From NCBI RefSeq assembly GCF_005924265.1, contig NZ_VCLB01000006.1:1-64000 (forward strand): a stretch of DNA of 64,000 bases. Direction: 5' to 3'. Shown piece after piece: positions 1 through 64,000 of this stretch. Under the pieces are notes generated by a model. It worked only from the letters and a program-made list of their open reading frames with translations. It had not been told where the DNA came from and searched no databases. This DNA is from Martelella lutilitoris. GTDB lineage: Bacteria > Pseudomonadota > Alphaproteobacteria > Rhizobiales > Rhizobiaceae. The position numbers were made by a program, and so were the translations under genes. How positions within the stretch are numbered: position 1 is the first letter of the stretch; each line of letters opens with the position of its first letter.

Positions 1-27
1 GTCGTCCTCTGTCATCTTCGTGCTCAT
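1..27 (-). CDS. 5' end of an unidentified gene running off the window
   Basis: Only the first nine codons are present, reading MSTKMTEDD on the minus strand. The start is supported by a near-perfect Shine-Dalgarno sequence (TTGGAGG) a few bases upstream of the ATG at 27. Nothing can be said about function. The gene runs in the same direction as pdxY but is separated from it by about 150 bp, so it may have its own promoter. Confidence 0.55.
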
Positions 28-175
28 GTCGACCTCCAATCAGTCGACATCCCATGAATCAGACAACGCTCAGCCGGGGAATCCCATTTCTTCAAACTGC
101 GGCAATCCGTCCACACCGCCTAATTCACCTCAGTGAACACTGAATTCTTCTCAGTTCAGATGAAATAATCCTCAT

Positions 176-1021
176 TCAAAAACCGAGCGTCAGAAGTTCG
201 CGACGGAAATCCGGTTCGCTCAACACCACTTCGCCGGCGCCGAGGGCACGGGCGTGGTCCAGCGCGCGCGATGTGAGGCGCTGCGCTGCCTCGACGCTCT
301 GCGTCAGGGGAAATCCGCGCGCGAGCCCCGCGACGATCAGCCCGGCGAACAGATCGCCGGTTCCTGGAAGCGCGACCGGCAGGTGCTCCACCGGATGACG
401 GCTTGCGCCGGCGGCTCCGAGCACGACGCTTTCAATGTGGCCGGCGGGCGTATCTTCGAGCGTGCACCCCGTGGCGATAAGATGGGCTTCCGGCGCGATG
501 CGGAGAAAGGCTCGCGCGGCTTTGAGGTCCGCCATGGTCGCGATCGGCTGCCCGGTCAGCCAGCTCAGTTCGAACGGGTTCGGCGTCGCGATGTCGGCCA
601 TCGGCAGCAATCGGTCGCGCATGACGTCGGCAATGGCCTCCGGCACATAGAGGCCGGGGCCTGTGTCGCCCATCACCGGATCGCAGAGATAGACAAGGCG
701 CGGATTGACGGCCTTGGCCTCGGCCACGAAATCCGCGACCATCAGCGCCACGTCGAGCGAGCCGATATAGCCGGTCAGGATGAAATCCGCGCGCTCCGGC
801 AGGCCGCGCTCGCGTGCGCCCTGCAACAGGTCCGAGAAGAATTCCGGCGGCAGCGCCCGGCCACGCAACGTCGGATAGTCGGGCGTGTTGGAGAAGATGA
901 CCGTCGGGATCGCCGCCACCTCGAGTCCGGCGGCCTGCATCGGAAACACGGCTGCGGAATTGCCGACATGGCCGAACACGACCTGACTCTGGATCGATAT
1001 CACGAAGGGAGGAGAGGTCAT
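176..1021 (-). CDS. pdxY: pyridoxal kinase PdxY
   Basis: Predicted to phosphorylate pyridoxal with ATP to give pyridoxal 5'-phosphate, the vitamin B6 salvage step in the cytoplasm. The 281-residue protein has the ribokinase-like fold signature of the PdxK/PdxY family, with GTGDLFAGL near residue 220 containing the catalytic Asp and anion hole. The N-terminal VISIQSQVVFGHVGNSAA matches the substrate loop of PdxY. The start at 1021 is chosen because its ATG overlaps the stop of the upstream MOSC gene (ATGA), which implies translational coupling. A longer reading starting 27 bases upstream lacks family similarity. It is the last gene of a three-gene minus-strand operon and lies close to a PLP-dependent MocR regulator, which fits B6 homeostasis. 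Confidence 0.9.
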   Translation of the reverse strand: MTSPPFVISIQSQVVFGHVGNSAAVFPMQAAGLEVAAIPTVIFSNTPDYPTLRGRALPPEFFSDLLQGARERGLPERADFILTGYIGSLDVALMVADFVAEAKAVNPRLVYLCDPVMGDTGPGLYVPEAIADVMRDRLLPMADIATPNPFELSWLTGQPIATMADLKAARAFLRIAPEAHLIATGCTLEDTPAGHIESVVLGAAGASRHPVEHLPVALPGTGDLFAGLIVAGLARGFPLTQSVEAAQRLTSRALDHARALGAGEVVLSEPDFRRELLTLGF

Positions 1022-1698
1022 GGAGCGCCGTCCAGTCTCTTGCGCCAATCTTCCACCCGGCCGCTCTCGAGCCGCCGGACCGCGTATTTCCGCCAGCCTT
1101 CGGCCAGCACGTCGAGGGCTGCGATGCCCTTCAGTTCGTTCAGGTTCAGCCGGTCGACATAAAGCGCATGCCAGAGCCGGTGGAGCGTCCAGTCCGGCGC
1201 GACGCGGTCCACCAGTTGAAGCCGATCCCCCGTCTTCACGAGTCCGTCTTCCAGCACGCGATAATACCAGCCGGTGCGGCCGCTCTGCTGCACACGTCGG
1301 GACATGTCGCGTACCTCGAAGCGATGATTGAGTTTCCAGCAGGGCTGCCGCCCCTGCGAGACCTGCAGGAGTGCCGTACCCAGCCGGAAAACATCTCCCA
1401 CGGCGACGGTGTTTTCGGTGGGACCGGATGCCGAGATGTTCTCGCCAAATCCGCCGGGATCGGCAAGTACCGGCAGATCGCCGAGTTCTTCTCGCCAGAG
1501 CGGATAATGATCCAGCGGATAATGATGCACCGCCTTTTCGACGCCGCCGTGAACCCGTCGGTCCGCCTGCTCGTCGCCTTCGAACCCTTCAGGGCCGAGG
1601 CGAAGCGGCCCCGTCACCGGCGCCTTCATGATGCCGCTTTGCGCGTCGCTTCCCGCCAGCGGTCTGGCGCGCCCGGTCAGAAGGGTGATCATGGTCAT
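1018..1698 (-). CDS. MOSC domain protein (YiiM-like)
   Basis: A 226-residue protein of the MOSC family, beta-strand domains related to the C-terminus of molybdenum cofactor sulfurase. YiiM-like members reduce N-hydroxylated substrates using molybdenum cofactor. Visible features are the conserved DRRVHGGVEKAVHHYP stretch near residue 50, GGFGENI near residue 85, the QGRQPCWKLNHRF segment with the candidate Mo-ligand cysteine near residue 120, and a C-terminal helical 3-alpha domain. The start at 1698 overlaps the stop of the amidotransferase (ATGA). A second ATG lies two codons inside. Its exact substrate is not visible. Position between an amidotransferase and pdxY suggests only co-expression. 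Confidence 0.8.
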   Translation of the reverse strand: MTMITLLTGRARPLAGSDAQSGIMKAPVTGPLRLGPEGFEGDEQADRRVHGGVEKAVHHYPLDHYPLWREELGDLPVLADPGGFGENISASGPTENTVAVGDVFRLGTALLQVSQGRQPCWKLNHRFEVRDMSRRVQQSGRTGWYYRVLEDGLVKTGDRLQLVDRVAPDWTLHRLWHALYVDRLNLNELKGIAALDVLAEGWRKYAVRRLESGRVEDWRKRLDGAP

Positions 1699-2393
1699 GC
1701 CGGCAAGTCCTGCAGCCATGCCCGCAACATGGATTGGCCGGCATGCCTCAGCGCCGGACCATGCGCGATGGCGTCGCGACGCAGGCTGGCCGGGTCGATG
1801 CCGGCCTGAGCCAGTTCCACACTGTGGCCGATGAGCCAGCGCTCGAAGGCGGGCAGTTCGCCTGCTTCGGGGTGGAATTGCAGCCCCAGAACAGTTGGGC
1901 CCATGGCAAAGGCCTGCGTCGCGCAGGCTGCAGTTCCTGCGAGACTGTCCGCACCATCCGGGATATCGAAGGCTTCGCCGTGCCAGTGGAGAACGGGCAC
2001 ATCCCGCAGGTGACGAAGCGGGCTGTTGATGCCGGCCTCCGTCAGCGTCAGGGCGGTAAAGCCGATTTCCTTGCGGGGCATCGGGGCGACCTTCGCGCCC
2101 AGCGCCGCCGCCATGAGCTGCGCGCCAAGGCAGATGCCGAGCGTCGGGCGGCGGGCGGCCAGACGCGGGGCCAGCCAGTCGCGCTCTGTCTTCACGCAGG
2201 GATAGGCTTGCGTGTCATTCACCCCGATCGGGCCGCCGAGCACCACCACGAGATCGGGGCCGAGCGACACCGGCAAGGCATCGATTCCAGCTTCGGCATG
2301 GTTGAGCCGGTAGCCTTCTTCCTCAAGCACCGGGCCAAAGCTGCCAAGGTCCTCGAAAGCGAGATGGCGCAGGATCAGGGCGGATTTCGACAT
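1695..2393 (-). CDS. class I glutamine amidotransferase-like protein
   Basis: A 232-residue free-standing GATase1-fold protein resembling the amidotransferase domain of GMP synthase. The nucleophile elbow GICLGAQLMA supplies the Cys, LQFHPEAG supplies the His-Glu pair, and LGGPIGVND forms the oxyanion strand, so the full triad is present. No synthetase domain is attached, so it either hydrolyses a gamma-glutamyl substrate itself or serves an unlinked partner. The start at 2393 (MSKSALIL) was chosen because the longer frame runs into the divergent regulator's promoter. First gene of the operon with the MOSC protein and pdxY. Confidence 0.8.
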   Translation of the reverse strand: MSKSALILRHLAFEDLGSFGPVLEEEGYRLNHAEAGIDALPVSLGPDLVVVLGGPIGVNDTQAYPCVKTERDWLAPRLAARRPTLGICLGAQLMAAALGAKVAPMPRKEIGFTALTLTEAGINSPLRHLRDVPVLHWHGEAFDIPDGADSLAGTAACATQAFAMGPTVLGLQFHPEAGELPAFERWLIGHSVELAQAGIDPASLRRDAIAHGPALRHAGQSMLRAWLQDLPA

Positions 2394-2431
2394 GAGGGCC
2401 TCTTGCATTTTTCCATGTGTCTCGCGAATAT

Positions 2432-2476
2432 CCGGCCTAAACAAAAGAGCCAGTTTTGAAACTTTAGATAGGCCGG
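2432..2476. promoter_or_regulatory. 8-bp inverted repeat between the divergent MocR gene and pdxY operon
   Basis: The arms CCGGCCTA (2432-2439) and TAGGCCGG (2469-2476) are perfect inverted copies with centres 37 bp apart. They sit in the 88-bp gap between the amidotransferase and the MocR regulator, the downstream arm ending 5 bp before the regulator's ATG. MocR proteins usually bind repeated motifs in such divergent promoters. Assignment as their operator is inference. Confidence 0.4.
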
Positions 2477-2481
2477 TTGCC

Positions 2482-3897
2482 ATGGCATCGGAACCGCTTG
2501 CGCTGGATATCGAGAAGGAGCCCGCGGGCCCGCTGTTTCTGGCGATTGCCGACGCGATCACCCGCGACATCATGCGTGGCCGCCTGAAGCCCGGGGCCCG
2601 TCTGCCCGGGACGCGGGCCCTGGCGCGCGAGCTCGGCGTTCACCGCAATACGGTTGACGCCGCCTACCAAGAGCTCATGACGCAGGGCTGGCTCCATGCC
2701 GAGCCCGCGCGCGGCACATTCGTCGCCGAGGATCTGCCCGACAGCATGGCGGAGCCGGTTTCGGTGTCCGTGCCCCGAGAGCCCGCAACCGCCCGCCCGC
2801 ATCTCGCCTTCAGCGACGGCGCTCCCGATCCCAGGCTGGTGCCGGACAAGGCGCTGGCGCGCGCCTTTCGCCGGGCATTGCTGTCTCCGGCCTTCCGCGG
2901 CGGCGCGGATTATGGCGATGCCCGGGGCACGCCGGTCCTGCGTCACGCGCTGTCGTCCTACCTCGCCTTGGACCGGGGCGTGGTTGCCGATCCGGCACGG
3001 CTGCTGATTACGCGCGGCAGCCAGATGGCGCTGTTCCTGGCGGCCAGGGCGGCAGTGAAGCCCGGTCAGGCGATTGCCGTGGAAGAACCCGGCTACCCGC
3101 TGGCCTGGGAGGCCTTCCGGGCCGCGGGCGCTGCCGTGCTTGGCATTCCCGTCGATGCGGGCGGGCTGTCGGTCGCCGCCCTTGAGGTGGCGATTGAAAA
3201 CGATCCACGCATCGCGGCAGTCTATGTCACGCCCCATCACCAGTATCCGACCACGGTCACCATGGGCGCGGCGCGGCGGCTGCAGCTTCTGGACACCGTC
3301 GAGCGTCACGGCATCACGCTGATCGAGGATGACTACGATCACGAGTACCGCTTCGAGGGGCGCCCGATCCTGCCGCTTGCGGCCCGGGCCCCGGCAGGCC
3401 TGTCGCTGATCTATGTGGGCTCGCTCTCCAAACTGCTCTCGCCCGGTATTCGTCTTGGCTATGCCATGGCTCCGGAGCCGTTGCTCGGCCGCATGGCGGC
3501 CGCCCGTGCGGCCATCGACCGGCAGGGCGACGCGCCGCTTGAAGCCGCGCTGGCGGACCTGATCCGCGACGGCGATCTCGGCCGCCATGCGCGGAAGGCC
3601 CGTCGCATTTACCGTGCCCGGCGCGACGTTCTGGCGTCTGCTCTGTCGGCGCATCTGGGCGGGCGGATCTTCTTCGATCGGCCTGCGGGCGGGCTGGCGC
3701 TGTGGCTGCACTGCGAGAATGTCTCCGCCGACACCTGGGCGGAGCGGGCCGGTGCGGCCGGGCTTGCGCTGCTGCCCGGAACACGCTTCGCCCTTGATCG
3801 CGCCGCACCGCAGGCCCTTCGTCTCGGCTATGCGGCGCTTGACGAGGGGCAGATTGCCCGGGCGGTGAATATCCTTGCCCGAAGCCTGCCCGATTGA
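2482..3897 (+). CDS. MocR-family PLP-dependent transcriptional regulator (PdxR-like)
   Basis: A 471-residue fusion of an N-terminal GntR-type winged helix (residues about 10-80, with RLPGTRALARELGVHRNTVD as recognition region) and a class I aminotransferase-like domain (about 105-470). The PLP lysine is in YVGSLSKLLSPG, and the cofactor-binding Asp/Tyr segment is LIEDDYDHEYRF. MocR proteins sense PLP or amino compounds rather than catalyse transamination. The start at 2482 (MASEPLAL) follows the inverted repeat in the promoter gap; the longer reading crosses it. Divergent from the pdxY operon, so control of B6 salvage and autoregulation are the natural inferences. It ends one base before the convergent bioB stop. 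Confidence 0.85.
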   Translation: MASEPLALDIEKEPAGPLFLAIADAITRDIMRGRLKPGARLPGTRALARELGVHRNTVDAAYQELMTQGWLHAEPARGTFVAEDLPDSMAEPVSVSVPREPATARPHLAFSDGAPDPRLVPDKALARAFRRALLSPAFRGGADYGDARGTPVLRHALSSYLALDRGVVADPARLLITRGSQMALFLAARAAVKPGQAIAVEEPGYPLAWEAFRAAGAAVLGIPVDAGGLSVAALEVAIENDPRIAAVYVTPHHQYPTTVTMGAARRLQLLDTVERHGITLIEDDYDHEYRFEGRPILPLAARAPAGLSLIYVGSLSKLLSPGIRLGYAMAPEPLLGRMAAARAAIDRQGDAPLEAALADLIRDGDLGRHARKARRIYRARRDVLASALSAHLGGRIFFDRPAGGLALWLHCENVSADTWAERAGAAGLALLPGTRFALDRAAPQALRLGYAALDEGQIARAVNILARSLPD

Positions 3898-3898
3898 A

Positions 3899-4888
3899 CT
3901 ATTCGGCCGCCATGGCGGAGCCTTGCGGTCTGGCGGGCGCCACATGCATGCCAAGCCGTTGCAACAGGTCGCGGTCCTTCCAAGCCGCGGGGTTCCCGGT
4001 CGTCAGCAACTGATCGCCAACGAAAATGGAATTCGCGCCGGCAAGGAAGCAGAGCGCCTGCAACTCATCGCTCATCCCCGTGCGACCGGCGGAGAGCCGC
4101 ACCACGGAGGCCGGCATCAGGATGCGCGCGCGCGCCACGAGACGGACGAGCGCGAACGGATCGACCGGCCTTGCGGTTTCCTGCACCGGCACGCCCTCGA
4201 CTGCGTTCCACAGGTTGACCGGCACGCTGTCGGGATGGGTGGGCAGGGTCGCGAGCGTCACCAGCATGGCGATGCGATCCTCTTCCGTCTCGCCCATGCC
4301 GACGATGCCGCCGCAACAGACCCTGATGCCGCCCCTGCGGACATGCTCGACCGTCTCAAGCCGGTCCGCCATCGTCCGCGTGGTGGCGATCTCGCGGTAA
4401 TAGTCCGGCGAGGTATCGATATTGTGGTTATAGAAATCGAGCCCGGCCGCCTTCAGCCGCGCCACCTGATCCGGTTTCAGCATGCCGAGCGTCATGCAGG
4501 TTTCGAGCCCGAGTTCCGAGACGCCCTGCACCATGGCGCAGAGCCTGTCCATGTCACGGTCCTTGGGACTGCGCCAGGCAGCGCCCATGCAGAAGCGCTG
4601 CGCGCCCGCGTCCCTCGCGCGCCGGGCGGCTTCCAGCACATCGTCGGTCGCCATCAGCTTCGTCGCCTTCACGCCGGTCTTGTGATGGGCCGATTGCGAG
4701 CAATAGCCGCAATCCTCGGGGCAGCCGCCGGTCTTGATGCTGAGGAGGCTCGCCGTCTCGATCGCGGTCGGGTCGAAATGGGCGCGATGCACGGTCTGCG
4801 CCCGGTGAATCAGGTTCGCAAAGGGCTGGGCGTGGATCGCCCGCGCCTCGTCCATGGTCCAGTCGGTTCTGATCTTTGCGCCGGTCAT
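3899..4888 (-). CDS. bioB: biotin synthase BioB
   Basis: Radical SAM enzyme that inserts sulfur into dethiobiotin to make biotin. The 329-residue protein carries CPEDCGYC near residue 50, the CxxxCxxC motif for the SAM-bound [4Fe-4S] cluster. The conserved [10 protein letters not shown]-like segment appears as [13 protein letters not shown], and SAGR near residue 260 contains the Arg ligand of the [2Fe-2S] cluster. The start at 4888 overlaps the bioY stop (ATGA), indicating one transcript. No bioF, bioD or bioA is nearby. Expression is expected to follow the BioR boxes ahead of bioY. Confidence 0.95.
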
Positions 4889-5442
4889 GCCGCGCGGCCT
4901 TTCAGGCGACCGAGGCCGGCGACGAGCGTAACCGCCAGCGCGATCTTGATCAGGTCGCCGAGGATGAACGGCGCAAAGCCGGCTGCGATCAGGCCGGAGG
5001 CCGGCACGAACAATGCGAGCCACGCCAGGCCGCAGGCATAGACCACGGCGAGACCGGCGAGCATCGCCAGCGCCAGCCGCATCGGGCCGTTGCCTTCGGC
5101 CAGCCTCCCGATCACGAGGGTCGAGAGCAGATAGCCGATGAGATAGCCGCCGGTCGGCCCCGCCATGTAGGCAAGTCCGATCCCGCGCTCCGGCGAGCCG
5201 GAAAATACAGGCAGTCCCATTGCTCCCGCGCCAAGATAGGCAGCCATTGCTGCAAAACCGAGCCGGGGACCGAGCGCCGCGGCCAGAAAGAACACCGCGA
5301 ACGTGTGCAAAGTCATCGGCACGGGCCAGAACGGGATTTGCACCTTGGCGCCGATCGTGATCAGCACAGCGCCGAAGAGCGTGAGGGCAACACCGCGCCA
5401 GAGCGATGCCGGGCGGGTCAGGGTGGGGTTGAGCAAAGCCAT
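4885..5442 (-). CDS. bioY: BioY biotin transporter S component
   Basis: Substrate-binding membrane component of the energy-coupling-factor type biotin importer. The 185-residue protein is almost entirely hydrophobic, with about six membrane segments and the family motifs [19 protein letters not shown] and the glycine-rich [14 protein letters not shown] loop that contributes to biotin binding. No bioM or bioN energising genes are present, so it either works alone, as described for some BioY proteins, or shares an energy module encoded elsewhere. It lies 82 bp downstream of bioR and is coupled to bioB. The pairing with biotin synthase suggests uptake and late synthesis are controlled together. 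Confidence 0.9.
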
Positions 5443-5472
5443 GAGGCTGGTCTCCGAAGATAGGTTTCGACG

Positions 5473-5524
5473 CTATCTATAATTCCGGAGATATCTTCAT
5501 GCGTTCAATACAGATTATAGATAA
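5473..5524 (-). promoter_or_regulatory. two BioR operator boxes upstream of bioY-bioB
   Basis: The known BioR palindrome TTATCTATAA occurs perfectly on the minus strand at 5515-5524, directly after the bioR stop. A 9/10 match (CTATCTATAA, plus strand) lies at 5473-5482, 30 bp upstream of the bioY start. Tandem boxes in the bioR-bioY gap point to repression of bioYB by BioR when biotin is plentiful. Confidence 0.8.
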
Positions 5525-6193
5525 TCATCCAGGAATCTCATAAGTCTCTCTGAGGTCGGCATTTTTTGATGTCGGCTTGCGCTTGCCGATCCAGCCGACA
5601 TGGCGTGCCAGGGTTGAACAGGCAAACTCGGTCTGGCCCTTCCGCAGGGCATCGAGGATGGCACGGTGGTCGTGGTCTGTGCGCGCCTCCCAGTCGCTGC
5701 GCCACGCGGCAAACAGGAAGCGTGCGCTCGCCGCCTGCAGGTCATCGATCGTGCGCAGCAGGCGCGGCATGTGGCACGGCGTGAGGATCAGATGATGAAA
5801 CCTGCGGTTCGCGGCCTCCCAGTCCCGGACATTGCCGGCGCGATCGCCATGCCGGGTAACCTTTTCCGCCTCATCGAGAATTGCCCGCGTCAGGTTTGGC
5901 GCGGCATGACGCAGGGCGAGCGATTCGAGGCTCGCCCGCATTTCGGCGACCTCGCGCAATTCGGCGATATCGAATTCGGTGACGCGGAACCCGCGCCAGG
6001 GCTCGCTCTCCGCAAGCCCCTGCTTTTGCAACGCACGAAAGGCCTCGCGCACCGGTACGTGGCTGGCGCTGAACTCCGCCGCGACATGATCCTGCCGCAA
6101 CCGCGCGCCGGGCCGTATTGCGCCGGATATGATCCGATCCGCGAGAATACGCGCGATCCGGTCGGAAATGGTCTCGTCTGTCTCTTTGGTCAT
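5525..6193 (-). CDS. bioR: BioR, GntR-family biotin repressor
   Basis: A 222-residue GntR regulator with an N-terminal winged helix (about residues 10-70, including ARLRQDHVAAEFSASHVPVR) and an FCD-type all-helical C-terminal domain (about 80-210). Identification as BioR rests on context: the gene is followed by bioY-bioB, and BioR boxes (TTATCTATAA) lie both in front of it and between it and bioY. In alphaproteobacteria BioR replaces BirA-type repression of biotin genes. A perfect box starts 4 bp upstream of its own ATG, so it should repress itself. Confidence 0.88.
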   Translation of the reverse strand: MTKETDETISDRIARILADRIISGAIRPGARLRQDHVAAEFSASHVPVREAFRALQKQGLAESEPWRGFRVTEFDIAELREVAEMRASLESLALRHAAPNLTRAILDEAEKVTRHGDRAGNVRDWEAANRRFHHLILTPCHMPRLLRTIDDLQAASARFLFAAWRSDWEARTDHDHRAILDALRKGQTEFACSTLARHVGWIGKRKPTSKNADLRETYEIPG

Positions 6194-6196
6194 AGA

Positions 6197-6206
6197 TTAT
6201 AGATAA
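6197..6206 (-). promoter_or_regulatory. BioR box upstream of bioR (autoregulation)
   Basis: A perfect copy of the BioR palindrome (TTATCTATAA on the minus strand) ends 4 bp from the bioR start codon. Its position over the translation start region is well suited to autorepression. Confidence 0.8.
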
Positions 6207-6693
6207 TCGATGTCACGTATGAAGTCGACGTTTGTGGCCGAATTGGACCTGAGGTGTGGTGAGCGGCGAACTGGCTTCCAGTTGTTGACGCGCAAGCATT
6301 CGACCGTGATCGTCGGCCGCGCTATCGGGCACCTTGATATGCTATTTCTCAACACCTGCGGCTAACGTCGCCCATTCTGGCGGCAAGCAACCCAAGGAGA
6401 GGCCCGGGACCACTGTTTCGACCTCAGCGCGTTGACAGCAGCACTAAGGTCGGCTTATACGAAGACTTGTATCGGAACGCGGACCAGCGTGGGCAGCTAA
6501 TTTTACCTGCTTTTCGTCGATATACTCACAAACATTTCTGAGCCGATCCAGATAGGATATCGATCTATCTGGCCTTGTCGCGAGATCCCTCTCGCGCCCC
6601 CTCCCCCTTCCGTCAATTCATCCCGCCCAAACGCGATCGCGATCGCGAAGACGTATTCATGCCTGAAACAGCTTCAAAGAGAGCAAAAGATCA
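6207..6693. other. gene-free gap; probable left margin of the genomic island
   Basis: No convincing coding region was found in these 487 bp. Base composition shifts from the GC-rich bioR side to a more mixed, AT-richer sequence shared with the following MFS gene. A perfect 16-bp palindrome built from CGCGATCG units lies at 6632-6647. No tRNA, no transposase remnant and no obvious direct repeat of the guaA 3' end were seen. Confidence 0.5.
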
Positions 6694-7926
6694 ATGGTAA
6701 CGACATCAGAAAAGACGTCGGAAAGCTCCAACCAGCATAGACCCTTTCTCGCTATACTAGCCTTGGCGGTTTTTTTCGTCGGCGCAAGCGAGTTCATGCT
6801 TTCGGCGATGCTTGGACCGCTAGCTGAGGCATTCCGCACGTCTCCGGCTCGTGCCTCGTGGCTAATCTCCGGCTACGCCTTCACTTACGCTTTGGCGGCT
6901 CCTATTCTGGGATATCTCTCAGACCGTATCGACCGTGTTCGCTTCCTACTCCTGGCACTTCTGGCCTTTGCTATCGATGGAATAGGAATTGCATTTTCTC
7001 CGACTATCGAAATTGCAATGGTTCTCAGAGTCTTCGGTGGGCTAGCGTCTGCTGTAATCATTCCGACGGCGTTCGCCCTGGTTTCCGAAATCGTCCCCAG
7101 GGAAAGGCAGGCTGGTGCGATGGGCCTCGTCATGCTTGGAATGACGTTCGGCATTGCGCTGGGTCCAGCCCTCGCAGGCGTGCTCACCGAATGGGCTGGT
7201 TGGCGACTGCCTTTTCTCATGAGCGCAAGCGGATGCGTTTTGGCGTTCATTATCGGTTCCAGAACGGCCCCCGGTAATTATTCACCCTCATTCGCCAGAA
7301 CTACAGTGCATCTTCATTGGATGAAGAAATGGAATGTAATGCGACCGCTGATAGCCAAGGGCGCCTGGAATGGGACAGGCGTGGCCGCTTTCCTACTCTC
7401 GGGGGAGATGCTCAAGCAACGCTACAACTTGAACACAGCAGAGATTGGCGTCACGGTCACCGCGTTTGGTTTCGGTTTAGGCATCGGAAATCTGTCTGCG
7501 GGCTGGATACGCCGCATGTGCGGCAGAGAAGAAATGTCACTCATCGCGATAACTGCATTACTTGCGCTGTCGATCGCAGCCTTCACCACAGTCGCTCTCC
7601 CTTTCATCGCGGCCGTAACTTGCCTAGTCCTATGGGGATTTGCACTCGGCGCCGGTGCGCCAAGCAGTACAACGATATTGGCAGAGCGATCTGGGCATAG
7701 CAAAGGCATGGTACTTGCTTTTGCTGAAACGCTAAATAACGTGACAATTTTCGCAGTGCTCCCCGCAGCAACACGTTCAATCGATCGCGGCGAAAATATT
7801 TCCCTCATATTGGTGTTGGGTATGGGGCTTTTTGTTGGAATAACTCTGACGTTGATTGATGGCTTCCTTTCGCGACCGGTCTCGGCCGAGCAATCAAAGC
7901 CCCTCGACCTTTCGGGATCGAATTAA
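6694..7926 (+). CDS. MFS transporter, DHA1-type drug exporter family
   Basis: A 410-residue membrane protein with about 12 transmembrane segments, hence a major facilitator. The loop between helices 2 and 3 reads GYLSDRIDRVRFLL, the family's motif A. GMTFGIALGPALAGVL in helix 5 is the motif C typical of proton-driven antiporters that export drugs or small metabolites. The substrate cannot be told. Codon use is less GC-biased than in the neighbours and the gene lies on the island with the integrase, so it was probably acquired. A weak Shine-Dalgarno (AAGAGAG) precedes the ATG. Confidence 0.8.
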   Translation: MVTTSEKTSESSNQHRPFLAILALAVFFVGASEFMLSAMLGPLAEAFRTSPARASWLISGYAFTYALAAPILGYLSDRIDRVRFLLLALLAFAIDGIGIAFSPTIEIAMVLRVFGGLASAVIIPTAFALVSEIVPRERQAGAMGLVMLGMTFGIALGPALAGVLTEWAGWRLPFLMSASGCVLAFIIGSRTAPGNYSPSFARTTVHLHWMKKWNVMRPLIAKGAWNGTGVAAFLLSGEMLKQRYNLNTAEIGVTVTAFGFGLGIGNLSAGWIRRMCGREEMSLIAITALLALSIAAFTTVALPFIAAVTCLVLWGFALGAGAPSSTTILAERSGHSKGMVLAFAETLNNVTIFAVLPAATRSIDRGENISLILVLGMGLFVGITLTLIDGFLSRPVSAEQSKPLDLSGSN

Positions 7927-8130
7927 TTACACATCATACGATCGAGAAGACGGCTGGGAACGTGACAGGCGGGCTGCATAACTGCGGGGACGGTTATGGG
8001 AGGCGTTTCTTCAAAGACCAATCCGATTTGCACGACATAGCGCGATATTACCGCACAAGCGCCTGCAAGGACTTTTCACATTCAGCTTCTATCGCTTTCT
8101 ATGGTTCTCATGATGATCGGAGGACATAGA

Positions 8131-8406
8131 ATGAATACTCCAAATTTTCGTCGAACGATTCGGCGCCAGCAGCTACGTGAAATGGTCCCTCTGGCTGACA
8201 GCACCATTTATGAAATGGAGCAGCGTGGCGAGTTTCCCCGCCGGTTTGCACTCTCGCCACGTTGTATCGTTTGGGACTTGGCCGAGGTCGAGGCTTGGCT
8301 GATGGCACGGCGGGCTGCGCCAATCCGACGCGCCCAACACCCCGATGTCAACAAGCGTAAAATCCGCCCCGTCAAAGGGCAGGATCAAGCTCCATCAAGG
8401 GCATAG
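8131..8406 (+). CDS. AlpA-family helix-turn-helix regulator
   Basis: A 91-residue protein of the AlpA/prophage regulatory type. RRQQLREMVPLADSTIYEME is the helix-turn-helix and RGEFPRRFALSPRCIVWDLA the wing, followed by the family's typical EVEAWLMAR end. Such proteins control expression of a nearby integrase or act as excisionases. The start at 8131 has GGAGG about 8 bases upstream, unlike the longer reading. Its end overlaps the convergent integrase by 35 bp, so expression of the two may interfere. Confidence 0.85.
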   Translation: MNTPNFRRTIRRQQLREMVPLADSTIYEMEQRGEFPRRFALSPRCIVWDLAEVEAWLMARRAAPIRRAQHPDVNKRKIRPVKGQDQAPSRA

Positions 8407-9628
8407 CTTGCGGCAAAAGCGTGGGAGCATACTTCCGGCCATCGATCCAGGCATCCACAGTATCTGCCCACTGCTGCATCATATGCCGGCGCTGCACTTC
8501 ATACTCGGCCTTGTTGTAAACGCCGCGCGATGAGCGCCCGTCCTCGTGCGCCAAGCACTTTTCGATCCAATCGCTGTTAAAGCCCAATTCGTTTAGCAGC
8601 GTCGACCCGGTGCGCCGCAGATCGTGCACGGTGAACGGCTCCAGCGGCAACCCCTCCTTCTTGGCCTGTGCGACGACAGCGTAGGTGATACGGTTAAAGG
8701 TCGCGCGGGACATGGGAGCATCAGCGTCGTACCGGGACGGCAAAAGATATCGGGAGTTGCCGGAGCAGGTCTTGAGCGCAATCATGATGTCCAACGTTTG
8801 TCGGCACAGGTAGACATTGTGCGGCTTCGCCCGCTTCATGCGTTCCTTTGGTATCGTCCAGACAGCGTTGTCGAAATCGATCTCGTCCCACACCGCGTCC
8901 TGCAGCTCGCTCTTTCGGACCATGGTCAGGAGGAAGAGCTTCATACCGAGGCGGATCGTTGGCAGCGTCGCGACATGCTCGAGTTGCTTGAACATGATGC
9001 GTATCTCGGCAGGCGACAATGCGCGGTCTTTCGGCGTAAAGGTGGCGATTGAGGCCGGACCGACGTCATCGGCCGGATTGACGACCTTCTCGCCGTGCAG
9101 AATGGCATAGCTGTAGATCTGCTTCAGGATATCCCGCACATGGATGGCGGTCGCTGGCGCACCTCGTTCGACGATCTTGCCGCAGTGGGCACGCAGGTCA
9201 TCAGGCGTGATCTCCGTCAGAAGACGATTGCGCCAGACGGGCATCAGTTCGCGCTCGAAGATGGAGCGACGCATCGCACGCGTGCTGTCGGCCATGGTCG
9301 CATTGGTCAGCCATTTCTCGCCGAACTGGCCGAAGCTCTTTGCTTCCTTGATCCGGCGCTTCTCCCGCTGCTTCTCGATGGCGGGAGACCGCCCTTCGGC
9401 GATCGCACGCCGCGCGTCGATGCATAACTCGCGAGCCCTGGCGAGCGATATCCCGTCACGGGCATACCTACCGAGATAGACGGTCTCTCGCCTGCCGTTC
9501 AGCCGATAGTCGAGCCTGAACGAGATGGCACCCGACGGCATGACGCGCACATACATGCCGTCACGATCGGATACCTTGTACATTTTGGCTTTTGGTTTCA
9601 AACACTTAAGTGCTGCATCGGTCAACAT
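8372..9628 (-). CDS. site-specific tyrosine recombinase, P4-type integrase
   Basis: A 418-residue integrase with an N-terminal arm-binding DUF4102-type domain (MLTDAALKCLKPKAK, about 1-85), a core-binding SAM-like domain (about 98-190) and a C-terminal catalytic domain. The catalytic residues are present: Arg in TMVRKSEL (about 238), His and Arg in HDLRR (about 335-338), His in CLAHEDG (about 361) and the Tyr nucleophile in GVYNKAEY (about 371). The start at 9628 is preceded by AGGAGG; a longer reading is less likely. It appears intact and should drive integration of the island near guaA. Confidence 0.9.
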   Translation of the reverse strand: MLTDAALKCLKPKAKMYKVSDRDGMYVRVMPSGAISFRLDYRLNGRRETVYLGRYARDGISLARARELCIDARRAIAEGRSPAIEKQREKRRIKEAKSFGQFGEKWLTNATMADSTRAMRRSIFERELMPVWRNRLLTEITPDDLRAHCGKIVERGAPATAIHVRDILKQIYSYAILHGEKVVNPADDVGPASIATFTPKDRALSPAEIRIMFKQLEHVATLPTIRLGMKLFLLTMVRKSELQDAVWDEIDFDNAVWTIPKERMKRAKPHNVYLCRQTLDIMIALKTCSGNSRYLLPSRYDADAPMSRATFNRITYAVVAQAKKEGLPLEPFTVHDLRRTGSTLLNELGFNSDWIEKCLAHEDGRSSRGVYNKAEYEVQRRHMMQQWADTVDAWIDGRKYAPTLLPQAMPLMELDPAL

Positions 9629-9645
9629 TTCGGGCCTCCTCGCGG

Positions 9646-9758
9646 AAAAGTACCGTCGCACGGTTTTTGGAGGCTGTCGGCGTCGAAAACGCTTTTAATT
9701 CAGCACCTTATATCAAAAAAAGTACCGTCACGAGCCTCATTTCTCCTGACGGTACTTT
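9646..9758. repeat. three copies of AAAGTACCGTC upstream of the integrase
   Basis: Copies lie at 9647-9657 and 9719-9729 in direct orientation and at 9748-9758 inverted. The last two form a perfect 12-bp inverted repeat (9719-9730 with 9747-9758) around a 16-base loop, with an A tract before and a T tract after. This could be a bidirectional terminator, a set of integrase arm sites, or AlpA binding sites; the extra third copy favours a protein-binding role. Confidence 0.6.
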
Positions 9759-9922
9759 CGTTTTTCCGTTTGATCAATGGGGGCGAGGCCCGTCAGCGAG
9801 GCTGCCAAACGCGATCTATGCCCACCGATAGATGTCGATAGGCATAGAAGGAATTTATTTTTATTTTCAGTTAGTTAGATCGCATTTCATCGCAAAATCG
9901 GCGGCGTTCGGATGGGCCTGAA

Positions 9923-11488
9923 TCATTCCCACTCGATCGTGCCCGGCGGCTTCGACGTCACGTCGTAGACGACGCGGTTGATGCCGCGGACTTCGTTGAT
10001 GATGCGGGTGGCGGCCTTGCCGAGGAAGTTCATGTCGTAGTGGTAGAAATCGGCAGTCATGCCATCGACCGAGGTCACGGCGCGCAGTGCACAGACATAT
10101 TCATAGGTGCGGCCATCGCCCATCACGCCGACGGTCTGCACCGGCAGAAGCACGGCGAAGGCCTGCCAGATCACGTCGTAGAGGCCGTTTTTGCGGATTT
10201 CGTCGAGATAGATCGCGTCGGCCTCGCGCAGGATGTCGAGCTTCTCCTTGGTCACGCCGCCGGGGCAGCGGATGGCAAGGCCCGGCCCCGGGAAGGGATG
10301 GCGGCCAATGAAGGAATCCGGCAGACCGAGTTCCTTGCCGAGCACGCGGACCTCGTCCTTGAACAGTTCGCGCAGCGGCTCGACAAGCTGCATGTTCATG
10401 CGCTCGGGCAGGCCGCCGACATTGTGGTGCGACTTGATGGTGACCGAGGGGCCGCCCGAGAAGGACACGCTTTCGATCACATCGGGATAGAGCGTGCCCT
10501 GGCCGAGGAAATCCGCGCCGCCGAGCTTCTTCGCCTCGTCCTCGAAGGTCTCGATGAACAGGCGACCGATGATCTTGCGCTTGGTTTCCGGATCGGCGAC
10601 GCCCTCGAGCTCGCCGACGAAACGGTCGACCGCATCGACATGAATGAGGTGCAGATTGTAGTGCTCGCGGAACATCGCGACCACTTCATTGGCCTCGTTT
10701 TTGCGCATCAGCCCGTGGTCAACGAGGATGCAGGTGAGCTGGTCGCCGACCGCCTCGTGGATCAGGAGTGCGGCAACGGATGAGTCGACGCCGCCGGACA
10801 GCGCGCAGATCACGCGTTTGTCGCCGACCTGATCGCGGATCTTCTGCACCATTTCGGCGCGGTAGGCCGCCATCGACCAGTCGGATTTCAGGCCGACGAT
10901 CTTGTGCACGAAATTGGAAAGCAGCCGGCCGCCATCGGGCGTGTGCACCACTTCCGGGTGGAACATGGTGGTGTAGTAGCGCTTTTCTTCGTTGACGCAG
11001 ATGGCAAAGGGCGCATGCGGCGAGACGCCGATCACCTCGAACCCTTCCGGCGCGCGGGTGACGCGGTCGCCGTGGCTCATCCACACCGGATATTTCCTGC
11101 CGACCTCCCAGATGCCCTCGAACAGCGGCGAGGCCTTCAGGATCTCGACATCGGCGCGGCCGAACTCCGCTGCATGGCCGCCCTCCACTGTCCCGCCAAG
11201 CTGCAGGCACATCGTCTGCTGGCCGTAGCAGATGGCGAGGATCGGCACGCCGCTGTCGAACACGGCCTGCGGCGCGCGCGGCGAGCCGTCCCGCGTGACG
11301 GAATCCGGACCGCCGGAGAAGATCACGCCCTTGGGCTTCAGCCGCTCGAACCCTTCCTCGGCCTTCTGGAACGGCACGATCTCGCAAAACACGCCGGTCT
11401 CGCGCACGCGACGCGCGATCAACTGCGTGACCTGGCTGCCGAAATCGATGATCAGGACGGAATCGGGATGAGAGATGTCTGCGGTCAT
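9923..11488 (-). CDS. guaA: GMP synthase (glutamine-hydrolysing)
   Basis: Converts XMP to GMP using ATP and glutamine, the last step of guanine nucleotide synthesis. The 521 residues hold a GATase1 domain (about 10-205; nucleophile in AICYGQQTM, His-Glu in MFHPEVVHT), an ATP pyrophosphatase domain with the P-loop [11 protein letters not shown] near residue 235, and the C-terminal dimerisation domain ending in the invariant PPGTIEWE. Full length and intact, so insertion of the neighbouring island has not damaged it. It probably shares a transcript with the nucleosidase and thioesterase upstream. Confidence 0.97.
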
Positions 11489-11525
11489 GGGAGGCCTTCC
11501 GCTCGATGAAAGCTAAAAGCTGCGT

Positions 11526-12155
11526 TTAGAGGGGAATCGCGCCCGTTTCAATGGCGCTTTCCAGCCGATCGACGGCATGACTGAGTTTTTCATCGATGAT
11601 ATGGAGATATTGCGTCCAGTCATTGACATGTTTGAGCTCTTCGCGGCCATCGGAAATGCCTCTGAGGCCGACCAGCGGCACGCCGAAGACCTGACAGGCC
11701 CGCAAAAGCGCAAAAGTCTCCATGTCGACCATCTCGGCGTCTATGAGATCATAGGCCGCGCCGGAGACGATATTGGCGCCCGTCGAAAGGCGCGCAGACG
11801 GCAGGCCGGGAATCGTGAAGGGCAGCGGAACCTCGGCCGGAATATCCAGAAACGGCGTCCGCCCTTTCTCGAAGCCGAGCGGCGAGGCATCCATGTCGCG
11901 AAAGGAAACCGAGGCGGCCTGATAGATTTCCGTCTGCTCGAGCGTGGCCGAACCGGCCGAACCGAGCGACACGACGAGCGCCGGCAGCCTGCCCGCCGCG
12001 GCAAAGACGGTGAGCGCCTTGGTCAGCGAGATCGCGGCCTCGACCGGGCCGACGCCCGCCATCAGCGGCGAGATCCGCGCCTTCAGCCTTTCGCCATATT
12101 CGGCCTCGGCCGCCATGACGAAGAGAACGTCCTTTCCGCCTACCTGATCGAGCAT
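11526..12155 (-). CDS. 5'-methylthioadenosine/S-adenosylhomocysteine nucleosidase
   Basis: A 209-residue nucleoside phosphorylase-fold enzyme expected to cleave adenine from MTA and SAH. Motifs include FVMAAEAEYG at the N-terminus with the catalytic-type Glu, the glycine-rich SLGSAGSA strand, VDMETFAL with the substrate-binding Met-Glu near residue 150, and GISDGRE with the catalytic Asp near 172. Its ATG directly abuts the thioesterase stop, implying coupled translation, and guaA follows 37 bp downstream, so adenine release is linked to purine nucleotide synthesis. Confidence 0.8.
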   Translation of the reverse strand: MLDQVGGKDVLFVMAAEAEYGERLKARISPLMAGVGPVEAAISLTKALTVFAAAGRLPALVVSLGSAGSATLEQTEIYQAASVSFRDMDASPLGFEKGRTPFLDIPAEVPLPFTIPGLPSARLSTGANIVSGAAYDLIDAEMVDMETFALLRACQVFGVPLVGLRGISDGREELKHVNDWTQYLHIIDEKLSHAVDRLESAIETGAIPL

Positions 12156-12608
12156 CTAGTCCTGAAACCCTTCCCGGTCGCGCACGACCATGCATGTGCC
12201 GGACATGGAGGCAATCAGCTTGGCCGGGCCGTCATCGCCCACGGCATAGCCGCGTCCATCGGTGACGATGATGTTTGTGCCGGGCTTCGTCACCTCGCCG
12301 CGAAACAGGAACCGTCCTGCCCGGCCGGGCGACAGGAGGTTGACCTTGAACTCGATGGTGAGCAGCGAGGCGTCGGTGTCGATCATCGTATAGGCGGCAT
12401 AGGTGCAGGCGGTCTCGAGCCCGGTCGCGATCACGCCCGCATGCAGGATGCCGTGCTGCTGCGTCAGCTTCTGGTCGAATGGCAATTCGATCTCGACCAC
12501 GCCGTGGCTGATGCGGGTCAGCTCCGCCCCGAGCATCTCCATCGCGCCCTGGCTCGCAAAACTGTTCATGATCCGGGCGTGAAAATCGCCGTGCTCGAAA
12601 TTCGCCAT
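12156..12608 (-). CDS. PaaI-type hotdog thioesterase
   Basis: A 150-residue single hotdog domain. The segment LTQQHGILHAGVIATGLETA contains the helix of the fold with the family's HGG-like turn replaced by QHGILHAG, followed by the conserved IEFKVNLLSPG strand. Members hydrolyse acyl-CoA thioesters; the substrate here is unknown. It is the first gene of the unit with the MTA/SAH nucleosidase and guaA and ends exactly at the nucleosidase start. Confidence 0.75.
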   Translation of the reverse strand: MANFEHGDFHARIMNSFASQGAMEMLGAELTRISHGVVEIELPFDQKLTQQHGILHAGVIATGLETACTYAAYTMIDTDASLLTIEFKVNLLSPGRAGRFLFRGEVTKPGTNIIVTDGRGYAVGDDGPAKLIASMSGTCMVVRDREGFQD

Positions 12609-12669
12609 GCCTCACCTCGTCTTGCGCCGAAGATTGGCACGGTCGCCTATTCCCAACAAGCGGGAAAGA

Positions 12670-13125
12670 TCAATTGAGGTAAACGATCGAGGCGTTAAGC
12701 AAGGTCGCGAAGGCGACCCAGGCCGCATAGGGGATGAAGAGCAGAGCCGACGGACGATCCTTGCCCCATGTGCGGGCGATAAACAGAAGGATGCCGGCAA
12801 GAAGCGCGACCACGACCACGAGCGCCGCGGCCGGCATTTCCATGCCAAAGAAGAGCGGCGACCAGGCAAGGTTCAAGACCAGAAGCGCGGTCCACAGCGT
12901 CAGCGCGCCGGAGGTTTGCGGCCGGGCGATGAAAAGCCGCGCGCCGGCCCAGCCGATCAGCACATAGAGCAGGCTCCAGGCGGGCGCGAACACCCAGTTC
13001 GGCGGATTGAAGGACGGCTTGGCGAGCGACTGATACCATTCACCCGGCACATTGACGATACCGACAATGAAACCGGCGATGACGACGCCGACAATGAAGA
13101 CAGCATGGATGAAGATGTTTTTCAT
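12670..13125 (-). CDS. tspO: TspO/MBR family tryptophan-rich sensory protein
   Basis: A 151-residue inner-membrane protein with five predicted helices and the family's tryptophan- and proline-rich loops (WYQSLAKPSFNPPNWVFAPA; later NLAWSPLFFG). TspO proteins bind porphyrins and steroids and modulate pigment or stress responses. Length matches the usual 150-160 residues. It stands 61 bp upstream of the thioesterase in the same direction and may be its own unit. Confidence 0.92.
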   Translation of the reverse strand: MKNIFIHAVFIVGVVIAGFIVGIVNVPGEWYQSLAKPSFNPPNWVFAPAWSLLYVLIGWAGARLFIARPQTSGALTLWTALLVLNLAWSPLFFGMEMPAAALVVVVALLAGILLFIARTWGKDRPSALLFIPYAAWVAFATLLNASIVYLN

Positions 13126-13168
13126 GGCGACAATGATTTAGCGCGCAGAACCCTGTTGTCCAGCCGGT

Positions 13169-14257
13169 TTATTGCTCATTCAGCCGCTGGATATGCTGAT
13201 CGAAAGCGACATCATGATGGCGCCCCTTGAACGCCCCGCCATAGGTGCCGACAGCAAAGCCATGGTCTGCAGCAGCAATGCCCGCCGCATCGGCTAGAAC
13301 GCGCGAAGAACGCGTCTGACCGGTCGCCTCGTCAAGGCTTGCGACCAACCCCTGGCCCTTCGGCGAAGAAAGGCCGATCAGCCCGTCGCGCGGGTTGTAG
13401 GCGATGGCGCCGACATAATTGCCAAGCCCGATGGTGATATCCTCCGGCAGATCGGCAAAGGCGAGCGCCTCGCCGGGGGAAAATCGGCCGACGAGCGGCG
13501 GCAGCGCATTGCGCGGGCCTTCATACTGGCAGGCGAACCAGACGCGCCCCTCGGCACCAATTGCCAGATGCCTGGTCGAGAGCTGGCTGAGATCGGCGGG
13601 CAACGCATGTTTTTCGACAAGCGTGCCGGACGCCGCATCGATCAGGGCCAGCGACGGCTCCATATGGTCGAGATTGAGCTTGGTGCGGCCGAAATCCGGA
13701 TGGGTCTCGATGCCGCCATTGGCCGCCACGAGAAAGCGTCCGTCCGGCGAGACCGCCAGATCATGCGGACCGATTCCATAGCTCGAATACTCGCCGACCC
13801 TGAGATAGCCATCGCGGCGATCATAAATGCCGATCACGCCGCGGCGGTTTTCGAAATCATTCTCGCTGGCATAGAGAAACCGGCCATCCGGCGAAAACGT
13901 CCCATGACCGTAGAAATGCCGGTCGGCAACGGAATTGATGAGGAACTGGCCGCTGCTGCCATCCGGTGAAAACACCAGGATGAAGGTGCCGGGCCGGCGG
14001 GCAAAGGCCGCGACCTCCCCCGTTGCGGGCGAAGCGGCGAGACCGTGGATGCGGTCGGGCAGTTCGATCTCGGCGATGAAATCACCCGCCTCGCTCATCA
14101 GCGCCAGCGCGAAACTGCGGTCGGGCCTGCGGATGCCGGTGGCATAGACCGCGTCGGCGCGCGACAGCGCGAAGGCCGCCTGCGGCGCGAGGCTCGCGAG
14201 AAAGGCAACGCCCGCGGCCTTCATGAAATGGCGGCGATCGACAAGCGGCGAGCGCAT
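13169..14257 (-). CDS. DUF1513 protein, Tat-exported beta-propeller
   Basis: A 362-residue protein with a twin-arginine signal (DRRHFMKAAGVAFLASLAPQ) and blade-like repeats of the form VSPDGRFLVAANGG, consistent with a seven-bladed propeller in the periplasm. It is the last gene of a four-gene operon with two imelysin-like proteins and a di-haem oxidoreductase. This gene set is commonly associated with iron uptake, although no activity has been assigned to DUF1513 itself. The gap to the previous gene is only 5 bp. Confidence 0.85.
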   Translation of the reverse strand: MRSPLVDRRHFMKAAGVAFLASLAPQAAFALSRADAVYATGIRRPDRSFALALMSEAGDFIAEIELPDRIHGLAASPATGEVAAFARRPGTFILVFSPDGSSGQFLINSVADRHFYGHGTFSPDGRFLYASENDFENRRGVIGIYDRRDGYLRVGEYSSYGIGPHDLAVSPDGRFLVAANGGIETHPDFGRTKLNLDHMEPSLALIDAASGTLVEKHALPADLSQLSTRHLAIGAEGRVWFACQYEGPRNALPPLVGRFSPGEALAFADLPEDITIGLGNYVGAIAYNPRDGLIGLSSPKGQGLVASLDEATGQTRSSRVLADAAGIAAADHGFAVGTYGGAFKGRHHDVAFDQHIQRLNEQ

Positions 14258-14262
14258 GCGCG

Positions 14263-15351
14263 TCAGTCCCCGTCGGAGAAGGAAAAGCCCGCCCCAAGCC
14301 CGATCGCGCCGCCATAGCGGTCGTTGAGCCTGAGGATCAGGTCCTTGGTGTTGATCAGCAGGTAATCAAGCTTTGCAAGCTGGTCCGGATCGGAGAGCAC
14401 GACCTCGATGTCGGGGTTCATGTCGCCGACAACGCCCTCGACCGAGGCAAACAGGAAGTTGATCGAGGAGACGATGGAGCGCACGTCTTCGTCCAGAAGC
14501 GCAGCCATATCGGACGTGTTCAACAGATCCTGCAGTCCCTCCAGGTTGGCGAGAATCGACGGCCAGGTATTTTCCGAACGCCAGTAGATCGCGCGGGTGG
14601 GAATATTCGGGCCCTCCTCCCCGCGATAGAAATACTCGATCCGGTAGTCGCGCACGGTCTCCATGCCGTGCACCAGCACGCCAAGCAGCGCCGTCATTGC
14701 CTCGTCATTCGTGCGGAACAGCGGGTTGTCGGGCCCCGGATTCTTCCAGTGGGCAGCGACGCCATCGGGCGCGTCCCACTCTTCCGCCAAAGCGTCGGCA
14801 ATATCATCGATATTCTCGGCAATCGCCGCGCCGTAACGGCAGCGATAGGTCTCCGGCTCATCGAACATCGTCTCGTATTGCGTGCCGAAGAGAACGAATT
14901 CCAGCGCCAGCAGGCCCTGCATGGCGACGCTCTTTTCCGGCAGGTAGTCGGGATCGGCCGCGCTTTCGTCCGCTTCGATGATCGCCGCCTGCACCTGTTT
15001 CAGGCCGATGCTCTTGCGGTCGGGATAGAAGAGAATGCGCTCGAACCGGTGGTCATCGATGACCGGGCCCGTTCTCAGGATCTCGATATGCGACCATGCG
15101 CCGACCAGTTCGTCAAAAGCCGCCTCAGCTTCCCCATAGGTCGCCTCGTCCGGCGTGGCGCAGAAGGCGCCCATTGCCGAGGCCATGGCGCCGGAGGCCT
15201 GCTCGAAGGCGTGATAGCCGGGACGGATAAAACCGTCGACGGCCTTTTCCAGTACCATCGGCACGGCGTCCTCGTTCATGGCCCGCGCACTGCCGGTTCC
15301 CAGCGGCAAGGCAAGAAGGACGGCGACAACGGTTCCGGCAAGATGTCTCAC
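14263..15351 (-). CDS. imelysin-family protein, second copy
   Basis: A 362-residue periplasmic imelysin-fold protein with an N-terminal signal peptide (AGTVVAVLLALPLGTGSARA). A GTG start at 15351 is chosen because GGAG lies six bases ahead; a TTG overlapping the upstream stop is the alternative. The usual GxHxxE motif of imelysins reads GLLALEFVLFG here, so the His is lost although the Glu remains. That suggests a changed metal site relative to the first imelysin of the operon. It sits between the di-haem oxidoreductase and the DUF1513 gene. Confidence 0.8.
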   Translation of the reverse strand: MRHLAGTVVAVLLALPLGTGSARAMNEDAVPMVLEKAVDGFIRPGYHAFEQASGAMASAMGAFCATPDEATYGEAEAAFDELVGAWSHIEILRTGPVIDDHRFERILFYPDRKSIGLKQVQAAIIEADESAADPDYLPEKSVAMQGLLALEFVLFGTQYETMFDEPETYRCRYGAAIAENIDDIADALAEEWDAPDGVAAHWKNPGPDNPLFRTNDEAMTALLGVLVHGMETVRDYRIEYFYRGEEGPNIPTRAIYWRSENTWPSILANLEGLQDLLNTSDMAALLDEDVRSIVSSINFLFASVEGVVGDMNPDIEVVLSDPDQLAKLDYLLINTKDLILRLNDRYGGAIGLGAGFSFSDGD

Positions 15352-15365
15352 AACAACTCCATGTC

Positions 15366-16895
15366 TCAAAGCGATTCCAGGAATTTGATCAGTGCGTCTC
15401 GATCCTCTTTCGAGGCGTTGGCGAAATTGTCGCGCGCTTCTTCAGCCTCGCCGCCATGCCAGAGGATCGCCTCGGTGCGGTTGCGCGCCCTTCCGTCATG
15501 CAGGAAGAAGGAATGGCCGCTGACAACCTCCGTCAGCCCGGTGCCCCAGAGCGGCGCGGTGCGCCATTCATAGCCATCGGCAACGCCAACCTGCTGATGG
15601 TCGGCAAGTCCCTCGCCCATGTCATGCAGCAGGAAATCGGAATAGGGCCAGATCAGCTGGAAGCGATGGGCGGGATTTTCCGCATCGCGGCTGGTGACGT
15701 ATTTCGGCGTATGGCAGGACGTGCAGCCGGCCTCATAGAACACCTGCTTGCCGCGCAGGACTTCCGGGTCGTCGACATCGCGACGGGCGGGCACGGCGAG
15801 ATTTTCCGAGTAGAAAGTCACCAGCTCCATCACCGGGTCGGGCGCCTCGGTCTCGCCGAGCCGTACCTGGGCGCCGTGCGGCATTGCCAGGCAGTCGGCC
15901 TCCGTCTCGGAGCAATCGCCCCAATGGTTCGGCGCGTCCGGCGAGGAAATGCCGATATCGCCGGAAAAGGCGCCGGAGGACTGGTCGCGCACGCTGGCAT
16001 TCTGCGCCTTCCAGCCGAAGCGGCCGAGCTTGATCTCGCCGGTCCTGTGATCGCTGACGATCGCCGGACGACCGGAAATGCCGTCGCCGTCCCCGTCATC
16101 GGGATCGGCCTGAGACAGGATATCGGCCGGATGGATCGCCTGAATCAACCCCATGCCGATCATCTGGTTGGCAATACGCGGCGAGAGCGTCGTGTCCTCG
16201 CCCATCGGGCCATAGGCCAGATCCGTCACGCTATAGGTCGGCTCGCGAAGCGACACGACCGTGCCGTCTCCAAGCGTCACCGGCTTTTCCGTATAATCGA
16301 TCTTCATATGACCTTCGGCGGAAAGGCCGGGCACGGCGAAGTCCTGGAACTGGCCGCCATAGACCTCATCGGGGAAGTTGATCGTCTCGTAACTGTCGAT
16401 GCGCGCCTGCTCCTCCGGCGTGCGGGCGGGCCGCGCCAGACGCAGGAACATCGAGGTGGCATCGCTGTCGCCCTCCGGCGGATGGCCGCGCCCGTCCTTC
16501 AAATGGCAGCTCTGGCAGGAGCGCGCGTTGAACAGCGGACCGAGCCCGTCGGAGGCCTGAGTCGACGATGGCGAGGAAACCCAGAACTTGCGGAACAGCG
16601 CATTGCCGAGCTTGAAGGTCTCTTCCTCGGCGAAGGTGATATTGGCGGAGGATTTGGAAAACACATCGCGGTTGACGGTGGCCCTGGTGGTCGCCGCCCC
16701 GCCCTGCATGGTCTCGAAGCGTTCGGCCTTGGAGAAGTCGTCCGTCGGCTCGGTGACCTTTTCCACACGGGCCTTGTCCTTGGCATCGAGATCATCGCGC
16801 GTCTTGGGCAGCGGCCAGTCCTGAGCCAACGCCGCAAAACCGAACAAGGCGGCAAGCGCCGCCAGAGGAAGAGTTCTCGAATACCGTATCGTCAT
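15366..16895 (-). CDS. di-haem oxidoreductase, c-type cytochrome (DUF1111 family)
   Basis: A 509-residue periplasmic protein with a signal peptide (LAALAALFGFAALAQ) and two c-type haem sites, CQSCH near residue 130 and CTSCH near residue 390, the arrangement of the thiol-oxidoreductase-like cytochrome family. Encoded between two imelysin genes, where it probably transfers electrons for iron redox cycling during uptake. That role is inferred from the conserved gene set. Its stop nearly touches the next gene. Confidence 0.88.
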   Translation of the reverse strand: MTIRYSRTLPLAALAALFGFAALAQDWPLPKTRDDLDAKDKARVEKVTEPTDDFSKAERFETMQGGAATTRATVNRDVFSKSSANITFAEEETFKLGNALFRKFWVSSPSSTQASDGLGPLFNARSCQSCHLKDGRGHPPEGDSDATSMFLRLARPARTPEEQARIDSYETINFPDEVYGGQFQDFAVPGLSAEGHMKIDYTEKPVTLGDGTVVSLREPTYSVTDLAYGPMGEDTTLSPRIANQMIGMGLIQAIHPADILSQADPDDGDGDGISGRPAIVSDHRTGEIKLGRFGWKAQNASVRDQSSGAFSGDIGISSPDAPNHWGDCSETEADCLAMPHGAQVRLGETEAPDPVMELVTFYSENLAVPARRDVDDPEVLRGKQVFYEAGCTSCHTPKYVTSRDAENPAHRFQLIWPYSDFLLHDMGEGLADHQQVGVADGYEWRTAPLWGTGLTEVVSGHSFFLHDGRARNRTEAILWHGGEAEEARDNFANASKEDRDALIKFLESL

Positions 16896-16956
16896 GGTCT
16901 TTCACATCAAAAGAGGACGGGCCCCGCAATGCGCGCGGGCCCCGCCGTTGCTGTTC

Positions 16957-18243
16957 TTATTGGAAGACGGCGTCCGGATTGTCCAGGCTGTCGGAGCCTT
17001 CCAGGTCAATCTGGCCGAGTTCCAGCGCCGCGATCGCACGCTCGATCGAAGGCGTCTGCGCGATCAGGCCGTCAATGGCTGCCTGAACGGTGGCGTTGCC
17101 TTGCGTATTGCCTTCGCCGATCATCTGGTCATAGGCCTCGACATTCTCGGCGCGCGACGCCATGGCTTCCATGGCCTCGACCGTGTCAACGAGCTTCGCC
17201 TTGATCTCTTCGTCAAGCGCCGGATCCTTGGCGGCAACCAGATCGGATACCGATGCGCCGGACATTTCCGTGCCGTCAACGCGAACGTAGTCGCCGGTAT
17301 AGGCCTGCAGGATGCCGATGACATCGTTCAGGTGCGAGGCGTGGGTGTTGTCGGAGAAGCAATCATGCTCTTCTTCCGGATCATGCAGCAGCAGGCCGAG
17401 CTTCATGCGCTCGCCGGCGAGCTCGCCATAGGAGAGCGAGCCCATGCCCGTCAGGATGGCGGCAACGCCGCGTGTCGGATCCTCGGTCACATAGGCATAG
17501 GCTTCACCGCCTTCTTCCCAGGCAGCCACGATGTCTTCCAGATCGGAGATCAGCAGTTCGGAGGCGGCGGCAAGATATTCCGCGCGGCGGTCGCAATTGC
17601 CGTTGGTGCAATCATCGCCCGAAAGATAATCCGTGTAGGAGCGCTCGCCCGCGCCGGCATCCGTGCCGTTCAGGTCCTGGCCCCAGAGCAGGAATTCGAT
17701 GGCGTGATACCCGGTCGCGACATTGGCCTCGATACCGCCGGCCTCATGCAGCGTGTTGGCCAGAAGATCCGGCGTGATCTCGCTGGCATCGACCGGCTCG
17801 CCGTTGATCTCGATTTGCGGATTGGCGATTACATTGGCGGTGTAGAGCGTGTTCTCGTCGCTTTCCATGCCATAGGAGGCATCGACGTAATCGATCAGGC
17901 CCTCGTCCAGCGGCCAGGCATTGACCTTGCCTTCCCAGTCGTCAACGGCCGGATTGCCGAAGCGGTAGACCTCGGTCTGCTGGTAGGGAACGCGGGCGGC
18001 AATCCATGCTTCCTTGGCGGCGGCCTGCGTCTCTTCGCTCGGGGCCTCGATGAAGGCCTGGATTGCCTTGTCGAGTTCCTGCGCCGTCGTCAGGCTGTCC
18101 TGATATTTGGCATGGGCGACATCGGCATAATGCTTGACGACCTCTTCCGGCGTCACGTCCGCCGCAAAGGCCGGCATGGCCGCAAGAGCGGTCGAGGCCG
18201 CAAAAGCGGAAAGCGCAACGCGCATGGTTGTCGTGCGTTTCAT
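16957..18243 (-). CDS. imelysin-family iron-regulated periplasmic protein
   Basis: A 428-residue protein with a signal peptide (MRVALSAFAASTALAAMPAFA) and two helical-bundle imelysin repeats. The metal-site motif GYHAIEFLLWGQD near residue 175 has the complete HxxE. Members (IrpA, ICMP, EfeO-like) bind iron at the cell surface or in the periplasm. First gene of the operon, so the promoter should lie in 18244-18394. A near-palindrome is present there at 18313-18332, but I cannot match it to a known iron box. Confidence 0.88.
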   Translation of the reverse strand: MKRTTTMRVALSAFAASTALAAMPAFAADVTPEEVVKHYADVAHAKYQDSLTTAQELDKAIQAFIEAPSEETQAAAKEAWIAARVPYQQTEVYRFGNPAVDDWEGKVNAWPLDEGLIDYVDASYGMESDENTLYTANVIANPQIEINGEPVDASEITPDLLANTLHEAGGIEANVATGYHAIEFLLWGQDLNGTDAGAGERSYTDYLSGDDCTNGNCDRRAEYLAAASELLISDLEDIVAAWEEGGEAYAYVTEDPTRGVAAILTGMGSLSYGELAGERMKLGLLLHDPEEEHDCFSDNTHASHLNDVIGILQAYTGDYVRVDGTEMSGASVSDLVAAKDPALDEEIKAKLVDTVEAMEAMASRAENVEAYDQMIGEGNTQGNATVQAAIDGLIAQTPSIERAIAALELGQIDLEGSDSLDNPDAVFQ

Positions 18244-18348
18244 GAATCCCTCTCCTTCAATGAGTTCACGCTTGGTTGATCGCGGCCTACATGAAGGAAA
18301 AACAAACTTGTGTCAAATAATCCAGTTATTGAACGGACAATAAGCAGA

Positions 18349-18367
18349 AAGGCCGCATACCGGCCTT
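18349..18367 (-). terminator. weak terminator-like hairpin after rsmB
   Basis: AAGGCCG (18349-18355) and CGGCCTT (18361-18367) form a perfect 7-bp stem with a five-base loop between rsmB and the imelysin operon. The T tract is poor (TTTCTGC on the minus strand), so termination may be inefficient. Confidence 0.45.
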
Positions 18368-18394
18368 GATGATCGTCAACCCGACGCGTTGAAT

Positions 18395-19690
18395 TCAGGA
18401 TTTCCGGACCAGAATTGCACAGAAGAACCCGTCCGTGCCGGTCGCAGCCGGCGTCAGCGTGGCAAAGCCGGAACCGGAGAGATGAGGCCGCGCCTCGACG
18501 CCGGGAAACACGGCGGACCAGACGGTATCTATATCGACGGTCGCAAAGCTGCTGCCGGTCTCGCCTTGCAGAAACCGCGTGATCTGATCCTGATTTTCCG
18601 CCGGCAGAAGCGAACAGGTGACATAGACCAGATGCCCGCCCGGCTTGACGAAGCGCGCGGCATCGACAAGCACCTCGGCCTGCTGGGCGGTGCGCTCCTC
18701 GAGGTTCTTCTCCGAAAGCCGCCATTTGATGTCCGGCCGGCGGCGCCAGGTGCCGGTGCCCGTGCAGGGTGCGTCGACCAGAACATGATCGAACCGCGCC
18801 TCAAGGCCGGAAAGCCCGTCCAGCGCGTCGTGGACCTGTACATTGCGCGTGCCCGCCCGCTTCAGCCGCTCGATGATCGGCGCAAGCCGGGTGCGGTCGG
18901 CGTCATAAGCGTGCACCTGCCCGGCATTCTCCATCGCGGCTGCCAGCGCCAGCGTCTTGCCGCCGCCGCCCGCGCAGAAATCAAGCGCCTGATCGCCGGC
19001 CTTCGCCCCGACCAGTTTCGCCACGATCTGCGAGCCCTGGTCCTGCACCTCGAACCAGCCCTTCTGGAAAGAAAGCTCGGCGGTGACATTGGGCAGCCGG
19101 TCCGGCCCGCTTCCGGGCGGAATGCGGATCGCCTCGGGCGCGATGCCGCCCTCGCCTGCGCCGCTGCGGGAAAGCGCCTTCAGCACCTTCTCGCGCGTTG
19201 CCTTCAGCGTGTTGACGCGCAAATCCAGCGGCGGGCGAAGGTTCAGCGCCTCGGCTTCAGCCAGCCAGTTCTCGCCGAAATTCCGCTTGAAAGCCGGCAG
19301 GATCCATTCGGGAAGGTCGCCGCGCACATCATCCGGCGCATCGGCAAGATTGCGGCTGGCAAAGGCCTTGAGAGCGGCTTCGGACAAGGGCACGGGCGCG
19401 AACTTGTCGCCATCCAGCCGCTCGGCAAGCGCTTCCGGCGCAATGCCCCACTGGCGGAAGAGGACGGCATGGGCCAGCGCCGCCGGGCTGTCGTCATCCA
19501 TGAGCCAGGCGTGGGACAGCCTCAGCCGCAGCGCATCATAGACGATATTGCCGATGGCAGCACGATCGCCGGACCCGGCAAAGCGATGCGCCGTGCCCCA
19601 GTCCTTCAGCGCATTGGCAATCGGCCGCCGCCGCTCTTCGACATCCGCCAGAATTTCGATCGCGCCTTGAAGACGCCCGCCGATGCGCAT
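18395..19690 (-). CDS. rsmB: RsmB-type rRNA (cytosine-5) methyltransferase
   Basis: A 431-residue SAM-dependent m5C methyltransferase, likely acting on 16S rRNA. It has an N-terminal NusB-like region (about 1-125) and a Rossmann methyltransferase domain. LDFCAGGGGKTLALA near 240 binds SAM, DAPCTGTGTWRRRPD near 310 carries the general Cys motif, and YVTCSLLPAEN near 370 carries the catalytic Cys. Family-typical length. It is separated from ubiB by a palindromic repeat block and from the iron operon by a weak hairpin. Confidence 0.88.
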   Translation of the reverse strand: MRIGGRLQGAIEILADVEERRRPIANALKDWGTAHRFAGSGDRAAIGNIVYDALRLRLSHAWLMDDDSPAALAHAVLFRQWGIAPEALAERLDGDKFAPVPLSEAALKAFASRNLADAPDDVRGDLPEWILPAFKRNFGENWLAEAEALNLRPPLDLRVNTLKATREKVLKALSRSGAGEGGIAPEAIRIPPGSGPDRLPNVTAELSFQKGWFEVQDQGSQIVAKLVGAKAGDQALDFCAGGGGKTLALAAAMENAGQVHAYDADRTRLAPIIERLKRAGTRNVQVHDALDGLSGLEARFDHVLVDAPCTGTGTWRRRPDIKWRLSEKNLEERTAQQAEVLVDAARFVKPGGHLVYVTCSLLPAENQDQITRFLQGETGSSFATVDIDTVWSAVFPGVEARPHLSGSGFATLTPAATGTDGFFCAILVRKS

Positions 19691-19740
19691 CAGTTTTGCT
19701 CCGGGACTGTGTGAACGCGACCTGCCTGCCGTGTCCAGTC

Positions 19741-19880
19741 GATCTCCCCCCTTGAGGGGGAGATGCCCCGAAAGGGGCAGAGGGGGGTGAACCTTCTCGC
19801 TGATAGCGGCGCTTGCGGCCTATGCCCATGCCCCTCTCTGTCGCTGTCGCGACATCTCCCCCTCAAAGGGGGAGATTGAA
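19741..19880. repeat. palindromic intergenic repeat block (RIME/REP-like)
   Basis: Two hairpin units about 110 bp apart, one built from ATCTCCCCC/GGGGGAGAT arms at 19742-19764 and the other from CATCTCCCCC/GGGGGAGAT at 19853-19876, enclose a GC-rich spacer with another short hairpin (GCCCCGAAAGGGGC). The style matches mosaic intergenic repeats of rhizobia. It differs in sequence from the TCCTCGGG family found elsewhere in the window. Confidence 0.7.
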
Positions 19881-19915
19881 GGGAGCCATGCGGCACGCTG
19901 ATCGGAACCATCGCC

Positions 19916-21508
19916 CTACCCCAGCCACACGAATGACGCCACGATACCGAGATAGATCATCACCGCCGCAATCAGCCACAGCGCCACCCGACCGGACCGC
20001 GTATGCCGTGCCTCGGCCCGGCCGATCGCCTCGGCCGTGCCCTCGTCAAAGCGCAGGCCTTTCTCGCTCATGGCAATGATTTCGTTGTGGAATTTCTCCG
20101 TCTTGTCGGCTATTTCCGGGATCGCCTCGGCGATCTTGAGCACCGCGTGCATACCCTCGCGCATATCGGCGAGCACGCGTTTCGGCCCGAGATTTTCCTC
20201 GATCCACTTGCCAACCACGGGCTCGGACGCTTTCCACATATTGAAATGCGGGTCGAGCATGCGCGACACGCCCTCGACCACCACCATGGTCTTCTGCAGG
20301 TTGATGAGCTGCGTCTGCGTCGACATCTCGAAGATTTCGGTGATCTCGAACAGCAGCGTCAGAAGCTTGCCCATGGAGATCGTCTCGGCCGACTGGCCGT
20401 GGATCGGCTCGCCGATGGCGCGGATCGCCTGGGCAAAAGACGCCTTGTTGTGGTGCGAGGGAACGTAGCCCGCCTCGAAGTGGGCTTCCGCGACGCGCAT
20501 GTAATCGCGGGTGATGAAGCCGTACAGGATTTCGGCGAGGACCCGTCGTTCCTTCTTTCCGAGCCTGCCGACAATGCCCATGTCGACGGCGACGATCATG
20601 CCCTCATTGTCAACGAACAAATTGCCGGGATGCATGTCGGCATGGAAAAAACCGTCGCGCAGCGTATGGCGCAGGAAAGACTGGATCAGCGTGACCGCCA
20701 GTTCCTCCAGGTTATGCCCGGCCTTCTTCAGACCTTCGAGGTCCGACATCTTGACGCCGTCGATCCATTCCATGGTGACGACATCGCGGCCTGTGCGCTC
20801 CCAGTCCACCTTCGGCAGGCGGAAGCCGGGATCCTCGGCCGTATTCTCCGTCATCTCGGAGATGGCCGCCGCCTCGAGCCGCAAGTCCATCTCGATCTTG
20901 GTGGTCTGCTCCAGCGTGCGGGTGATGTCGACCGGGCGCAGCCGCCGGCTGGACCGGATGAAGCGCTCCTGCATGCGCGAGACCAGATACATCGCGCCGA
21001 GGTCTTCCTGGAACCGCTGTCGGATACCGGGGCGGATCACCTTGACGGCAACCTTCTGCCGGCGACCGTCGCGATCGACCACCTCCGCCGGATGCACCTG
21101 CGCGATCGAGGCGGCGGCAATCGGATCGCCAAACGATGTGTAGAGTTCCTCCACCGGGCGACCGAGCGAATTGCGGATGGTCGCCTTCGACGCCCCGACC
21201 GAAAAGAACGGCATGCGATCCTGCAGCTGCGCCAGATCGTTGGCAAAACCATCGCCGACCACATCGGGGCGCGTTGCCAGAAACTGGCCCATCTTCACAT
21301 AGGAGGGGCCGAGCCGCGATATCGCCTTGCTGAGTCTGTCGGAACGGTCCTTCTTGCGCGCGCTTGGCCGGGCAAACGGCACGAGCAACGCCTTCACCAG
21401 CCGCGCATAGGCCGGCAGGCCCTCCGAGGGCAGCGCGTTGATCACGCCTTCGCGGGCCAGCACCCAGCCAACGCCGAGCAGATTGAGATAGGATCGTAAC
21501 GCGCCCAT
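19916..21508 (-). CDS. ubiB: UbiB, ubiquinone biosynthesis atypical kinase
   Basis: A 530-residue member of the ABC1/ADCK/UbiB family, needed for ubiquinone production, now regarded as an ATPase or kinase-like factor rather than the hydroxylase itself. The KxGQ motif appears in SYVKMGQFLATRPD (about residue 70), the Lys of VAVKVIRPG near 155, and the catalytic loop HADMHPGN with VAVDMG near 290-310. Two hydrophobic segments at the C-terminus (VALWLIAAVMIYLGIVASFV) anchor it to the membrane. It follows ubiE in the same direction with a 9-bp gap. Confidence 0.93.
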   Translation of the reverse strand: MGALRSYLNLLGVGWVLAREGVINALPSEGLPAYARLVKALLVPFARPSARKKDRSDRLSKAISRLGPSYVKMGQFLATRPDVVGDGFANDLAQLQDRMPFFSVGASKATIRNSLGRPVEELYTSFGDPIAAASIAQVHPAEVVDRDGRRQKVAVKVIRPGIRQRFQEDLGAMYLVSRMQERFIRSSRRLRPVDITRTLEQTTKIEMDLRLEAAAISEMTENTAEDPGFRLPKVDWERTGRDVVTMEWIDGVKMSDLEGLKKAGHNLEELAVTLIQSFLRHTLRDGFFHADMHPGNLFVDNEGMIVAVDMGIVGRLGKKERRVLAEILYGFITRDYMRVAEAHFEAGYVPSHHNKASFAQAIRAIGEPIHGQSAETISMGKLLTLLFEITEIFEMSTQTQLINLQKTMVVVEGVSRMLDPHFNMWKASEPVVGKWIEENLGPKRVLADMREGMHAVLKIAEAIPEIADKTEKFHNEIIAMSEKGLRFDEGTAEAIGRAEARHTRSGRVALWLIAAVMIYLGIVASFVWLG

Positions 21509-21517
21509 GAGCCGTGC

Positions 21518-22294
21518 CTAAAGCTTCCAGCCTGAGTGAAGGGCAGCAATGCCGCCCGAATAATTGGTGAACTTGACGCGCGAAAAGCCGGCGCGCTCTA
21601 TCATCGCGGCAAAATCCGTCTGGCTCGGGAACTTGCGGATCGATTCGACCAGATACCGGTAAGGCTCGCCGTCGCCGGCGACCGCCTTGCCGACCAGCGG
21701 AATGGCATGGAAGGACCAGGCCTCGTAGACCTTGTCGAGGATCGGCGCCTCGACCTCGGAAAACTCCAGCACCAGAAGCCGCCCGCCGCGCTTCAGCACG
21801 CGGTAGGCTTCCGACAATGCCTTGTCGATATGCGGCACATTGCGGATGCCGAACGCGATCGTATAGGCATCGAAGCTCTTGTCGTCGAAGGGCAGGTCCT
21901 CGGCATTGGCCTCGACGAAGGTCAGATTATCGGAAATCCCCTTCTTCGCGGCCCGTTCCTCGCCGACGGCGAGCATCGAGCCGTTGATGTCGAGCACCGT
22001 GGCCTGCGCCAGGCCGCGCGAGGCCTTGACGATGCGAAAGGCGATGTCGCCCGTGCCGCCTGCCACGTCGAGCACGCGGTAATCAGGGTTCGGCGGCGGG
22101 TTGAGCGCGCTCACCATGCCGTCCTTCCAGGCGCGGTGCAGGCCCGCCGACATCAGGTCGTTCATCATGTCGTAGCGCTTGGCGACCTTGTGAAACACGT
22201 CGTTGACGAGCGGCTGCTTTTCGCCATCGGCCACATCCCTGAAACCAAAGGAGGTTTCCATGCCGCCGTTTGCGCCGGTCCGGCTTTCCGCCAT
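21518..22294 (-). CDS. ubiE: UbiE, ubiquinone/menaquinone C-methyltransferase
   Basis: A 258-residue SAM methyltransferase of ubiquinone synthesis. [15 protein letters not shown] near residue 75 is the SAM motif, [20 protein letters not shown] near 145 is the family signature, and [13 protein letters not shown] near 170 is the post-motif. The N-terminal [19 protein letters not shown] is diagnostic of UbiE. An alternative ATG 11 codons in is possible. It is divergent from mutM and first of the ubiE-ubiB unit. Confidence 0.95.
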
Positions 22295-22434
22295 GTTCGC
22301 ACCTATCTGTTACCCGATTGATTTTTAAGGCGACCATAGCGAAAGCCGAAGCCTTGCGCTATTGCTGCCGCCCGCCGACAGTGCGGCTATAAACCGAAAC
22401 GGAATAAAGCGAAACGCCAAAGGCTTAAAATAAG

Positions 22435-23325
22435 ATGCCGGAACTGCCCGAAGTCGAAACCGTCCGTCGCGGACTGGCGCCTGCCATGGAGGGCCGCCGG
22501 ATCGAAAAACTGGTGCTGAACCGGTCCGATCTTCGCTTTCCCTTCCCAGAAAACCTTGTCAAGACTGTGGAGAACAGGACCATTGTCGCACTGGGGCGGC
22601 GGGCGAAATACCTGCTGATCGACCTCGATGACGGCATGACCGTCATCGCCCATCTCGGCATGTCGGGCTCGTGGCGGGTCGAGGAGGAAGACGATGCCCA
22701 CCTGCCGGGCCGGTTTCATGCGCCCCGCAGCGTCAACGCGCTGCATGACCATGTGATCATCGAACTGAGCGGCGCGCCGGCACGACGCATTGTCTACAAC
22801 GATCCGCGCCGCTTCGGCTTCATCAAGCTTGCGCGCAAGGCCGAACTGGAAGCCGAACCAAGCTTTGCCGGCCTTGGACCGGAGCCGACCGGCAACAGCC
22901 TCGATGCCGAGTTCCTCGCCGCGCGCTTTGCCGGCAAGACGCAAGCCATCAAGACCGCGCTGCTCGACCAGCGCAACATCGCCGGCCTCGGCAATATCTA
23001 TGTCTGCGAGGCGCTTTGGCGGGCGCGGCTTTCGCCGTTTCGTAGTGCCGGCCACCTGGTTACGCCGACAGGAAGGCCGCGAGAGGGCCTGAAAACCCTG
23101 GTGCCCGCGATCCGCGCCGTCATCGCCGAAGCCATCGAGGCCGGAGGCTCGACGCTGCGCGATCACCGCAAGACCGACGGCACACTCGGCTATTTCCAGC
23201 ATTCCTTTTCCGTCTACGACAGGACCGGCGCGCCCTGCGCGCACGCGGACTGCAACGGCACGGTGGCCCGCGCCGTCCAGTCCGGCCGCTCGACCTTCTA
23301 TTGTCCGGCCTGCCAGAAAGGCTAG
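22435..23325 (+). CDS. mutM: formamidopyrimidine-DNA glycosylase (Fpg/MutM)
   Basis: A bifunctional base-excision enzyme that removes 8-oxoguanine and cleaves abasic sites. The 296-residue protein begins [13 protein letters not shown], with the catalytic N-terminal Pro and Glu, has the helix-two-turn-helix [18 protein letters not shown] near 180-200, and ends in a zinc finger, CAHADC...CPAC. All catalytic elements are intact. The gene is divergent from ubiE and converges on the hydroxyacid dehydrogenase 6 bp away. Confidence 0.97.
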
Positions 23326-23331
23326 CGCTCT

Positions 23332-24324
23332 CTATCGCCGCTCGATCGGATGCAGCGCCGCGCCTTTTTCCTCAAAGGCGGTGATGTTGGCGATCGTGGT
23401 ATGGGCGATGTTGTAGAGCGCCTCCGCGGTAAAGAAGCCCTGATGGCCGGTGATCAGCACATTCGGAAAAGTCAGAAGCCGGGCGAAAATATCGTCACGG
23501 ATGACGGTGGAAGAGAGGTCGCGGAAGAACAGGTCCTCTTCTTCCTCATAGACATCGAGTGCCAGAGCGCCGATTCGCCCCGACTTCAGCCCCTCGATGA
23601 CAGCGAGCGTATCGATCACGCCGCCGCGGCTCGTATTGACCAGCATCTTGCAGCGCTGCATGGCGTCGATGGCTTTCTCGTCGATGAAGTGCCGCGTTTC
23701 CGGCGTCAGCGGGCAGTGCAGCGTGATGATCTCGGAACGCTCCAGCAATTCGTCCTTGTCGACATAGCGCGCACCGAGCGCGATGGCCTCGTCATTGGGA
23801 TAGGGATCGAAGGCGAGGATCTTGCAGCCGAAGCCGGAAAAGGCCCGCATCACATTGCGGCCAATCCCGCCGGTCCCGACCACGCCGACCGTCTTGCCGT
23901 GCAGGTCGAAGCCCAGAAGCCCGTTGAGCGCGAAATTGCCCTCCCGCACCCGGTTATAGGCGCGATGGATCTTGCGGTTCAGCGTCATCACCAGCGCCAG
24001 CGTGTGTTCGGCAATGGCATAGGGCGAATAGGAGGGCACCCGGGCGGTCGCCATCTGCAGATGATCGGCGGTCGTCAGATCGAGCCGGTTGAAACCGGCG
24101 CACCGGAGCGCAACGAGCTTGACCCCGGCCTCCTTCAGTTCCGACAGGGTCGAGGCGCCGAGATCATCATTGACGAAGGCGCAGACGGCCTTCGAACCGG
24201 CGGCAAGCTTGGCCGTCGGGGCATGAAGCGGCGCCTCGGTGAACACCAGGTCATGGCGCCCCTCATTGGCGGACTTGAGGAATTCCTCATCATAGGGCTT
24301 TGCCGAAAAGACTGTGACACGCAT
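23332..24324 (-). CDS. D-2-hydroxyacid dehydrogenase (D-lactate dehydrogenase-like)
   Basis: A 330-residue NAD-dependent dehydrogenase. The nucleotide-binding VGVVGTGGIGRNVM is near residue 147, and the catalytic residues are Arg in LVNTSRGGVID (about 233), Glu and His in LITGHQGFFTAEA (about 295). It resembles fermentative D-lactate dehydrogenases (LdhA type), but the exact substrate is not certain. The start at 24324 (MRVTVFSAKPYDEEF) is the family start. Convergent with mutM. Confidence 0.85.
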   Translation of the reverse strand: MRVTVFSAKPYDEEFLKSANEGRHDLVFTEAPLHAPTAKLAAGSKAVCAFVNDDLGASTLSELKEAGVKLVALRCAGFNRLDLTTADHLQMATARVPSYSPYAIAEHTLALVMTLNRKIHRAYNRVREGNFALNGLLGFDLHGKTVGVVGTGGIGRNVMRAFSGFGCKILAFDPYPNDEAIALGARYVDKDELLERSEIITLHCPLTPETRHFIDEKAIDAMQRCKMLVNTSRGGVIDTLAVIEGLKSGRIGALALDVYEEEEDLFFRDLSSTVIRDDIFARLLTFPNVLITGHQGFFTAEALYNIAHTTIANITAFEEKGAALHPIERR

Positions 24325-24475
24325 CTTTACATCCGTTTCGCTGGGGCCCGCCGGAACGGAGCCGGATAATTTCCTCTCGCGATTGAATTCTAGAGCGAGA
24401 CGGCATAATGGCAACGGTACCGGACGCCGCAGGGCAAAGACCGGTCACAGACAAACGGTTTTCGACAATTCGACG

Positions 24476-24504
24476 TTGACGGACAGCGCGTTTGCCTTTA
24501 TATG
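24476..24504 (+). promoter_or_regulatory. sigma-70-type promoter of rpsT
   Basis: TTGACG at 24476-24481 and TATATG at 24499-24504 are separated by exactly 17 bp, about 120 bp upstream of rpsT. This is a strong housekeeping promoter for a ribosomal protein gene. Confidence 0.7.
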
Positions 24505-24626
24505 CCCGCACCACAGTGTTGAAAGCTGAAAAGCTTCATCGATTGCTCCCGGCAGAAAAGCGACTAGAGCCATGACGGCGCGCCGCCGATGCCGGAGCTT
24601 GCGACCACATTCGAAGAGAGACTTAT

Positions 24627-24893
24627 ATGGCCAATACAACTTCGGCGAAAAAGGCGACGCGCAAAATGGCCCGCCGTACCGCCATCAACAAGTCCCGCCG
24701 CTCGCGTGTCCGCGGCTTCGTACGAAAGGTTGAAGAGGCGCTCGCAGCCGGCAACCTTGATCAGGCGCAGGAAGCGCTGAAGGCCGCCGAGCCGGAAATC
24801 GCTCGCGCCGCCAGCAAGGGCGTCCTGCACCGCAATACGGCTTCGCGGAAGGTTTCGCGCCTCGCTCAGCGGGTCAAGGCACTGAACGCCTGA
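24627..24893 (+). CDS. rpsT: 30S ribosomal protein S20
   Basis: An 88-residue basic protein that binds 16S rRNA early in small-subunit assembly. The sequence is typical of S20 ([20 protein letters not shown] at the N-terminus, [19 protein letters not shown] at the C-terminus). AGAGA precedes the ATG. It is flanked by a strong promoter and a rho-independent terminator, so it is a single-gene unit upstream of dnaA, an arrangement common in the order. Confidence 0.98.
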
Positions 24894-24920
24894 GACCGAA
24901 TTCGCATCCGTTTTTCGAGA

Positions 24921-24950
24921 AACCCGGCCACTGGCCGGGTTTTTTGTTTT
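24921..24950 (+). terminator. rho-independent terminator of rpsT
   Basis: AACCCGGCCA (24921-24930) and TGGCCGGGTT (24932-24941) form a perfect stem with a very tight loop, followed by TTTTTGTTTT. Confidence 0.92.
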
Positions 24951-25694
24951 TCTTCATAGGCTTGCCCTTCATGACAATGGCGTTTCAGCCAGATGTCACA
25001 AAAATGACGATTTTTATAACGCATTTTCAATAGGTTGCGGGAGGAAGGTCACATTTCCACCGTTTTCGGCCTGAATTTGCATCTCCAAAAGGCGTCAAGT
25101 CATTTTATTTTTTCGGCCTCGAATCGGCTCGGAAAATTGAGCACTTTCTGAATCTAATTGATTCAAAAGCGATTCTTTTGCGGGCGTGTCCGGCGAGTCA
25201 AAATCGCCCCCTTGAGTCAATGCGGACAGCGGCGATTCGCGTAAAATTCCTTGTTGAAATTGACGGCCGTTCTTGCCTAAATGCTTCCCACATCAGCGGA
25301 CGGATTGAGCTCCCGACCTTGTCGGGAGGGGCGCGTTCTCCAGGAGCGTGTTGTCTTCCTGAAGCTGGAAGCGAGGTCGTTTTGGCTTCGTCCTTCCAAC
25401 AATCATAGGTTGCGCATCGGATTTCTTCGTGAAATCCGGTTCGGTCATTGTGTGCCTTTTTCAGGCCGGAAAGCAAGTGGGGACCAAGACGGACAAGAAC
25501 GACTGACCGGACACTTTGCGGCCAGCATCACCCTTTACGAGGAAGGGCGCTGGCTTGTGCAGGGATTGTCCCAAGCCCGGCTTTGACCCGGGCAGTTTCA
25601 ACGAAAGGCCCCTGACCGGGGTCAAAGGGAAAAACGGGCCGCGAGCGCAAAAAGCGCTTGCGCCTGTGTGATGACTTTCGAAAGGCGGCAAGGA
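24951..25694 (+). promoter_or_regulatory. long dnaA leader region
   Basis: No gene was found here. The first half (about 24960-25170) is clearly AT-richer than the surroundings and likely contains the dnaA promoter. Seven GANTC sites fall at 25121-25238. A perfect hairpin, CTCCCGAC/GTCGGGAG, occupies 25310-25328, and more GC-rich inverted repeats occur at about 25590-25660, suggesting a structured 5' leader. No canonical DnaA box (TTATNCACA) was seen, so it is not obviously the replication origin. Confidence 0.6.
25121..25238. promoter_or_regulatory. cluster of seven CcrM (GANTC) sites upstream of dnaA
   Basis: GANTC occurs at 25121-25125, 25150-25154, 25160-25164, 25171-25175, 25195-25199, 25214-25218 and 25234-25238. 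About one site per 256 bp would be expected by chance, so the cluster is strongly enriched. In alphaproteobacteria CcrM adenine methylation of GANTC ties transcription of cell-cycle genes, including dnaA, to replication. Confidence 0.75.
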
Positions 25695-27242
25695 ATGAGA
25701 ACGAGGACGGTGACTTCGAGCCCTGAGCAGGGTGCAGGCGCTTCAGAGGTCTTGAAAGGGGAACATGATGAAGCACCGGACGCGGCCTTGAGTACCGACA
25801 ATCAGTTTTTCGAGCGCTTCTGCACAGCGCTCAAGGCCCATGTGGGCGCCGATGTCTATGCAAGCTGGTTCGGGCGGCTGAAGCTGCACTCCTCTTCAAA
25901 GAGCGTTATCCGTTTCTCGGTCCCGACCGCATTCCTCAAGTCGTGGATCAACAACCACTATCTCGATCTTTTGTGCGAACTGGCGCGCGCCGAGCGCCCG
26001 CAGGTGCTCAAGGTCGAGGTGCTGGTGCGTTCGGCAACGCGCGCCCAGCGTCCGCAGGCGCACGAGGAAAAGCCGAAGCCGGTGCTGCCCCAGCAGACGG
26101 CCATCGCCCGCCCGGTTCCGCGCGCCGTCAACGACCAGCCGCTGATGCCCGATCCCGAAAGCGGGCCGGTCCGCGGCGCGGGCCATGGCGCCAGAACCGT
26201 TTTCGGCTCGCCGCTCGACCCCTTCTTCACCTTCGACAGCTTCGTCGAGGGGTCGTCAAATCGTGTGGCCTTCGCTGCGGCCAAGACCATTGCAGAATCC
26301 GGCATGGCGGCAGTCAGGTTCAATCCGCTCTTCATTCATTCCTCCGTCGGCCTCGGCAAAACGCACCTCCTGCAGGCCATCGCCAACGCCGCTCTGGCCT
26401 CCCCGGACAAGCAGCGCGTTGTCTATCTGACGGCCGAGTATTTCATGTGGAAGTTTGCCACCGCGATCCGTGACAATGATGCGCTGACGCTGAAGGATTC
26501 GCTGCGCAACATCGATCTCCTGGTGATCGACGACATGCAATTTCTGCAGGGCAAGATGATCCAGCACGAATTCTGCCATCTGCTGAACACGCTGCTCGAC
26601 AGCGCCAAGCAGGTCGTGGTCGCCGCCGATCGCGCTCCCTGGGAACTCGAATCGCTTGACCCGCGCGTGCGCTCGCGGCTCACCGGCGGCGTCTCGCTTG
26701 AAATCGAAGCCCCGGATTATGCCATGCGGCTTGAAATGCTGAAGCGCAGGCTCGCCCTCGCCCGGCAGGAAGACCCGTCGATCGACATCGCCGAGAACGT
26801 TCTGGATCATGTCGCCCGCAAGGTGACGGCGAGCGGTCGCGAACTTGAGGGCGCATTCAACCAGTTGCTGTTCCGCCGCTCCTTCGAGCCGGATCTTTCG
26901 ATCGAACGGGTCGACGAACTGCTCGTGCATCTTGTCGGCACGGGCGAGCCGAAGCGGGTGCGTATCGAAGACATCCAGCGCGTGGTCGCCCGACACTACT
27001 GCGTGACGCGCCAGGAGCTCGTCTCCAACCGCCGTACGCGGGTGATCGTCAAGCCGCGCCAGATCGCCATGTTCCTCGCCAAAACCATGACGCCGCGCTC
27101 CTTCCCGGAAATCGGACGCCGCTTCGGCGGACGTGATCACACCACGGTGCTGCACGCGGTGCGCAAGATCGAGGATCTTCTGGAAAAAGACCAGAAGCTC
27201 TCGCAGGAAGTCGAGTTGCTGAAGCGGCTGATCAACGAATAG
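25695..27242 (+). CDS. dnaA: chromosomal replication initiator DnaA
   Basis: AAA+ initiator that binds DnaA boxes and melts the origin. The 515-residue protein has domain I (about 20-100), a variable linker, the AAA+ domain with Walker [14 protein letters not shown] near 217 and Walker [14 protein letters not shown] near 280, and the DNA-binding domain IV with the signature [16 protein letters not shown] near 485. Earlier in-frame starts exist at 25668 (GTG) and 25671 (ATG). The ATG at 25695 is preferred because AAAGGCGGCAAGGA precedes it, but this is not certain. Its leader carries the GANTC cluster; a strong terminator follows. Confidence 0.95.
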
Positions 27243-27304
27243 CTTCGCCACTGCCTGCGACAGTCGCAGCGTGATCCAGTTCATGATCAGATAATTAGAT
27301 CAGG

Positions 27305-27335
27305 AATGGCGGCCCGTCGGGCCGCCATTTCTTTT
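27305..27335. terminator. strong terminator between dnaA and the phage-like operon
   Basis: AATGGCGGCCC (27305-27315) and GGGCCGCCATT (27319-27329) form a perfect 11-bp stem with a three-base loop, followed by TCTTTT on the plus strand. It ends dnaA and may also end the convergent spike operon. Confidence 0.9.
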
Positions 27336-27342
27336 GGCTTCG

Positions 27343-27696
27343 TCAGGCGAAGCGCTCGGCGGGCGTTGCCGGCTCCGGCGCGACCACATGGGCCGCCAGT
27401 TCTGCCGGCAGCGTCGCGCCCTCGGCCACACGGAGATTGACGTGGTAGCCGGCGACGGCCGCCATCTCCGGATATTCAACGCCGTCGCCATCAGTCACGG
27501 TCTCGCCGGTCGGGGCATAGACGAGACCATCGCAGACAGCGCCGACAGGCTTGAGCGCCAGCATGCCCGTGGGCAGGCCGGTATCGCGGTAGCCAAGGCG
27601 GATTTCGCCGTCTTCGGCCGGAACTGTCACCCCGGCGGCCTCGATCACCGTCAAAGCATCGGCATGGTCTTCGAACTTCAAAAACACATCACGCAT
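27343..27696 (-). CDS. small protein at the end of the phage-like spike operon
   Basis: A 117-residue acidic protein of unknown family (start MRDVFLKFEDHADAL). It has no signal peptide or membrane segment. Its start overlaps the end of the 430-residue fibre-like gene by 8 bp, which implies co-translation. Small proteins of this kind often follow phage tail or fibre genes as accessory or assembly proteins; that role is inferred from position only. The start at 27696 is chosen over a longer reading inside the upstream gene. Confidence 0.65.
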   Translation of the reverse strand: MRDVFLKFEDHADALTVIEAAGVTVPAEDGEIRLGYRDTGLPTGMLALKPVGAVCDGLVYAPTGETVTDGDGVEYPEMAAVAGYHVNLRVAEGATLPAELAAHVVAPEPATPAERFA

Positions 27697-28981
27697 AGGG
27701 CACCGCCTTTGCCTGGAGGTCCGCATCCGTCATCCGGAACGGCCAGATCACCAGTTGATCGTACCAGCCGGTGGCAAAGCGCTCGGCCGTGGTCGCGTTC
27801 TCGTCGCGGCCAAGATAGATTTTGGCCGTGTCGCACAGAAGCTCCCGGCTTGCCGTCACCACGGCATTGCCATTATAGGAGCCGCCGATCGTGTCGGCGG
27901 CCCTGTCGAAACCGAAGGCGGCGCCGGCGCGCGGCGATGGCCGGGACAGGCCGGAGGCAAGCACAGCGGTCTGATCCACCTCGAGATCGGTTCCGGAATA
28001 GCCAAGCAGCGGATAGTAGCTTGCCCCGCCGACGATCCGGCCGACAAAGCCGGTCAGAGCTTCGAACCGCACCAGAATGGAAGCCTTGTCCCGCTGAAGA
28101 AGCGCGGTAACAGGACCGCTCAGCCGCGCCTTATCGGCCGGCCGGGTGACGGCGCTGCCGCCGCTTGTGATAATGGGAGAGCTTGTCACCGCGGACTGCT
28201 CGAGCTGGGGCAGGATGAAGTACACCACCGCGCCGGGTCGCGCCCGGACGCTGAAGGTCGCGCCGGTCGTTGTTGCGTATCCGTCGAGCGTCACCCGCTG
28301 ATAGGCGGCATTCGTAAAACTGGGGCTGTTGACCACACCGCTGATACGCAGATAGCCCTCGCCCGCCGCCACGCGCACATAGGCCGAGATCGAGTGAAGT
28401 GCCGTGTTGCCCGCATCCCCCGCCGCAACGGCAAAGGCATCCGCCGTCCCGGCCGTGTTGTCCAGCCTGTAGACCTTTCCGGACGCGCAGATCGCGGAAA
28501 GCCCTGCGGCGGAAAGGGCGGCCGTATCGTCAACGACCGAAAGCACAGCCGGCGCGCCGGAGCCGCCCATCCCGTTCAGATCGGTCGGATTGGCGTTGTT
28601 GCACAGCACCTTGTTGGTCGCCGGCCCTTCGAGGAGCAATTGCCGCCGCCCGTTGGTGTGGTCGAAGCGCGGCATGTTTGCCGCCGCAACCCTGATCACG
28701 CCGTCAGGATCGACATAGGTGGCACTGCCGGGGCGGGTGAAAGAGACCAGACGATCGAAGGGAACGGCGGAGAGGATCGCCAGTTCGGACGGTGACGCCG
28801 GAGCGATGCCGGATAACGGGATACGCGTCAGGGCATACTGGCTGCCGGCAAAATCGAGCACCGCTGCCGGTCCGAAATTCCCGCCGCCGCCGGCTGCATC
28901 GGCTCGAAGGTCCGGCGCGACCTGAAACCCGCCGGCGCCCTGATCAGCGCCCGGCACGGATATTTCGTTCGCGATCCTCAT
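27689..28981 (-). CDS. phage-like fibre or spike protein
   Basis: A 430-residue protein rich in Gly, Ala, Thr and Ser with no signal peptide. It carries the segment RPGSATYVDPDGVIRVAAAN followed by RRQLLLEGPATNKVL (about residues 82-125), a pattern that recurs in structural proteins of tailed phages just ahead of a concanavalin/LamG-like jelly roll. The C-terminal half resembles such a carbohydrate-binding jelly roll (KIYLGRDENATTAERFATGW). It is coupled by ATGA to a spike-base-like gene, so a receptor-binding fibre of a phage or gene transfer agent is the best reading. Confidence 0.65.
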   Translation of the reverse strand: MRIANEISVPGADQGAGGFQVAPDLRADAAGGGGNFGPAAVLDFAGSQYALTRIPLSGIAPASPSELAILSAVPFDRLVSFTRPGSATYVDPDGVIRVAAANMPRFDHTNGRRQLLLEGPATNKVLCNNANPTDLNGMGGSGAPAVLSVVDDTAALSAAGLSAICASGKVYRLDNTAGTADAFAVAAGDAGNTALHSISAYVRVAAGEGYLRISGVVNSPSFTNAAYQRVTLDGYATTTGATFSVRARPGAVVYFILPQLEQSAVTSSPIITSGGSAVTRPADKARLSGPVTALLQRDKASILVRFEALTGFVGRIVGGASYYPLLGYSGTDLEVDQTAVLASGLSRPSPRAGAAFGFDRAADTIGGSYNGNAVVTASRELLCDTAKIYLGRDENATTAERFATGWYDQLVIWPFRMTDADLQAKAVPYA

Positions 28982-29241
28982 ACCAGCCCCACCAGTGCGC
29001 CTGCTGTCGTGCCGGTCACAAGCACATGGCTGATGCGAACCGGCAGAACAAAGCCGGAGGGCAGGTTCTCGAAGGTCACGGTTTCGCCGGAGATCAAGGT
29101 CGCGGTCATGTTGCCGCCGATGCCGACATAAACGGCCCGCGTGACCTCTTCCAGCGGCACGGCGTCATCGGGGGTAATCTGGAAACCATCATAGGCCGGA
29201 CTGGTCGGCGTGGCATTGCGTGAGGAAAAACGATCTGTCAT
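28978..29241 (-). CDS. spike base protein, resembling the RCAP_rcc01079 family
   Basis: An 87-residue protein (MTDRFSSRNATPTSP at the N-terminus; AVYVGIGGNMTATLISGETV in the middle; TGTTAGALVGLV at the end). From memory of the family, this matches the small spike base protein encoded outside the main gene transfer agent cluster in Rhodobacter capsulatus, which attaches head spikes that bind recipient capsule. The stop overlaps the start of the fibre-like gene (ATGA). First of three genes transcribed towards dnaA. No other phage or agent genes are in the window. Confidence 0.65.
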   Translation of the reverse strand: MTDRFSSRNATPTSPAYDGFQITPDDAVPLEEVTRAVYVGIGGNMTATLISGETVTFENLPSGFVLPVRISHVLVTGTTAGALVGLV

Positions 29242-29352
29242 GGCAGTTCTCCTGTTAGACGTTGATTTCGGAGAGTCTGCCAGAGCCGCAGCGGGCGGGG
29301 ATTTCAGGGGAACAACGGTGAAAGACGGGGATCAATCGGCTAGACTGAGGCC

Positions 29353-30837
29353 ATGAGCAATCTTTTTGACGCCGAATCAGCCACAAACCTGACCGAGTTT
29401 ACCGTTTCGGAGCTCTCCGGCTCGATCAAACGCACGGTTGAGGACCGGTTCGACCGCATTCGACTGCGCGGCGAGATCTCGGGCTTTCGCGGCCGGCACT
29501 CCTCTGGACATGCCTATTTTTCGCTGAAGGACGAGCGCGCGCGCATCGACGCAGTGATCTGGCGCGGCGTGTTTTCCGGCCTGAAAATCAAGCCGGAAGA
29601 AGGCATGGAGGTGATTGCGACAGGCAAGGTCACCACCTTCCCCGGCGCCTCGAAATATCAGATCGTCATCGAATCGCTGGAGCCCGCCGGCGCCGGCGCG
29701 TTGATGGCGCTCCTGGAGGAGCGGCGCAAGAAACTCGCCGCCGAGGGTCTGTTCGACGCGGAGGCCAAGAAGCCGATCCCCTTCATGCCGCGCGTCGTCG
29801 GCGTCGTCACTTCGCCCACCGGCGCGGTCATCCGCGACATTCTCCACCGCATCACCGATCGCTTTCCCGTTCATGTCGTCGTCTGGCCGGTCAAGGTCCA
29901 GGGCGAGGGTTCCGGCGATGCCGTGGCCGCCGCTATTCGCGGCTTCAACGCGCTGCAGCCGGACGGCCCGATCGAGCGGCCGGATGTCCTGATCGTCGCG
30001 CGCGGCGGCGGTTCGCTGGAAGATCTATGGGGCTTCAACGACGAGGCCGTAGTGCGCGCGGCCTATGAAAGCGACATTCCGCTGATTTCCGCCGTCGGCC
30101 ACGAAACGGACTGGACGCTGATCGATCACGCAGCCGACTACCGCGCGCCAACGCCGACGGGCGCTGCCGAACGCGCGGTTCCGGTGAAAGCGGAACTCGT
30201 CGCCGACCAGGCGCGACAGGCCGCGCGGCTCTCCTCGGCCATGACGCGGCTGATGGACTTCCGTCGCCAGACGCTGACCGGCCTAGCACGTGGTCTGCCC
30301 TCGCTCGACCAGTTGCTGGCGCTTCCGCGCCGCCGTTTTGACGAGGCCGCGCTGCGGCTCACGCGGGCGCTGGAACTCAACACGATCAACAAGCGCCGGA
30401 CATTCGAGCGCAGCGCCTCCGGCCTTTCCGGCATGCCGCAGCGGCTTTCGATGATGGTGGCGCGCGACCGCGAGCAGGTCTTGGTGCTTGCCGCCCGCGC
30501 CGACACGGCGATCACCGCAAACCTCAAGACTTATCGCGCCACCCTTGCGAGCCAGCACCGCGTGTTGAATTCCCTATCCTACAGGAACGTGCTGGCGCGC
30601 GGCTTTGCCGTGATCCGCGACGATGCGAACAGGCCGATTTCACGCGCCGAAGGTCTCGATCAGGGCAAGGCGGTCGAAATCGAATTCGCCGATGGCCGCG
30701 TCAGTGCGGTAACGGGCGAAAGTGTTGCCGCAACCACAGAGCCGGCTAAAGAAACGGCGACGCCCGAAGAACCGAAGCGGCCGCGGAAGAAGCCTGCCGC
30801 CAAAACAAAGCCGCCCGAACAGGGCAGCCTGTTCTGA
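29353..30837 (+). CDS. xseA: exodeoxyribonuclease VII large subunit
   Basis: Catalytic subunit of exonuclease VII, which degrades single-stranded DNA from both ends. The 494-residue protein has the N-terminal OB fold ([20 protein letters not shown], about 15-110), the core with [20 protein letters not shown] near 155 and [17 protein letters not shown] near 225, a helical region, and a basic, proline- and alanine-rich tail ending in GSLF. The small subunit gene xseB is not adjacent. Divergent from the spike operon. Confidence 0.95.
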
Positions 30838-30860
30838 GCGGCTCCTAATACGGCCGAAGG

Positions 30861-30879
30861 CCCCGGCACGGAGCCGGGG
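30861..30879 (+). terminator. hairpin after xseA
   Basis: CCCCGGC (30861-30867) and GCCGGGG (30873-30879) form a perfect 7-bp stem with a five-base loop 24 bp after the xseA stop. The T tract is nearly absent, so it may only be a 3' stabiliser. Confidence 0.5.
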
Positions 30880-30907
30880 TTGCTCAAGGACAGAGCCGAA
30901 CGCGCCC

Positions 30908-32164
30908 TCAGTCGGCCCATTCGCCGCCGCGCATCACCGGCGTGGCATTGCCGTCGGCATCGAGCCCGTCAATGTCGATCTTGTCCGAGCCGATCATCCA
31001 GTCGATATGGATCAGCGAGGAATTGCCGCCCCTGGCAGCAATCTCCTCGGCGGAAAGCTTGTCGCCGTCGATGAAGCATTTCGAATAGCACTGGCCGAGC
31101 GCGATATGGCAGGAGGCGTTCTCGTCGAACAGCGTGTTGTAGAACAGGATGCCGCTTGCCGAGATCGGCGAGGAATGCGGCACCAGCGCTACTTCGCCGA
31201 GACGGCGCGCCCCTTCATCCGTGTCAAGCACCTTGTTCAGGACGTCGCCGCCCTTGGCCGCCGCCGCATGCACGATCCGCCCGCCCTCGAACTGAACGCG
31301 GATATCGTCGATCAGCGTGCCCTGATGGGACAGCGGCTTGGTTGAGGAGACGTGACCTTCGACCCTGAGCCGGTGCGGCGTGGTGAACACTTCCTCGGTC
31401 GGGATGTTCGGATTGCAGATGATGCCGTTCTTGGCCATCGAAGCGCCGCCGCTCCATTCATGTTCGTCGGCAAGGCCGATGGTGAGATCGGTTCCCGGCC
31501 CCTGGTAGCGCAGCGCCGAGAAGCGCTTGCCATTGAGCCAGGCCGAACGGGCATGGAGATTGTCGTTATGCTCCTTCCAGGCCGCGATCGGGTCCGGCCG
31601 GTCGACACGCGAAGCCGCGAAGATCGCCTTCGCCAGCTTCGCCACCGCCATAGCGTCCGGGTCATCGGGAAACACCGTCTTGGCCCAGGCCAGCGAGGGA
31701 TAGGAGACGATGTTCCAGTTGATATCGAAGCCGGCGATTTTTTCCAGCGCCGGCTTATAGGCGGCCGAATTCGCCCGGTTGGCACGCGAGACCTTTTCCG
31801 GGTCCTGGGCGGCAAGCAGCATCGGATCGTCGCCCGCGATCGCAAGCCGCGCAGCACCACGCGCGTAGGCCATGCCCATGCCCTCGTAGAGCCAGTTCGC
31901 CGCCTTGTCGAAACTCGCATCATGGGCGTTTTCAAAACGCTCCAGCATTGCCTGCGGATCGGAGAAGATCGTCGTCACCACGCCGGCGCCGGCCCGGTAG
32001 GCATGGCGCGTGATCAGCCGCGTCAGCGGCTGCGCCTCGATCGGCGCGGTCATCACCAGATCCTGCCCTTCCGCCAGATTGAGGCCGACATGCACCGCCA
32101 CTTCCGCCAGTTTTTCCAGCGCTTTGAGATCGATGGGATGGGGAAGTCTGGTCTCGACGGTCAT
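30908..32164 (-). CDS. M29-family metallo-aminopeptidase
   Basis: A 418-residue cytoplasmic leucyl-type aminopeptidase (AmpS/AmpT/PepS group). The metal-site segments are visible: NIPTEEVFTTPHR near 250 with the first Glu, GEVALVPHSSPIS near 320, and YNTLFDENASCHIALGQCY near 340 with the Glu-Asn and His, plus a final HIDWMIGSDKIDIDG. The start at 32164 (MTVETRLPHP) was chosen; the longer reading adds five unconserved residues. It stands alone. Confidence 0.88.
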   Translation of the reverse strand: MTVETRLPHPIDLKALEKLAEVAVHVGLNLAEGQDLVMTAPIEAQPLTRLITRHAYRAGAGVVTTIFSDPQAMLERFENAHDASFDKAANWLYEGMGMAYARGAARLAIAGDDPMLLAAQDPEKVSRANRANSAAYKPALEKIAGFDINWNIVSYPSLAWAKTVFPDDPDAMAVAKLAKAIFAASRVDRPDPIAAWKEHNDNLHARSAWLNGKRFSALRYQGPGTDLTIGLADEHEWSGGASMAKNGIICNPNIPTEEVFTTPHRLRVEGHVSSTKPLSHQGTLIDDIRVQFEGGRIVHAAAAKGGDVLNKVLDTDEGARRLGEVALVPHSSPISASGILFYNTLFDENASCHIALGQCYSKCFIDGDKLSAEEIAARGGNSSLIHIDWMIGSDKIDIDGLDADGNATPVMRGGEWAD

Positions 32165-32346
32165 GAGGGCCTCACGCAATTGGTTTGTCTTGAGACCTAT
32201 CTAGTGTGGTTTGAACGAGAATTGAAGCGCCGTCGCGATACAAACAAGGCCCCTTTCGCCCACCGTTCATCGCTTGACATGTGATTGAAAGTAGCCTCAA
32301 CTCAACCCTAGGTAATATCTCCGCCAGCGAAGGGAGACGGCGAGGA

Positions 32347-33135
32347 ATGTCCTTTCGATCAGAAGCTCTGGCTCTCAGTCTTTTCGCGGCCCTTCTCTCG
32401 GCAGCCGGCCCGTTGGCCGCCAATGAACCGTCCTGGTCCTTCGATGAACACCCACAACCCTATGGCGACCAGCTTACCCCTTCCGAAAGGGATCGTCTCC
32501 GCCAAGCGGACGATCTTGACTGGCCGCGGCGCTGCCCCGCCCGGCTTCAGGCGGCATTCGCCATCTACAAGGCGCACTATCCGAATTACGCCGCCGGCGC
32601 TCCGACCGATGTCGCCCTGAAACAGTGGATGGATTACATGGTCAGCCTTGGCAGCAATGACGCGAGCGGCTGCGTTGTCAGCCTGCTGGAAGTTGCCATT
32701 GATGACCTTCTTTTCAATGAGGGGCCCTTTCCCGACCTCTTTTGCGGAAAGCTCGCGCGGGAACCGACATCCGAGGCCGAACAACGGTTGTCAGCGCTGC
32801 TGGCAAAAATGACGGAATATGCCGGAACGCTGAACAGGGACGCCGTCGAGGCCTTCCTCCGGCTGGGGGAGGACACGGTGACGACGCGGTTCAACCCGGA
32901 TATCCGCTATTTTCTCGAACGCACGCTCGCCTGGCAGACCGGCAAGCCCCTTTCACCGGAATTCAGGGAGATCGTGATCGCTGATATGGGGCAGGAAAGG
33001 TTCGATGACGTCGAAAAGGCCTATGGGCGGAACGATCTTCACGGGGTGATCGAAACCTCGCCGGAATGCACGCCGTGGTCCGACGAGATCGTGCCGAAAG
33101 GGGCGCTGGATGTTGAGACTATATGGCGGCATTGA
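32347..33135 (+). CDS. secreted protein of unknown function, first of a tandem pair
   Basis: A 262-residue protein with a signal peptide (ALSLFAALLSAAGPLAANEP). The start at 32347 has a purine-rich GAGG ahead, whereas the longer reading would bury the signal. The mature part has four cysteines (in CPARL, SGCVVS, LFCGK and SPECTP) and the segments WSFDEHPQPY, LFCGKLAREPTSEAEQR and FNPDIRYFLE that recur in the next gene. No known domain is recognised. The two genes are about 50 bp apart and likely co-transcribed. Confidence 0.75.
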   Translation: MSFRSEALALSLFAALLSAAGPLAANEPSWSFDEHPQPYGDQLTPSERDRLRQADDLDWPRRCPARLQAAFAIYKAHYPNYAAGAPTDVALKQWMDYMVSLGSNDASGCVVSLLEVAIDDLLFNEGPFPDLFCGKLAREPTSEAEQRLSALLAKMTEYAGTLNRDAVEAFLRLGEDTVTTRFNPDIRYFLERTLAWQTGKPLSPEFREIVIADMGQERFDDVEKAYGRNDLHGVIETSPECTPWSDEIVPKGALDVETIWRH

Positions 33136-33187
33136 TCTGACTGGCCTTGCTGACCGAGCACCACAGGGATTTGCGGGGAGAGGTCGA

Positions 33188-33964
33188 ATGCGTTCACTAT
33201 CTGCGGCTTGTCTGCTTCTGTTCACGATCTTCGTGCCGGTCCAGGCAACCGAAAACTGGTCTTTCGCGGACCACCCTCATCCGGATTTTATGGACGAGTA
33301 CAGCGCAGAAGAGGACGCCATGATTGCCGATCTGGAAGCAATGGGGGCTGGAATTAATAATTGCTCTGCCGAAATCGTGTTCGAGTATCTGATCTACAAC
33401 CGACGCTATCCCGAATTCGCTTTCACGCATGAGTTCAAGGAAGGACTGGAAGTCTGGAAGCATCATGTGCTTGAGACCAACCGCGCAGCCTCTTCGTTCT
33501 GCATCGTCATCGAGGTGACCGAGGAACTGCGCGAACTTTATTCCTACGATTTTGCAACACCGACCGAAGGTCTGTTCTGCGGCAAACCTGGTCGTCCGTA
33601 CATCAACGCGGAAGAAAGCCGCATCATGGGGCTTCTCGACAGGCTCGTCAGCTATGCCGCAACCGGAAACTCCTTCGCGCTTCCGGCACTTTCGGAGGTC
33701 GAGGACTGGTCCGACATTCGGCTCAATCCGGATATCCGCTATTATGTCGAAGCCCGGCAGGCACGCCGCTACGGCAACGAGCCGGCGCCGATCCTGCGCG
33801 ACACTGTGATCGCGCTTCAGGGCAAGGACCGGCTCGCCTTTGTCGAGGACGCCATCGCGCGCAATGACCTCTATGCCGTGATCGAGACAAGCCCGCCCTG
33901 CTCGGCCTTCACGCCCGAAGCGCTGGCAAAGGCGCAAGAGGCAGCACGGGGCGATCCGATCTGA
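33188..33964 (+). CDS. secreted protein of unknown function, second of a tandem pair
   Basis: A 258-residue protein with a signal peptide (LSAACLLLFTIFVPVQATEN) and GGGGAGAGG-type purines ahead of the ATG at 33188. It shares with its upstream neighbour the WSFADHPHP start, a LFCGK segment in the middle, LNPDIRYYVE near residue 185 and four mature cysteines at equivalent places (NNCSAE, SFCIVI, LFCGK, SPPCSA). It therefore appears to be a diverged duplicate. Function unknown; the cysteines suggest two disulfides in the periplasm. It converges on ybaK with a 3-bp gap. Confidence 0.75.
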   Translation: MRSLSAACLLLFTIFVPVQATENWSFADHPHPDFMDEYSAEEDAMIADLEAMGAGINNCSAEIVFEYLIYNRRYPEFAFTHEFKEGLEVWKHHVLETNRAASSFCIVIEVTEELRELYSYDFATPTEGLFCGKPGRPYINAEESRIMGLLDRLVSYAATGNSFALPALSEVEDWSDIRLNPDIRYYVEARQARRYGNEPAPILRDTVIALQGKDRLAFVEDAIARNDLYAVIETSPPCSAFTPEALAKAQEAARGDPI

Positions 33965-33967
33965 GGC

Positions 33968-34441
33968 TTATGCGATAATGCCCGCCGTTTCCGCGCCGAG
34001 CGCTTTCACCGCATCGGCCGGCGCCAGCTTCACCTGAAGGCCGCGCTGGCCGCCATTCATGATCACGTAGGGGTGGCCAAGGGCGGCGGCTTCAAAGTCC
34101 ACCGGCACGCGCTTTCTCTGGCCGAAGGGCGAGATGCCGCCGACGTGATAGCCGGAAAGCCGCTCGGCGGCGGGCACATCCAGCATATGCGCATGCTTGC
34201 CCTTGAAGATCGCGGCAAGCTTCTTCATCGAGACTTCGGCATTGGACGGCAGAACGGCGCAGACCGGCTTGCCGTCGACCTCGGCCATCAGCGTTTTCAG
34301 CACCCGCTCGGCCGGCTCGCCGATGGCCTCTGCCGCCTGCAGCCCTACCTTGAAGGCGTTCGGGTCATAGTCATATTGCTGGATCGTGTAGCTGACGCGG
34401 GCCTTGTCGAGAAACCGGGTCGCCTGCGTGGTTTTCGCCAT
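33968..34441 (-). CDS. ybaK: Cys-tRNA(Pro) deacylase YbaK
   Basis: A 157-residue trans-editing enzyme that hydrolyses Cys-tRNA(Pro), correcting mischarging by prolyl-tRNA synthetase. The conserved Lys and Gly motifs of the YbaK/ProX fold are seen in VLKTLMAEVDGKPVCAVLPS (about residue 48) and GYHVGGISPFGQRKRVPV (about 97). Length is normal. It lies 4 bp from the ArsC-like gene and is probably its operon partner. Confidence 0.93.
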   Translation of the reverse strand: MAKTTQATRFLDKARVSYTIQQYDYDPNAFKVGLQAAEAIGEPAERVLKTLMAEVDGKPVCAVLPSNAEVSMKKLAAIFKGKHAHMLDVPAAERLSGYHVGGISPFGQRKRVPVDFEAAALGHPYVIMNGGQRGLQVKLAPADAVKALGAETAGIIA

Positions 34442-34445
34442 CGCC

Positions 34446-34799
34446 TCAGTCCTTGCCGAAAAACGCCGCGTAATCGTCTGGCTTGAAACCGACGATCAGC
34501 CGGTCGCCATCCTCCAGCACCGGACGCTTGATCATCGACGGTTTGGCGAGCATCAGCGCGATCGCCTTGTCCCGGTCGAGATCATGCTTTTCGGCGTCGT
34601 CCAGCTTGCGGAAGGTCATGCCGGCGCGGTTCAGCACCTTTTCCCATCCTGCCTCGTCGCACCAGCGCGAAAGATGATCGCGATCGATGCCGGCCTTCTT
34701 GTAGTCGTGGAACGCATAGGCGACGTCGTGCCCGTCAAGCCAGGTCCAGGCCTTCTTCATCGTGTCGCAGTTTTTAATGCCGTAAAGCGTCGTCGCCAT
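34446..34799 (-). CDS. ArsC/Spx family reductase-like protein (YffB-like)
   Basis: A 117-residue thioredoxin-fold protein. The N-terminal YGIKNCDTMKKAWTWLD carries the single active-site Cys, and PSMIKRPVLEDGDRLIVGF near residue 90 is the conserved ArsC-family segment with the cis-Pro. YffB-type members are likely glutathione-dependent thiol reductases rather than true arsenate reductases. The start at 34799 begins at the fold; the longer reading has no similarity. Confidence 0.88.
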   Translation of the reverse strand: MATTLYGIKNCDTMKKAWTWLDGHDVAYAFHDYKKAGIDRDHLSRWCDEAGWEKVLNRAGMTFRKLDDAEKHDLDRDKAIALMLAKPSMIKRPVLEDGDRLIVGFKPDDYAAFFGKD

Positions 34800-34916
34800 G
34801 GCCTTGGTCCTCGCAATCGGTGGGCTGAGGCCGCGCACACATAATGGGCCCGCCACGCTGCCGTCCTTTAGTGAATGATCGGCCGCTGCCGACACGGTTT
34901 GGCACTCTATTTCTCC

Positions 34917-35004
34917 GTCATGCCGGCCTTGAGCCGGCATCCAGGGTCACACGGATATGCCCTGCCCCCTGGCCCTGGGCCCCGGCTCAGGGCCGGGGTG
35001 ACGG
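34917..35004. repeat. paired palindromic repeat (TCAT...CCAGG / CCTGG...TGAC type)
   Basis: A left unit at 34917-34945 (starting GTCATGCCGGC, ending GGCATCCAGG) and a right unit at 34973-35004 (starting CCCTGGGCC, ending GGGGTGACGG) are each hairpin-forming, in opposite orientation, about 27 bp apart. The same layout recurs at 37672, 45711 and 63828, and the units resemble those around the GIY-YIG gene at 58051-58666. Confidence 0.75.
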
Positions 35005-35030
35005 AAGGAAATAGAGCGGTCAGTCAGCGA

Positions 35031-36020
35031 TCAAACCGTTTCCCAGCCGCCGTCCAGCTTGCCGGCGCGGTAGGTCGCGTCGATCACCCGCTGGTTCTTC
35101 ACCGAATCCTCGAGCGAGAATACTTCGACCTCACCGCCGGCTGCCGCCTTCGAAAACGCCTCGACCTCGCGGACATATTGCCGGCTGTCCTGGAAGCGGA
35201 ACGCCTGGGTTTCGGAATGGCTCTGGTTGGAGAGCAGCACCGTCTCCTCGCCCCAGCGATTGGCGTTGAAGGGCGAGACAACCTCGATCAGCCCCTTGGT
35301 GCCGTGGAAAGCCATGGTCTGGCGGTTGGCAAGCTGGGTGGAGACGTAGAAGCTCATCTCGAAGCCGGGGAATTCCGCCTTGACGGAGGCATAGATATCC
35401 GTGCCGAATTCGCTGTCATAGCGCACCGTCGCCTGCAGCCGTTCGGGCTCCTCTCCGGTGGCAAAACGGGTCGTCACCGTCGGATAGACGCCGATATCCG
35501 GCAGGCCGCCGCCGCCAAGTTCGGGAATATTGCGCATATTGGTCGCATCGCGCAGGAAATAGGAGAATGCCCCCTGCACATGCTGCAGCTCGCCGATCGC
35601 GCCATCGGCCAGGAGCGCGCGCACCTTGGTCCAGACCGGCGCATAGGTGACCATGAAGGCTTCGCTGATCAGCACCTTGTTGCGGTCGCGCGCGGCGATC
35701 ACAGGTTCAATATCTTCTGCCTTCAGCGCCAGCGGCTTTTCCACCAGAACATGTTTGCCGGCATCCGCCGCCTTGATCGCCCATTCCACATGCTGGGAGG
35801 TCGGCAGCGGGATATAGACCGCGTCGATCGTATCGCTCGCCAGCATCTCCTCGTAGGACGCGAAGGCATGCGGCGCGCCGAAACGGGTCGCCAGCGCCTT
35901 CGCCCGGTCCAGGTCACGGCTGGCGACGGCGGCAAGCACAGCATTTTCCGCGTCGACGATTGCCGGCACAACGAGTTCGCGACCGATCTTGGCGGTCGAG
36001 ACAATACCAAAACGCAACAT
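35031..36020 (-). CDS. Gfo/Idh/MocA-family oxidoreductase
   Basis: A 329-residue NAD(P)-dependent sugar or polyol dehydrogenase-like protein. The Rossmann part starts [20 protein letters not shown], the catalytic EKPLAL motif (Lys) is near residue 94, and the C-terminal beta-sheet domain binds substrate. Substrate unknown. The start at 36020 was chosen because it begins the Rossmann strand. Divergent from the aldo/keto reductase, so shared control is possible. Confidence 0.85.
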
Positions 36021-36190
36021 TGGGAGTTCCTCACCTGTTATTTCGAGAGCCAGCATAGGAACCGGCAGGCAAGTGCGCAAGCGGCCCGGTTGCGCGTTTC
36101 GCGCTTGCGCTTTGCCGGTCGTTCCATTGCCATGCAGCGGCCGGCAACCTACGTTAGGAACAGCGACGGCACCAGCACCGGGAGGAAACC

Positions 36191-37141
36191 ATGCATATGC
36201 GAAGACTTGGAAGAACGAATATCGATATCTCGCCCGTTGTCTTCGGCGGCAATGTGTTCGGCTGGACGGCCGATGAACAGACCTCCTTTGCGCTGCTTGA
36301 CCGTTTCGTCGGCGCCGGCTTCAACGCCATCGACACGGCCGATGTCTATTCCGCCTGGGTCGAGGGCAACAACGGGGGCGAGTCGGAAACGATCATCGGC
36401 AACTGGCTGAAGCGCGGCGGCGTGAAACGCGAGGACGTGGTGATCATCACCAAGGTCGGCTCGGAAATGGGGCCCGGCAAGAAGGGGCTGAAGGAAGGCT
36501 GGATCATGCAGGCCGTGGAAGATTCGCTCCGCCGGCTGCAGACCGACTATCTCGACGTCTACCTCGCGCACTGGCCGGATCCCGAAACCGAGTATGATGA
36601 GACGATCGGCGCCTTCACCAAGCTGCGCGAGCAGGGCAAGGTTCGCGCCATCGGCGCGTCGAACCTGGACGCGGCGCAGCTTGAGGAGGCGCTGAGAGTC
36701 GCCGAACATACCGGCCGGGCGCGATATGACGTGCTGCAGCCGGAATATAACCTCTATGCCCGTTCCAGTTTCGAAGGCGCTCTGGCGGAACTCTGCGTCG
36801 AACACGATATCGGCGTGATCACCTATTTCAGCCTCGCATCCGGCTTTCTCACCGGCAAGTACAAATCCGCCGACGACACTGCGGGCAGCGCGCGCGGCGG
36901 CGGTGTGGCGAAGTATTTCGACGATCGCGGAAAGCGGATCCTCAAGGCGCTGGAGACGGTTTCCGCCGATACCGGAGAGCATCCGGCGGCGATCGCGCTG
37001 GCCTGGCTGATGACCAGGCGCGGCGTCACCGCGCCGATCGCCAGCGCCTCGCGGCTCGAGCAGATGGACACGCTCCTGCGCGCGCCGGAGATCGAGCTTT
37101 CGCACGAAGCGCTGCAGATGCTTCAGGAAGCCGGCGAATGA
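36191..37141 (+). CDS. aldo/keto reductase
   Basis: A 316-residue TIM-barrel NADPH-dependent reductase. Visible catalytic features are the Asp and Tyr of [12 protein letters not shown] (about residues 45-56), the Lys of ITKVGSEMG (about 85) and the His of YLAHWPDP (about 120). GGAGGAAACC is an optimal ribosome binding site. Its stop overlaps the start of the GNAT gene (ATGA). Substrate not determined. Confidence 0.9.
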
Positions 37142-37590
37142 GCAGCATAACCATCCGCACGGCAGTGGCCGCGGACAAGCCGGGCTGGGTTGACCTCTGG
37201 CAGGGTTACCTGACCTTCTACGGCAGCGCGATCGGTCCGGAAGTGACCGAAACCACATGGTCGCGCATTACCGACCCGATCGTTCCCGTTTTCACCCGGC
37301 TCGCAATTGTCGGTGACAAGCCGGTCGGCTTTGCCACCTGTATTCTCCATCCGCGCACCTGGGCGATCGAGCCCGCCTGCTATCTGGAAGACCTGTTCGT
37401 GGACGAAACCATGCGCGGACGCGGGATCGGCAGGCGGCTGATCGACGACCTGATCGCGATGGGTCAACGCGATGGCTGGACCAATCTCTACTGGCACACC
37501 AATTCCGGCAACGAGACCGCGCGCAGGCTCTACGACCGCTATGACAAGGCCGATGATTTCGTCCGCTACCGCCTGCCGCTGAAGGGGTGA
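37138..37590 (+). CDS. GNAT-family N-acetyltransferase
   Basis: A 150-residue acetyltransferase with the acetyl-CoA loop RGRGIGRRLIDDL near residue 95 and the late motif NETARRLYDRYDK near 125. The acceptor is unknown. Translationally coupled to the aldo/keto reductase, so the pair may handle the same toxic or signalling compound (inference). A palindromic repeat pair follows. Confidence 0.85.
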   Translation: MSSITIRTAVAADKPGWVDLWQGYLTFYGSAIGPEVTETTWSRITDPIVPVFTRLAIVGDKPVGFATCILHPRTWAIEPACYLEDLFVDETMRGRGIGRRLIDDLIAMGQRDGWTNLYWHTNSGNETARRLYDRYDKADDFVRYRLPLKG

Positions 37591-37671
37591 AGGCGGCTTG
37601 TCTGATTCCGTCAGACCGCTGACGAGCCCGTGGGTGCACAGGTTGCGGCCTTCACTGATCTCCCAATAGGT

Positions 37672-37784
37672 GTCATGCTCGGACTTGATCCGAGCATCCA
37701 GGCGGCTTGATGACCTGAATTTCAATTGTTTTTCGCGAGAACAGCCATGTGGCCTGGATCCCCGGGTCAAGCCCGAGGATGACG
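37672..37784. repeat. paired palindromic repeat
   Basis: The left unit spans 37672-37702 (GTCATGCTCGG...CATCCAGG) and the right unit 37753-37784 (CCTGGATCCCC...GGATGACG). Orientation and layout equal those at 34917, 45711 and 63828, with about 50 bp between the units. Confidence 0.78.
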
Positions 37785-37825
37785 CGGAGTGAAATGACAA
37801 GGGTTGTCGATAAAACAACGGTCCC

Positions 37826-38455
37826 TTACTTGGTGCCGTACATCCGGTCGCCGGCATCGCCCAACCCGGGAACGATATAGCCCTTCTCGTTCAGATGGCT
37901 GTCGATGGCGGCGGTGTAGACCGGCACGTCCGGATGGCTGTTGCGGAAATGCTCGATCCCCTCGGGCGCGGCCAGGAGGCAGAGGAAGCGGATATTGGAA
38001 ACGCCGCGTTCCTTCAGCCGGTCGATCGCGGCAATCGACGAATTGCCGGTCGCCAGCATCGGGTCAACGACGATCACCAGCCGCTCGCCGATATCCTCCG
38101 GCGCCTTGAAGAAATATTCGATCGCCTCCAGCGTTTCATGGTCGCGGTAGACGCCGATATGGGAGACGCGGGCAGAGGGAACGAGGTCGAGCATGCCTTC
38201 CAGCAGACCGTTGCCGGCGCGCAGGATGGAGGCGAAGACCAGTTTCTTGCCTTCCAGAACCGGTGCTTCCATCGTTGTCAGCGGCGTCTCGATCGTCTCC
38301 ATAGTGAGTTCGAGATCGCGCGTCACCTCATAGCAGAGCAGCGTCGAAATCTCGCGAAGCAGCCTGCGGAAGCCCGCCGTGGACGTGTCCTTCTGACGCA
38401 TCTTCGTCAGCTTGTGTTGAACCAGGGGGTGGTCGATGACCGTTACGCCGTCCAT
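37826..38455 (-). CDS. upp: uracil phosphoribosyltransferase
   Basis: Converts uracil and PRPP to UMP in pyrimidine salvage. The 209-residue protein has the PRPP-binding loop [12 protein letters not shown] near 130, the uracil-binding [17 protein letters not shown] at the C-terminus, and the typical start [15 protein letters not shown]. The start at 38455 was chosen to begin six residues before this block. Same strand as add and deoB, 114 bp downstream of add, so probably part of the same salvage group. Confidence 0.96.
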
Positions 38456-38569
38456 GAGCTTCAATCCCGCTTTGATCTTTTCGTGCTGAACCCTTCTATG
38501 GCGCAAAAGGGACCGGCGCGGCAAGCACCGCGCCCGCCTTCGGGCCGAAACGCCGATTTTTCCACTGTT

Positions 38570-39534
38570 TCAGCCGCGCAGCCGGGCAAAAAGCCTTTCG
38601 CGCGTTTCCTCATCGACAAAGGCGGCGGCAATCGCCGTTTCCGTCATCCGGGCGGTCTCTTCGGGCGAAAAACCCAGTTCGCTTTCCGCAATCTCGTATT
38701 CGCGCGCCAGCGACGTGCCGAAGAAGGGCGGATCGTCGGAATTGAGCGTCACCCGAACGCCCGCGTCAACCAGCCGGCGCAGCGGATGGGCGCGAAAGTC
38801 CGGATAGACGGAAAGCGCGATATTGGAACCGGGGCAGACCTCCAGCACCACGCCCTCATCGGCCAGCCGGCGGACAAGCGCCGGTTCCTCCACGGCCCTG
38901 ACGCCGTGGCCGATCCGGTCGGGCCGCACGAGGTCCAGCGCATCACGCACGGAACCCGGCCCACAGACTTCGCCGGCATGGATCGTCAGCTTCAGTCCGC
39001 CATCGCGGGCAATGTCGAAGGCGCGCGCGTAATCGGCGACGCAGCCCATGCGCTCGTCGCCCGCCATGTTGAAACCGGTGATCAGCGGAAAGCCGCAGGA
39101 AACGGCGTAGCGCGCCGCCCCCTCCACCTGTTCCGGTCCCATATGCCGCTCGCCGATCATCACCATGCGGCACTCGATCCCGGTCTTCGCCTTCGCCGCC
39201 TCGATGCCCGCCGTGATCGCGCGCATATAGGCATCGCGGGAAAGACCGGCGGCAAGTCCCTGTTCGGGCGAAACGAAAAGTTCGGAATAGATCGCGCCGT
39301 CGGCGGCAAGCTCGCCGAGATAGGTCTCGGCGAGATCCGCGAAATCCTCCTCGGCCCGAAAAACATTGGCGATTGCGGCATAACAGGCAATGAAGCTCGA
39401 AAAGTCATGCCAGACATAGCGGCCGTCCCTGAGCCAGGCGGACAGATCGATGCCGTATTTTGTCGCAAGGCGCGCGGCAAGGGCCGGCGGCGTCGCCCCT
39501 TCGATATGGCAATGGAGTTCGGCTTTCGGTGTCG

Positions 39535-39538
<4 letters not shown>
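38570..39538 (-). CDS. add: adenosine deaminase
   Basis: Deaminates adenosine or deoxyadenosine to inosine. The 322-residue TIM-barrel enzyme shows the Zn ligands His9 and His11 in AELHCHIEG, the further His of [12 protein letters not shown] near 195, and the Asp pair in [10 protein letters not shown] near 270. The start codon is GTG and overlaps the deoB stop (GTGA), so it is translated with deoB. It might instead act on adenine-like substrates, but the context favours nucleosides. Confidence 0.9.
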
Positions 39539-40755
<1,217 letters not shown>

Positions 40756-40906
40756 CGGACGCTCAATCCTGCGCTGACAAATCGTTTTCCTCTTCTATCG
40801 TCTGGCATTCCTGATGGCAAACGCCCTTGCGGGCCGGGGAACCAGAGCCGGTTTCCATGTGTTTAGAAGATGATAACCATGTTTCTTAACGCCGAAGGAA
40901 GGCAGG

Positions 40907-41086
40907 ATGATCATGCTGACAGCCATCGACACGATCAAGGCGAGCACTGTCATGCCCGAAAGAAGCAGCAGCAGAAAAGGCGAGGCCGGAAGCCAGGCCG
41001 GCGAACTGGCGCTAGTCGCCGGCGTCCTCCTGGCCGCAACCGCCCTGGTGATCTTCGCCGCTCTCCGGCTTTACGCCGTCAGTTGA
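40907..41086 (+). CDS. small single-pass membrane protein, unknown
   Basis: A 59-codon reading frame with AAGGAAGGCAGG ahead of its ATG. The product has a charged N-terminal half with a Ser/Arg-rich patch (PERSSSRKGEAG) and one long hydrophobic segment (LALVAGVLLAATALVIFAAL), followed by a short tail. It matches no family I know; a faint resemblance to Flp-type pilin subunits rests only on the hydrophobic helix. Its last 16 bp overlap the convergent sulfotransferase gene. Confidence 0.5.
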   Translation: MIMLTAIDTIKASTVMPERSSSRKGEAGSQAGELALVAGVLLAATALVIFAALRLYAVS

Positions 41087-41841
41087 TCCCGCTCTATCTC
41101 TGCCCGAAAACGCCGGACCCAGGCATCACTGTGCGCGTCAGCCATCTTTTGGGTAGGCGTCTGGAGCGTGTCGGCGAGCGCGGGATCGCGCCCCAGTTCC
41201 GTCAAGACGGACGCCAATGTCGCTTGCGGAGCTTGCGACAGCGCATCATAGGTCAATGTCAGCGGCTTCACGCCTTGTCTTTCGAACCAGGCAGTCCAGT
41301 CCCGATCGAACGTCAGCATGCTGGTGTACCATTCCCCTATCGCAGTAGAATCATAATCCGGCTTACGAAAGGGCGCCGTGCGCTCGATATCGCTTCCGTC
41401 CGGCGCCACATGCCACAACCCGCTCTGTCGCGCCTTAACGTAGGAGACGGCCTGCGCAACCTTGTCTTCGCGTGTCAGATGGATGAAGAGCGTTCGCCCG
41501 AATGCCTGCTCGATGCGAGCGCGATCCGAATCCATTCCCGGATAAAGGACGCCAAGCTTTTCGAGAAAAAAGGCAAAACTGGGCCGCTGCATCCGCAGGC
41601 CGAATATCCCGGTCTCGCCCCGTCCCTTGTGAATTGCGCTTGCAAACACCGCCTGCAGGCTTTCCGGCTCGTTCCTTCCCTGTGAAAGGCCAAAACTCTT
41701 CTGCCAGGCCTCCAGTGACGGCCGGTGGAAGTGGGAGTCGGGGTGGCCTGCAACACCCGTGGCCGCCAGCAGCCGGCACAGCAGGGTACTGCCACTGCGC
41801 GGACTCGTGCATATCATGTAGGACTTGTATCGGGTTGACAT
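41071..41841 (-). CDS. Stf0-family sulfotransferase
   Basis: A 256-residue enzyme of the type that moves sulfate from PAPS to a carbohydrate such as trehalose. The 5'-phosphosulfate loop is CTSPRSGSTLLCRLL near residue 10. The 3'-phosphate region is LTREDKVAQAVSYVKA near 130, and a basic C-terminal substrate region follows. The start at 41841 (MSTRYKSYMIC) matches the fold start. The acceptor is unknown; surface polysaccharide or glycolipid modification is plausible. Confidence 0.85.
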   Translation of the reverse strand: MSTRYKSYMICTSPRSGSTLLCRLLAATGVAGHPDSHFHRPSLEAWQKSFGLSQGRNEPESLQAVFASAIHKGRGETGIFGLRMQRPSFAFFLEKLGVLYPGMDSDRARIEQAFGRTLFIHLTREDKVAQAVSYVKARQSGLWHVAPDGSDIERTAPFRKPDYDSTAIGEWYTSMLTFDRDWTAWFERQGVKPLTLTYDALSQAPQATLASVLTELGRDPALADTLQTPTQKMADAHSDAWVRRFRAEIERDQLTA

Positions 41842-41926
41842 CGGAAATCCTGTGCAAGACAACACGCAAAAAAATAGCATGACAGGCCTCAGGACGCACC
41901 CGGCAATCGCTGTTCGGGCAGTGCGA

Positions 41927-43171
41927 TTACCGTGCGGAAGAAAGCCGCATCAAAGCCGCCAGCATCAGTTCCGCGCCCTTTTCGATATCCGCCCATTCGG
42001 AATATTCTTCCGGCGCGTGCGAAATACCGTTGCGGCTCGGCACGAAGATCATCGCCGAGGGGCAGAGCGCCATCATCGTCTGCGCGTCATGGCCGGCGCC
42101 GGAGATCATCCGTGTGGCCGGAAAACCGAGCGCCTCCGCCTCTCCTGACAAGAGATCGACCAATCCGGCATCGAAGGCAACCGGCGCAATGACGCTCTTT
42201 TCCTCGATTTCGTAGGCAAGGCCGTGCTTCGCCGCGACCGCTGCCGTCGTCCGGTAGAACAGCCTCTGCAACCCGCGCATGACCGCCTCAGAGGCATCCC
42301 GGATGATCACGGAGAAGGTCGCCTCGCCCGGCACCGTATGCGGATGATTGGGGAAAAGCTCCACTTTTCCGATCGTGATCCGGGCGATGTCCGACGGCGA
42401 ATGCGCAATCATGTCCGGGATCTGCACGGCGATCTCGGCAAGGCCGGCGAAAGCATCGGCGCGCATGTCCATGGGTGTCGTGCCGGAATGGTTGGCCGTG
42501 CCCTTCAGCGTGACCTGCAGATTGACGATCCCCGTCGCGCCCTCCGGCAGGCCGATCGCGATCCCCTCGCGCTCCAGCACCGGCCCCTGCTCGATATGAA
42601 GTTCGAGAAAGGCTTTGACGGACCCCTTGGGCCGGGCAGCGCCGAGCACGGCCTCCGGTTCCAGTCCCTGGGCGCGCATCGCATCGGCAAGCAGCACGCC
42701 ATCGGCATCGGCGGCGGACGTGAGCCATTCAGCCGTCACCAGACCGGCGATTGCCTGTGAGCCCAGCATGCCGCCGAAGCGCCCTTCCTCCTCCGAGGTC
42801 GCCACAACCTCGATCGGTATGGCGGGCTGCATGCCGGCATCCTTCATCGCCCGCACGCATTCAAGCCCGACGGCAACGCCCAGCGCCCCGTCAAAGGCGC
42901 CGCCGTCAACAACCGTATCAAGATGCGAGCCGACCATGATCGAAGGGCCGTCCGCATCGCCGAAACGCCCGAAAACCGAGTTCGCGCCGTCGCGCGTCAC
43001 GGCCAGGCCATCGGCCTGCATTTGCCCGGCAAACCAGTCGCGCACGGCCATATCGGCATCGGAGAAACCCGGCCTGTTGAACCCCGCGCCGGAACTGCCG
43101 GCGCCGAAGCGGTTGATGCCGTCGAGAAGCGCTTTGAGCCGCGCGGAATTGATCTTCGGTGTACTGCCCAT
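41927..43171 (-). CDS. M20-type amidase, hydantoinase/carbamoylase family
   Basis: A 414-residue binuclear-metal hydrolase of the group including N-carbamoyl-L-amino acid hydrolase, allantoate amidohydrolase and beta-ureidopropionase. Metal ligands are in GSHLDTVVDGGAFDGALG (about residues 82-100), ATSEEEGRFGG (about 128) and the ELHIEQGPVLE segment (about 192). These enzymes release ammonia from ureido compounds. It is divergent from the ABC importer and acetamidase genes, and its promoter shares a palindromic motif with theirs, so joint regulation is likely. Confidence 0.85.
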   Translation of the reverse strand: MGSTPKINSARLKALLDGINRFGAGSSGAGFNRPGFSDADMAVRDWFAGQMQADGLAVTRDGANSVFGRFGDADGPSIMVGSHLDTVVDGGAFDGALGVAVGLECVRAMKDAGMQPAIPIEVVATSEEEGRFGGMLGSQAIAGLVTAEWLTSAADADGVLLADAMRAQGLEPEAVLGAARPKGSVKAFLELHIEQGPVLEREGIAIGLPEGATGIVNLQVTLKGTANHSGTTPMDMRADAFAGLAEIAVQIPDMIAHSPSDIARITIGKVELFPNHPHTVPGEATFSVIIRDASEAVMRGLQRLFYRTTAAVAAKHGLAYEIEEKSVIAPVAFDAGLVDLLSGEAEALGFPATRMISGAGHDAQTMMALCPSAMIFVPSRNGISHAPEEYSEWADIEKGAELMLAALMRLSSAR

Positions 43172-43227
43172 GGCTCTCGGCCTCCCCGGTTTATCTGCCG
43201 CAAGGCGGCTTTGTCTTTGGGGAATTT

Positions 43228-43238
43228 ATTATGATAAT
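43228..43238 (-). promoter_or_regulatory. candidate operator of the carbamoylase gene
   Basis: ATTATGATAAT is an odd-centred perfect palindrome 57 bp upstream of the carbamoylase start. The wider AATTTATTATGAT string (43223-43235) is repeated exactly in front of the ABC importer operon, 0.8 kb away. The GntR regulator encoded at 49872 is the likely ligand (inference). Confidence 0.55.
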
Positions 43239-43287
43239 TTCAGCCGTCCCGCAAATCGGGGCGCCGGACCATGGTCGGCGACACTCA

Positions 43288-43800
43288 TCAGGCGATGCTG
43301 TTTTCCACGGCCTGCAGCATGGCAAGATGGGTCTCGATGAAGGGCACGAGGAGCGTCGCCATGGTCGTGTCGATCCCGGCCTTTCCTTCCGCCACGCGCC
43401 GTTTCTGGATCTTCAGCAGGTCCTCGTGACCGTCGATCTCTGCCCGGACATAGTGGAGGTCGAAGCTGGTGCCGGGATCCATCTTCTTCAGCCTGGCCAA
43501 CGTCTCGGCAAGCGCATCGGGCCTTTTAGGCGTGGCCGCGCCTGCACCCAAGAGAAGATCGCCGACCGCCTCGGCCTCGCTTGCCTCCAGCCTGGCGAAT
43601 TGCTGCACCATGGGATGCAGTGCCTTGTTGACCGCCAGCCTGGAAATATCGGCAGAAAACAGGCCGATCGTAAGCGTGTCGTGGGCATAGCCCGAGGTGA
43701 CGATATTGGCTTCGGCAACCACCGGCGCCAGCGCCGCATGCGCCGCCGCCACGGCGCCGCCGATGATCACCTTTCGACGACTGATGTTGGTCATGTTCAT
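43288..43800 (-). CDS. DUF4142 protein with twin-arginine signal
   Basis: A 170-residue protein with a Tat signal (SRRKVIIGGAVAAAHAALAP) and a helical DUF4142 domain related to ferritin-like bundles. Members are periplasmic or outer-membrane associated; biochemical role unknown. It lies between the carbamoylase and the ABC importer genes but has its own gap on each side, so functional linkage is uncertain. An ATG two codons further in is also possible. Confidence 0.8.
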   Translation of the reverse strand: MNMTNISRRKVIIGGAVAAAHAALAPVVAEANIVTSGYAHDTLTIGLFSADISRLAVNKALHPMVQQFARLEASEAEAVGDLLLGAGAATPKRPDALAETLARLKKMDPGTSFDLHYVRAEIDGHEDLLKIQKRRVAEGKAGIDTTMATLLVPFIETHLAMLQAVENSIA

Positions 43801-43999
43801 GTGCCTTTCCGTTCCGGAGCGCGGCGCGATCAGCCGCGCACCCCAAGGATACGGTAGAAAGCGAAATCCAAGACAATTTAAGGGCGTATTCACGACATCG
43901 CGGAGGCCTGCGACATCTTTTCCGGCGCCTCCGTCTTTCCGCTAAACCTCTGACTTTACTCTGCCATTTTCCCTCCGCTGAGGGAACAGGTTGCAATTT

Positions 44000-44038
44000 A
44001 TTATGATCAATCCTTGTAAATTACAGAATTTTCATAAT
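44000..44038 (+). promoter_or_regulatory. two candidate operators of the ABC importer operon
   Basis: ATTATGATCAA at 44000-44010 (9/11 to the motif at 43228) and an inverted ATTATGAAAAT at 44028-44038 (10/11) lie 28 bp apart, centre to centre, ending about 35 bp before the importer's start codon. Same motif as upstream of the carbamoylase. Confidence 0.5.
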
Positions 44039-44073
44039 TAATTAACGAAATACCAACAGAGGAGAACCGATTA

Positions 44074-45633
44074 ATGAAACGCCTTCTCGCCGCCGCGCTT
44101 GCCGCAGCATCGCTGGCTTTCGGCGCGCCCGCCATGGCGCAGACGCCGCCCAATGTTCTGGTGGTCGGCCAGATCGCCGAGCCAAAATCGCTCGACCCGG
44201 CCGTCGACACCGCCGTCAACGATTTCCGCATTCTGGTGAACATGTATGACGGCCTTGTGCGCTACAAGGACGGCACGCTAGAGGTCGAGCCGGCTCTGGC
44301 AAAGAGCTGGGAGATTTCCGAGGACGGCAAGACCTACACCTTCAAGCTGCGCGAGGGCGTGACCTTTCATGACGGTTCGCCCTTCAACGCAGAGGCGGTG
44401 AAGTTCAATTTCGACCGCATGCTGGACGAAAACAGCGAATATTACGACACCGGGCCGTTCCCGCTGTCCTTCTTCTTTTCCTCCGTCGACACCGTCGAAG
44501 TGGTGGACGACATGACGGTGAAGTTCACGCTTTCCGAACCCTACGCCCCCTTCCTGTCGAACCTCGCCTATCCGACCGGCCTGATCGTCTCGCCGGCGGC
44601 GGTGAAGGAATACGGCGCCGATTTCGGCCGTCATCCTTCCGGCACGGGCGCTTTCAAATTCGAGGAATGGGACCCGAATTCCAAGGTCGTCGTTTCCAAG
44701 AACGCCGATTACTGGGATGGCGCGCCGCCGCTTGAGGCCGTCGTCTTCCGCCCCGTCACCGACGCCAACACCCGCGTTGCCGAAATGCTGTCTGGCGGGC
44801 TCGACGTGATGGTCGAGGTTCCACCGGATTCGCTGTCGCAGTTCTCCGGCAATGACCGCTACAAGGTCTATGAGCAGGCCGGCCCGCATCTCTGGTTCCT
44901 GATCCTGAACCTCAAGGACGGCGTCTTCGCCGACAAGAAGGTCCGTCAGGCGGTCAACTACGCGATCAACAAGGAAGCGATCGTCAACGACATCCTGCAG
45001 GGCACGGCCGATGTTGCCGCCGGCCCGACGCCGCCGGCCTTCGCCTGGGCTTATGACGACAGCCTGTCGCCCTATCCTTACGATCCGGAGAAGGCCAAGT
45101 CGCTGCTCGAAGAGGCCGGCTATGACGGCTCGGAACTGACCTTCTACGTCACCGAAGGCGGGTCGGGCATGCTGGAGCCGCAGGCCATGGCCACCCAGAT
45201 CCAGGCCGATCTCGAAGCCGTCGGCATGCCGGTCAAGATCGAAACCTATGAGTGGAACACCTTCCTCGGCAAAGTGAACCCCGGTCTCGAGGGTGAAGCC
45301 GACATGGCCGAAATGGCATGGATGACCAACGATCCGGACACCCTGCCCTTCCTGGCACTGCGCACGGACGCCTTCCCCGACAAGGGCGGTTTCAACTCCG
45401 GCTATTACTCCAACCCGGAGGTCGACAGTCTGCTTGAGGAAGCCCGCACCTCCACCGATCAGGCAGAGCGCGCGAAGCTCTACAAGAAGATGCAGGCGAT
45501 CGTGCAGGACGACGCGCCCTGGGCCTTTATCGCCAACTGGAAGCAGAACGCGGTCACCAAGGCGAGCGTTGAAAACTTCAAGCTCCAGCCGTCCTTCTTC
45601 CTGCTCTTGCAGAAGGTGGCAAAGCCGAATTGA
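44074..45633 (+). CDS. ABC transporter substrate-binding protein, family 5
   Basis: A 519-residue periplasmic binding protein for peptides, nickel or small amide-like solutes (SBP_bac_5). The signal peptide is LLAAALAAASLAFGAPAMAQ. The family segments SWEISEDGKTYTFKLREGVTFHDG (in parts near residues 85-110) and ADYWDGAPPLEAVVFRP near 215 are present. GGAG lies 8 bases ahead of the ATG. First gene of an import operon with a permease, a fused permease-ATPase and an ATPase. The acetamidase downstream and carbamoylase upstream suggest an amide or ureido ligand, but this is inference. Confidence 0.9.
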   Translation: MKRLLAAALAAASLAFGAPAMAQTPPNVLVVGQIAEPKSLDPAVDTAVNDFRILVNMYDGLVRYKDGTLEVEPALAKSWEISEDGKTYTFKLREGVTFHDGSPFNAEAVKFNFDRMLDENSEYYDTGPFPLSFFFSSVDTVEVVDDMTVKFTLSEPYAPFLSNLAYPTGLIVSPAAVKEYGADFGRHPSGTGAFKFEEWDPNSKVVVSKNADYWDGAPPLEAVVFRPVTDANTRVAEMLSGGLDVMVEVPPDSLSQFSGNDRYKVYEQAGPHLWFLILNLKDGVFADKKVRQAVNYAINKEAIVNDILQGTADVAAGPTPPAFAWAYDDSLSPYPYDPEKAKSLLEEAGYDGSELTFYVTEGGSGMLEPQAMATQIQADLEAVGMPVKIETYEWNTFLGKVNPGLEGEADMAEMAWMTNDPDTLPFLALRTDAFPDKGGFNSGYYSNPEVDSLLEEARTSTDQAERAKLYKKMQAIVQDDAPWAFIANWKQNAVTKASVENFKLQPSFFLLLQKVAKPN

Positions 45634-46008
45634 TCGGGCGGGGGCCCAAGCGCCCGGATTGGCGACAAACCTGTCCAATGTTCGGGCGCAACCCTGTCCT
45701 CTTGACGGGCGTCATCCTCGGGCTTGTCTCGAGGATCTAATCCCCTCTTCATGCGAGCGGAGTCCATGGTCAGTCAGCAAGGCCGTTCTTTGAGGCTTTC
45801 CCTGACCTGAAGCGCCAATCGTGCTGGTACGTGCTTAGACCCTCGGGACAAGCCCGAGGGTGACGACAGAGGGCGGGACAAGCCCGAGGCAGGGCCGCGC
45901 CACTCGCTCCCAATACTCTGTCCCGCCAGCGGGAGAGAAGATTGCGGGCTATGCGGTAATGCCGCCAGCCGTCAAGTCAGGTTTCATGGCCACCACGGAG
46001 AACACGTC
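45634..46008. other. 375-bp gap inside the importer operon, filled by palindromic repeats
   Basis: No gene is present. Most of the gap is a repeat pair of the TCAT...CCAGG / CCTGG...TGAC type, with a further partial unit at 45873-45892 (see the repeat entry). The importer operon is thus interrupted by repeats between the binding protein and its first permease, which may set relative expression through RNA hairpins. Confidence 0.7.
45711..45892. repeat. paired palindromic repeat plus a partial third unit
   Basis: The left unit at 45711-45741 starts GTCATCCTCGGGCTTG, the right unit at 45838-45864 ends GAGGGTGACG, and a shortened copy (GCGGGACAAGCCCGAGG) follows at 45873-45892. The left and right units are inverted relative to each other, as in the other pairs of this family. 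Confidence 0.75.
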
Positions 46009-46953
46009 ATGGCCCACTATATCCTCAGGCGGCTTCTGACCGTCATCCCGGTCCTGTTGGGCCTGACCGTCATCGTGTTCGCGATCATGGCGATGATCCC
46101 GGGCGATCCGGCGACGGCCATTCTCGGCTCCTACGCAACGCCGGAAAATGTTGCCCGCATCAACAAGGCGCTCGGCCTCGACAAGCCGCTGGTGCAGCAA
46201 TACTTCATCTGGCTCGGCAATATTCTCCAAGGCGATTTCGGTCGATCCTATACGCAAAACAGACCCGTCATCGACATCATCACCGAGCGTTTCGGCAACA
46301 CGCTGATCCTTGCCGGCACCTCGCTCGTTCTCTGTTCCATCCTCGGCCTTCTGGCCGGCATCGTCTCGGCCGTGCGCCAGTATGGCCTCACCGACAAACT
46401 GGTCACTTTCTTTGTGCTGATCGGCATTTCGATCCCCTCCTTCTGGCTCGGCCTGCTGCTGATCCTGCTGTTTGCCGTCAAGCTGCAATGGCTGCCGGCG
46501 AGCGGCATGTACGCGATCTATGGCGGTGGCGGCCCGATCGATCTGCTGAAACACCTGATCCTGCCGGCCTTTACGCTCTCCGTGGTGGCAACCGGCGTTG
46601 TCGCCCGGCTGACGCGGACGTCCATGCTGGAGGTTCTGCGTCAGGACTATATCCGCACCGCACGCGCCAAGGGGCTGAAGGAGCGCCGTGTGATCATGCG
46701 CCACGCCTTCAAGGCGGCGCTCGTCTCCGTCATTCCCGTGCTCGGCATACAGGCCGGTTTCGTGCTCGGCGGCGCGGTCTATATCGAGACCGTGTTCCAG
46801 TGGCCGGGCATCGGCTCGATGCTGGTGACGGCGATTTCCACCCGCGACCTGCTGACAGTCCAGGGCGGGGTGCTGATCGTCGCAGCCGCCTATGTGCTGT
46901 TCAATCTGGTCGCCGATGTCGTCCAGACCATGCTTGATCCGAGGTTGCGCTGA
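46009..46953 (+). CDS. ABC transporter permease (DppB/OppB type)
   Basis: A 314-residue inner-membrane permease with six membrane segments. The N-terminal MAHYILRRLLTVIPVLLGL is typical of DppB, GDFGRSYTQNRPV near 78 is the family signature, and the EAA loop appears as RTSMLEVLRQDYIRTARAKG near 205. Its stop codon overlaps the ATG of the next gene (TGATG). Partner of the fused permease-ATPase. Confidence 0.93.
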   Translation: MAHYILRRLLTVIPVLLGLTVIVFAIMAMIPGDPATAILGSYATPENVARINKALGLDKPLVQQYFIWLGNILQGDFGRSYTQNRPVIDIITERFGNTLILAGTSLVLCSILGLLAGIVSAVRQYGLTDKLVTFFVLIGISIPSFWLGLLLILLFAVKLQWLPASGMYAIYGGGGPIDLLKHLILPAFTLSVVATGVVARLTRTSMLEVLRQDYIRTARAKGLKERRVIMRHAFKAALVSVIPVLGIQAGFVLGGAVYIETVFQWPGIGSMLVTAISTRDLLTVQGGVLIVAAAYVLFNLVADVVQTMLDPRLR

Positions 46954-48893
46954 TGACTGACGCCACTGCAGACAGCGCGCCGCGCAACAAGGCGAAGAAG
47001 AGCGACCGCCCGAGCGCGCTGAAGCTTCTGTTCAACAATACGCTGGCGACCGCGGGCCTGATTGTCTTCGCCATCATCGTTGTCATCGCGCTGGCAGCCC
47101 CCATCCTGCCGCTGCAGCCGCCGAATGTGACGGACCCCGCCGTCCGCCTGTCGCCGCCGCTGACGGAAGGCCATTTGCTTGGCACCGATGCGCTCGGCCG
47201 CGATCTGCTGTCGCGTCTCATCTGGGGCACCCGCGTCAGCCTCGCCGTCGGCGTTTCGGCAACGCTGATCGCCGCGTTTTTCGGGTCCCTGATCGGGCTT
47301 GTCGCGGGCTATGCCGGCGGGCGCACCGACAATATCCTGATGCGCGGCATCGATATGGTCATGGCGTTCCCCTATATCCTGCTGGCGCTCGCCATCGTCG
47401 CCGTTCTCGGCCCCGGCCTCTTGAACGCGCTCTACGCCATTGCCGTGGTCAACATCCCCTTTTTCGCCCGTAACATCCGCGGCATGACGCTAGGGCTGTC
47501 GCGGCGGGAATTCGTCGATGCGGCGCGGCTTTCGGGCAAATCGCATTTTTCCATCCTCTTCGGGGAGGTGCTGCCCAACGTGCTGCCGGTGATCATCATC
47601 ACCATGTCGACCACGATCGGCTGGATGATCCTGGAAACGGCCGGCCTTTCCTTCCTCGGGCTCGGCGCCCAGCCGCCGCAGGCCGATCTCGGCTCCATGC
47701 TTGGCGACGGCCGCAAGGTGCTGTTTACGGATGCCTATGTCTCCATGGTGCCGGGCCTGATGATCTTCGCGCTGGTCATGAGCATCAACCTTCTTGGCGA
47801 CGGCATTCGCGACGTGCTCGACCCGCGCCTGAAATCCGGTGCGCTGGCGCGTCCCGGCGCGCGCACGGCGGTGAAGCGCGAAAGCGTGCCCGACCGGGGG
47901 CAGACGCCGCAAACCGTGCTCGACGTGCAGGAAATGCGCACCGAATTCCACATCGGCGGCAGCATCTACAAGGCCGTCGGCGGCGTCGACCTCTACATGC
48001 GCCAGGGCGAGTGTGTCGGCCTTGTCGGCGAATCCGGCTCCGGCAAATCGGTCACCGCCATGTCGCTGATGGGCCTCGTGCCGACGCCCCCCGGACGCAT
48101 CGCCGGCGGCGCGGCCTGGCTCGACAGCGAGGACCTGTTTGCCGCAAGCGACGAGCGCATTCGTCAGCTGCGCGGCGGCGACGTCTCCCACGTGTTTCAG
48201 GATCCGCTGTCCACGCTGCATCCGCTATTTACCGTCGGCGACCAGCTGATCGAGGCCATCCAGGCGCACCAGCCACTTTCAAGACAACAGGCCCGCGACA
48301 AGGCAACCGCGCTTCTGGAATCGGTGCGCATCCCCAATGCGGGCGAACGGCTGAAGGCCTTTCCGCATGAACTGTCGGGCGGCATGCGCCAGCGCATCTC
48401 CATTGCCATGGCGCTTGCCAATGACGCCAAGGTGATCATCGCCGACGAACCGACGACCGCGCTCGACGTCACCGTACAGGCGCAGATCCTCGAACTGATG
48501 AACGGGCTGCGCAAGGAGCGCAATACCGCGATCCTGTTCATTACCCATGACTTCGGCGTGGTCTCGGCCATCTGCGATCGTGTCGCCGTGATGTATGCCG
48601 GCCGGATCGTCGAAACCGGCACGACCGAGGAAATCCTCGATCGTCCGGCCCATCCGTATACGGCCAAGCTGATCGAATGCGTGCCGGTTCTCGGCGAGCC
48701 GGACCGCCGGCTCGACGCGATCGAAGGGCGTCCGCCGGTGGTCAACAACCTGCCGGATGGCTGTGCCTTTGCCGACCGCTGTCCTTTCGTTCAGGACGAC
48801 TGTCGCAGCGGCGATATCGCCATGACCGAGCTTGGCGAGGAGCGCGGCGTGCGCTGCCTCCACCCGCTCAACAGGGAGACCGCCGATGGCTGA
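46953..48893 (+). CDS. ABC transporter permease fused to ATP-binding domain (DppC-DppD fusion)
   Basis: A 646-residue protein joining two normally separate subunits. Residues about 1-305 form a DppC-type permease with GTDALGRDLLSRLIWGTRVS near 75 and the EAA loop LSRREFVDAARLSGKS near 185. Residues about 325-640 form a DppD-type ATPase: Walker A GESGSGKSVTA near 358, signature LSGGMRQRISIAMAL near 470, Walker B VIIADEPTTALDV near 490, and a C-terminal oligopeptide-type Cys cluster (CAFADRCPFVQDDC). The fusion fixes one ATPase to one permease. The next gene starts inside its last codons. Confidence 0.92.
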   Translation: MTDATADSAPRNKAKKSDRPSALKLLFNNTLATAGLIVFAIIVVIALAAPILPLQPPNVTDPAVRLSPPLTEGHLLGTDALGRDLLSRLIWGTRVSLAVGVSATLIAAFFGSLIGLVAGYAGGRTDNILMRGIDMVMAFPYILLALAIVAVLGPGLLNALYAIAVVNIPFFARNIRGMTLGLSRREFVDAARLSGKSHFSILFGEVLPNVLPVIIITMSTTIGWMILETAGLSFLGLGAQPPQADLGSMLGDGRKVLFTDAYVSMVPGLMIFALVMSINLLGDGIRDVLDPRLKSGALARPGARTAVKRESVPDRGQTPQTVLDVQEMRTEFHIGGSIYKAVGGVDLYMRQGECVGLVGESGSGKSVTAMSLMGLVPTPPGRIAGGAAWLDSEDLFAASDERIRQLRGGDVSHVFQDPLSTLHPLFTVGDQLIEAIQAHQPLSRQQARDKATALLESVRIPNAGERLKAFPHELSGGMRQRISIAMALANDAKVIIADEPTTALDVTVQAQILELMNGLRKERNTAILFITHDFGVVSAICDRVAVMYAGRIVETGTTEEILDRPAHPYTAKLIECVPVLGEPDRRLDAIEGRPPVVNNLPDGCAFADRCPFVQDDCRSGDIAMTELGEERGVRCLHPLNRETADG

Positions 48894-49875
48894 GGATGTG
48901 TTGATCGCAATCGACCGGGCGGAACGCACTTTCGGCGGCGGCAAGACGCTGTTCGGAAAGAAGCTTCCCGCCGTACACGCCGTTCAGGATGTCACCATCG
49001 ACGTGAGGAAGGGCGAGACCCTCGGCATTGTCGGCGAATCGGGCTGCGGCAAGTCCACGCTTGCCCGCCTGCTTTCCGGCCTCGACGTGCCGACGGGCGG
49101 AAAGATCACCTTCGAGGGCAAGGATCTGGCCGAGGAAGCACGCAAGAACCCGCGCGCGCTGGCGCGGCAGGTGCAGTATGTGTTTCAGGACCCGGTCTCC
49201 TCGCTCAACCCGCGCAAGAAGATCCGCACCATACTGGAAGCGCCGTTGATCCAGCTGTTGAAGCTCAACAAGGCCGAACGCGCAAAACGGCTCGAAGAGC
49301 TGATGAACGCGGTCAATCTCGCCCCGGAATTCCTCGATCGCTACCCGCACGAATTCTCCGGCGGACAGGCCCAGCGCATCGGCATCGCCCGCGCGCTCGC
49401 CGCCAATCCGGAAGTGATCGTGCTCGATGAGCCGGTCTCCGCGCTCGATGTCTCGGTGCAGGCGCAGGTGCTCAACATTCTGGATGACCTGAAGGCGCGC
49501 TTCGGGCTGACCTATCTGTTCATCAGCCATGACCTGTCCGTGGTCGAGTCGATCTCCGACCGGGTCGCGGTGATGTATTTCGGCAGGATCGTCGAGCTCG
49601 GCATGCGCGATCAGGTCTTTTCCGGCGCGCTCCATCCCTACACGCATTTGCTGTTGAATTCCGCCCCGGCGCCCGGCAGAAAGGCGGTTTCCGGCGGCGA
49701 CCGGGAAGCCGAACTGCCCGACCCCTACAACCCGCCGCCGGGCTGCGCCTTCTTCGCCCGATGTCAGAGCGGAACGGAGCAGTGCCAGCGCTCTGTTCCA
49801 CCAATCGACGAGGCGATGGGCGAGAGGGGCCACAAGGCCGCCTGTTTCCATCCGATGACGAAACGGACGGCATGA
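48886..49875 (+). CDS. ABC transporter ATP-binding protein (DppF/OppF type)
   Basis: A 329-residue second ATPase of the importer: Walker A GESGCGKSTLARLL near 48, signature FSGGQAQRIGIARAL near 160, Walker B VIVLDEPVSALDV near 180, and a C-terminal Cys motif (PPPGCAFFARC) of the oligopeptide group. The start at 48886 overlaps the previous gene by 8 bp. Its stop overlaps the GntR start (ATGA), so regulator and transporter are one transcript. Confidence 0.93.
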   Translation: MAEDVLIAIDRAERTFGGGKTLFGKKLPAVHAVQDVTIDVRKGETLGIVGESGCGKSTLARLLSGLDVPTGGKITFEGKDLAEEARKNPRALARQVQYVFQDPVSSLNPRKKIRTILEAPLIQLLKLNKAERAKRLEELMNAVNLAPEFLDRYPHEFSGGQAQRIGIARALAANPEVIVLDEPVSALDVSVQAQVLNILDDLKARFGLTYLFISHDLSVVESISDRVAVMYFGRIVELGMRDQVFSGALHPYTHLLLNSAPAPGRKAVSGGDREAELPDPYNPPPGCAFFARCQSGTEQCQRSVPPIDEAMGERGHKAACFHPMTKRTA

Positions 49876-50672
49876 GCGACACCAGTCTTGAAAGCCGGCA
49901 GGCCTTCGGGCCGCCCTTTGCGGAGAAGAAGCGCAAGCGCCCCGATGTGATTGCCGACATGCTGCGCGACCGGATGATCGACGCGGAATTGAAACCCGGC
50001 GACCGCATGCCGGCCGAATGGCTTGAGGAGGATGCCCTGCGCGCCTCGCGCGGCACAGTTCGAGAAGCGTTGAAAATCCTGGAATTCCAAGGGCTGATAG
50101 CCTCGAAAACGGGTCCGGGCGGCGGTATTTTCATTCGCGCCGTGCAGCCGGCGGAAGCGATCCAGACCGTGACCAGCCTGTTTCTCCAGGCGCCGCCGTC
50201 GATCGCCGATATCTACGCGCTTCGCAAGACGCTGGAGCCCGAGCTTGCCGCCGATGCCGCCCTGCATCTGCCGGCCTCCGCCATCAAGACGCTGCAGGAC
50301 AAGATCCGGCTCTACGAGGGCGAGGCCGAAACGGCTGAGGAGGAGTATGTTCAACGCCTCGCCGAGCTTGATTTTCACGCCGAGCTTGCCCGCCATGCGC
50401 AAAATCCGGTTCTGGGTTTTGCCTGCGGGCTGCTCTTGAACCTGCTGCGCGACCTTCCGGTCTGCCGGGCCATCTATGAAGAACGCAATCCGGGCCTGCG
50501 CGAAACCGGGATTTTCTACCAGATCGCGCTGATCAAGGCGATCCGCGCCAGGGACGCGTCGAAGGCGCGCGCCATCATGACGGAACATATGGCCGAGGCC
50601 GAGGCTTACATGCTTGAACGTGAACGCCTGACGGTCTCACGCAAGCCGGGTCGCGACAGCGACCAAGAATGA
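49872..50672 (+). CDS. GntR/FadR-family transcriptional regulator
   Basis: A 266-residue regulator with a winged helix (about 25-95; EEDALRASRGTVREALKILE is the recognition region) and a long FCD ligand-binding domain (about 110-245). Encoded inside the importer operon, between the second ATPase and the acetamidase, so it probably senses the imported compound or its product. ATTATGATAAT-like palindromes ahead of this operon and ahead of the carbamoylase gene are its likely targets (inference). Confidence 0.88.
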   Translation: MSDTSLESRQAFGPPFAEKKRKRPDVIADMLRDRMIDAELKPGDRMPAEWLEEDALRASRGTVREALKILEFQGLIASKTGPGGGIFIRAVQPAEAIQTVTSLFLQAPPSIADIYALRKTLEPELAADAALHLPASAIKTLQDKIRLYEGEAETAEEEYVQRLAELDFHAELARHAQNPVLGFACGLLLNLLRDLPVCRAIYEERNPGLRETGIFYQIALIKAIRARDASKARAIMTEHMAEAEAYMLERERLTVSRKPGRDSDQE

Positions 50673-50685
50673 CGAGCCGGGAGAA

Positions 50686-51630
50686 ATGCCGATGAAATGC
50701 GCGCACACGATCCACGACCATCAGGGCCATCTCGGCTGGGACCGGTCGATCGAGCCGGTTCTTGTCGCCCGGTCCGGCGAGACGATCGCTTTCTCCTGCC
50801 GCGACGCCGGCAACGGACATTACGGCCCGCAGAGCACCGCCTCCGACATCCTGACGGCAGAGCCCGGTAAGGCCAATCCGCTGACGGGCCCGCTCTATAT
50901 CGAGGGCGCGAAGCCCGGCGACGCACTCAGGGTCACCATCAATGAATTCGCGCCTTCGGGTTTTGGCTGGACCGCGATCATACCCGGATTCGGCCTTCTG
51001 GCGGACCAGTTTGCCGAACCAAGACTGAAGCTCTGGGATTATGAGACCGATATCTCGAAGCCCGGCGTTTTCAGCCCGCTGGCGCGCATTCCGCTGCGTC
51101 CCTTCATCGGCACGATCGGCGTTGCCATGGCAGAACCCGGCACCCACTCGGTGATCCCGCCGCGCCGGGTTGGCGGAAATATGGACATCCGCGACATTGC
51201 CGCCGGCACGACGCTTTATCTTCCGGTCGAAGTCGAGGGCGCCTTGCTCTCCATCGGCGACACCCACGCCGCCCAGGGCGACGGCGAGGTCTGCGGCACG
51301 GCGATCGAAAGCGCCATGGATGTTTCCGTCACGGTGGAGGTGGTGAAGGGCGCCGCGCCGAAAACGCCGCATTTTTCAACGCCCGGACCCATTGCGCGCC
51401 ATCTCGACGCAGCAGGCTACGAGGTTACCACCGGGATCGGGCCCGATCTGATGGAGGCGGCGCGCGCGGCGGTCTCCAACATGATCGAACGCCTGACAAA
51501 AACCCGCAATCTTGACCCGGCAGACGCCTACATGCTGTGCTCGGTCGCGGGCGACCTGAAGATCAGCGAAATCGTCGACGCGCCCAACTGGGTGGTGTCG
51601 TTCTATTTCCCGCAGATCGTGTTTGAGTAG
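50686..51630 (+). CDS. acetamidase/formamidase family protein
   Basis: A 314-residue cytoplasmic FmdA/AmdA-type amidohydrolase, expected to release ammonia from small amides. The family features GAKPGDALRVTINEFAPSGF near 72, ARIPLRPFIGTIGVAMAEPG near 130, RRVGGNMDIRDI near 160 and the metal-site SIGDTHAAQGDGEVCGTAIE near 195 are present. A second ATG two codons in is possible. Last gene of the importer operon, so the imported ligand is likely an amide or yields one. Confidence 0.88.
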   Translation: MPMKCAHTIHDHQGHLGWDRSIEPVLVARSGETIAFSCRDAGNGHYGPQSTASDILTAEPGKANPLTGPLYIEGAKPGDALRVTINEFAPSGFGWTAIIPGFGLLADQFAEPRLKLWDYETDISKPGVFSPLARIPLRPFIGTIGVAMAEPGTHSVIPPRRVGGNMDIRDIAAGTTLYLPVEVEGALLSIGDTHAAQGDGEVCGTAIESAMDVSVTVEVVKGAAPKTPHFSTPGPIARHLDAAGYEVTTGIGPDLMEAARAAVSNMIERLTKTRNLDPADAYMLCSVAGDLKISEIVDAPNWVVSFYFPQIVFE

Positions 51631-51643
51631 GGCCATCGAAAAA

Positions 51644-51665
51644 GGCGACCGGAAGACCGGCCGCC
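51644..51665 (-). terminator. terminator of the peroxiredoxin gene
   Basis: On the minus strand GGCGGCCGG pairs with CCGGTCGCC around a TCTT loop (one G-T pair) and is followed by TTTTTC. It lies between the convergent acetamidase and peroxiredoxin genes. Confidence 0.8.
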
Positions 51666-51696
51666 TCGTAATCACGTCACGTGGATATTGCAGGCC

Positions 51697-52236
51697 TCAC
51701 GCGGCCTTGGCTTCGCCCTTGAGGCTTTCCAGGATGTTCTGCGGTGCGGAAACGCCGTAGGGGTCGGTCTCGCACAGGTCGGAGAAACCTTCTTCCTCGA
51801 ACCACTTCTCGACGACGCCGTCATTGATGATGGCAGCATAGCGCCAGGAGCGCATGCCGAAGCCGAGATTGTCCTTGTTGACCAGCATGCCCATCTTGCG
51901 GGTGAACTCGCCGGAACCGTCCGGGATGACCTTGACGTGCTCGAGGTTCTGGCCCTTGGCCCAGGCGTTCATGACGAAGGCATCGTTGACCGACATGCAG
52001 TAGATATCGTCGATGCCTTCTGCCTGGAATTCGGGGAAAAGCTTTTCGAAGTCCGGCAGCTGGTAGGTCGAGCAGGTCGGGGTGAAGGCGCCGGGCAGCG
52101 AGAACAGAATGACGCGCTTGCCCTTGAAATAATCGTCCGAGGACATGTCCTGCCAGCGGAAAGGGTTCGGGCCTTCGATGCTTTCATCGCGAACACGCGT
52201 GCGGAAGGTTACGTTCGGAACTTTACGACCGATCAT
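51697..52236 (-). CDS. peroxiredoxin, Prx5 type
   Basis: A 179-residue thioredoxin-fold peroxidase that reduces hydroperoxides. The peroxidatic Cys is in LFSLPGAFTPTCSTYQLP near residue 55, with the conserved Thr and Arg of the family. The second Cys (DLCETD near 158) may resolve it. The start at 52236 has AGGAGAT ahead; the longer reading lacks similarity. Single gene with its own terminator. Confidence 0.93.
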   Translation of the reverse strand: MIGRKVPNVTFRTRVRDESIEGPNPFRWQDMSSDDYFKGKRVILFSLPGAFTPTCSTYQLPDFEKLFPEFQAEGIDDIYCMSVNDAFVMNAWAKGQNLEHVKVIPDGSGEFTRKMGMLVNKDNLGFGMRSWRYAAIINDGVVEKWFEEEGFSDLCETDPYGVSAPQNILESLKGEAKAA

Positions 52237-52480
52237 CTCAATCTCCTGTTGTCTTAAACCCTCGAGAAGGAATTCCGTTTTGGAAAGGTTGAGGGATTTT
52301 ATCAATTTTCAAATCGGAATAAAGGTGAAACTTTAGAATTATTCCAATCTAATAGCTGCCATGCGCCTCACGCATGGCAAACACCCCAAACCTCCCAAGC
52401 AGTTTCAATGTGATAGCGGTCAGTTTTGGTTCAACCCAACCGTGCTGCGTCATTCCGACGCACCCGGTTCTATGCCTCGC

Positions 52481-53089
52481 TCAGTGGCGCGAGAGCGCCA
52501 TCGAACCGCCGGCAAAAACCAGCGCTGCGCCGACGAGACGATTGAGCTGAACGAAAACCCGGTTGGAGGCGATGAACCGCCCGAGCAAGGCGCCGCCGGC
52601 GACATAGAGGCAGACAGCGACGACCTCCATCACGAGAAAGGCAAGGCCCATGACGGCCAGCTGCGGCCAGATCGGCGCGCCCTCGACGATGAACTGCGGA
52701 AAAAAGGCGGTGAAGATGGCGATCGCCTTGGGATTGGTGATGGCAATCGAGAAATCGCGCCGCATCAGCGCGGCGATGCTGGCGTCGAGCGCCTGCATCT
52801 CGGCCAAGGCCCTGGCCTTCATGAGGATCTGGATACCGACATAGACGAGATAAATCGCGCCGACGATCTTGATCACCAGAAAGGCGGTGGCCGAAGCGGC
52901 CAGGATTGCCCCAAGCCCTGCGACCGTGATCGCGATCAGAAAGGCAAAGGCCGGCATCCGCCCCATGCCGCCGGCAAGCGCCCGGTAAGCGCCCAGCCGC
53001 GCCCCGTTGGAAAAGGCCAGCATATTGTTCGGCCCCGGCGCGCAATTGAGCGCGAAACAGGCGGGTATGAACAACTCCCAAGCGGTCAT
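52481..53089 (-). CDS. LysE/RhtB-family exporter
   Basis: A 202-residue inner-membrane protein with six helices and the family start FIPACFALNCAPGPNNMLAF followed by the conserved GxxxG region; exports amino acids or small metabolites. The start at 53089 (MTAWELF) was chosen. It sits 62 bp downstream of ureC on the same strand, at the place where ureE is usually found. Export function is not obviously tied to urea. Confidence 0.88.
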   Translation of the reverse strand: MTAWELFIPACFALNCAPGPNNMLAFSNGARLGAYRALAGGMGRMPAFAFLIAITVAGLGAILAASATAFLVIKIVGAIYLVYVGIQILMKARALAEMQALDASIAALMRRDFSIAITNPKAIAIFTAFFPQFIVEGAPIWPQLAVMGLAFLVMEVVAVCLYVAGGALLGRFIASNRVFVQLNRLVGAALVFAGGSMALSRH

Positions 53090-53150
53090 GTTTCGCCCCT
53101 TCGTCAGCAAGGGAGAAGGCCCTTTAAGCAGGCCTCCGTCCGCGCTTTCT

Positions 53151-54863
<1,713 letters not shown>

Positions 54864-54968
54864 GAATTCCTCCTGGCGGGTTCGGCGGCGCGGGCGGCGC
54901 CTCAAAAGGGCTTGGTCAAACGCCCGCGCCGCTCAAACCATTGCGGCGGCAGGCCTGCGTAAAAAAGC

Positions 54969-55883
54969 TCAGAGCTTGCCCATGATTTCCTGGCGGAAGC
55001 CATAGACATTGCGGTTGCCGGCAAAGGGCACCAGCGTCACGTCGCGGGTCTGGCCGGGCTCGAAGCGCACCGCCGTTCCGGCCGCGATATCAAGCCGCAT
55101 GCCGCGCGCCTCGTCGCGCTCGAAAGCAAGCGCCGGATTGGCCTCGAAAAAGTGATAGTGACTGCCCACCTGCACCGGCCGGTCGCCGGTGTTGGAGACA
55201 GTTATGGTAACGGTCGGCAGACCGGCATTGATTTCGATTTCGCCCTCTGCGGGGATCACTTCACCGGGGATCATTTTTTCATCCTGTGCAATTCGTTTTC
55301 CGCTTCTGAGGTCGGCCAATGCATCGTCGTAGGAAAACCGCCCGGAGGGATGATTGCATACGACTATAATCGACTTTCGACGCTTTGCGACAAAAGGCCT
55401 GCTCGCTACGTTAAGGTATTCAAGGCCTTCGATATCCTTCAAAAACCAAGGTTGATTTCGCACGCCTAACGCGATGACAAAGTCGGGTCGGAGTTGATCC
55501 AAAACCTCCAAAAGGATCGGACGTGATCGTATCACCGCTTCTTCGTCGGGCAGAGACCAGTGTTCAGGTAGGTAAGACGTGAGAAAATTGTAGAAAGCGA
55601 TCCTCCGGAAAGCTTCTTTGGGGCTGAACCCATTTCCTGCAACTTCCCAACCCGCGAACAATGCAGCCAAACCGCCAGCCTTGGCCCAAAAGCGGTGCGT
55701 ATTCGTTCCGTCGACATAGGCTTGGGTATAATCTTTGGTCCAATTGCGCTCATCTCCTCTTGGCAAGCTCATCGTATCGACGCCCTCGCCGTAGTGCGAG
55801 GCACCAAGTATCATGATTTTCTGAGCCTGCTCATGATACTCTTCTCCGACCCAAGGGAAAAAGCCTTCCTCCAATTCTACCAA
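54969..55883 (-). CDS. ureB: urease beta subunit with an N-terminal uracil-DNA-glycosylase-like domain
   Basis: A continuous 304-codon frame. Residues 204-304 are a complete normal UreB, starting [11 protein letters not shown] and ending [11 protein letters not shown]. Residues 1-203 are a separate domain resembling the uracil-DNA glycosylase superfamily: [10 protein letters not shown] near 27, [10 protein letters not shown] near 98, a [13 protein letters not shown] strand near 135 and [10 protein letters not shown] near 176. The frame opens with TTG at 55883 behind GAGGAG. UreB could also start alone at its ATG (55274), which has a GGATG-type site ahead. The added part is more AT-rich than the flanks and looks inserted between ureA and ureB. 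Whether a fusion protein is really made is unknown. Confidence 0.75.
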
Positions 55884-55893
55884 ATTCGTCTCC

Positions 55894-56196
55894 TCACCTG
55901 ATCGGCTCGTGCACGGTCACCAGCTTGGTGCCGTCGGGGAAGGTTGCTTCCACCTGCACGTCGTGGATCATTTCCGGCACGCCTTCCATCACCTGGTCGC
56001 GGGTCAGCACATGGGCGCCGGCTTCCATCAGTTCGGCCACCGGACGGCCGTCGCGCGCGCCTTCCACCACATAGTCGGTGATGAGCGCCACGGCTTCAGG
56101 CCAGTTGAGCTTGACGCCTCGTTCCAGCCTGCGGCGCGCCACCATGGCGGCCATGGAGATCATCAGTTTGTCCTTTTCACGCGGCGTCAGGTTCAT
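55894..56196 (-). CDS. ureA: urease gamma subunit
   Basis: The 100-residue small subunit of urease, with the standard start [20 protein letters not shown] and the conserved [20 protein letters not shown] near residue 40. It is intact. Its stop lies only 10 bp before the TTG start of the extended ureB frame, so the extra domain did not disturb it. Confidence 0.97.
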
Positions 56197-56229
56197 GCGT
56201 CACTCTCTCGCTGTCACAGCTTGCGGATT

Positions 56230-57090
56230 TCATAGATGCCAGACTTTCGGCAGATTTTCATTCTCCCGCAAGACCCTTAGGGCGGGAATCAGGCTTTTTC
56301 TCAACGCATAGCCGTCCGGGGCGACGACGCGGGCGACGAGCTTGCCGTTCCATTCGCTGGCCCCGCCGGCAGAAGCGCCCAGCGCCTCACGCACCTTCGG
56401 CATCAGCGCCTCGGCGCGCGGCCCGCAGTAGAGCAGCGTGGCAAAGGCGACATCGCCGCCAAGCACCGCCGTCTGCGACACGAGGTTCTCGATGTCGCCG
56501 GTCATGCGCACATCTTCCGCATGGAGCAGCGTGCCCTGCCGGCGCACACGCCAGCGATCACGGAACTGGCCGCGCTGCACAGCCTCGCCCATGGCCTTGC
56601 GGCCGAGAAGCACGGCTTCGACAGCCAGAAATTCGGCGGTTTCGGCAAGATCGACATCCAGCCGGCGGTTGAGCGAGGCATCATCGAAAAGGATGGTTTC
56701 CTGCGGCAACCAGTCGAGCCTCGCGCCCGCGCCAACACGCAATTCGCTGTCGATCGTCGCCGGGCCGCTGTCGGACTTGTAGATCTTCTCGCAGGCCTGC
56801 GTGGTGACCGTCAGCGCCGTGCCGGGCTCCGCCGTCATCGCCCATTGCAGCCTGTCGCCGCCGGTCAGCCCGCCGGAGGTGTTGATCAGCACAGCCTCCA
56901 TCGACCCGTCGAAGCTCTCCGGGATGCGGATCTTGGCCGCACCTTCCTGATAGAATTCGTCAAGCCGCGTCTTGCCGGCCGAGAGCTTGGCCTTGACCTC
57001 GCCCCTTCCAAAGGTGCGCTGCGCCCGTCCCGGAATGTCTCGGATCAAGACGTCCACTCCGCCCTGAGGGGCGCTTCCTCCAAGCCGCAT
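56230..57090 (-). CDS. ureD: urease accessory protein UreD
   Basis: The 286-residue scaffold protein that, with UreF and UreG, loads nickel into urease. Conserved segments are GKTRLDEFYQEGAAKIRIPE near 35, LINTSGGLTGGDRL near 65, TVTTQACEKIYKS near 88 and LDWLPQETILFDDA near 118. The ATG at 57090 is preferred; a GTG start 39 bp upstream is also in frame. First of the ureD-A-B-C set, about 200 bp after urtE. Confidence 0.92.
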   Translation of the reverse strand: MRLGGSAPQGGVDVLIRDIPGRAQRTFGRGEVKAKLSAGKTRLDEFYQEGAAKIRIPESFDGSMEAVLINTSGGLTGGDRLQWAMTAEPGTALTVTTQACEKIYKSDSGPATIDSELRVGAGARLDWLPQETILFDDASLNRRLDVDLAETAEFLAVEAVLLGRKAMGEAVQRGQFRDRWRVRRQGTLLHAEDVRMTGDIENLVSQTAVLGGDVAFATLLYCGPRAEALMPKVREALGASAGGASEWNGKLVARVVAPDGYALRKSLIPALRVLRENENLPKVWHL

Positions 57091-57290
57091 TTTCTCTGAC
57101 CGCACATTGATTGACCTCGTATTTTTCACTCACACAAGGAAAAGCAAGTTTCGTGCCGCCGGTGAAATGAATTTCGTTTTTCGTTGAAAGCCGGGGCATT
57201 GATGGCTCCGGCACCCCGGTTTTGTGGACACAATAGCAGCAGATGCCTGCCCGGCGCGCACATTTTCTCCGCAGGCTGCGTGCGGAAGCA

Positions 57291-57986
57291 TCAGACCGTC
57301 AGGTGGCGGCGCGCCTCGGGAGTGTCCAACGTCTCGGCGGGACCTTCATGCACGATCTCGCCGCGGTCCATGATGTAGACCTGATCGGCGAGTTCCCGGC
57401 AGAAATCGAGATATTGCTCGACGAGCAGAATGGCCATGCCGGTTGAATCGCGCAGGTAACGGATCGCCCGGCCGATATCCTTGATGATCGAGGGCTGGAT
57501 GCCTTCGGTCGGCTCGTCGAGGACGAGAATCTTCGGCCGGGTAACCATGGCGCGGCCGATGGCAAGCTGCTGCTGCTGGCCGCCGGACAGATCGCCGCCC
57601 CTGCGCGACAACATCGATTGCAGAACGGGAAACAGGCTGAAGATGTCGTCGGGGATCGTCCGGTCTCGGCTTGCAAGCGGCGCAAAGCCGGTCTCCAAAT
57701 TCTCCTTCACCGTCAAAAGCGGAAAGATCTCGCGCCCCTGCGGCACATAGCCGACGCCGAGCTTCGCCCGGCGATAGGGCGCCAGCCCGTCAAGCGGCTC
57801 GCCCTGAAAGGTGATGGAGCCGCCCGATGTCGGATGCTGGCCGGTGACGGCGCGCAACAGCGACGACTTGCCGACGCCGTTTCGCCCCAGAACGCAGGTG
57901 ATCTTGCCCATATCGGCGGACAGCGAAACGCCACGCAATGCCTGCGCCGCGCCGTAATGGAGATTGACGTTATCGATGGTCAGCAT
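57291..57986 (-). CDS. urtE: urea ABC transporter ATP-binding protein UrtE
   Basis: A 231-residue LivF-like ATPase of the high-affinity urea importer. Walker A GRNGVGKSSLLRAV near 36, signature LSGGQQQQLAIGRAM near 140, Walker B ILVLDEPTEGIQP near 160, with the typical UrtE start MLTIDNVNLHYGAAQAL at 57986. It should be expressed with urtABCD, yet is split from urtD by a 720-bp insertion holding an antisense GIY-YIG gene and repeats. Confidence 0.93.
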   Translation of the reverse strand: MLTIDNVNLHYGAAQALRGVSLSADMGKITCVLGRNGVGKSSLLRAVTGQHPTSGGSITFQGEPLDGLAPYRRAKLGVGYVPQGREIFPLLTVKENLETGFAPLASRDRTIPDDIFSLFPVLQSMLSRRGGDLSGGQQQQLAIGRAMVTRPKILVLDEPTEGIQPSIIKDIGRAIRYLRDSTGMAILLVEQYLDFCRELADQVYIMDRGEIVHEGPAETLDTPEARRHLTV

Positions 57987-58050
57987 GGCGGTGGACCTTT
58001 GTTCGGATGATAGACACTCTGGACATGTCAAATGGGCATTCTACCTGCGG

Positions 58051-58666
58051 CCTGGATCCTCGGGTCAAGCCCGAGGATGACACGTAGGGAAACAATTGCG
58101 CTTGAGCAAAATACGCTTTTGAGGATGACAGGCATGAGAATGTCGTCCTTGCCGCGCCTACCCTCACTGTGTCATCCTCGGGCTTGCCCCGAGGATCCAG
58201 GCAACACGACAAAACGCCATGGCAGGCTACGTCTACATCGTCACGAACCGGCCGCACGGAACGCTCTATATCGGCGTGACGTCCGATCTTGAGCGTCGCG
58301 TTTTCGAACACCGCGAGGGACTGATCAAAGGTTTCACGAGCCGCTACGGCTGCCGCAGGCTCGTCTGGTACGTGGAGCACTTCGAGATCGGCAGCGCGAT
58401 CGCTCGGGAGAAAGCTTTGAAAGGCTGGAACCGCGCATGGAAAATCGCGCTTGTTTCTGATTTCAATCCCGGTTGGGATGACCTCTATGAGCGCTTTGTC
58501 TGAGCGATCCGGCCTGGATCCTCGGGTCAAGCCCGAGGATGACGCGGGTGGTGTGCGCGGTGGCACGAAAGCGGTCTCATCATTACTATCCTCCGCAAAA
58601 AAAGATGCAGAGAAAGCGCGAACCTTTCCTACCGTGTCATCCTCGGGCTTGACCCGAGGATCCAGG
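58051..58666. mobile_element. repeat-flanked GIY-YIG cassette inserted between urtD and urtE
   Basis: Four 31-bp hairpin units surround one small gene: 58051-58081 and 58513-58543 (starting CCTGGATCCTCGGG) and their inverse at 58171-58201 and 58636-58666 (starting GTCATCCTCGGG). Three are identical and one has a single change. The two flanking blocks, 58051-58201 (151 bp) and 58513-58666 (154 bp), appear to be diverged inverted copies of each other, like long terminal inverted repeats. The gene fills the space between the inner units almost completely (17 bp before, 9 bp after). The whole piece interrupts a conserved operon. Confidence 0.7.
58219..58503 (+). CDS. GIY-YIG nuclease domain protein
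   Basis: A 94-residue single-domain protein of the UvrC N-terminal (YhbQ-like) type. The YVYIVTN and LYIGVTSDLERRVFEHR segments give the paired tyrosines (GIY is VYI, YIG present) with the catalytic Arg, and a later Glu (EKALKGWNRAWK region) that ligates the metal ion. The gene is antisense to the urt operon and enclosed by 31-bp hairpin repeats, 17 bp upstream and 9 bp downstream. No clear ribosome binding site is visible. It may be the nuclease that moves the repeats, or only a passenger. Confidence 0.88.
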   Translation: MAGYVYIVTNRPHGTLYIGVTSDLERRVFEHREGLIKGFTSRYGCRRLVWYVEHFEIGSAIAREKALKGWNRAWKIALVSDFNPGWDDLYERFV

Positions 58667-58707
58667 CGGTTTGACGAAGCCGTCCCTTGCACGTGGTCCA
58701 CCATCCC

Positions 58708-59466
58708 TCACCGCCCCAGATAGTTCTCGATGACCTTCGGGTCGTTCGATACGTAGTCGATCGAGCCCTCGGCCAGTACGGAGCCCTCGGCGAGGCAGGT
58801 GACCTTGACGCCGAGGTCGCGGACGAAGCCCATGTCGTGTTCGACGACGACCACGGCGCGGGTTTTCGCGATCTCGCGCAAGAGGCGCGCGGTTTCCACC
58901 GTTTCGGCGTCGGTCATGCCGGCGACGGGCTCGTCGACCAGGAGAAGCTTCGGCTCCTGCGCCAGCAGCATGCCGATCTCGAGCCATTGCTTCTGGCCGT
59001 GGGAAAGATTGGCGGCAAGTTCGTCCTTGCGCGCGGTCATGCGGATCGTTTCGAGGATTTCCTCGATGCGGGTCCGGTCCTCACTGGTCAGCCGGTAGAA
59101 CAGCGTGGAGAACACGCCGCGCTTGCGGTTGAGCGCCAGTTCCAGATTGTCCCAGACCGTGTGGCTCTCAAACACCGTCGGTTTCTGGAATTTTCGGCCG
59201 ATGCCGAGCTGGGCAATGTCGGCCTCGTCCTTGCGGGTCAGGTCGATCGTGTCGGAGAAGAACACCTCGCCCGTATCCGGTCGGGTCTTGCCGGTGATGA
59301 TGTCCATCATCGTCGTCTTGCCCGCACCGTTCGGGCCGATGACGGCGCGAAGCTCCCCGGGCTCGATGACGAAGGAGAGGCTGTTCAGCGCCTTGAACCC
59401 ATCGAAGGACACCGAGACATTGTCGAGGTAGAGCAGGCTTTTTGCGCGTTTTTCCATCGGGCTCAT
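58708..59466 (-). CDS. urtD: urea ABC transporter ATP-binding protein UrtD
   Basis: A 252-residue LivG-like ATPase. Walker A GPNGAGKTTMMDIITGKTRP near 45, signature LSHGQKQWLEIGMLLA near 160 and Walker B LLLVDEPVAGMTD near 180; the SHGQKQWLEIG variant is typical for UrtD. Its start overlaps the urtC stop (ATGA). Its usual neighbour urtE is displaced by the repeat-flanked insertion. Confidence 0.95.
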   Translation of the reverse strand: MSPMEKRAKSLLYLDNVSVSFDGFKALNSLSFVIEPGELRAVIGPNGAGKTTMMDIITGKTRPDTGEVFFSDTIDLTRKDEADIAQLGIGRKFQKPTVFESHTVWDNLELALNRKRGVFSTLFYRLTSEDRTRIEEILETIRMTARKDELAANLSHGQKQWLEIGMLLAQEPKLLLVDEPVAGMTDAETVETARLLREIAKTRAVVVVEHDMGFVRDLGVKVTCLAEGSVLAEGSIDYVSNDPKVIENYLGR

Positions 59467-60638
59467 CGTGCGCCCTCCTCGCTCGGGGTGACATCCATGC
59501 CGGCCTCGGCCTCCTCGGAACGTTCGTTGCGCGCCGCCGCGTCATTGCCGTTCTTCTTGAACCGGTCGGAAATCGTGCCGACGATGCCCTTTGGCAGGAA
59601 GAGGGTGACGGCGACGAAGAGACCGCCGAGCGCGAACAGCCAGAAGGCGGGGAAAAGCCCGGTGAAGATGGTCTTGCCGCCATTGACGAGGATGGCGCCG
59701 ATGATCGGGCCGATGAGCGTTGCCCGTCCGCCGACCGCCGTCCAGATGACGACTTCGATGGAGTTGGCCGGCGCGAATTCGCCCGGATTGATGATGCCGA
59801 CCTGCGGCACGTAGAGCGCGCCGGCAACGCCGGCCATCATGGCCGAAACGACGAAGGTGAAGAGCTTGTAGTTTTCCACCCGGTAGCCCAGGAACCGCAC
59901 CCGGCTTTCGGCATCGCGCACCCCGACTAGAACCTTGCCGGACTTGGAGCGAACAATCGCCGAGGCAATGAAAAGCCCGATGGCAAGGAAGATGGCGGAG
60001 GCCGCAAAGAGCGCCGCGCGCGTGCCGTCGGCCTGCACGGAGAAGCCGAGAATATCCTTGAAGTCCGTCAGGCCGTTATTACCGCCGAAGCCCATGTCGT
60101 TGCGGAAGAAGGCGAGCAGCAGGGCATAGGTCATAGCCTGGGTGATGATCGAGAGATAGACGCCGTTGACCCTTGACCGGAAAGCGAACCAGCCGAAGGC
60201 GAAGGCCAGCGCGCCGGGCACGAGCAGCACCATCGCAATCGCGAACCAGAACATGTCGAAGCCGTGCCAGAACCATGGCAGTTCCTGGTAATTGAGGAAC
60301 ACCATGAAGTCCGGCAGGACCGGGTCTCCATAAACGCCGCGCGGGCCGATCTGGCGCATCAGATACATGCCCATGGCGTAGCCGCCGAGCGCGAAGAAGG
60401 CGCCGTGGCCAAGCGAGAGAATGCCGCAAAAGCCCCAGACGAGATCGAGCGACAGCGCCAGCAGCGCATAGCAGAGATATTTGCCAAACAACGAGACCAG
60501 ATAGGTCGGCAGGTGAAACGGGCTTCCCCTCGGAATGACGAGGTTCAGCACCGGCACCAGCAGGGCGATGCCGAGGAGTATGGCGATCGCGATCGAGATC
60601 CTGCGGTCGAGCGAGCGGAAAACATAGGCCGTAATCAT
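59463..60638 (-). CDS. urtC: urea ABC transporter permease UrtC
   Basis: A 391-residue LivM-like permease with about nine membrane segments. LDLVWGFCGILSLGHGAFFA near 65 and FRSRVNGVYLSIITQAMTYA near 152 are the family signatures, and the FAPANSIEVVIWTAVGGRATL block lies near 290. The charged C-terminal tail (DAAARNERSEEAEAG) is variable. It overlaps urtB upstream and urtD downstream by 4 bp each. Confidence 0.94.
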   Translation of the reverse strand: MITAYVFRSLDRRISIAIAILLGIALLVPVLNLVIPRGSPFHLPTYLVSLFGKYLCYALLALSLDLVWGFCGILSLGHGAFFALGGYAMGMYLMRQIGPRGVYGDPVLPDFMVFLNYQELPWFWHGFDMFWFAIAMVLLVPGALAFAFGWFAFRSRVNGVYLSIITQAMTYALLLAFFRNDMGFGGNNGLTDFKDILGFSVQADGTRAALFAASAIFLAIGLFIASAIVRSKSGKVLVGVRDAESRVRFLGYRVENYKLFTFVVSAMMAGVAGALYVPQVGIINPGEFAPANSIEVVIWTAVGGRATLIGPIIGAILVNGGKTIFTGLFPAFWLFALGGLFVAVTLFLPKGIVGTISDRFKKNGNDAAARNERSEEAEAGMDVTPSEEGAR

Positions 60639-62275
60639 GATTCAACCGCCCTTCCCTTGAGTGCGAACAGACCGCGCGGCCGTTTCTGGATGAACAGGAT
60701 GATGAAGACGAGGACCAGGATCTTGCCGAGAACGGCGCCGGCATAGGGCTCGAGGAACTTGTTCAAGATGCCGAGCGAGAAGGCGCCGACGAAGGTGCCC
60801 CAGAGATTGCCGACGCCGCCGAAGACCACGACCATGAAACTGTCGATGATGTAGGACTGGCCGAGATTGGGCGAGACATTGTCGATCTGGGACAGCGCGA
60901 CGCCGGCAAGCCCGGCCACGCCCGAACCGAGCGCGAAGGTGAAGGCATCGACCCAGGGCGTGCGGATGCCCATGGAGGCGGCCATGCGCCGATTCTGTGT
61001 TACGGCGCGCATCTGCAGCCCGAAAGCGGAGCGTTTCATCAAGAGAAGCAGAGCGAAAAACACGGCAAGCGAGAAGACCACGATCCAGAGCCTCGACCAG
61101 GTGATGACGAGGCCGCCGAGATCAAACGCACCGGACATCCAGGAGGGATTGCCGACCTCGCGGTTTGTCGGGCCGAATATGGTGCGCACCGCCTGCTGCA
61201 GGATCAGAGAGACGCCCCAGGTCGCCAGAAGGGTTTCGAGCGGGCGGCCATAAAGGAAGCGGATGACGCCGCGTTCGATCACGAGGCCGACGGCGGCGGT
61301 AATCAGAAAGGCAACCGGAAGCGCAATCGCCAGCGACCAGTCGAACAGGCCGGGATAGGACGTGCGGATGACCTGCTGCACCATAAAGGTGGAGTAAGCG
61401 CCGAGCATCACCATCTCGCCATGGGCCATGTTGATGACGCCCATGACGCCGAAGGTGATGGCAAGGCCGATGGCTGCCAAAAGCAGCACCGAGCCGAGCG
61501 ACAGCCCGTACCAGACGTTCTGCGCGGCATCCCAGAAGGCAAGGCGCTTTTCGATCTTTGCCTGTGCCGCGTCGACCTCATCCTGCAGTTCCGGATCAAG
61601 CGAACCGCGCGCCGAGAGAAGGATGGAGATCGCATCGCGTCCGCCAATCGCGGCGATGTCGTTGATCGCCTCGGCCTTGGCCTCGATCGGACGGGAGGAA
61701 TTCAGGATGGAGATGGCGCGGGCCTGGCCGAGGACCGCGGCAATCTCGCCGTCCTCCTCTGCTGCGAGCGCCTCTTCGATAAGCGCCAGATTGTCCTCGC
61801 TCGGCGCATCCATCATCGATCGGGCGGCCGAGAGACGAACCGCGGGATCGGGGCTCATCAGCGTCATGCCGGCAAGGGCGGCATCGATGGCGCTGCGCAG
61901 ATTGTTGTTGACCTTGATCTTCTCGAGGTCGCGCTTGGACATCTCGCCAAGCTCTTCGCCGGTCAGCGGGTCGATCAGACGCAGATTGCGGCGGGATTCG
62001 CCGTCGGCGGTCATGAAGACCTTGCCGTCATCCTCGCGGTAGTAGAGATCGCCATCGGCGAGCGTTTTCAAGACCGGAATAACCGCCGGATCACCGGTGG
62101 CCGCAAGCGCCTTAACAATGTCTTCCGTCTGGTTGAAATTACGGGCTTCGGAGAACCGGTCGATCAGCGATCCGACGTCATCGGCAGCCCGTGAAAGCGA
62201 GGGCGCACATGCCAGTACCAGTATTGCAAATAAGATAAAGGTTCTGAAATAGCGCGGTAGTAAAGAAATGGACAT
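60635..62275 (-). CDS. urtB: urea ABC transporter permease UrtB
   Basis: A 546-residue LivH-like permease with a signal-like N-terminus (RTFILFAILVLACAPSLSRA) and a long, mostly helical extracytoplasmic region (about 30-250) with HEAT-like repeats, as usual for UrtB. The membrane part follows, with AAIGLAITFGVMGVINMAHG near 270 and RTPWVDAFTFALGSGVAGLAG near 440. The ATG at 62275 is preferred over an upstream TTG. Confidence 0.94.
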   Translation of the reverse strand: MSISLLPRYFRTFILFAILVLACAPSLSRAADDVGSLIDRFSEARNFNQTEDIVKALAATGDPAVIPVLKTLADGDLYYREDDGKVFMTADGESRRNLRLIDPLTGEELGEMSKRDLEKIKVNNNLRSAIDAALAGMTLMSPDPAVRLSAARSMMDAPSEDNLALIEEALAAEEDGEIAAVLGQARAISILNSSRPIEAKAEAINDIAAIGGRDAISILLSARGSLDPELQDEVDAAQAKIEKRLAFWDAAQNVWYGLSLGSVLLLAAIGLAITFGVMGVINMAHGEMVMLGAYSTFMVQQVIRTSYPGLFDWSLAIALPVAFLITAAVGLVIERGVIRFLYGRPLETLLATWGVSLILQQAVRTIFGPTNREVGNPSWMSGAFDLGGLVITWSRLWIVVFSLAVFFALLLLMKRSAFGLQMRAVTQNRRMAASMGIRTPWVDAFTFALGSGVAGLAGVALSQIDNVSPNLGQSYIIDSFMVVVFGGVGNLWGTFVGAFSLGILNKFLEPYAGAVLGKILVLVFIILFIQKRPRGLFALKGRAVES

Positions 62276-62366
62276 GTGCGCCCCCAACGTTGACAGTCCG
62301 CCTCAAAAAGGACTGTCCCCCTGTTCACCCGGCGCGAAACACGCGCCGGGAGCCGAGTTGCCGTTC

Positions 62367-63662
62367 TTATTCAGCAGCCATTCCGCCGCACTGGCCGGTT
62401 TCGACATTGAAGTTGCCGCACGACATCGGCGCGCGCCAGTCGGCAATCAGGTTCTTCGAATCCGGCAGGTAGTCGGACCAGGCATCGCCGGCGACGAGAC
62501 CGGGCGTTTCGTAAACGATGTCGAACTGGCCATCATCCTGGATCTCGCCGATCAGCACCGGCTTGGTGATGTGGTGGTTCGGCATCATGGCCGAATAGCC
62601 GCCCGAAAGGTTCGGGACCGAAACGCCGACAAGCGCGTCGATGACGGCATCCGGATCAGTGGTGCCGGCCTTTTCAACCGCCTCAACCCACATGTTGAAG
62701 CCGATATAGTGGGCTTCCATCGGATCGTTGGTCACGCGGGCATCGTCGCCGGTAAAGGCATGCCAGGCGTCGATGAAGTCGTAGTTCGCGTCCGTGTCGA
62801 CGGACTGGAAATAGTTCCAGGCGGCCAGATGGCCGACGAGCGGCGCGGTGTCGAGACCCGCAAGCTCTTCCTCACCGACGGAGAAGGCGACGACCGGGAT
62901 ATCGGATGCGGCGATGCCCTGGTTGGCGAGTTCCTTGTAGAAGGGCACATTGGCGTCGCCATTGATGGTGGAGACCACGGCCGTCTTCTTGCCTTCGGAA
63001 CCGAAATTCTTGATGTCGGAAACGATCGTCTGCCAGTCGGAGAAGCCGAAGGGCGTGTAGTTGATCATGATGTCTTCTTCGGCAACGCCGTGATCCTTGA
63101 GATAGGCTTCGAGGATCTTGTTGGTCGTGCGCGGATAGACATAGTCGGTGCCGGCGAGCACCCAGCGCTCGACACCTTCATTCTCCATCAGGTAATCGAC
63201 GGCGGGAATGGCCTGCTGGTTCGGCGCCGCACCCGTGTAGAAGACGTTGCGCTGGCTTTCCTCGCCCTCATACTGGACGGGATAGAAGAGGATGCTGTTC
63301 AGTTCTTCGAAGACCGGCAGAACCGATTTGCGCGACACCGAGGTCCAGCATCCGAAGACAGCCGAAACGCCGTCGCCTTCGATCAGCTCGCGCGCCTTTT
63401 CGGCAAAGAGCGGCCAGTCGGAGGCCGGGTCGACGACAACGGCCTCAAGCTGCTTGCCGAGAAGACCGCCCTTTTCGTTCTGCTCCTCGATGAGCATCAG
63501 CATGGCGTCCTTCAGCGTCGTTTCCGAAATCGCCATGGTGCCGGAGAGCGAGTGCAGGATGCCGACCTTGATCGTGTCTTCCTGCGCCAGCGCGCCAGTC
63601 GCGGTCGACGCGGTGAGTGCGGCCAGAAGAGCAGCACCAGTCATTGCCTTTTTGAAATTCAT
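62367..63662 (-). CDS. urtA: urea ABC transporter substrate-binding protein UrtA
   Basis: A 431-residue periplasmic binding protein (Peripla_BP_5 type) with a signal peptide (MTGAALLAALTASTATGALA) and the UrtA segments KVGILHSLSGTMAISETTLK near 33 and VFGCWTSVSRKSVLPVFEEL near 105. First gene of the urea uptake and urease unit. Its Shine-Dalgarno GAGGGG (63669-63674) lies inside a predicted leader helix, so translation may be switchable. Confidence 0.96.
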   Translation of the reverse strand: MNFKKAMTGAALLAALTASTATGALAQEDTIKVGILHSLSGTMAISETTLKDAMLMLIEEQNEKGGLLGKQLEAVVVDPASDWPLFAEKARELIEGDGVSAVFGCWTSVSRKSVLPVFEELNSILFYPVQYEGEESQRNVFYTGAAPNQQAIPAVDYLMENEGVERWVLAGTDYVYPRTTNKILEAYLKDHGVAEEDIMINYTPFGFSDWQTIVSDIKNFGSEGKKTAVVSTINGDANVPFYKELANQGIAASDIPVVAFSVGEEELAGLDTAPLVGHLAAWNYFQSVDTDANYDFIDAWHAFTGDDARVTNDPMEAHYIGFNMWVEAVEKAGTTDPDAVIDALVGVSVPNLSGGYSAMMPNHHITKPVLIGEIQDDGQFDIVYETPGLVAGDAWSDYLPDSKNLIADWRAPMSCGNFNVETGQCGGMAAE

Positions 63663-63668
63663 GTTTTT

Positions 63669-63750
63669 CCCCTCAACGGATTATCGCCTTCAAGGCGTTT
63701 GGAAATCGCGGCGTCCGTCAGAAAACGCCTGCGACAACTATCGTTGAGGG
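63669..63750 (-). ncRNA. candidate structured leader (riboswitch-like) of urtA
   Basis: On the minus strand CCCTCAACG (63742-63750) can pair with CGTTGAGGG (63670-63678), enclosing two hairpins: TCGC-A-GGCGT with ACGCC-GCGA (63725-63734 with 63706-63714, one bulged A) and CGCCT/AGGCG with a three-base loop (63685-63697). This gives a three-way junction whose closing helix covers the urtA Shine-Dalgarno GAGGGG, six bases before the ATG. A ligand-controlled or temperature-sensitive translational switch is possible. It does not match any riboswitch class I can recall. Confidence 0.5.
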
Positions 63751-63758
63751 AGAGAGAA

Positions 63759-63788
63759 CCCCACATACGTCATTTGACGTAGGTGGGG
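63759..63788 (-). promoter_or_regulatory. near-perfect inverted repeat upstream of urtA
   Basis: CCCCACATACGTCA (63759-63772) and TGACGTAGGTGGGG (63775-63788) match at 13 of 14 positions around a two-base centre. The core TACGTCA-TT-TGACGTA is a perfect operator-like palindrome. It lies about 100 bp before the urtA start. It may bind a regulator of urea uptake, or form an RNA stem if transcribed. No sigma-54 promoter was recognised. Confidence 0.6.
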
Positions 63789-63827
63789 TGGAAGTTTGTT
63801 GATGATGGTCTTTACCGCTCACATCCG

Positions 63828-63943
63828 GCATGCCGGCCTTGAGCCGGCATCCAGAGCCAAATGCTGAAGACCATCGCGCTTGAGACACTGTCGCAAAGGG
63901 TGTTTTTTGTGGCCCTGGACCCCGGATCAAGTCCGGGGTGACG
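63828..63943. repeat. paired palindromic repeat upstream of urtA
   Basis: The left unit at 63828-63854 (GCATGCCGGCC...GCATCCAG) and right unit at 63914-63943 (CCTGGACCCCGG...GGGTGACG) are in the same inverted layout as the pairs at 34917, 37672 and 45711. The 59-bp spacer shares GCGCTTGAG with the spacer at 58082-58170. Nothing further is seen from 63944 to the end of the window. Confidence 0.75.
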
Positions 63944-64000
63944 GGTAGACAAGCGCCTTCTGTCTACACAAACGGCCCGCAGGGTTTGCTCAAGGCCTGT

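Follow-up and report, generated by a model that had tools for sequence, protein, structure and literature searches.

The pairing of a small GIY-YIG nuclease gene with tagged hairpin repeats (REPs) is near certain. The gene and the repeats probably form one system, whose minimal element would be ~370 bp long and whose non-autonomous, gene-less derivatives would be short repeat pairs with their GTC tags facing outward. We base this reading on the bracketing of the gene by repeats, the matching of the two ends, the correlation of repeat load with the nuclease, the duplication of whole cassettes, the polymorphism of loci and the selection on the gene. In many bacterial genomes, palindromic repeats account for a noticeable share of the DNA.

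The window is the 64,000-nucleotide stretch of Martelella lutilitoris that we analyzed (contig NZ_VCLB01000006.1, positions 1 to 64,000). Its nuclease gene, referred to as type A, lies on the plus strand at 58219-58503 and encodes a 94-aa protein that matches Pfam PF01541 (57.8 bits, 1.4e-15); the Pfam search found no domain besides GIY-YIG. Both neighbors run opposite to it: urtE at 57291-57986 (NCBIfam equivalog TIGR03410) and urtD at 58708-59466 (NCBIfam equivalog TIGR03411). The sequence-only reading had placed the gene antisense between these two, and this is confirmed. Two inner hairpin units flank the gene, an upstream CGTC-type REP at 58171-58199 (plus strand) and a downstream unit at 58515-58543 (minus strand), each with its GTC end facing away from the gene and its CCA end facing it. 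This GTC-outward pair with the gene inside, at 58171-58543 on the plus strand, is the candidate autonomous cassette; homologues share this layout, and it corresponds to the unit of duplication in Oricola described below. The outer units, at 58053-58081 (minus) and 58636-58664 (plus), form GTC-inward pairs with the upstream and the downstream inner unit, respectively. The sequence-only reading had missed these two pairs and also the GTC-outward pair around the gene. The four-unit layout also occurs in two other genomes of the genus (G004 and G009), and the urtD-side block occurs without a gene in a third (G011).

When folded, the two inner units form a 9-bp stem that begins with AT and a loop of 5 nt, between a GTC head and a CCA tail; the energies are -9.7 kcal/mol for one and -10.2 kcal/mol for the other (z-scores of -3.57 and -3.22). 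The hairpins noted earlier are real, and by their tags (GTC...CCA) the units are 29 bp long rather than 31 bp. The outer blocks of 151 and 154 bp are diverged inverted copies of each other, as had been suspected: their outermost 54 nt are 87% complementary, and the alignment of their middle parts scores 10.5, compared with 9.0 at most among 200 shuffles. Matches to the hairpin unit numbered 7 in the window and 0 in 100 shuffles. Two gene-less pairs of the same type as the nuclease-flanking units, both GTC-outward, lie elsewhere in the window, one REPIN-like with a 54-nt spacer (37672-37783) and one diverged (45711-45864).

We assessed the generality of the bracket in homologous nuclease genes. 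A protein scan of genomes from different species, together with relatives (the best 80 of 113), gave 107 loci, of which 6 were dropped for short flanks; the weak hits L162-L164 were not scored. With strict tags and 250-bp flanks, units in consistent orientation were present on both sides of the gene in 55 of these 101 loci and on at least one side in 86. Random positions in the same loci were bracketed on both sides in 6 of 5390 cases and had a unit on any side in 301, and mirrored sequence gave 0 and 5 of 101, respectively. A second, alphaproteobacterial set consisted of the best-scoring hit per genome from 60 of 122 genomes, which is not a random draw, less two loci with short flanks; here units were found on both sides in 34 of 58 loci and on any side in 47.

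A third set represented the Bacteroidota (order of Ichthyenterobacterium; best-scoring hit per genome from 30 of 55 genomes, one dropped for short flanks). Strict tags identified units on both sides in only 1 of 29 loci and on any side in 6, and a test that uses no motif detected inverted repeats in 15 of 29. Most of these repeats are GTCATTGCGAGG...GAAGCAATCTC and alike, which keep the GTC head and the AT stem start and have a CTC tail, not CCA. We therefore relaxed the tail to C[CT][ACT]; since this rule was chosen after the Bacteroidota repeats had been seen, the figure for the 29 loci is not blind, and the controls were run under the same rule. Relaxed tags bracketed the gene on both sides in 16 of 29 Bacteroidota loci and on any side in 27 (random positions: both 0 and any 152 of 2982; mirrored sequence: none on both sides). 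The corresponding counts were 35 and 52 of 59 loci in Alphaproteobacteria (random: 0 and 148 of 1859) and 42 and 64 of 77 in a further set (random: 39 and 739 of 11,599). Loci with short flanks had been dropped from these relaxed-tag sets (1 of 30, 1 of 60 and 3 of 80). The bracket is general in at least two phyla, comprising the alphaproteobacterial and the Bacteroidota loci. Homologues with no unit on either side, which that reading had counted as a point against a pairing, do exist (15 of 101 with strict tags; under the relaxed rule 2 of 29, 7 of 59 and 13 of 77) and leave the pairing standing.

REPs are abundant in these genomes, and abundant repeats could have landed beside an ordinary gene by chance. 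We give this explanation a negligible probability: 54-59% of the genes are bracketed on both sides compared with 0-0.3% of random positions, and the mirrored sequence gave no such bracket. Chance association was rejected by the random-position, mirror and shuffle controls. In the motif-free test on 179 loci, 125 have inverted repeats that exceed the maximum of 895 shuffles; direct repeats were detected in 87 of the 179, the units being palindromes. A prediction was borne out as well. Two GTC-outward pairs 316 bp apart were found by pattern in Bacteroidota, and both contain a nuclease gene.

Details of the bracket vary. In 10 of 29 Bacteroidota loci (L319-L323, L325, L327, L328, L332 and L333) the stop codon of the nuclease gene, TGA in nine and TAA in one, shares bases with the tail of the repeat that follows it, so that the gene is fused to the repeat. 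Single copies from other groups were inspected by eye. The one from Aeromonas has a proper bracket, related GTCATTCTGA units lie close to the one from Planktothrix, and the dRS3-like units at the Neisseria gonorrhoeae copy are reversed and break the orientation rule. In one genome nine nuclease copies were read, and six of them had no tagged unit. Two Bacteroidota regions, G475:C31:267288-274103 and G574:C1:1481708-1491260, hold three nuclease genes each in ~7 and ~10 kb, which suggests local clustering. On Planktothrix agardhii plasmid p1 (L349), a homologue lies between a gene for an MmeI-type restriction enzyme and the DISARM gene drmA.

The two ends of a locus match each other. Across 65 non-redundant loci, 21 of which have identical units, the distance between the two units of one locus is 0.14 compared with 0.36 between loci, a difference that 0 of 10,000 permutations reach. 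The sequence of the units correlates only weakly with nuclease distance (Mantel 0.12, 10/2000). Strict co-divergence of unit and nuclease was rejected on this ground, and we therefore claim co-divergence solely for the two units of one locus. The stem is maintained as a stem: changes in it are compensated. The ninth stem pair plays no part in the detector; it is formed, by three pair types, in 57 of the 58 different units of 29 nt, compared with a shuffle maximum of 44; the other stem pairs are partly selected by the detector. Among 182 units near nuclease genes, the base before GTC is C in 65% and T in 31%. Just outside the GTC head, C and T together make up 96%; farther out, from -5 to -13, G is scarce (4-12% against a background of 30%). 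Lengths of 26, 27 or 29 nt account for 122 of the 170 distinct flanking units, and the rest are mostly longer. The units have the features of CGTC-tagged REPs, namely an unpaired CGTC/TGTC tag, a stem of 8-9 bp starting with AT, a loop of 4-5 nt, a CCA tail and dispersal as inverted pairs.

We then counted the repeats in the window's own genome, where its unit has 64 matches with at most three mismatches, the window's four included, and the reversed unit pattern has none. We read 32 loci, 30 of which are the best pattern matches, and found 28 adjacent REP pairs around them: 21 GTC-outward, 6 GTC-inward and 1 direct. The gene-less GTC-outward pairs among these loci have spacers of 21-94 nt. Only two inserts longer than 94 nt (limit 400) occur among the 21 GTC-outward pairs, 315 and 365 nt long, and both hold a GIY-YIG gene. 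This genome has a second nuclease, a paralogue whose frame is interrupted by a single TAA (G000:C11:467044-467316; L002, L195). It is bracketed by units of another type, type B (CCCGGCCTTGAGCCGGG core), of which the genome has 43 copies. We read this type B cassette as a decaying partner whose 43 repeat copies remain.

The 13 genomes of the genus give a mixed picture. Type B units number 35-56 in four of them and at most one in the other nine; among the four, the type B nuclease is intact in one, bears a stop in another and was not found in two. The unit pattern cannot separate types A and C. Counted together, units of these types number 64, 133 and 159 where the type A nuclease is present (three genomes) and 0-100 in the remaining ten genomes, several of them with a related type C nuclease. 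These A/C counts are not convincing alone. At the gene-less pair 37672-37783, DNA matches to G002, G006, G009, G010 and G011 stop at ~37600 and restart at ~37820 with almost nothing between; no precise empty site was established for gene-less pairs within the genus, the relatives being too diverged. By eye only, some type A gene-less spacers seem to resemble the leader of the nuclease gene beyond CCAGGC, a likeness on which we base no claim. Searches against Rfam and against phage records gave no match.

The repeats and the nuclease also co-occur on the scale of genomes. The nuclease family was present in 122 of 385 alphaproteobacterial genomes at E 1e-25 or better and absent from 248, and 15 genomes with weak hits were excluded. 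At least five matches to the pattern GTCATNCC...GGNATCCA were found in 69 of the 122 genomes with the nuclease versus 24 of the 248 that lack it (odds ratio 12.2, p 1e-21, kinship ignored), and the median number of matches is 8 versus 0. This load pattern misses several stem types, including the window's type A, and thus undercounts; with this limit, 39 of the 122 nuclease genomes have at most one match. Conversely, 14 of the 248 nuclease-less genomes have 10 to 137 matches, which indicates that REPs can outlive the enzyme or do without it. In nine of these 14 the single GIY-YIG hit lies in a UvrC-sized frame. G317, G395 and G308 have 75-137 pattern matches with their sole GIY-YIG hit in such a frame, so that their repeats may be orphans or have another partner. 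The other GIY-YIG hits lie in frames shorter than 140 aa (G121, G321, G406 and G418) or in one of 329 aa (G329). Seven other GIY-YIG genes in REP-rich genomes have no strict unit within 300 bp, and none is bracketed on both sides; the relaxed rule detects a single weak unit, to one side of the gene, at two of them (L265 and L283). This speaks likewise against chance insertion, and with 0 of 7 bracketed on both sides we rejected these genes as the partner in nuclease-less REP-rich genomes.

Whole cassettes have been duplicated to new loci. Oricola nitratireducens has two cassettes that are 92% identical at unrelated loci, with sharp ends: homology runs from the C before the upstream GTC to 13 nt past the downstream GAC. 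No clear target-site duplication was seen in the Oricola copies, and elsewhere the relatives are too diverged. The two copies read in R. leguminosarum Norway agree fully in gene and downstream unit and differ in the upstream unit, as if one had been copied into a resident repeat. The right end of this duplicate is less sharp and fades over ~35 nt.

The R. leguminosarum copies also bear on a different reading, in which REP pairs owe their movement to some other, RAYT-like enzyme or to recombination among REPs, and the nuclease gene merely rides between them. A gene identical in both copies beside an upstream unit that differs would be compatible with such a ride, as would the fact that GIY-YIG enzymes are not transposases. 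We consider it improbable, since one gene family is bracketed in both Alphaproteobacteria and Bacteroidota, and since the only two inserts above 94 nt in the GTC-outward pairs of the window's genome are both the nuclease gene. Furthermore, transposase genes have been sought at CGTC repeats, and that study reports merely fortuitous associations (Di Nocera et al. 2013, PMC3733652).

Cassettes are also present at some loci and absent from the same loci in relatives. On Sphingobium plasmids, a cassette lies between fnrL and a response regulator gene in seven records and is absent from four; we read four of the seven, and one of them has a frameshifted gene. Two of the cassette-less plasmids (L351, TomTYG74, and L352, TomTYG64) have a single palindrome in which a GTC-arm is joined to an arm-GAC, which would be either an excision scar, the product of a deletion from one unit to the other, or an empty target. 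The Rhizobium plasmids offered no usable empty site.

At the urt locus, the nuclease gene lies between two GTC-inward pairs in 3 of 13 genus genomes (G000, G004 and G009). Three others (G001, L118; G011, L116; G012, L120) have one GTC-inward pair and no gene at the urtD-urtE junction. The pair in G011 is identical to the window's urtD-side block at 145 of 156 positions (93%). Loss or gain of the gene and one block therefore separates the two alleles, and the lone pair would be an empty target or an excision scar. The junction is a gap of 11 bp in G003 and comprises 228 bp without units in G005 and G008. A different inverted-repeat element, with ends CTCCCCC...GGGGGAG, occupies it in G002, G006, G007 and G010 (L115, L119, L121 and L114), and this gap therefore collects repeats. 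The sequence-only reading had held that conservation of the gene at urt in all relatives would point to vertical inheritance and chance repeat insertion. The gene is not conserved in all of them, and vertical inheritance does hold over short times: the copy shared by G000, G004 and G009 shows that this is not a rapidly hopping element.

Other data also indicate slow movement. Among 42 copies in Rhizobium-like genomes, 24 pairs have proteins that are 95% identical or more, and only 12 of these pairs have any flank in common, some contigs being short. Only 2 of 57 within-genome nuclease pairs exceed 90% DNA identity; these pairs are to be judged by DNA blocks, as ungapped protein identities are unreliable. 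We accordingly rejected the idea that many recent within-genome copies prove amplification. The system looks like a slowly moving, mostly vertical one, as RAYTs are.

A nuclease that has been domesticated as a host-useful caretaker of REPs would leave some of the same traces. It would trim or resolve extruded hairpins, or regulate itself through them, and the REPs would have spread by other means or long ago. Strong purifying selection on the nuclease, the diverged state of most copies within genomes, vertical inheritance at urt in three genomes and the existence of REP-rich genomes without the nuclease are all consistent with this, as is the position of the upstream hairpin, a median of 21 nt before the start codon. 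We regard a caretaker as rather unlikely, though less so than a passenger, because whole cassettes duplicate to new loci and are missing at orthologous loci. RAYTs, moreover, are mostly single-copy, slow and mostly vertical, and are still regarded as mobilizers.

The enzyme itself is conserved. Across 100 homologues, nine columns do not vary, those of Y17, R27, H31, E64 and N83 included, and the protein has the GIY/YIG core with the conserved Arg, Glu and Asn of the superfamily; catalytic residues of GIY-YIG enzymes are among these. The gene is under purifying selection that preserves an intact active site, with dN/dS of 0.08-0.16 among three genus orthologues and 0.02-0.21 across all computable pairs. 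The AlphaFold model of the 94-aa protein has a pLDDT of 96, and its nearest folds are UPF0213 BH0048 (E 3e-4) and, more weakly, Slx1 (E 8e-3), a branched-DNA nuclease. The modeled proximity to Slx1 makes recognition of a hairpin or cruciform by the nuclease plausible.

The preferred reading, a single system of nuclease and repeats, suggests how the element might move. The element would be GTC-hairpin-CCA, the gene and TGG-hairpin-GAC, ~370 bp in all. The nuclease would recognize the hairpin, extruded as a single strand or as a cruciform, by its YGTC foot and would nick or cut there. Host repair would then copy the element or a gene-less pair to a new site, by homing-like copying or template switching. 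GIY-YIG enzymes hydrolyze DNA without a covalent intermediate, and the joining must therefore come from the host. The sequence-only reading had proposed a nuclease-driven counterpart of the REP/RAYT system. Its pairing is borne out by bracketing, co-occurrence, cassette duplication and absence at orthologous loci; that the nuclease drives the movement is what we infer from them.

We compared the system to known ones. REPs and REPINs with RAYTs (TnpA_REP) share with it the tagged hairpin repeats, mostly in inverted pairs and dispersed between genes, and a dedicated small enzyme gene bracketed by cognate repeats, whose copies are mostly diverged and vertical. They differ in that RAYTs are Y1/HUH tyrosine transposases with a GTAG tag, whereas here we find a GIY-YIG nuclease and a YGTC tag. 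MITEs with autonomous parents also combine gene-less inverted-repeat pairs with a gene-bearing copy that has the same ends, but here there is no transposase, and no target-site duplication was seen. GIY-YIG homing endonucleases such as I-TevI have the common catalytic fold and mobilize their own gene by cutting; the 94-aa protein differs in having no domain beyond GIY-YIG, and we know of no hairpin termini or gene-less derivatives in homing endonucleases. The nearest solved structures by profile and fold are UPF0213 GIY-YIG proteins (PDB 1zg2 and 1ywl), which are uncharacterized structural-genomics entries.

The closest repeats are the CGTC-tagged REPs (Di Nocera et al. 2013, PMC3733652), a class to which Neisseria dRS3 and rickettsial RPE-4/6 belong. 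Their CGTC/TGTC tag, stems of 8-9 bp starting with AT, loops of 4-5 nt and CCA tail recur in the units of the window and in most of the short ones; some units here differ in being 35-50 nt long or in having another tail (Bacteroidota). That study describes CGTC-tagged REPs as not associated with transposase genes and as seeming to lack a dedicated transposase, and proposes that the enzyme was lost early or that many transposases are able to act; the word GIY is absent from its main text. These REPs were thus published without a transposase partner, whereas here a partner gene accompanies them. We name the nuclease as a candidate partner that is present, under selection and bracketed by repeats in the two phyla sampled. 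We found no earlier description of a nuclease-REP pairing in the openly licensed PMC literature, including the accessible text of PMC9465073 and PMC6006769; preprints lie outside this scope, and an earlier report is possible.

A wider claim seems to us evenly balanced between true and false. A hydrolytic GIY-YIG nuclease of ~100 residues may have founded a second, independent REP world, with a ~370-bp autonomous, hairpin-ended element in at least Alphaproteobacteria and Bacteroidota and probably in Gammaproteobacteria and Cyanobacteria, which would move by nuclease cutting and host repair and would have seeded CGTC/TGTC repeats, including relatives of Neisseria dRS3. If the nuclease moves REPs, a second chemistry, unrelated to that of tyrosine transposases, gave rise to the same REP lifestyle, and the element would be among the smallest self-mobilizing elements known, without transposase chemistry.

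Elsewhere in the window, a segment of ~850 bp at 41094-41942 is missing from the corresponding site of G002, G009, G010 and G011. It contains a minus-strand ORF that we take, by eye, to be sulfotransferase-like.
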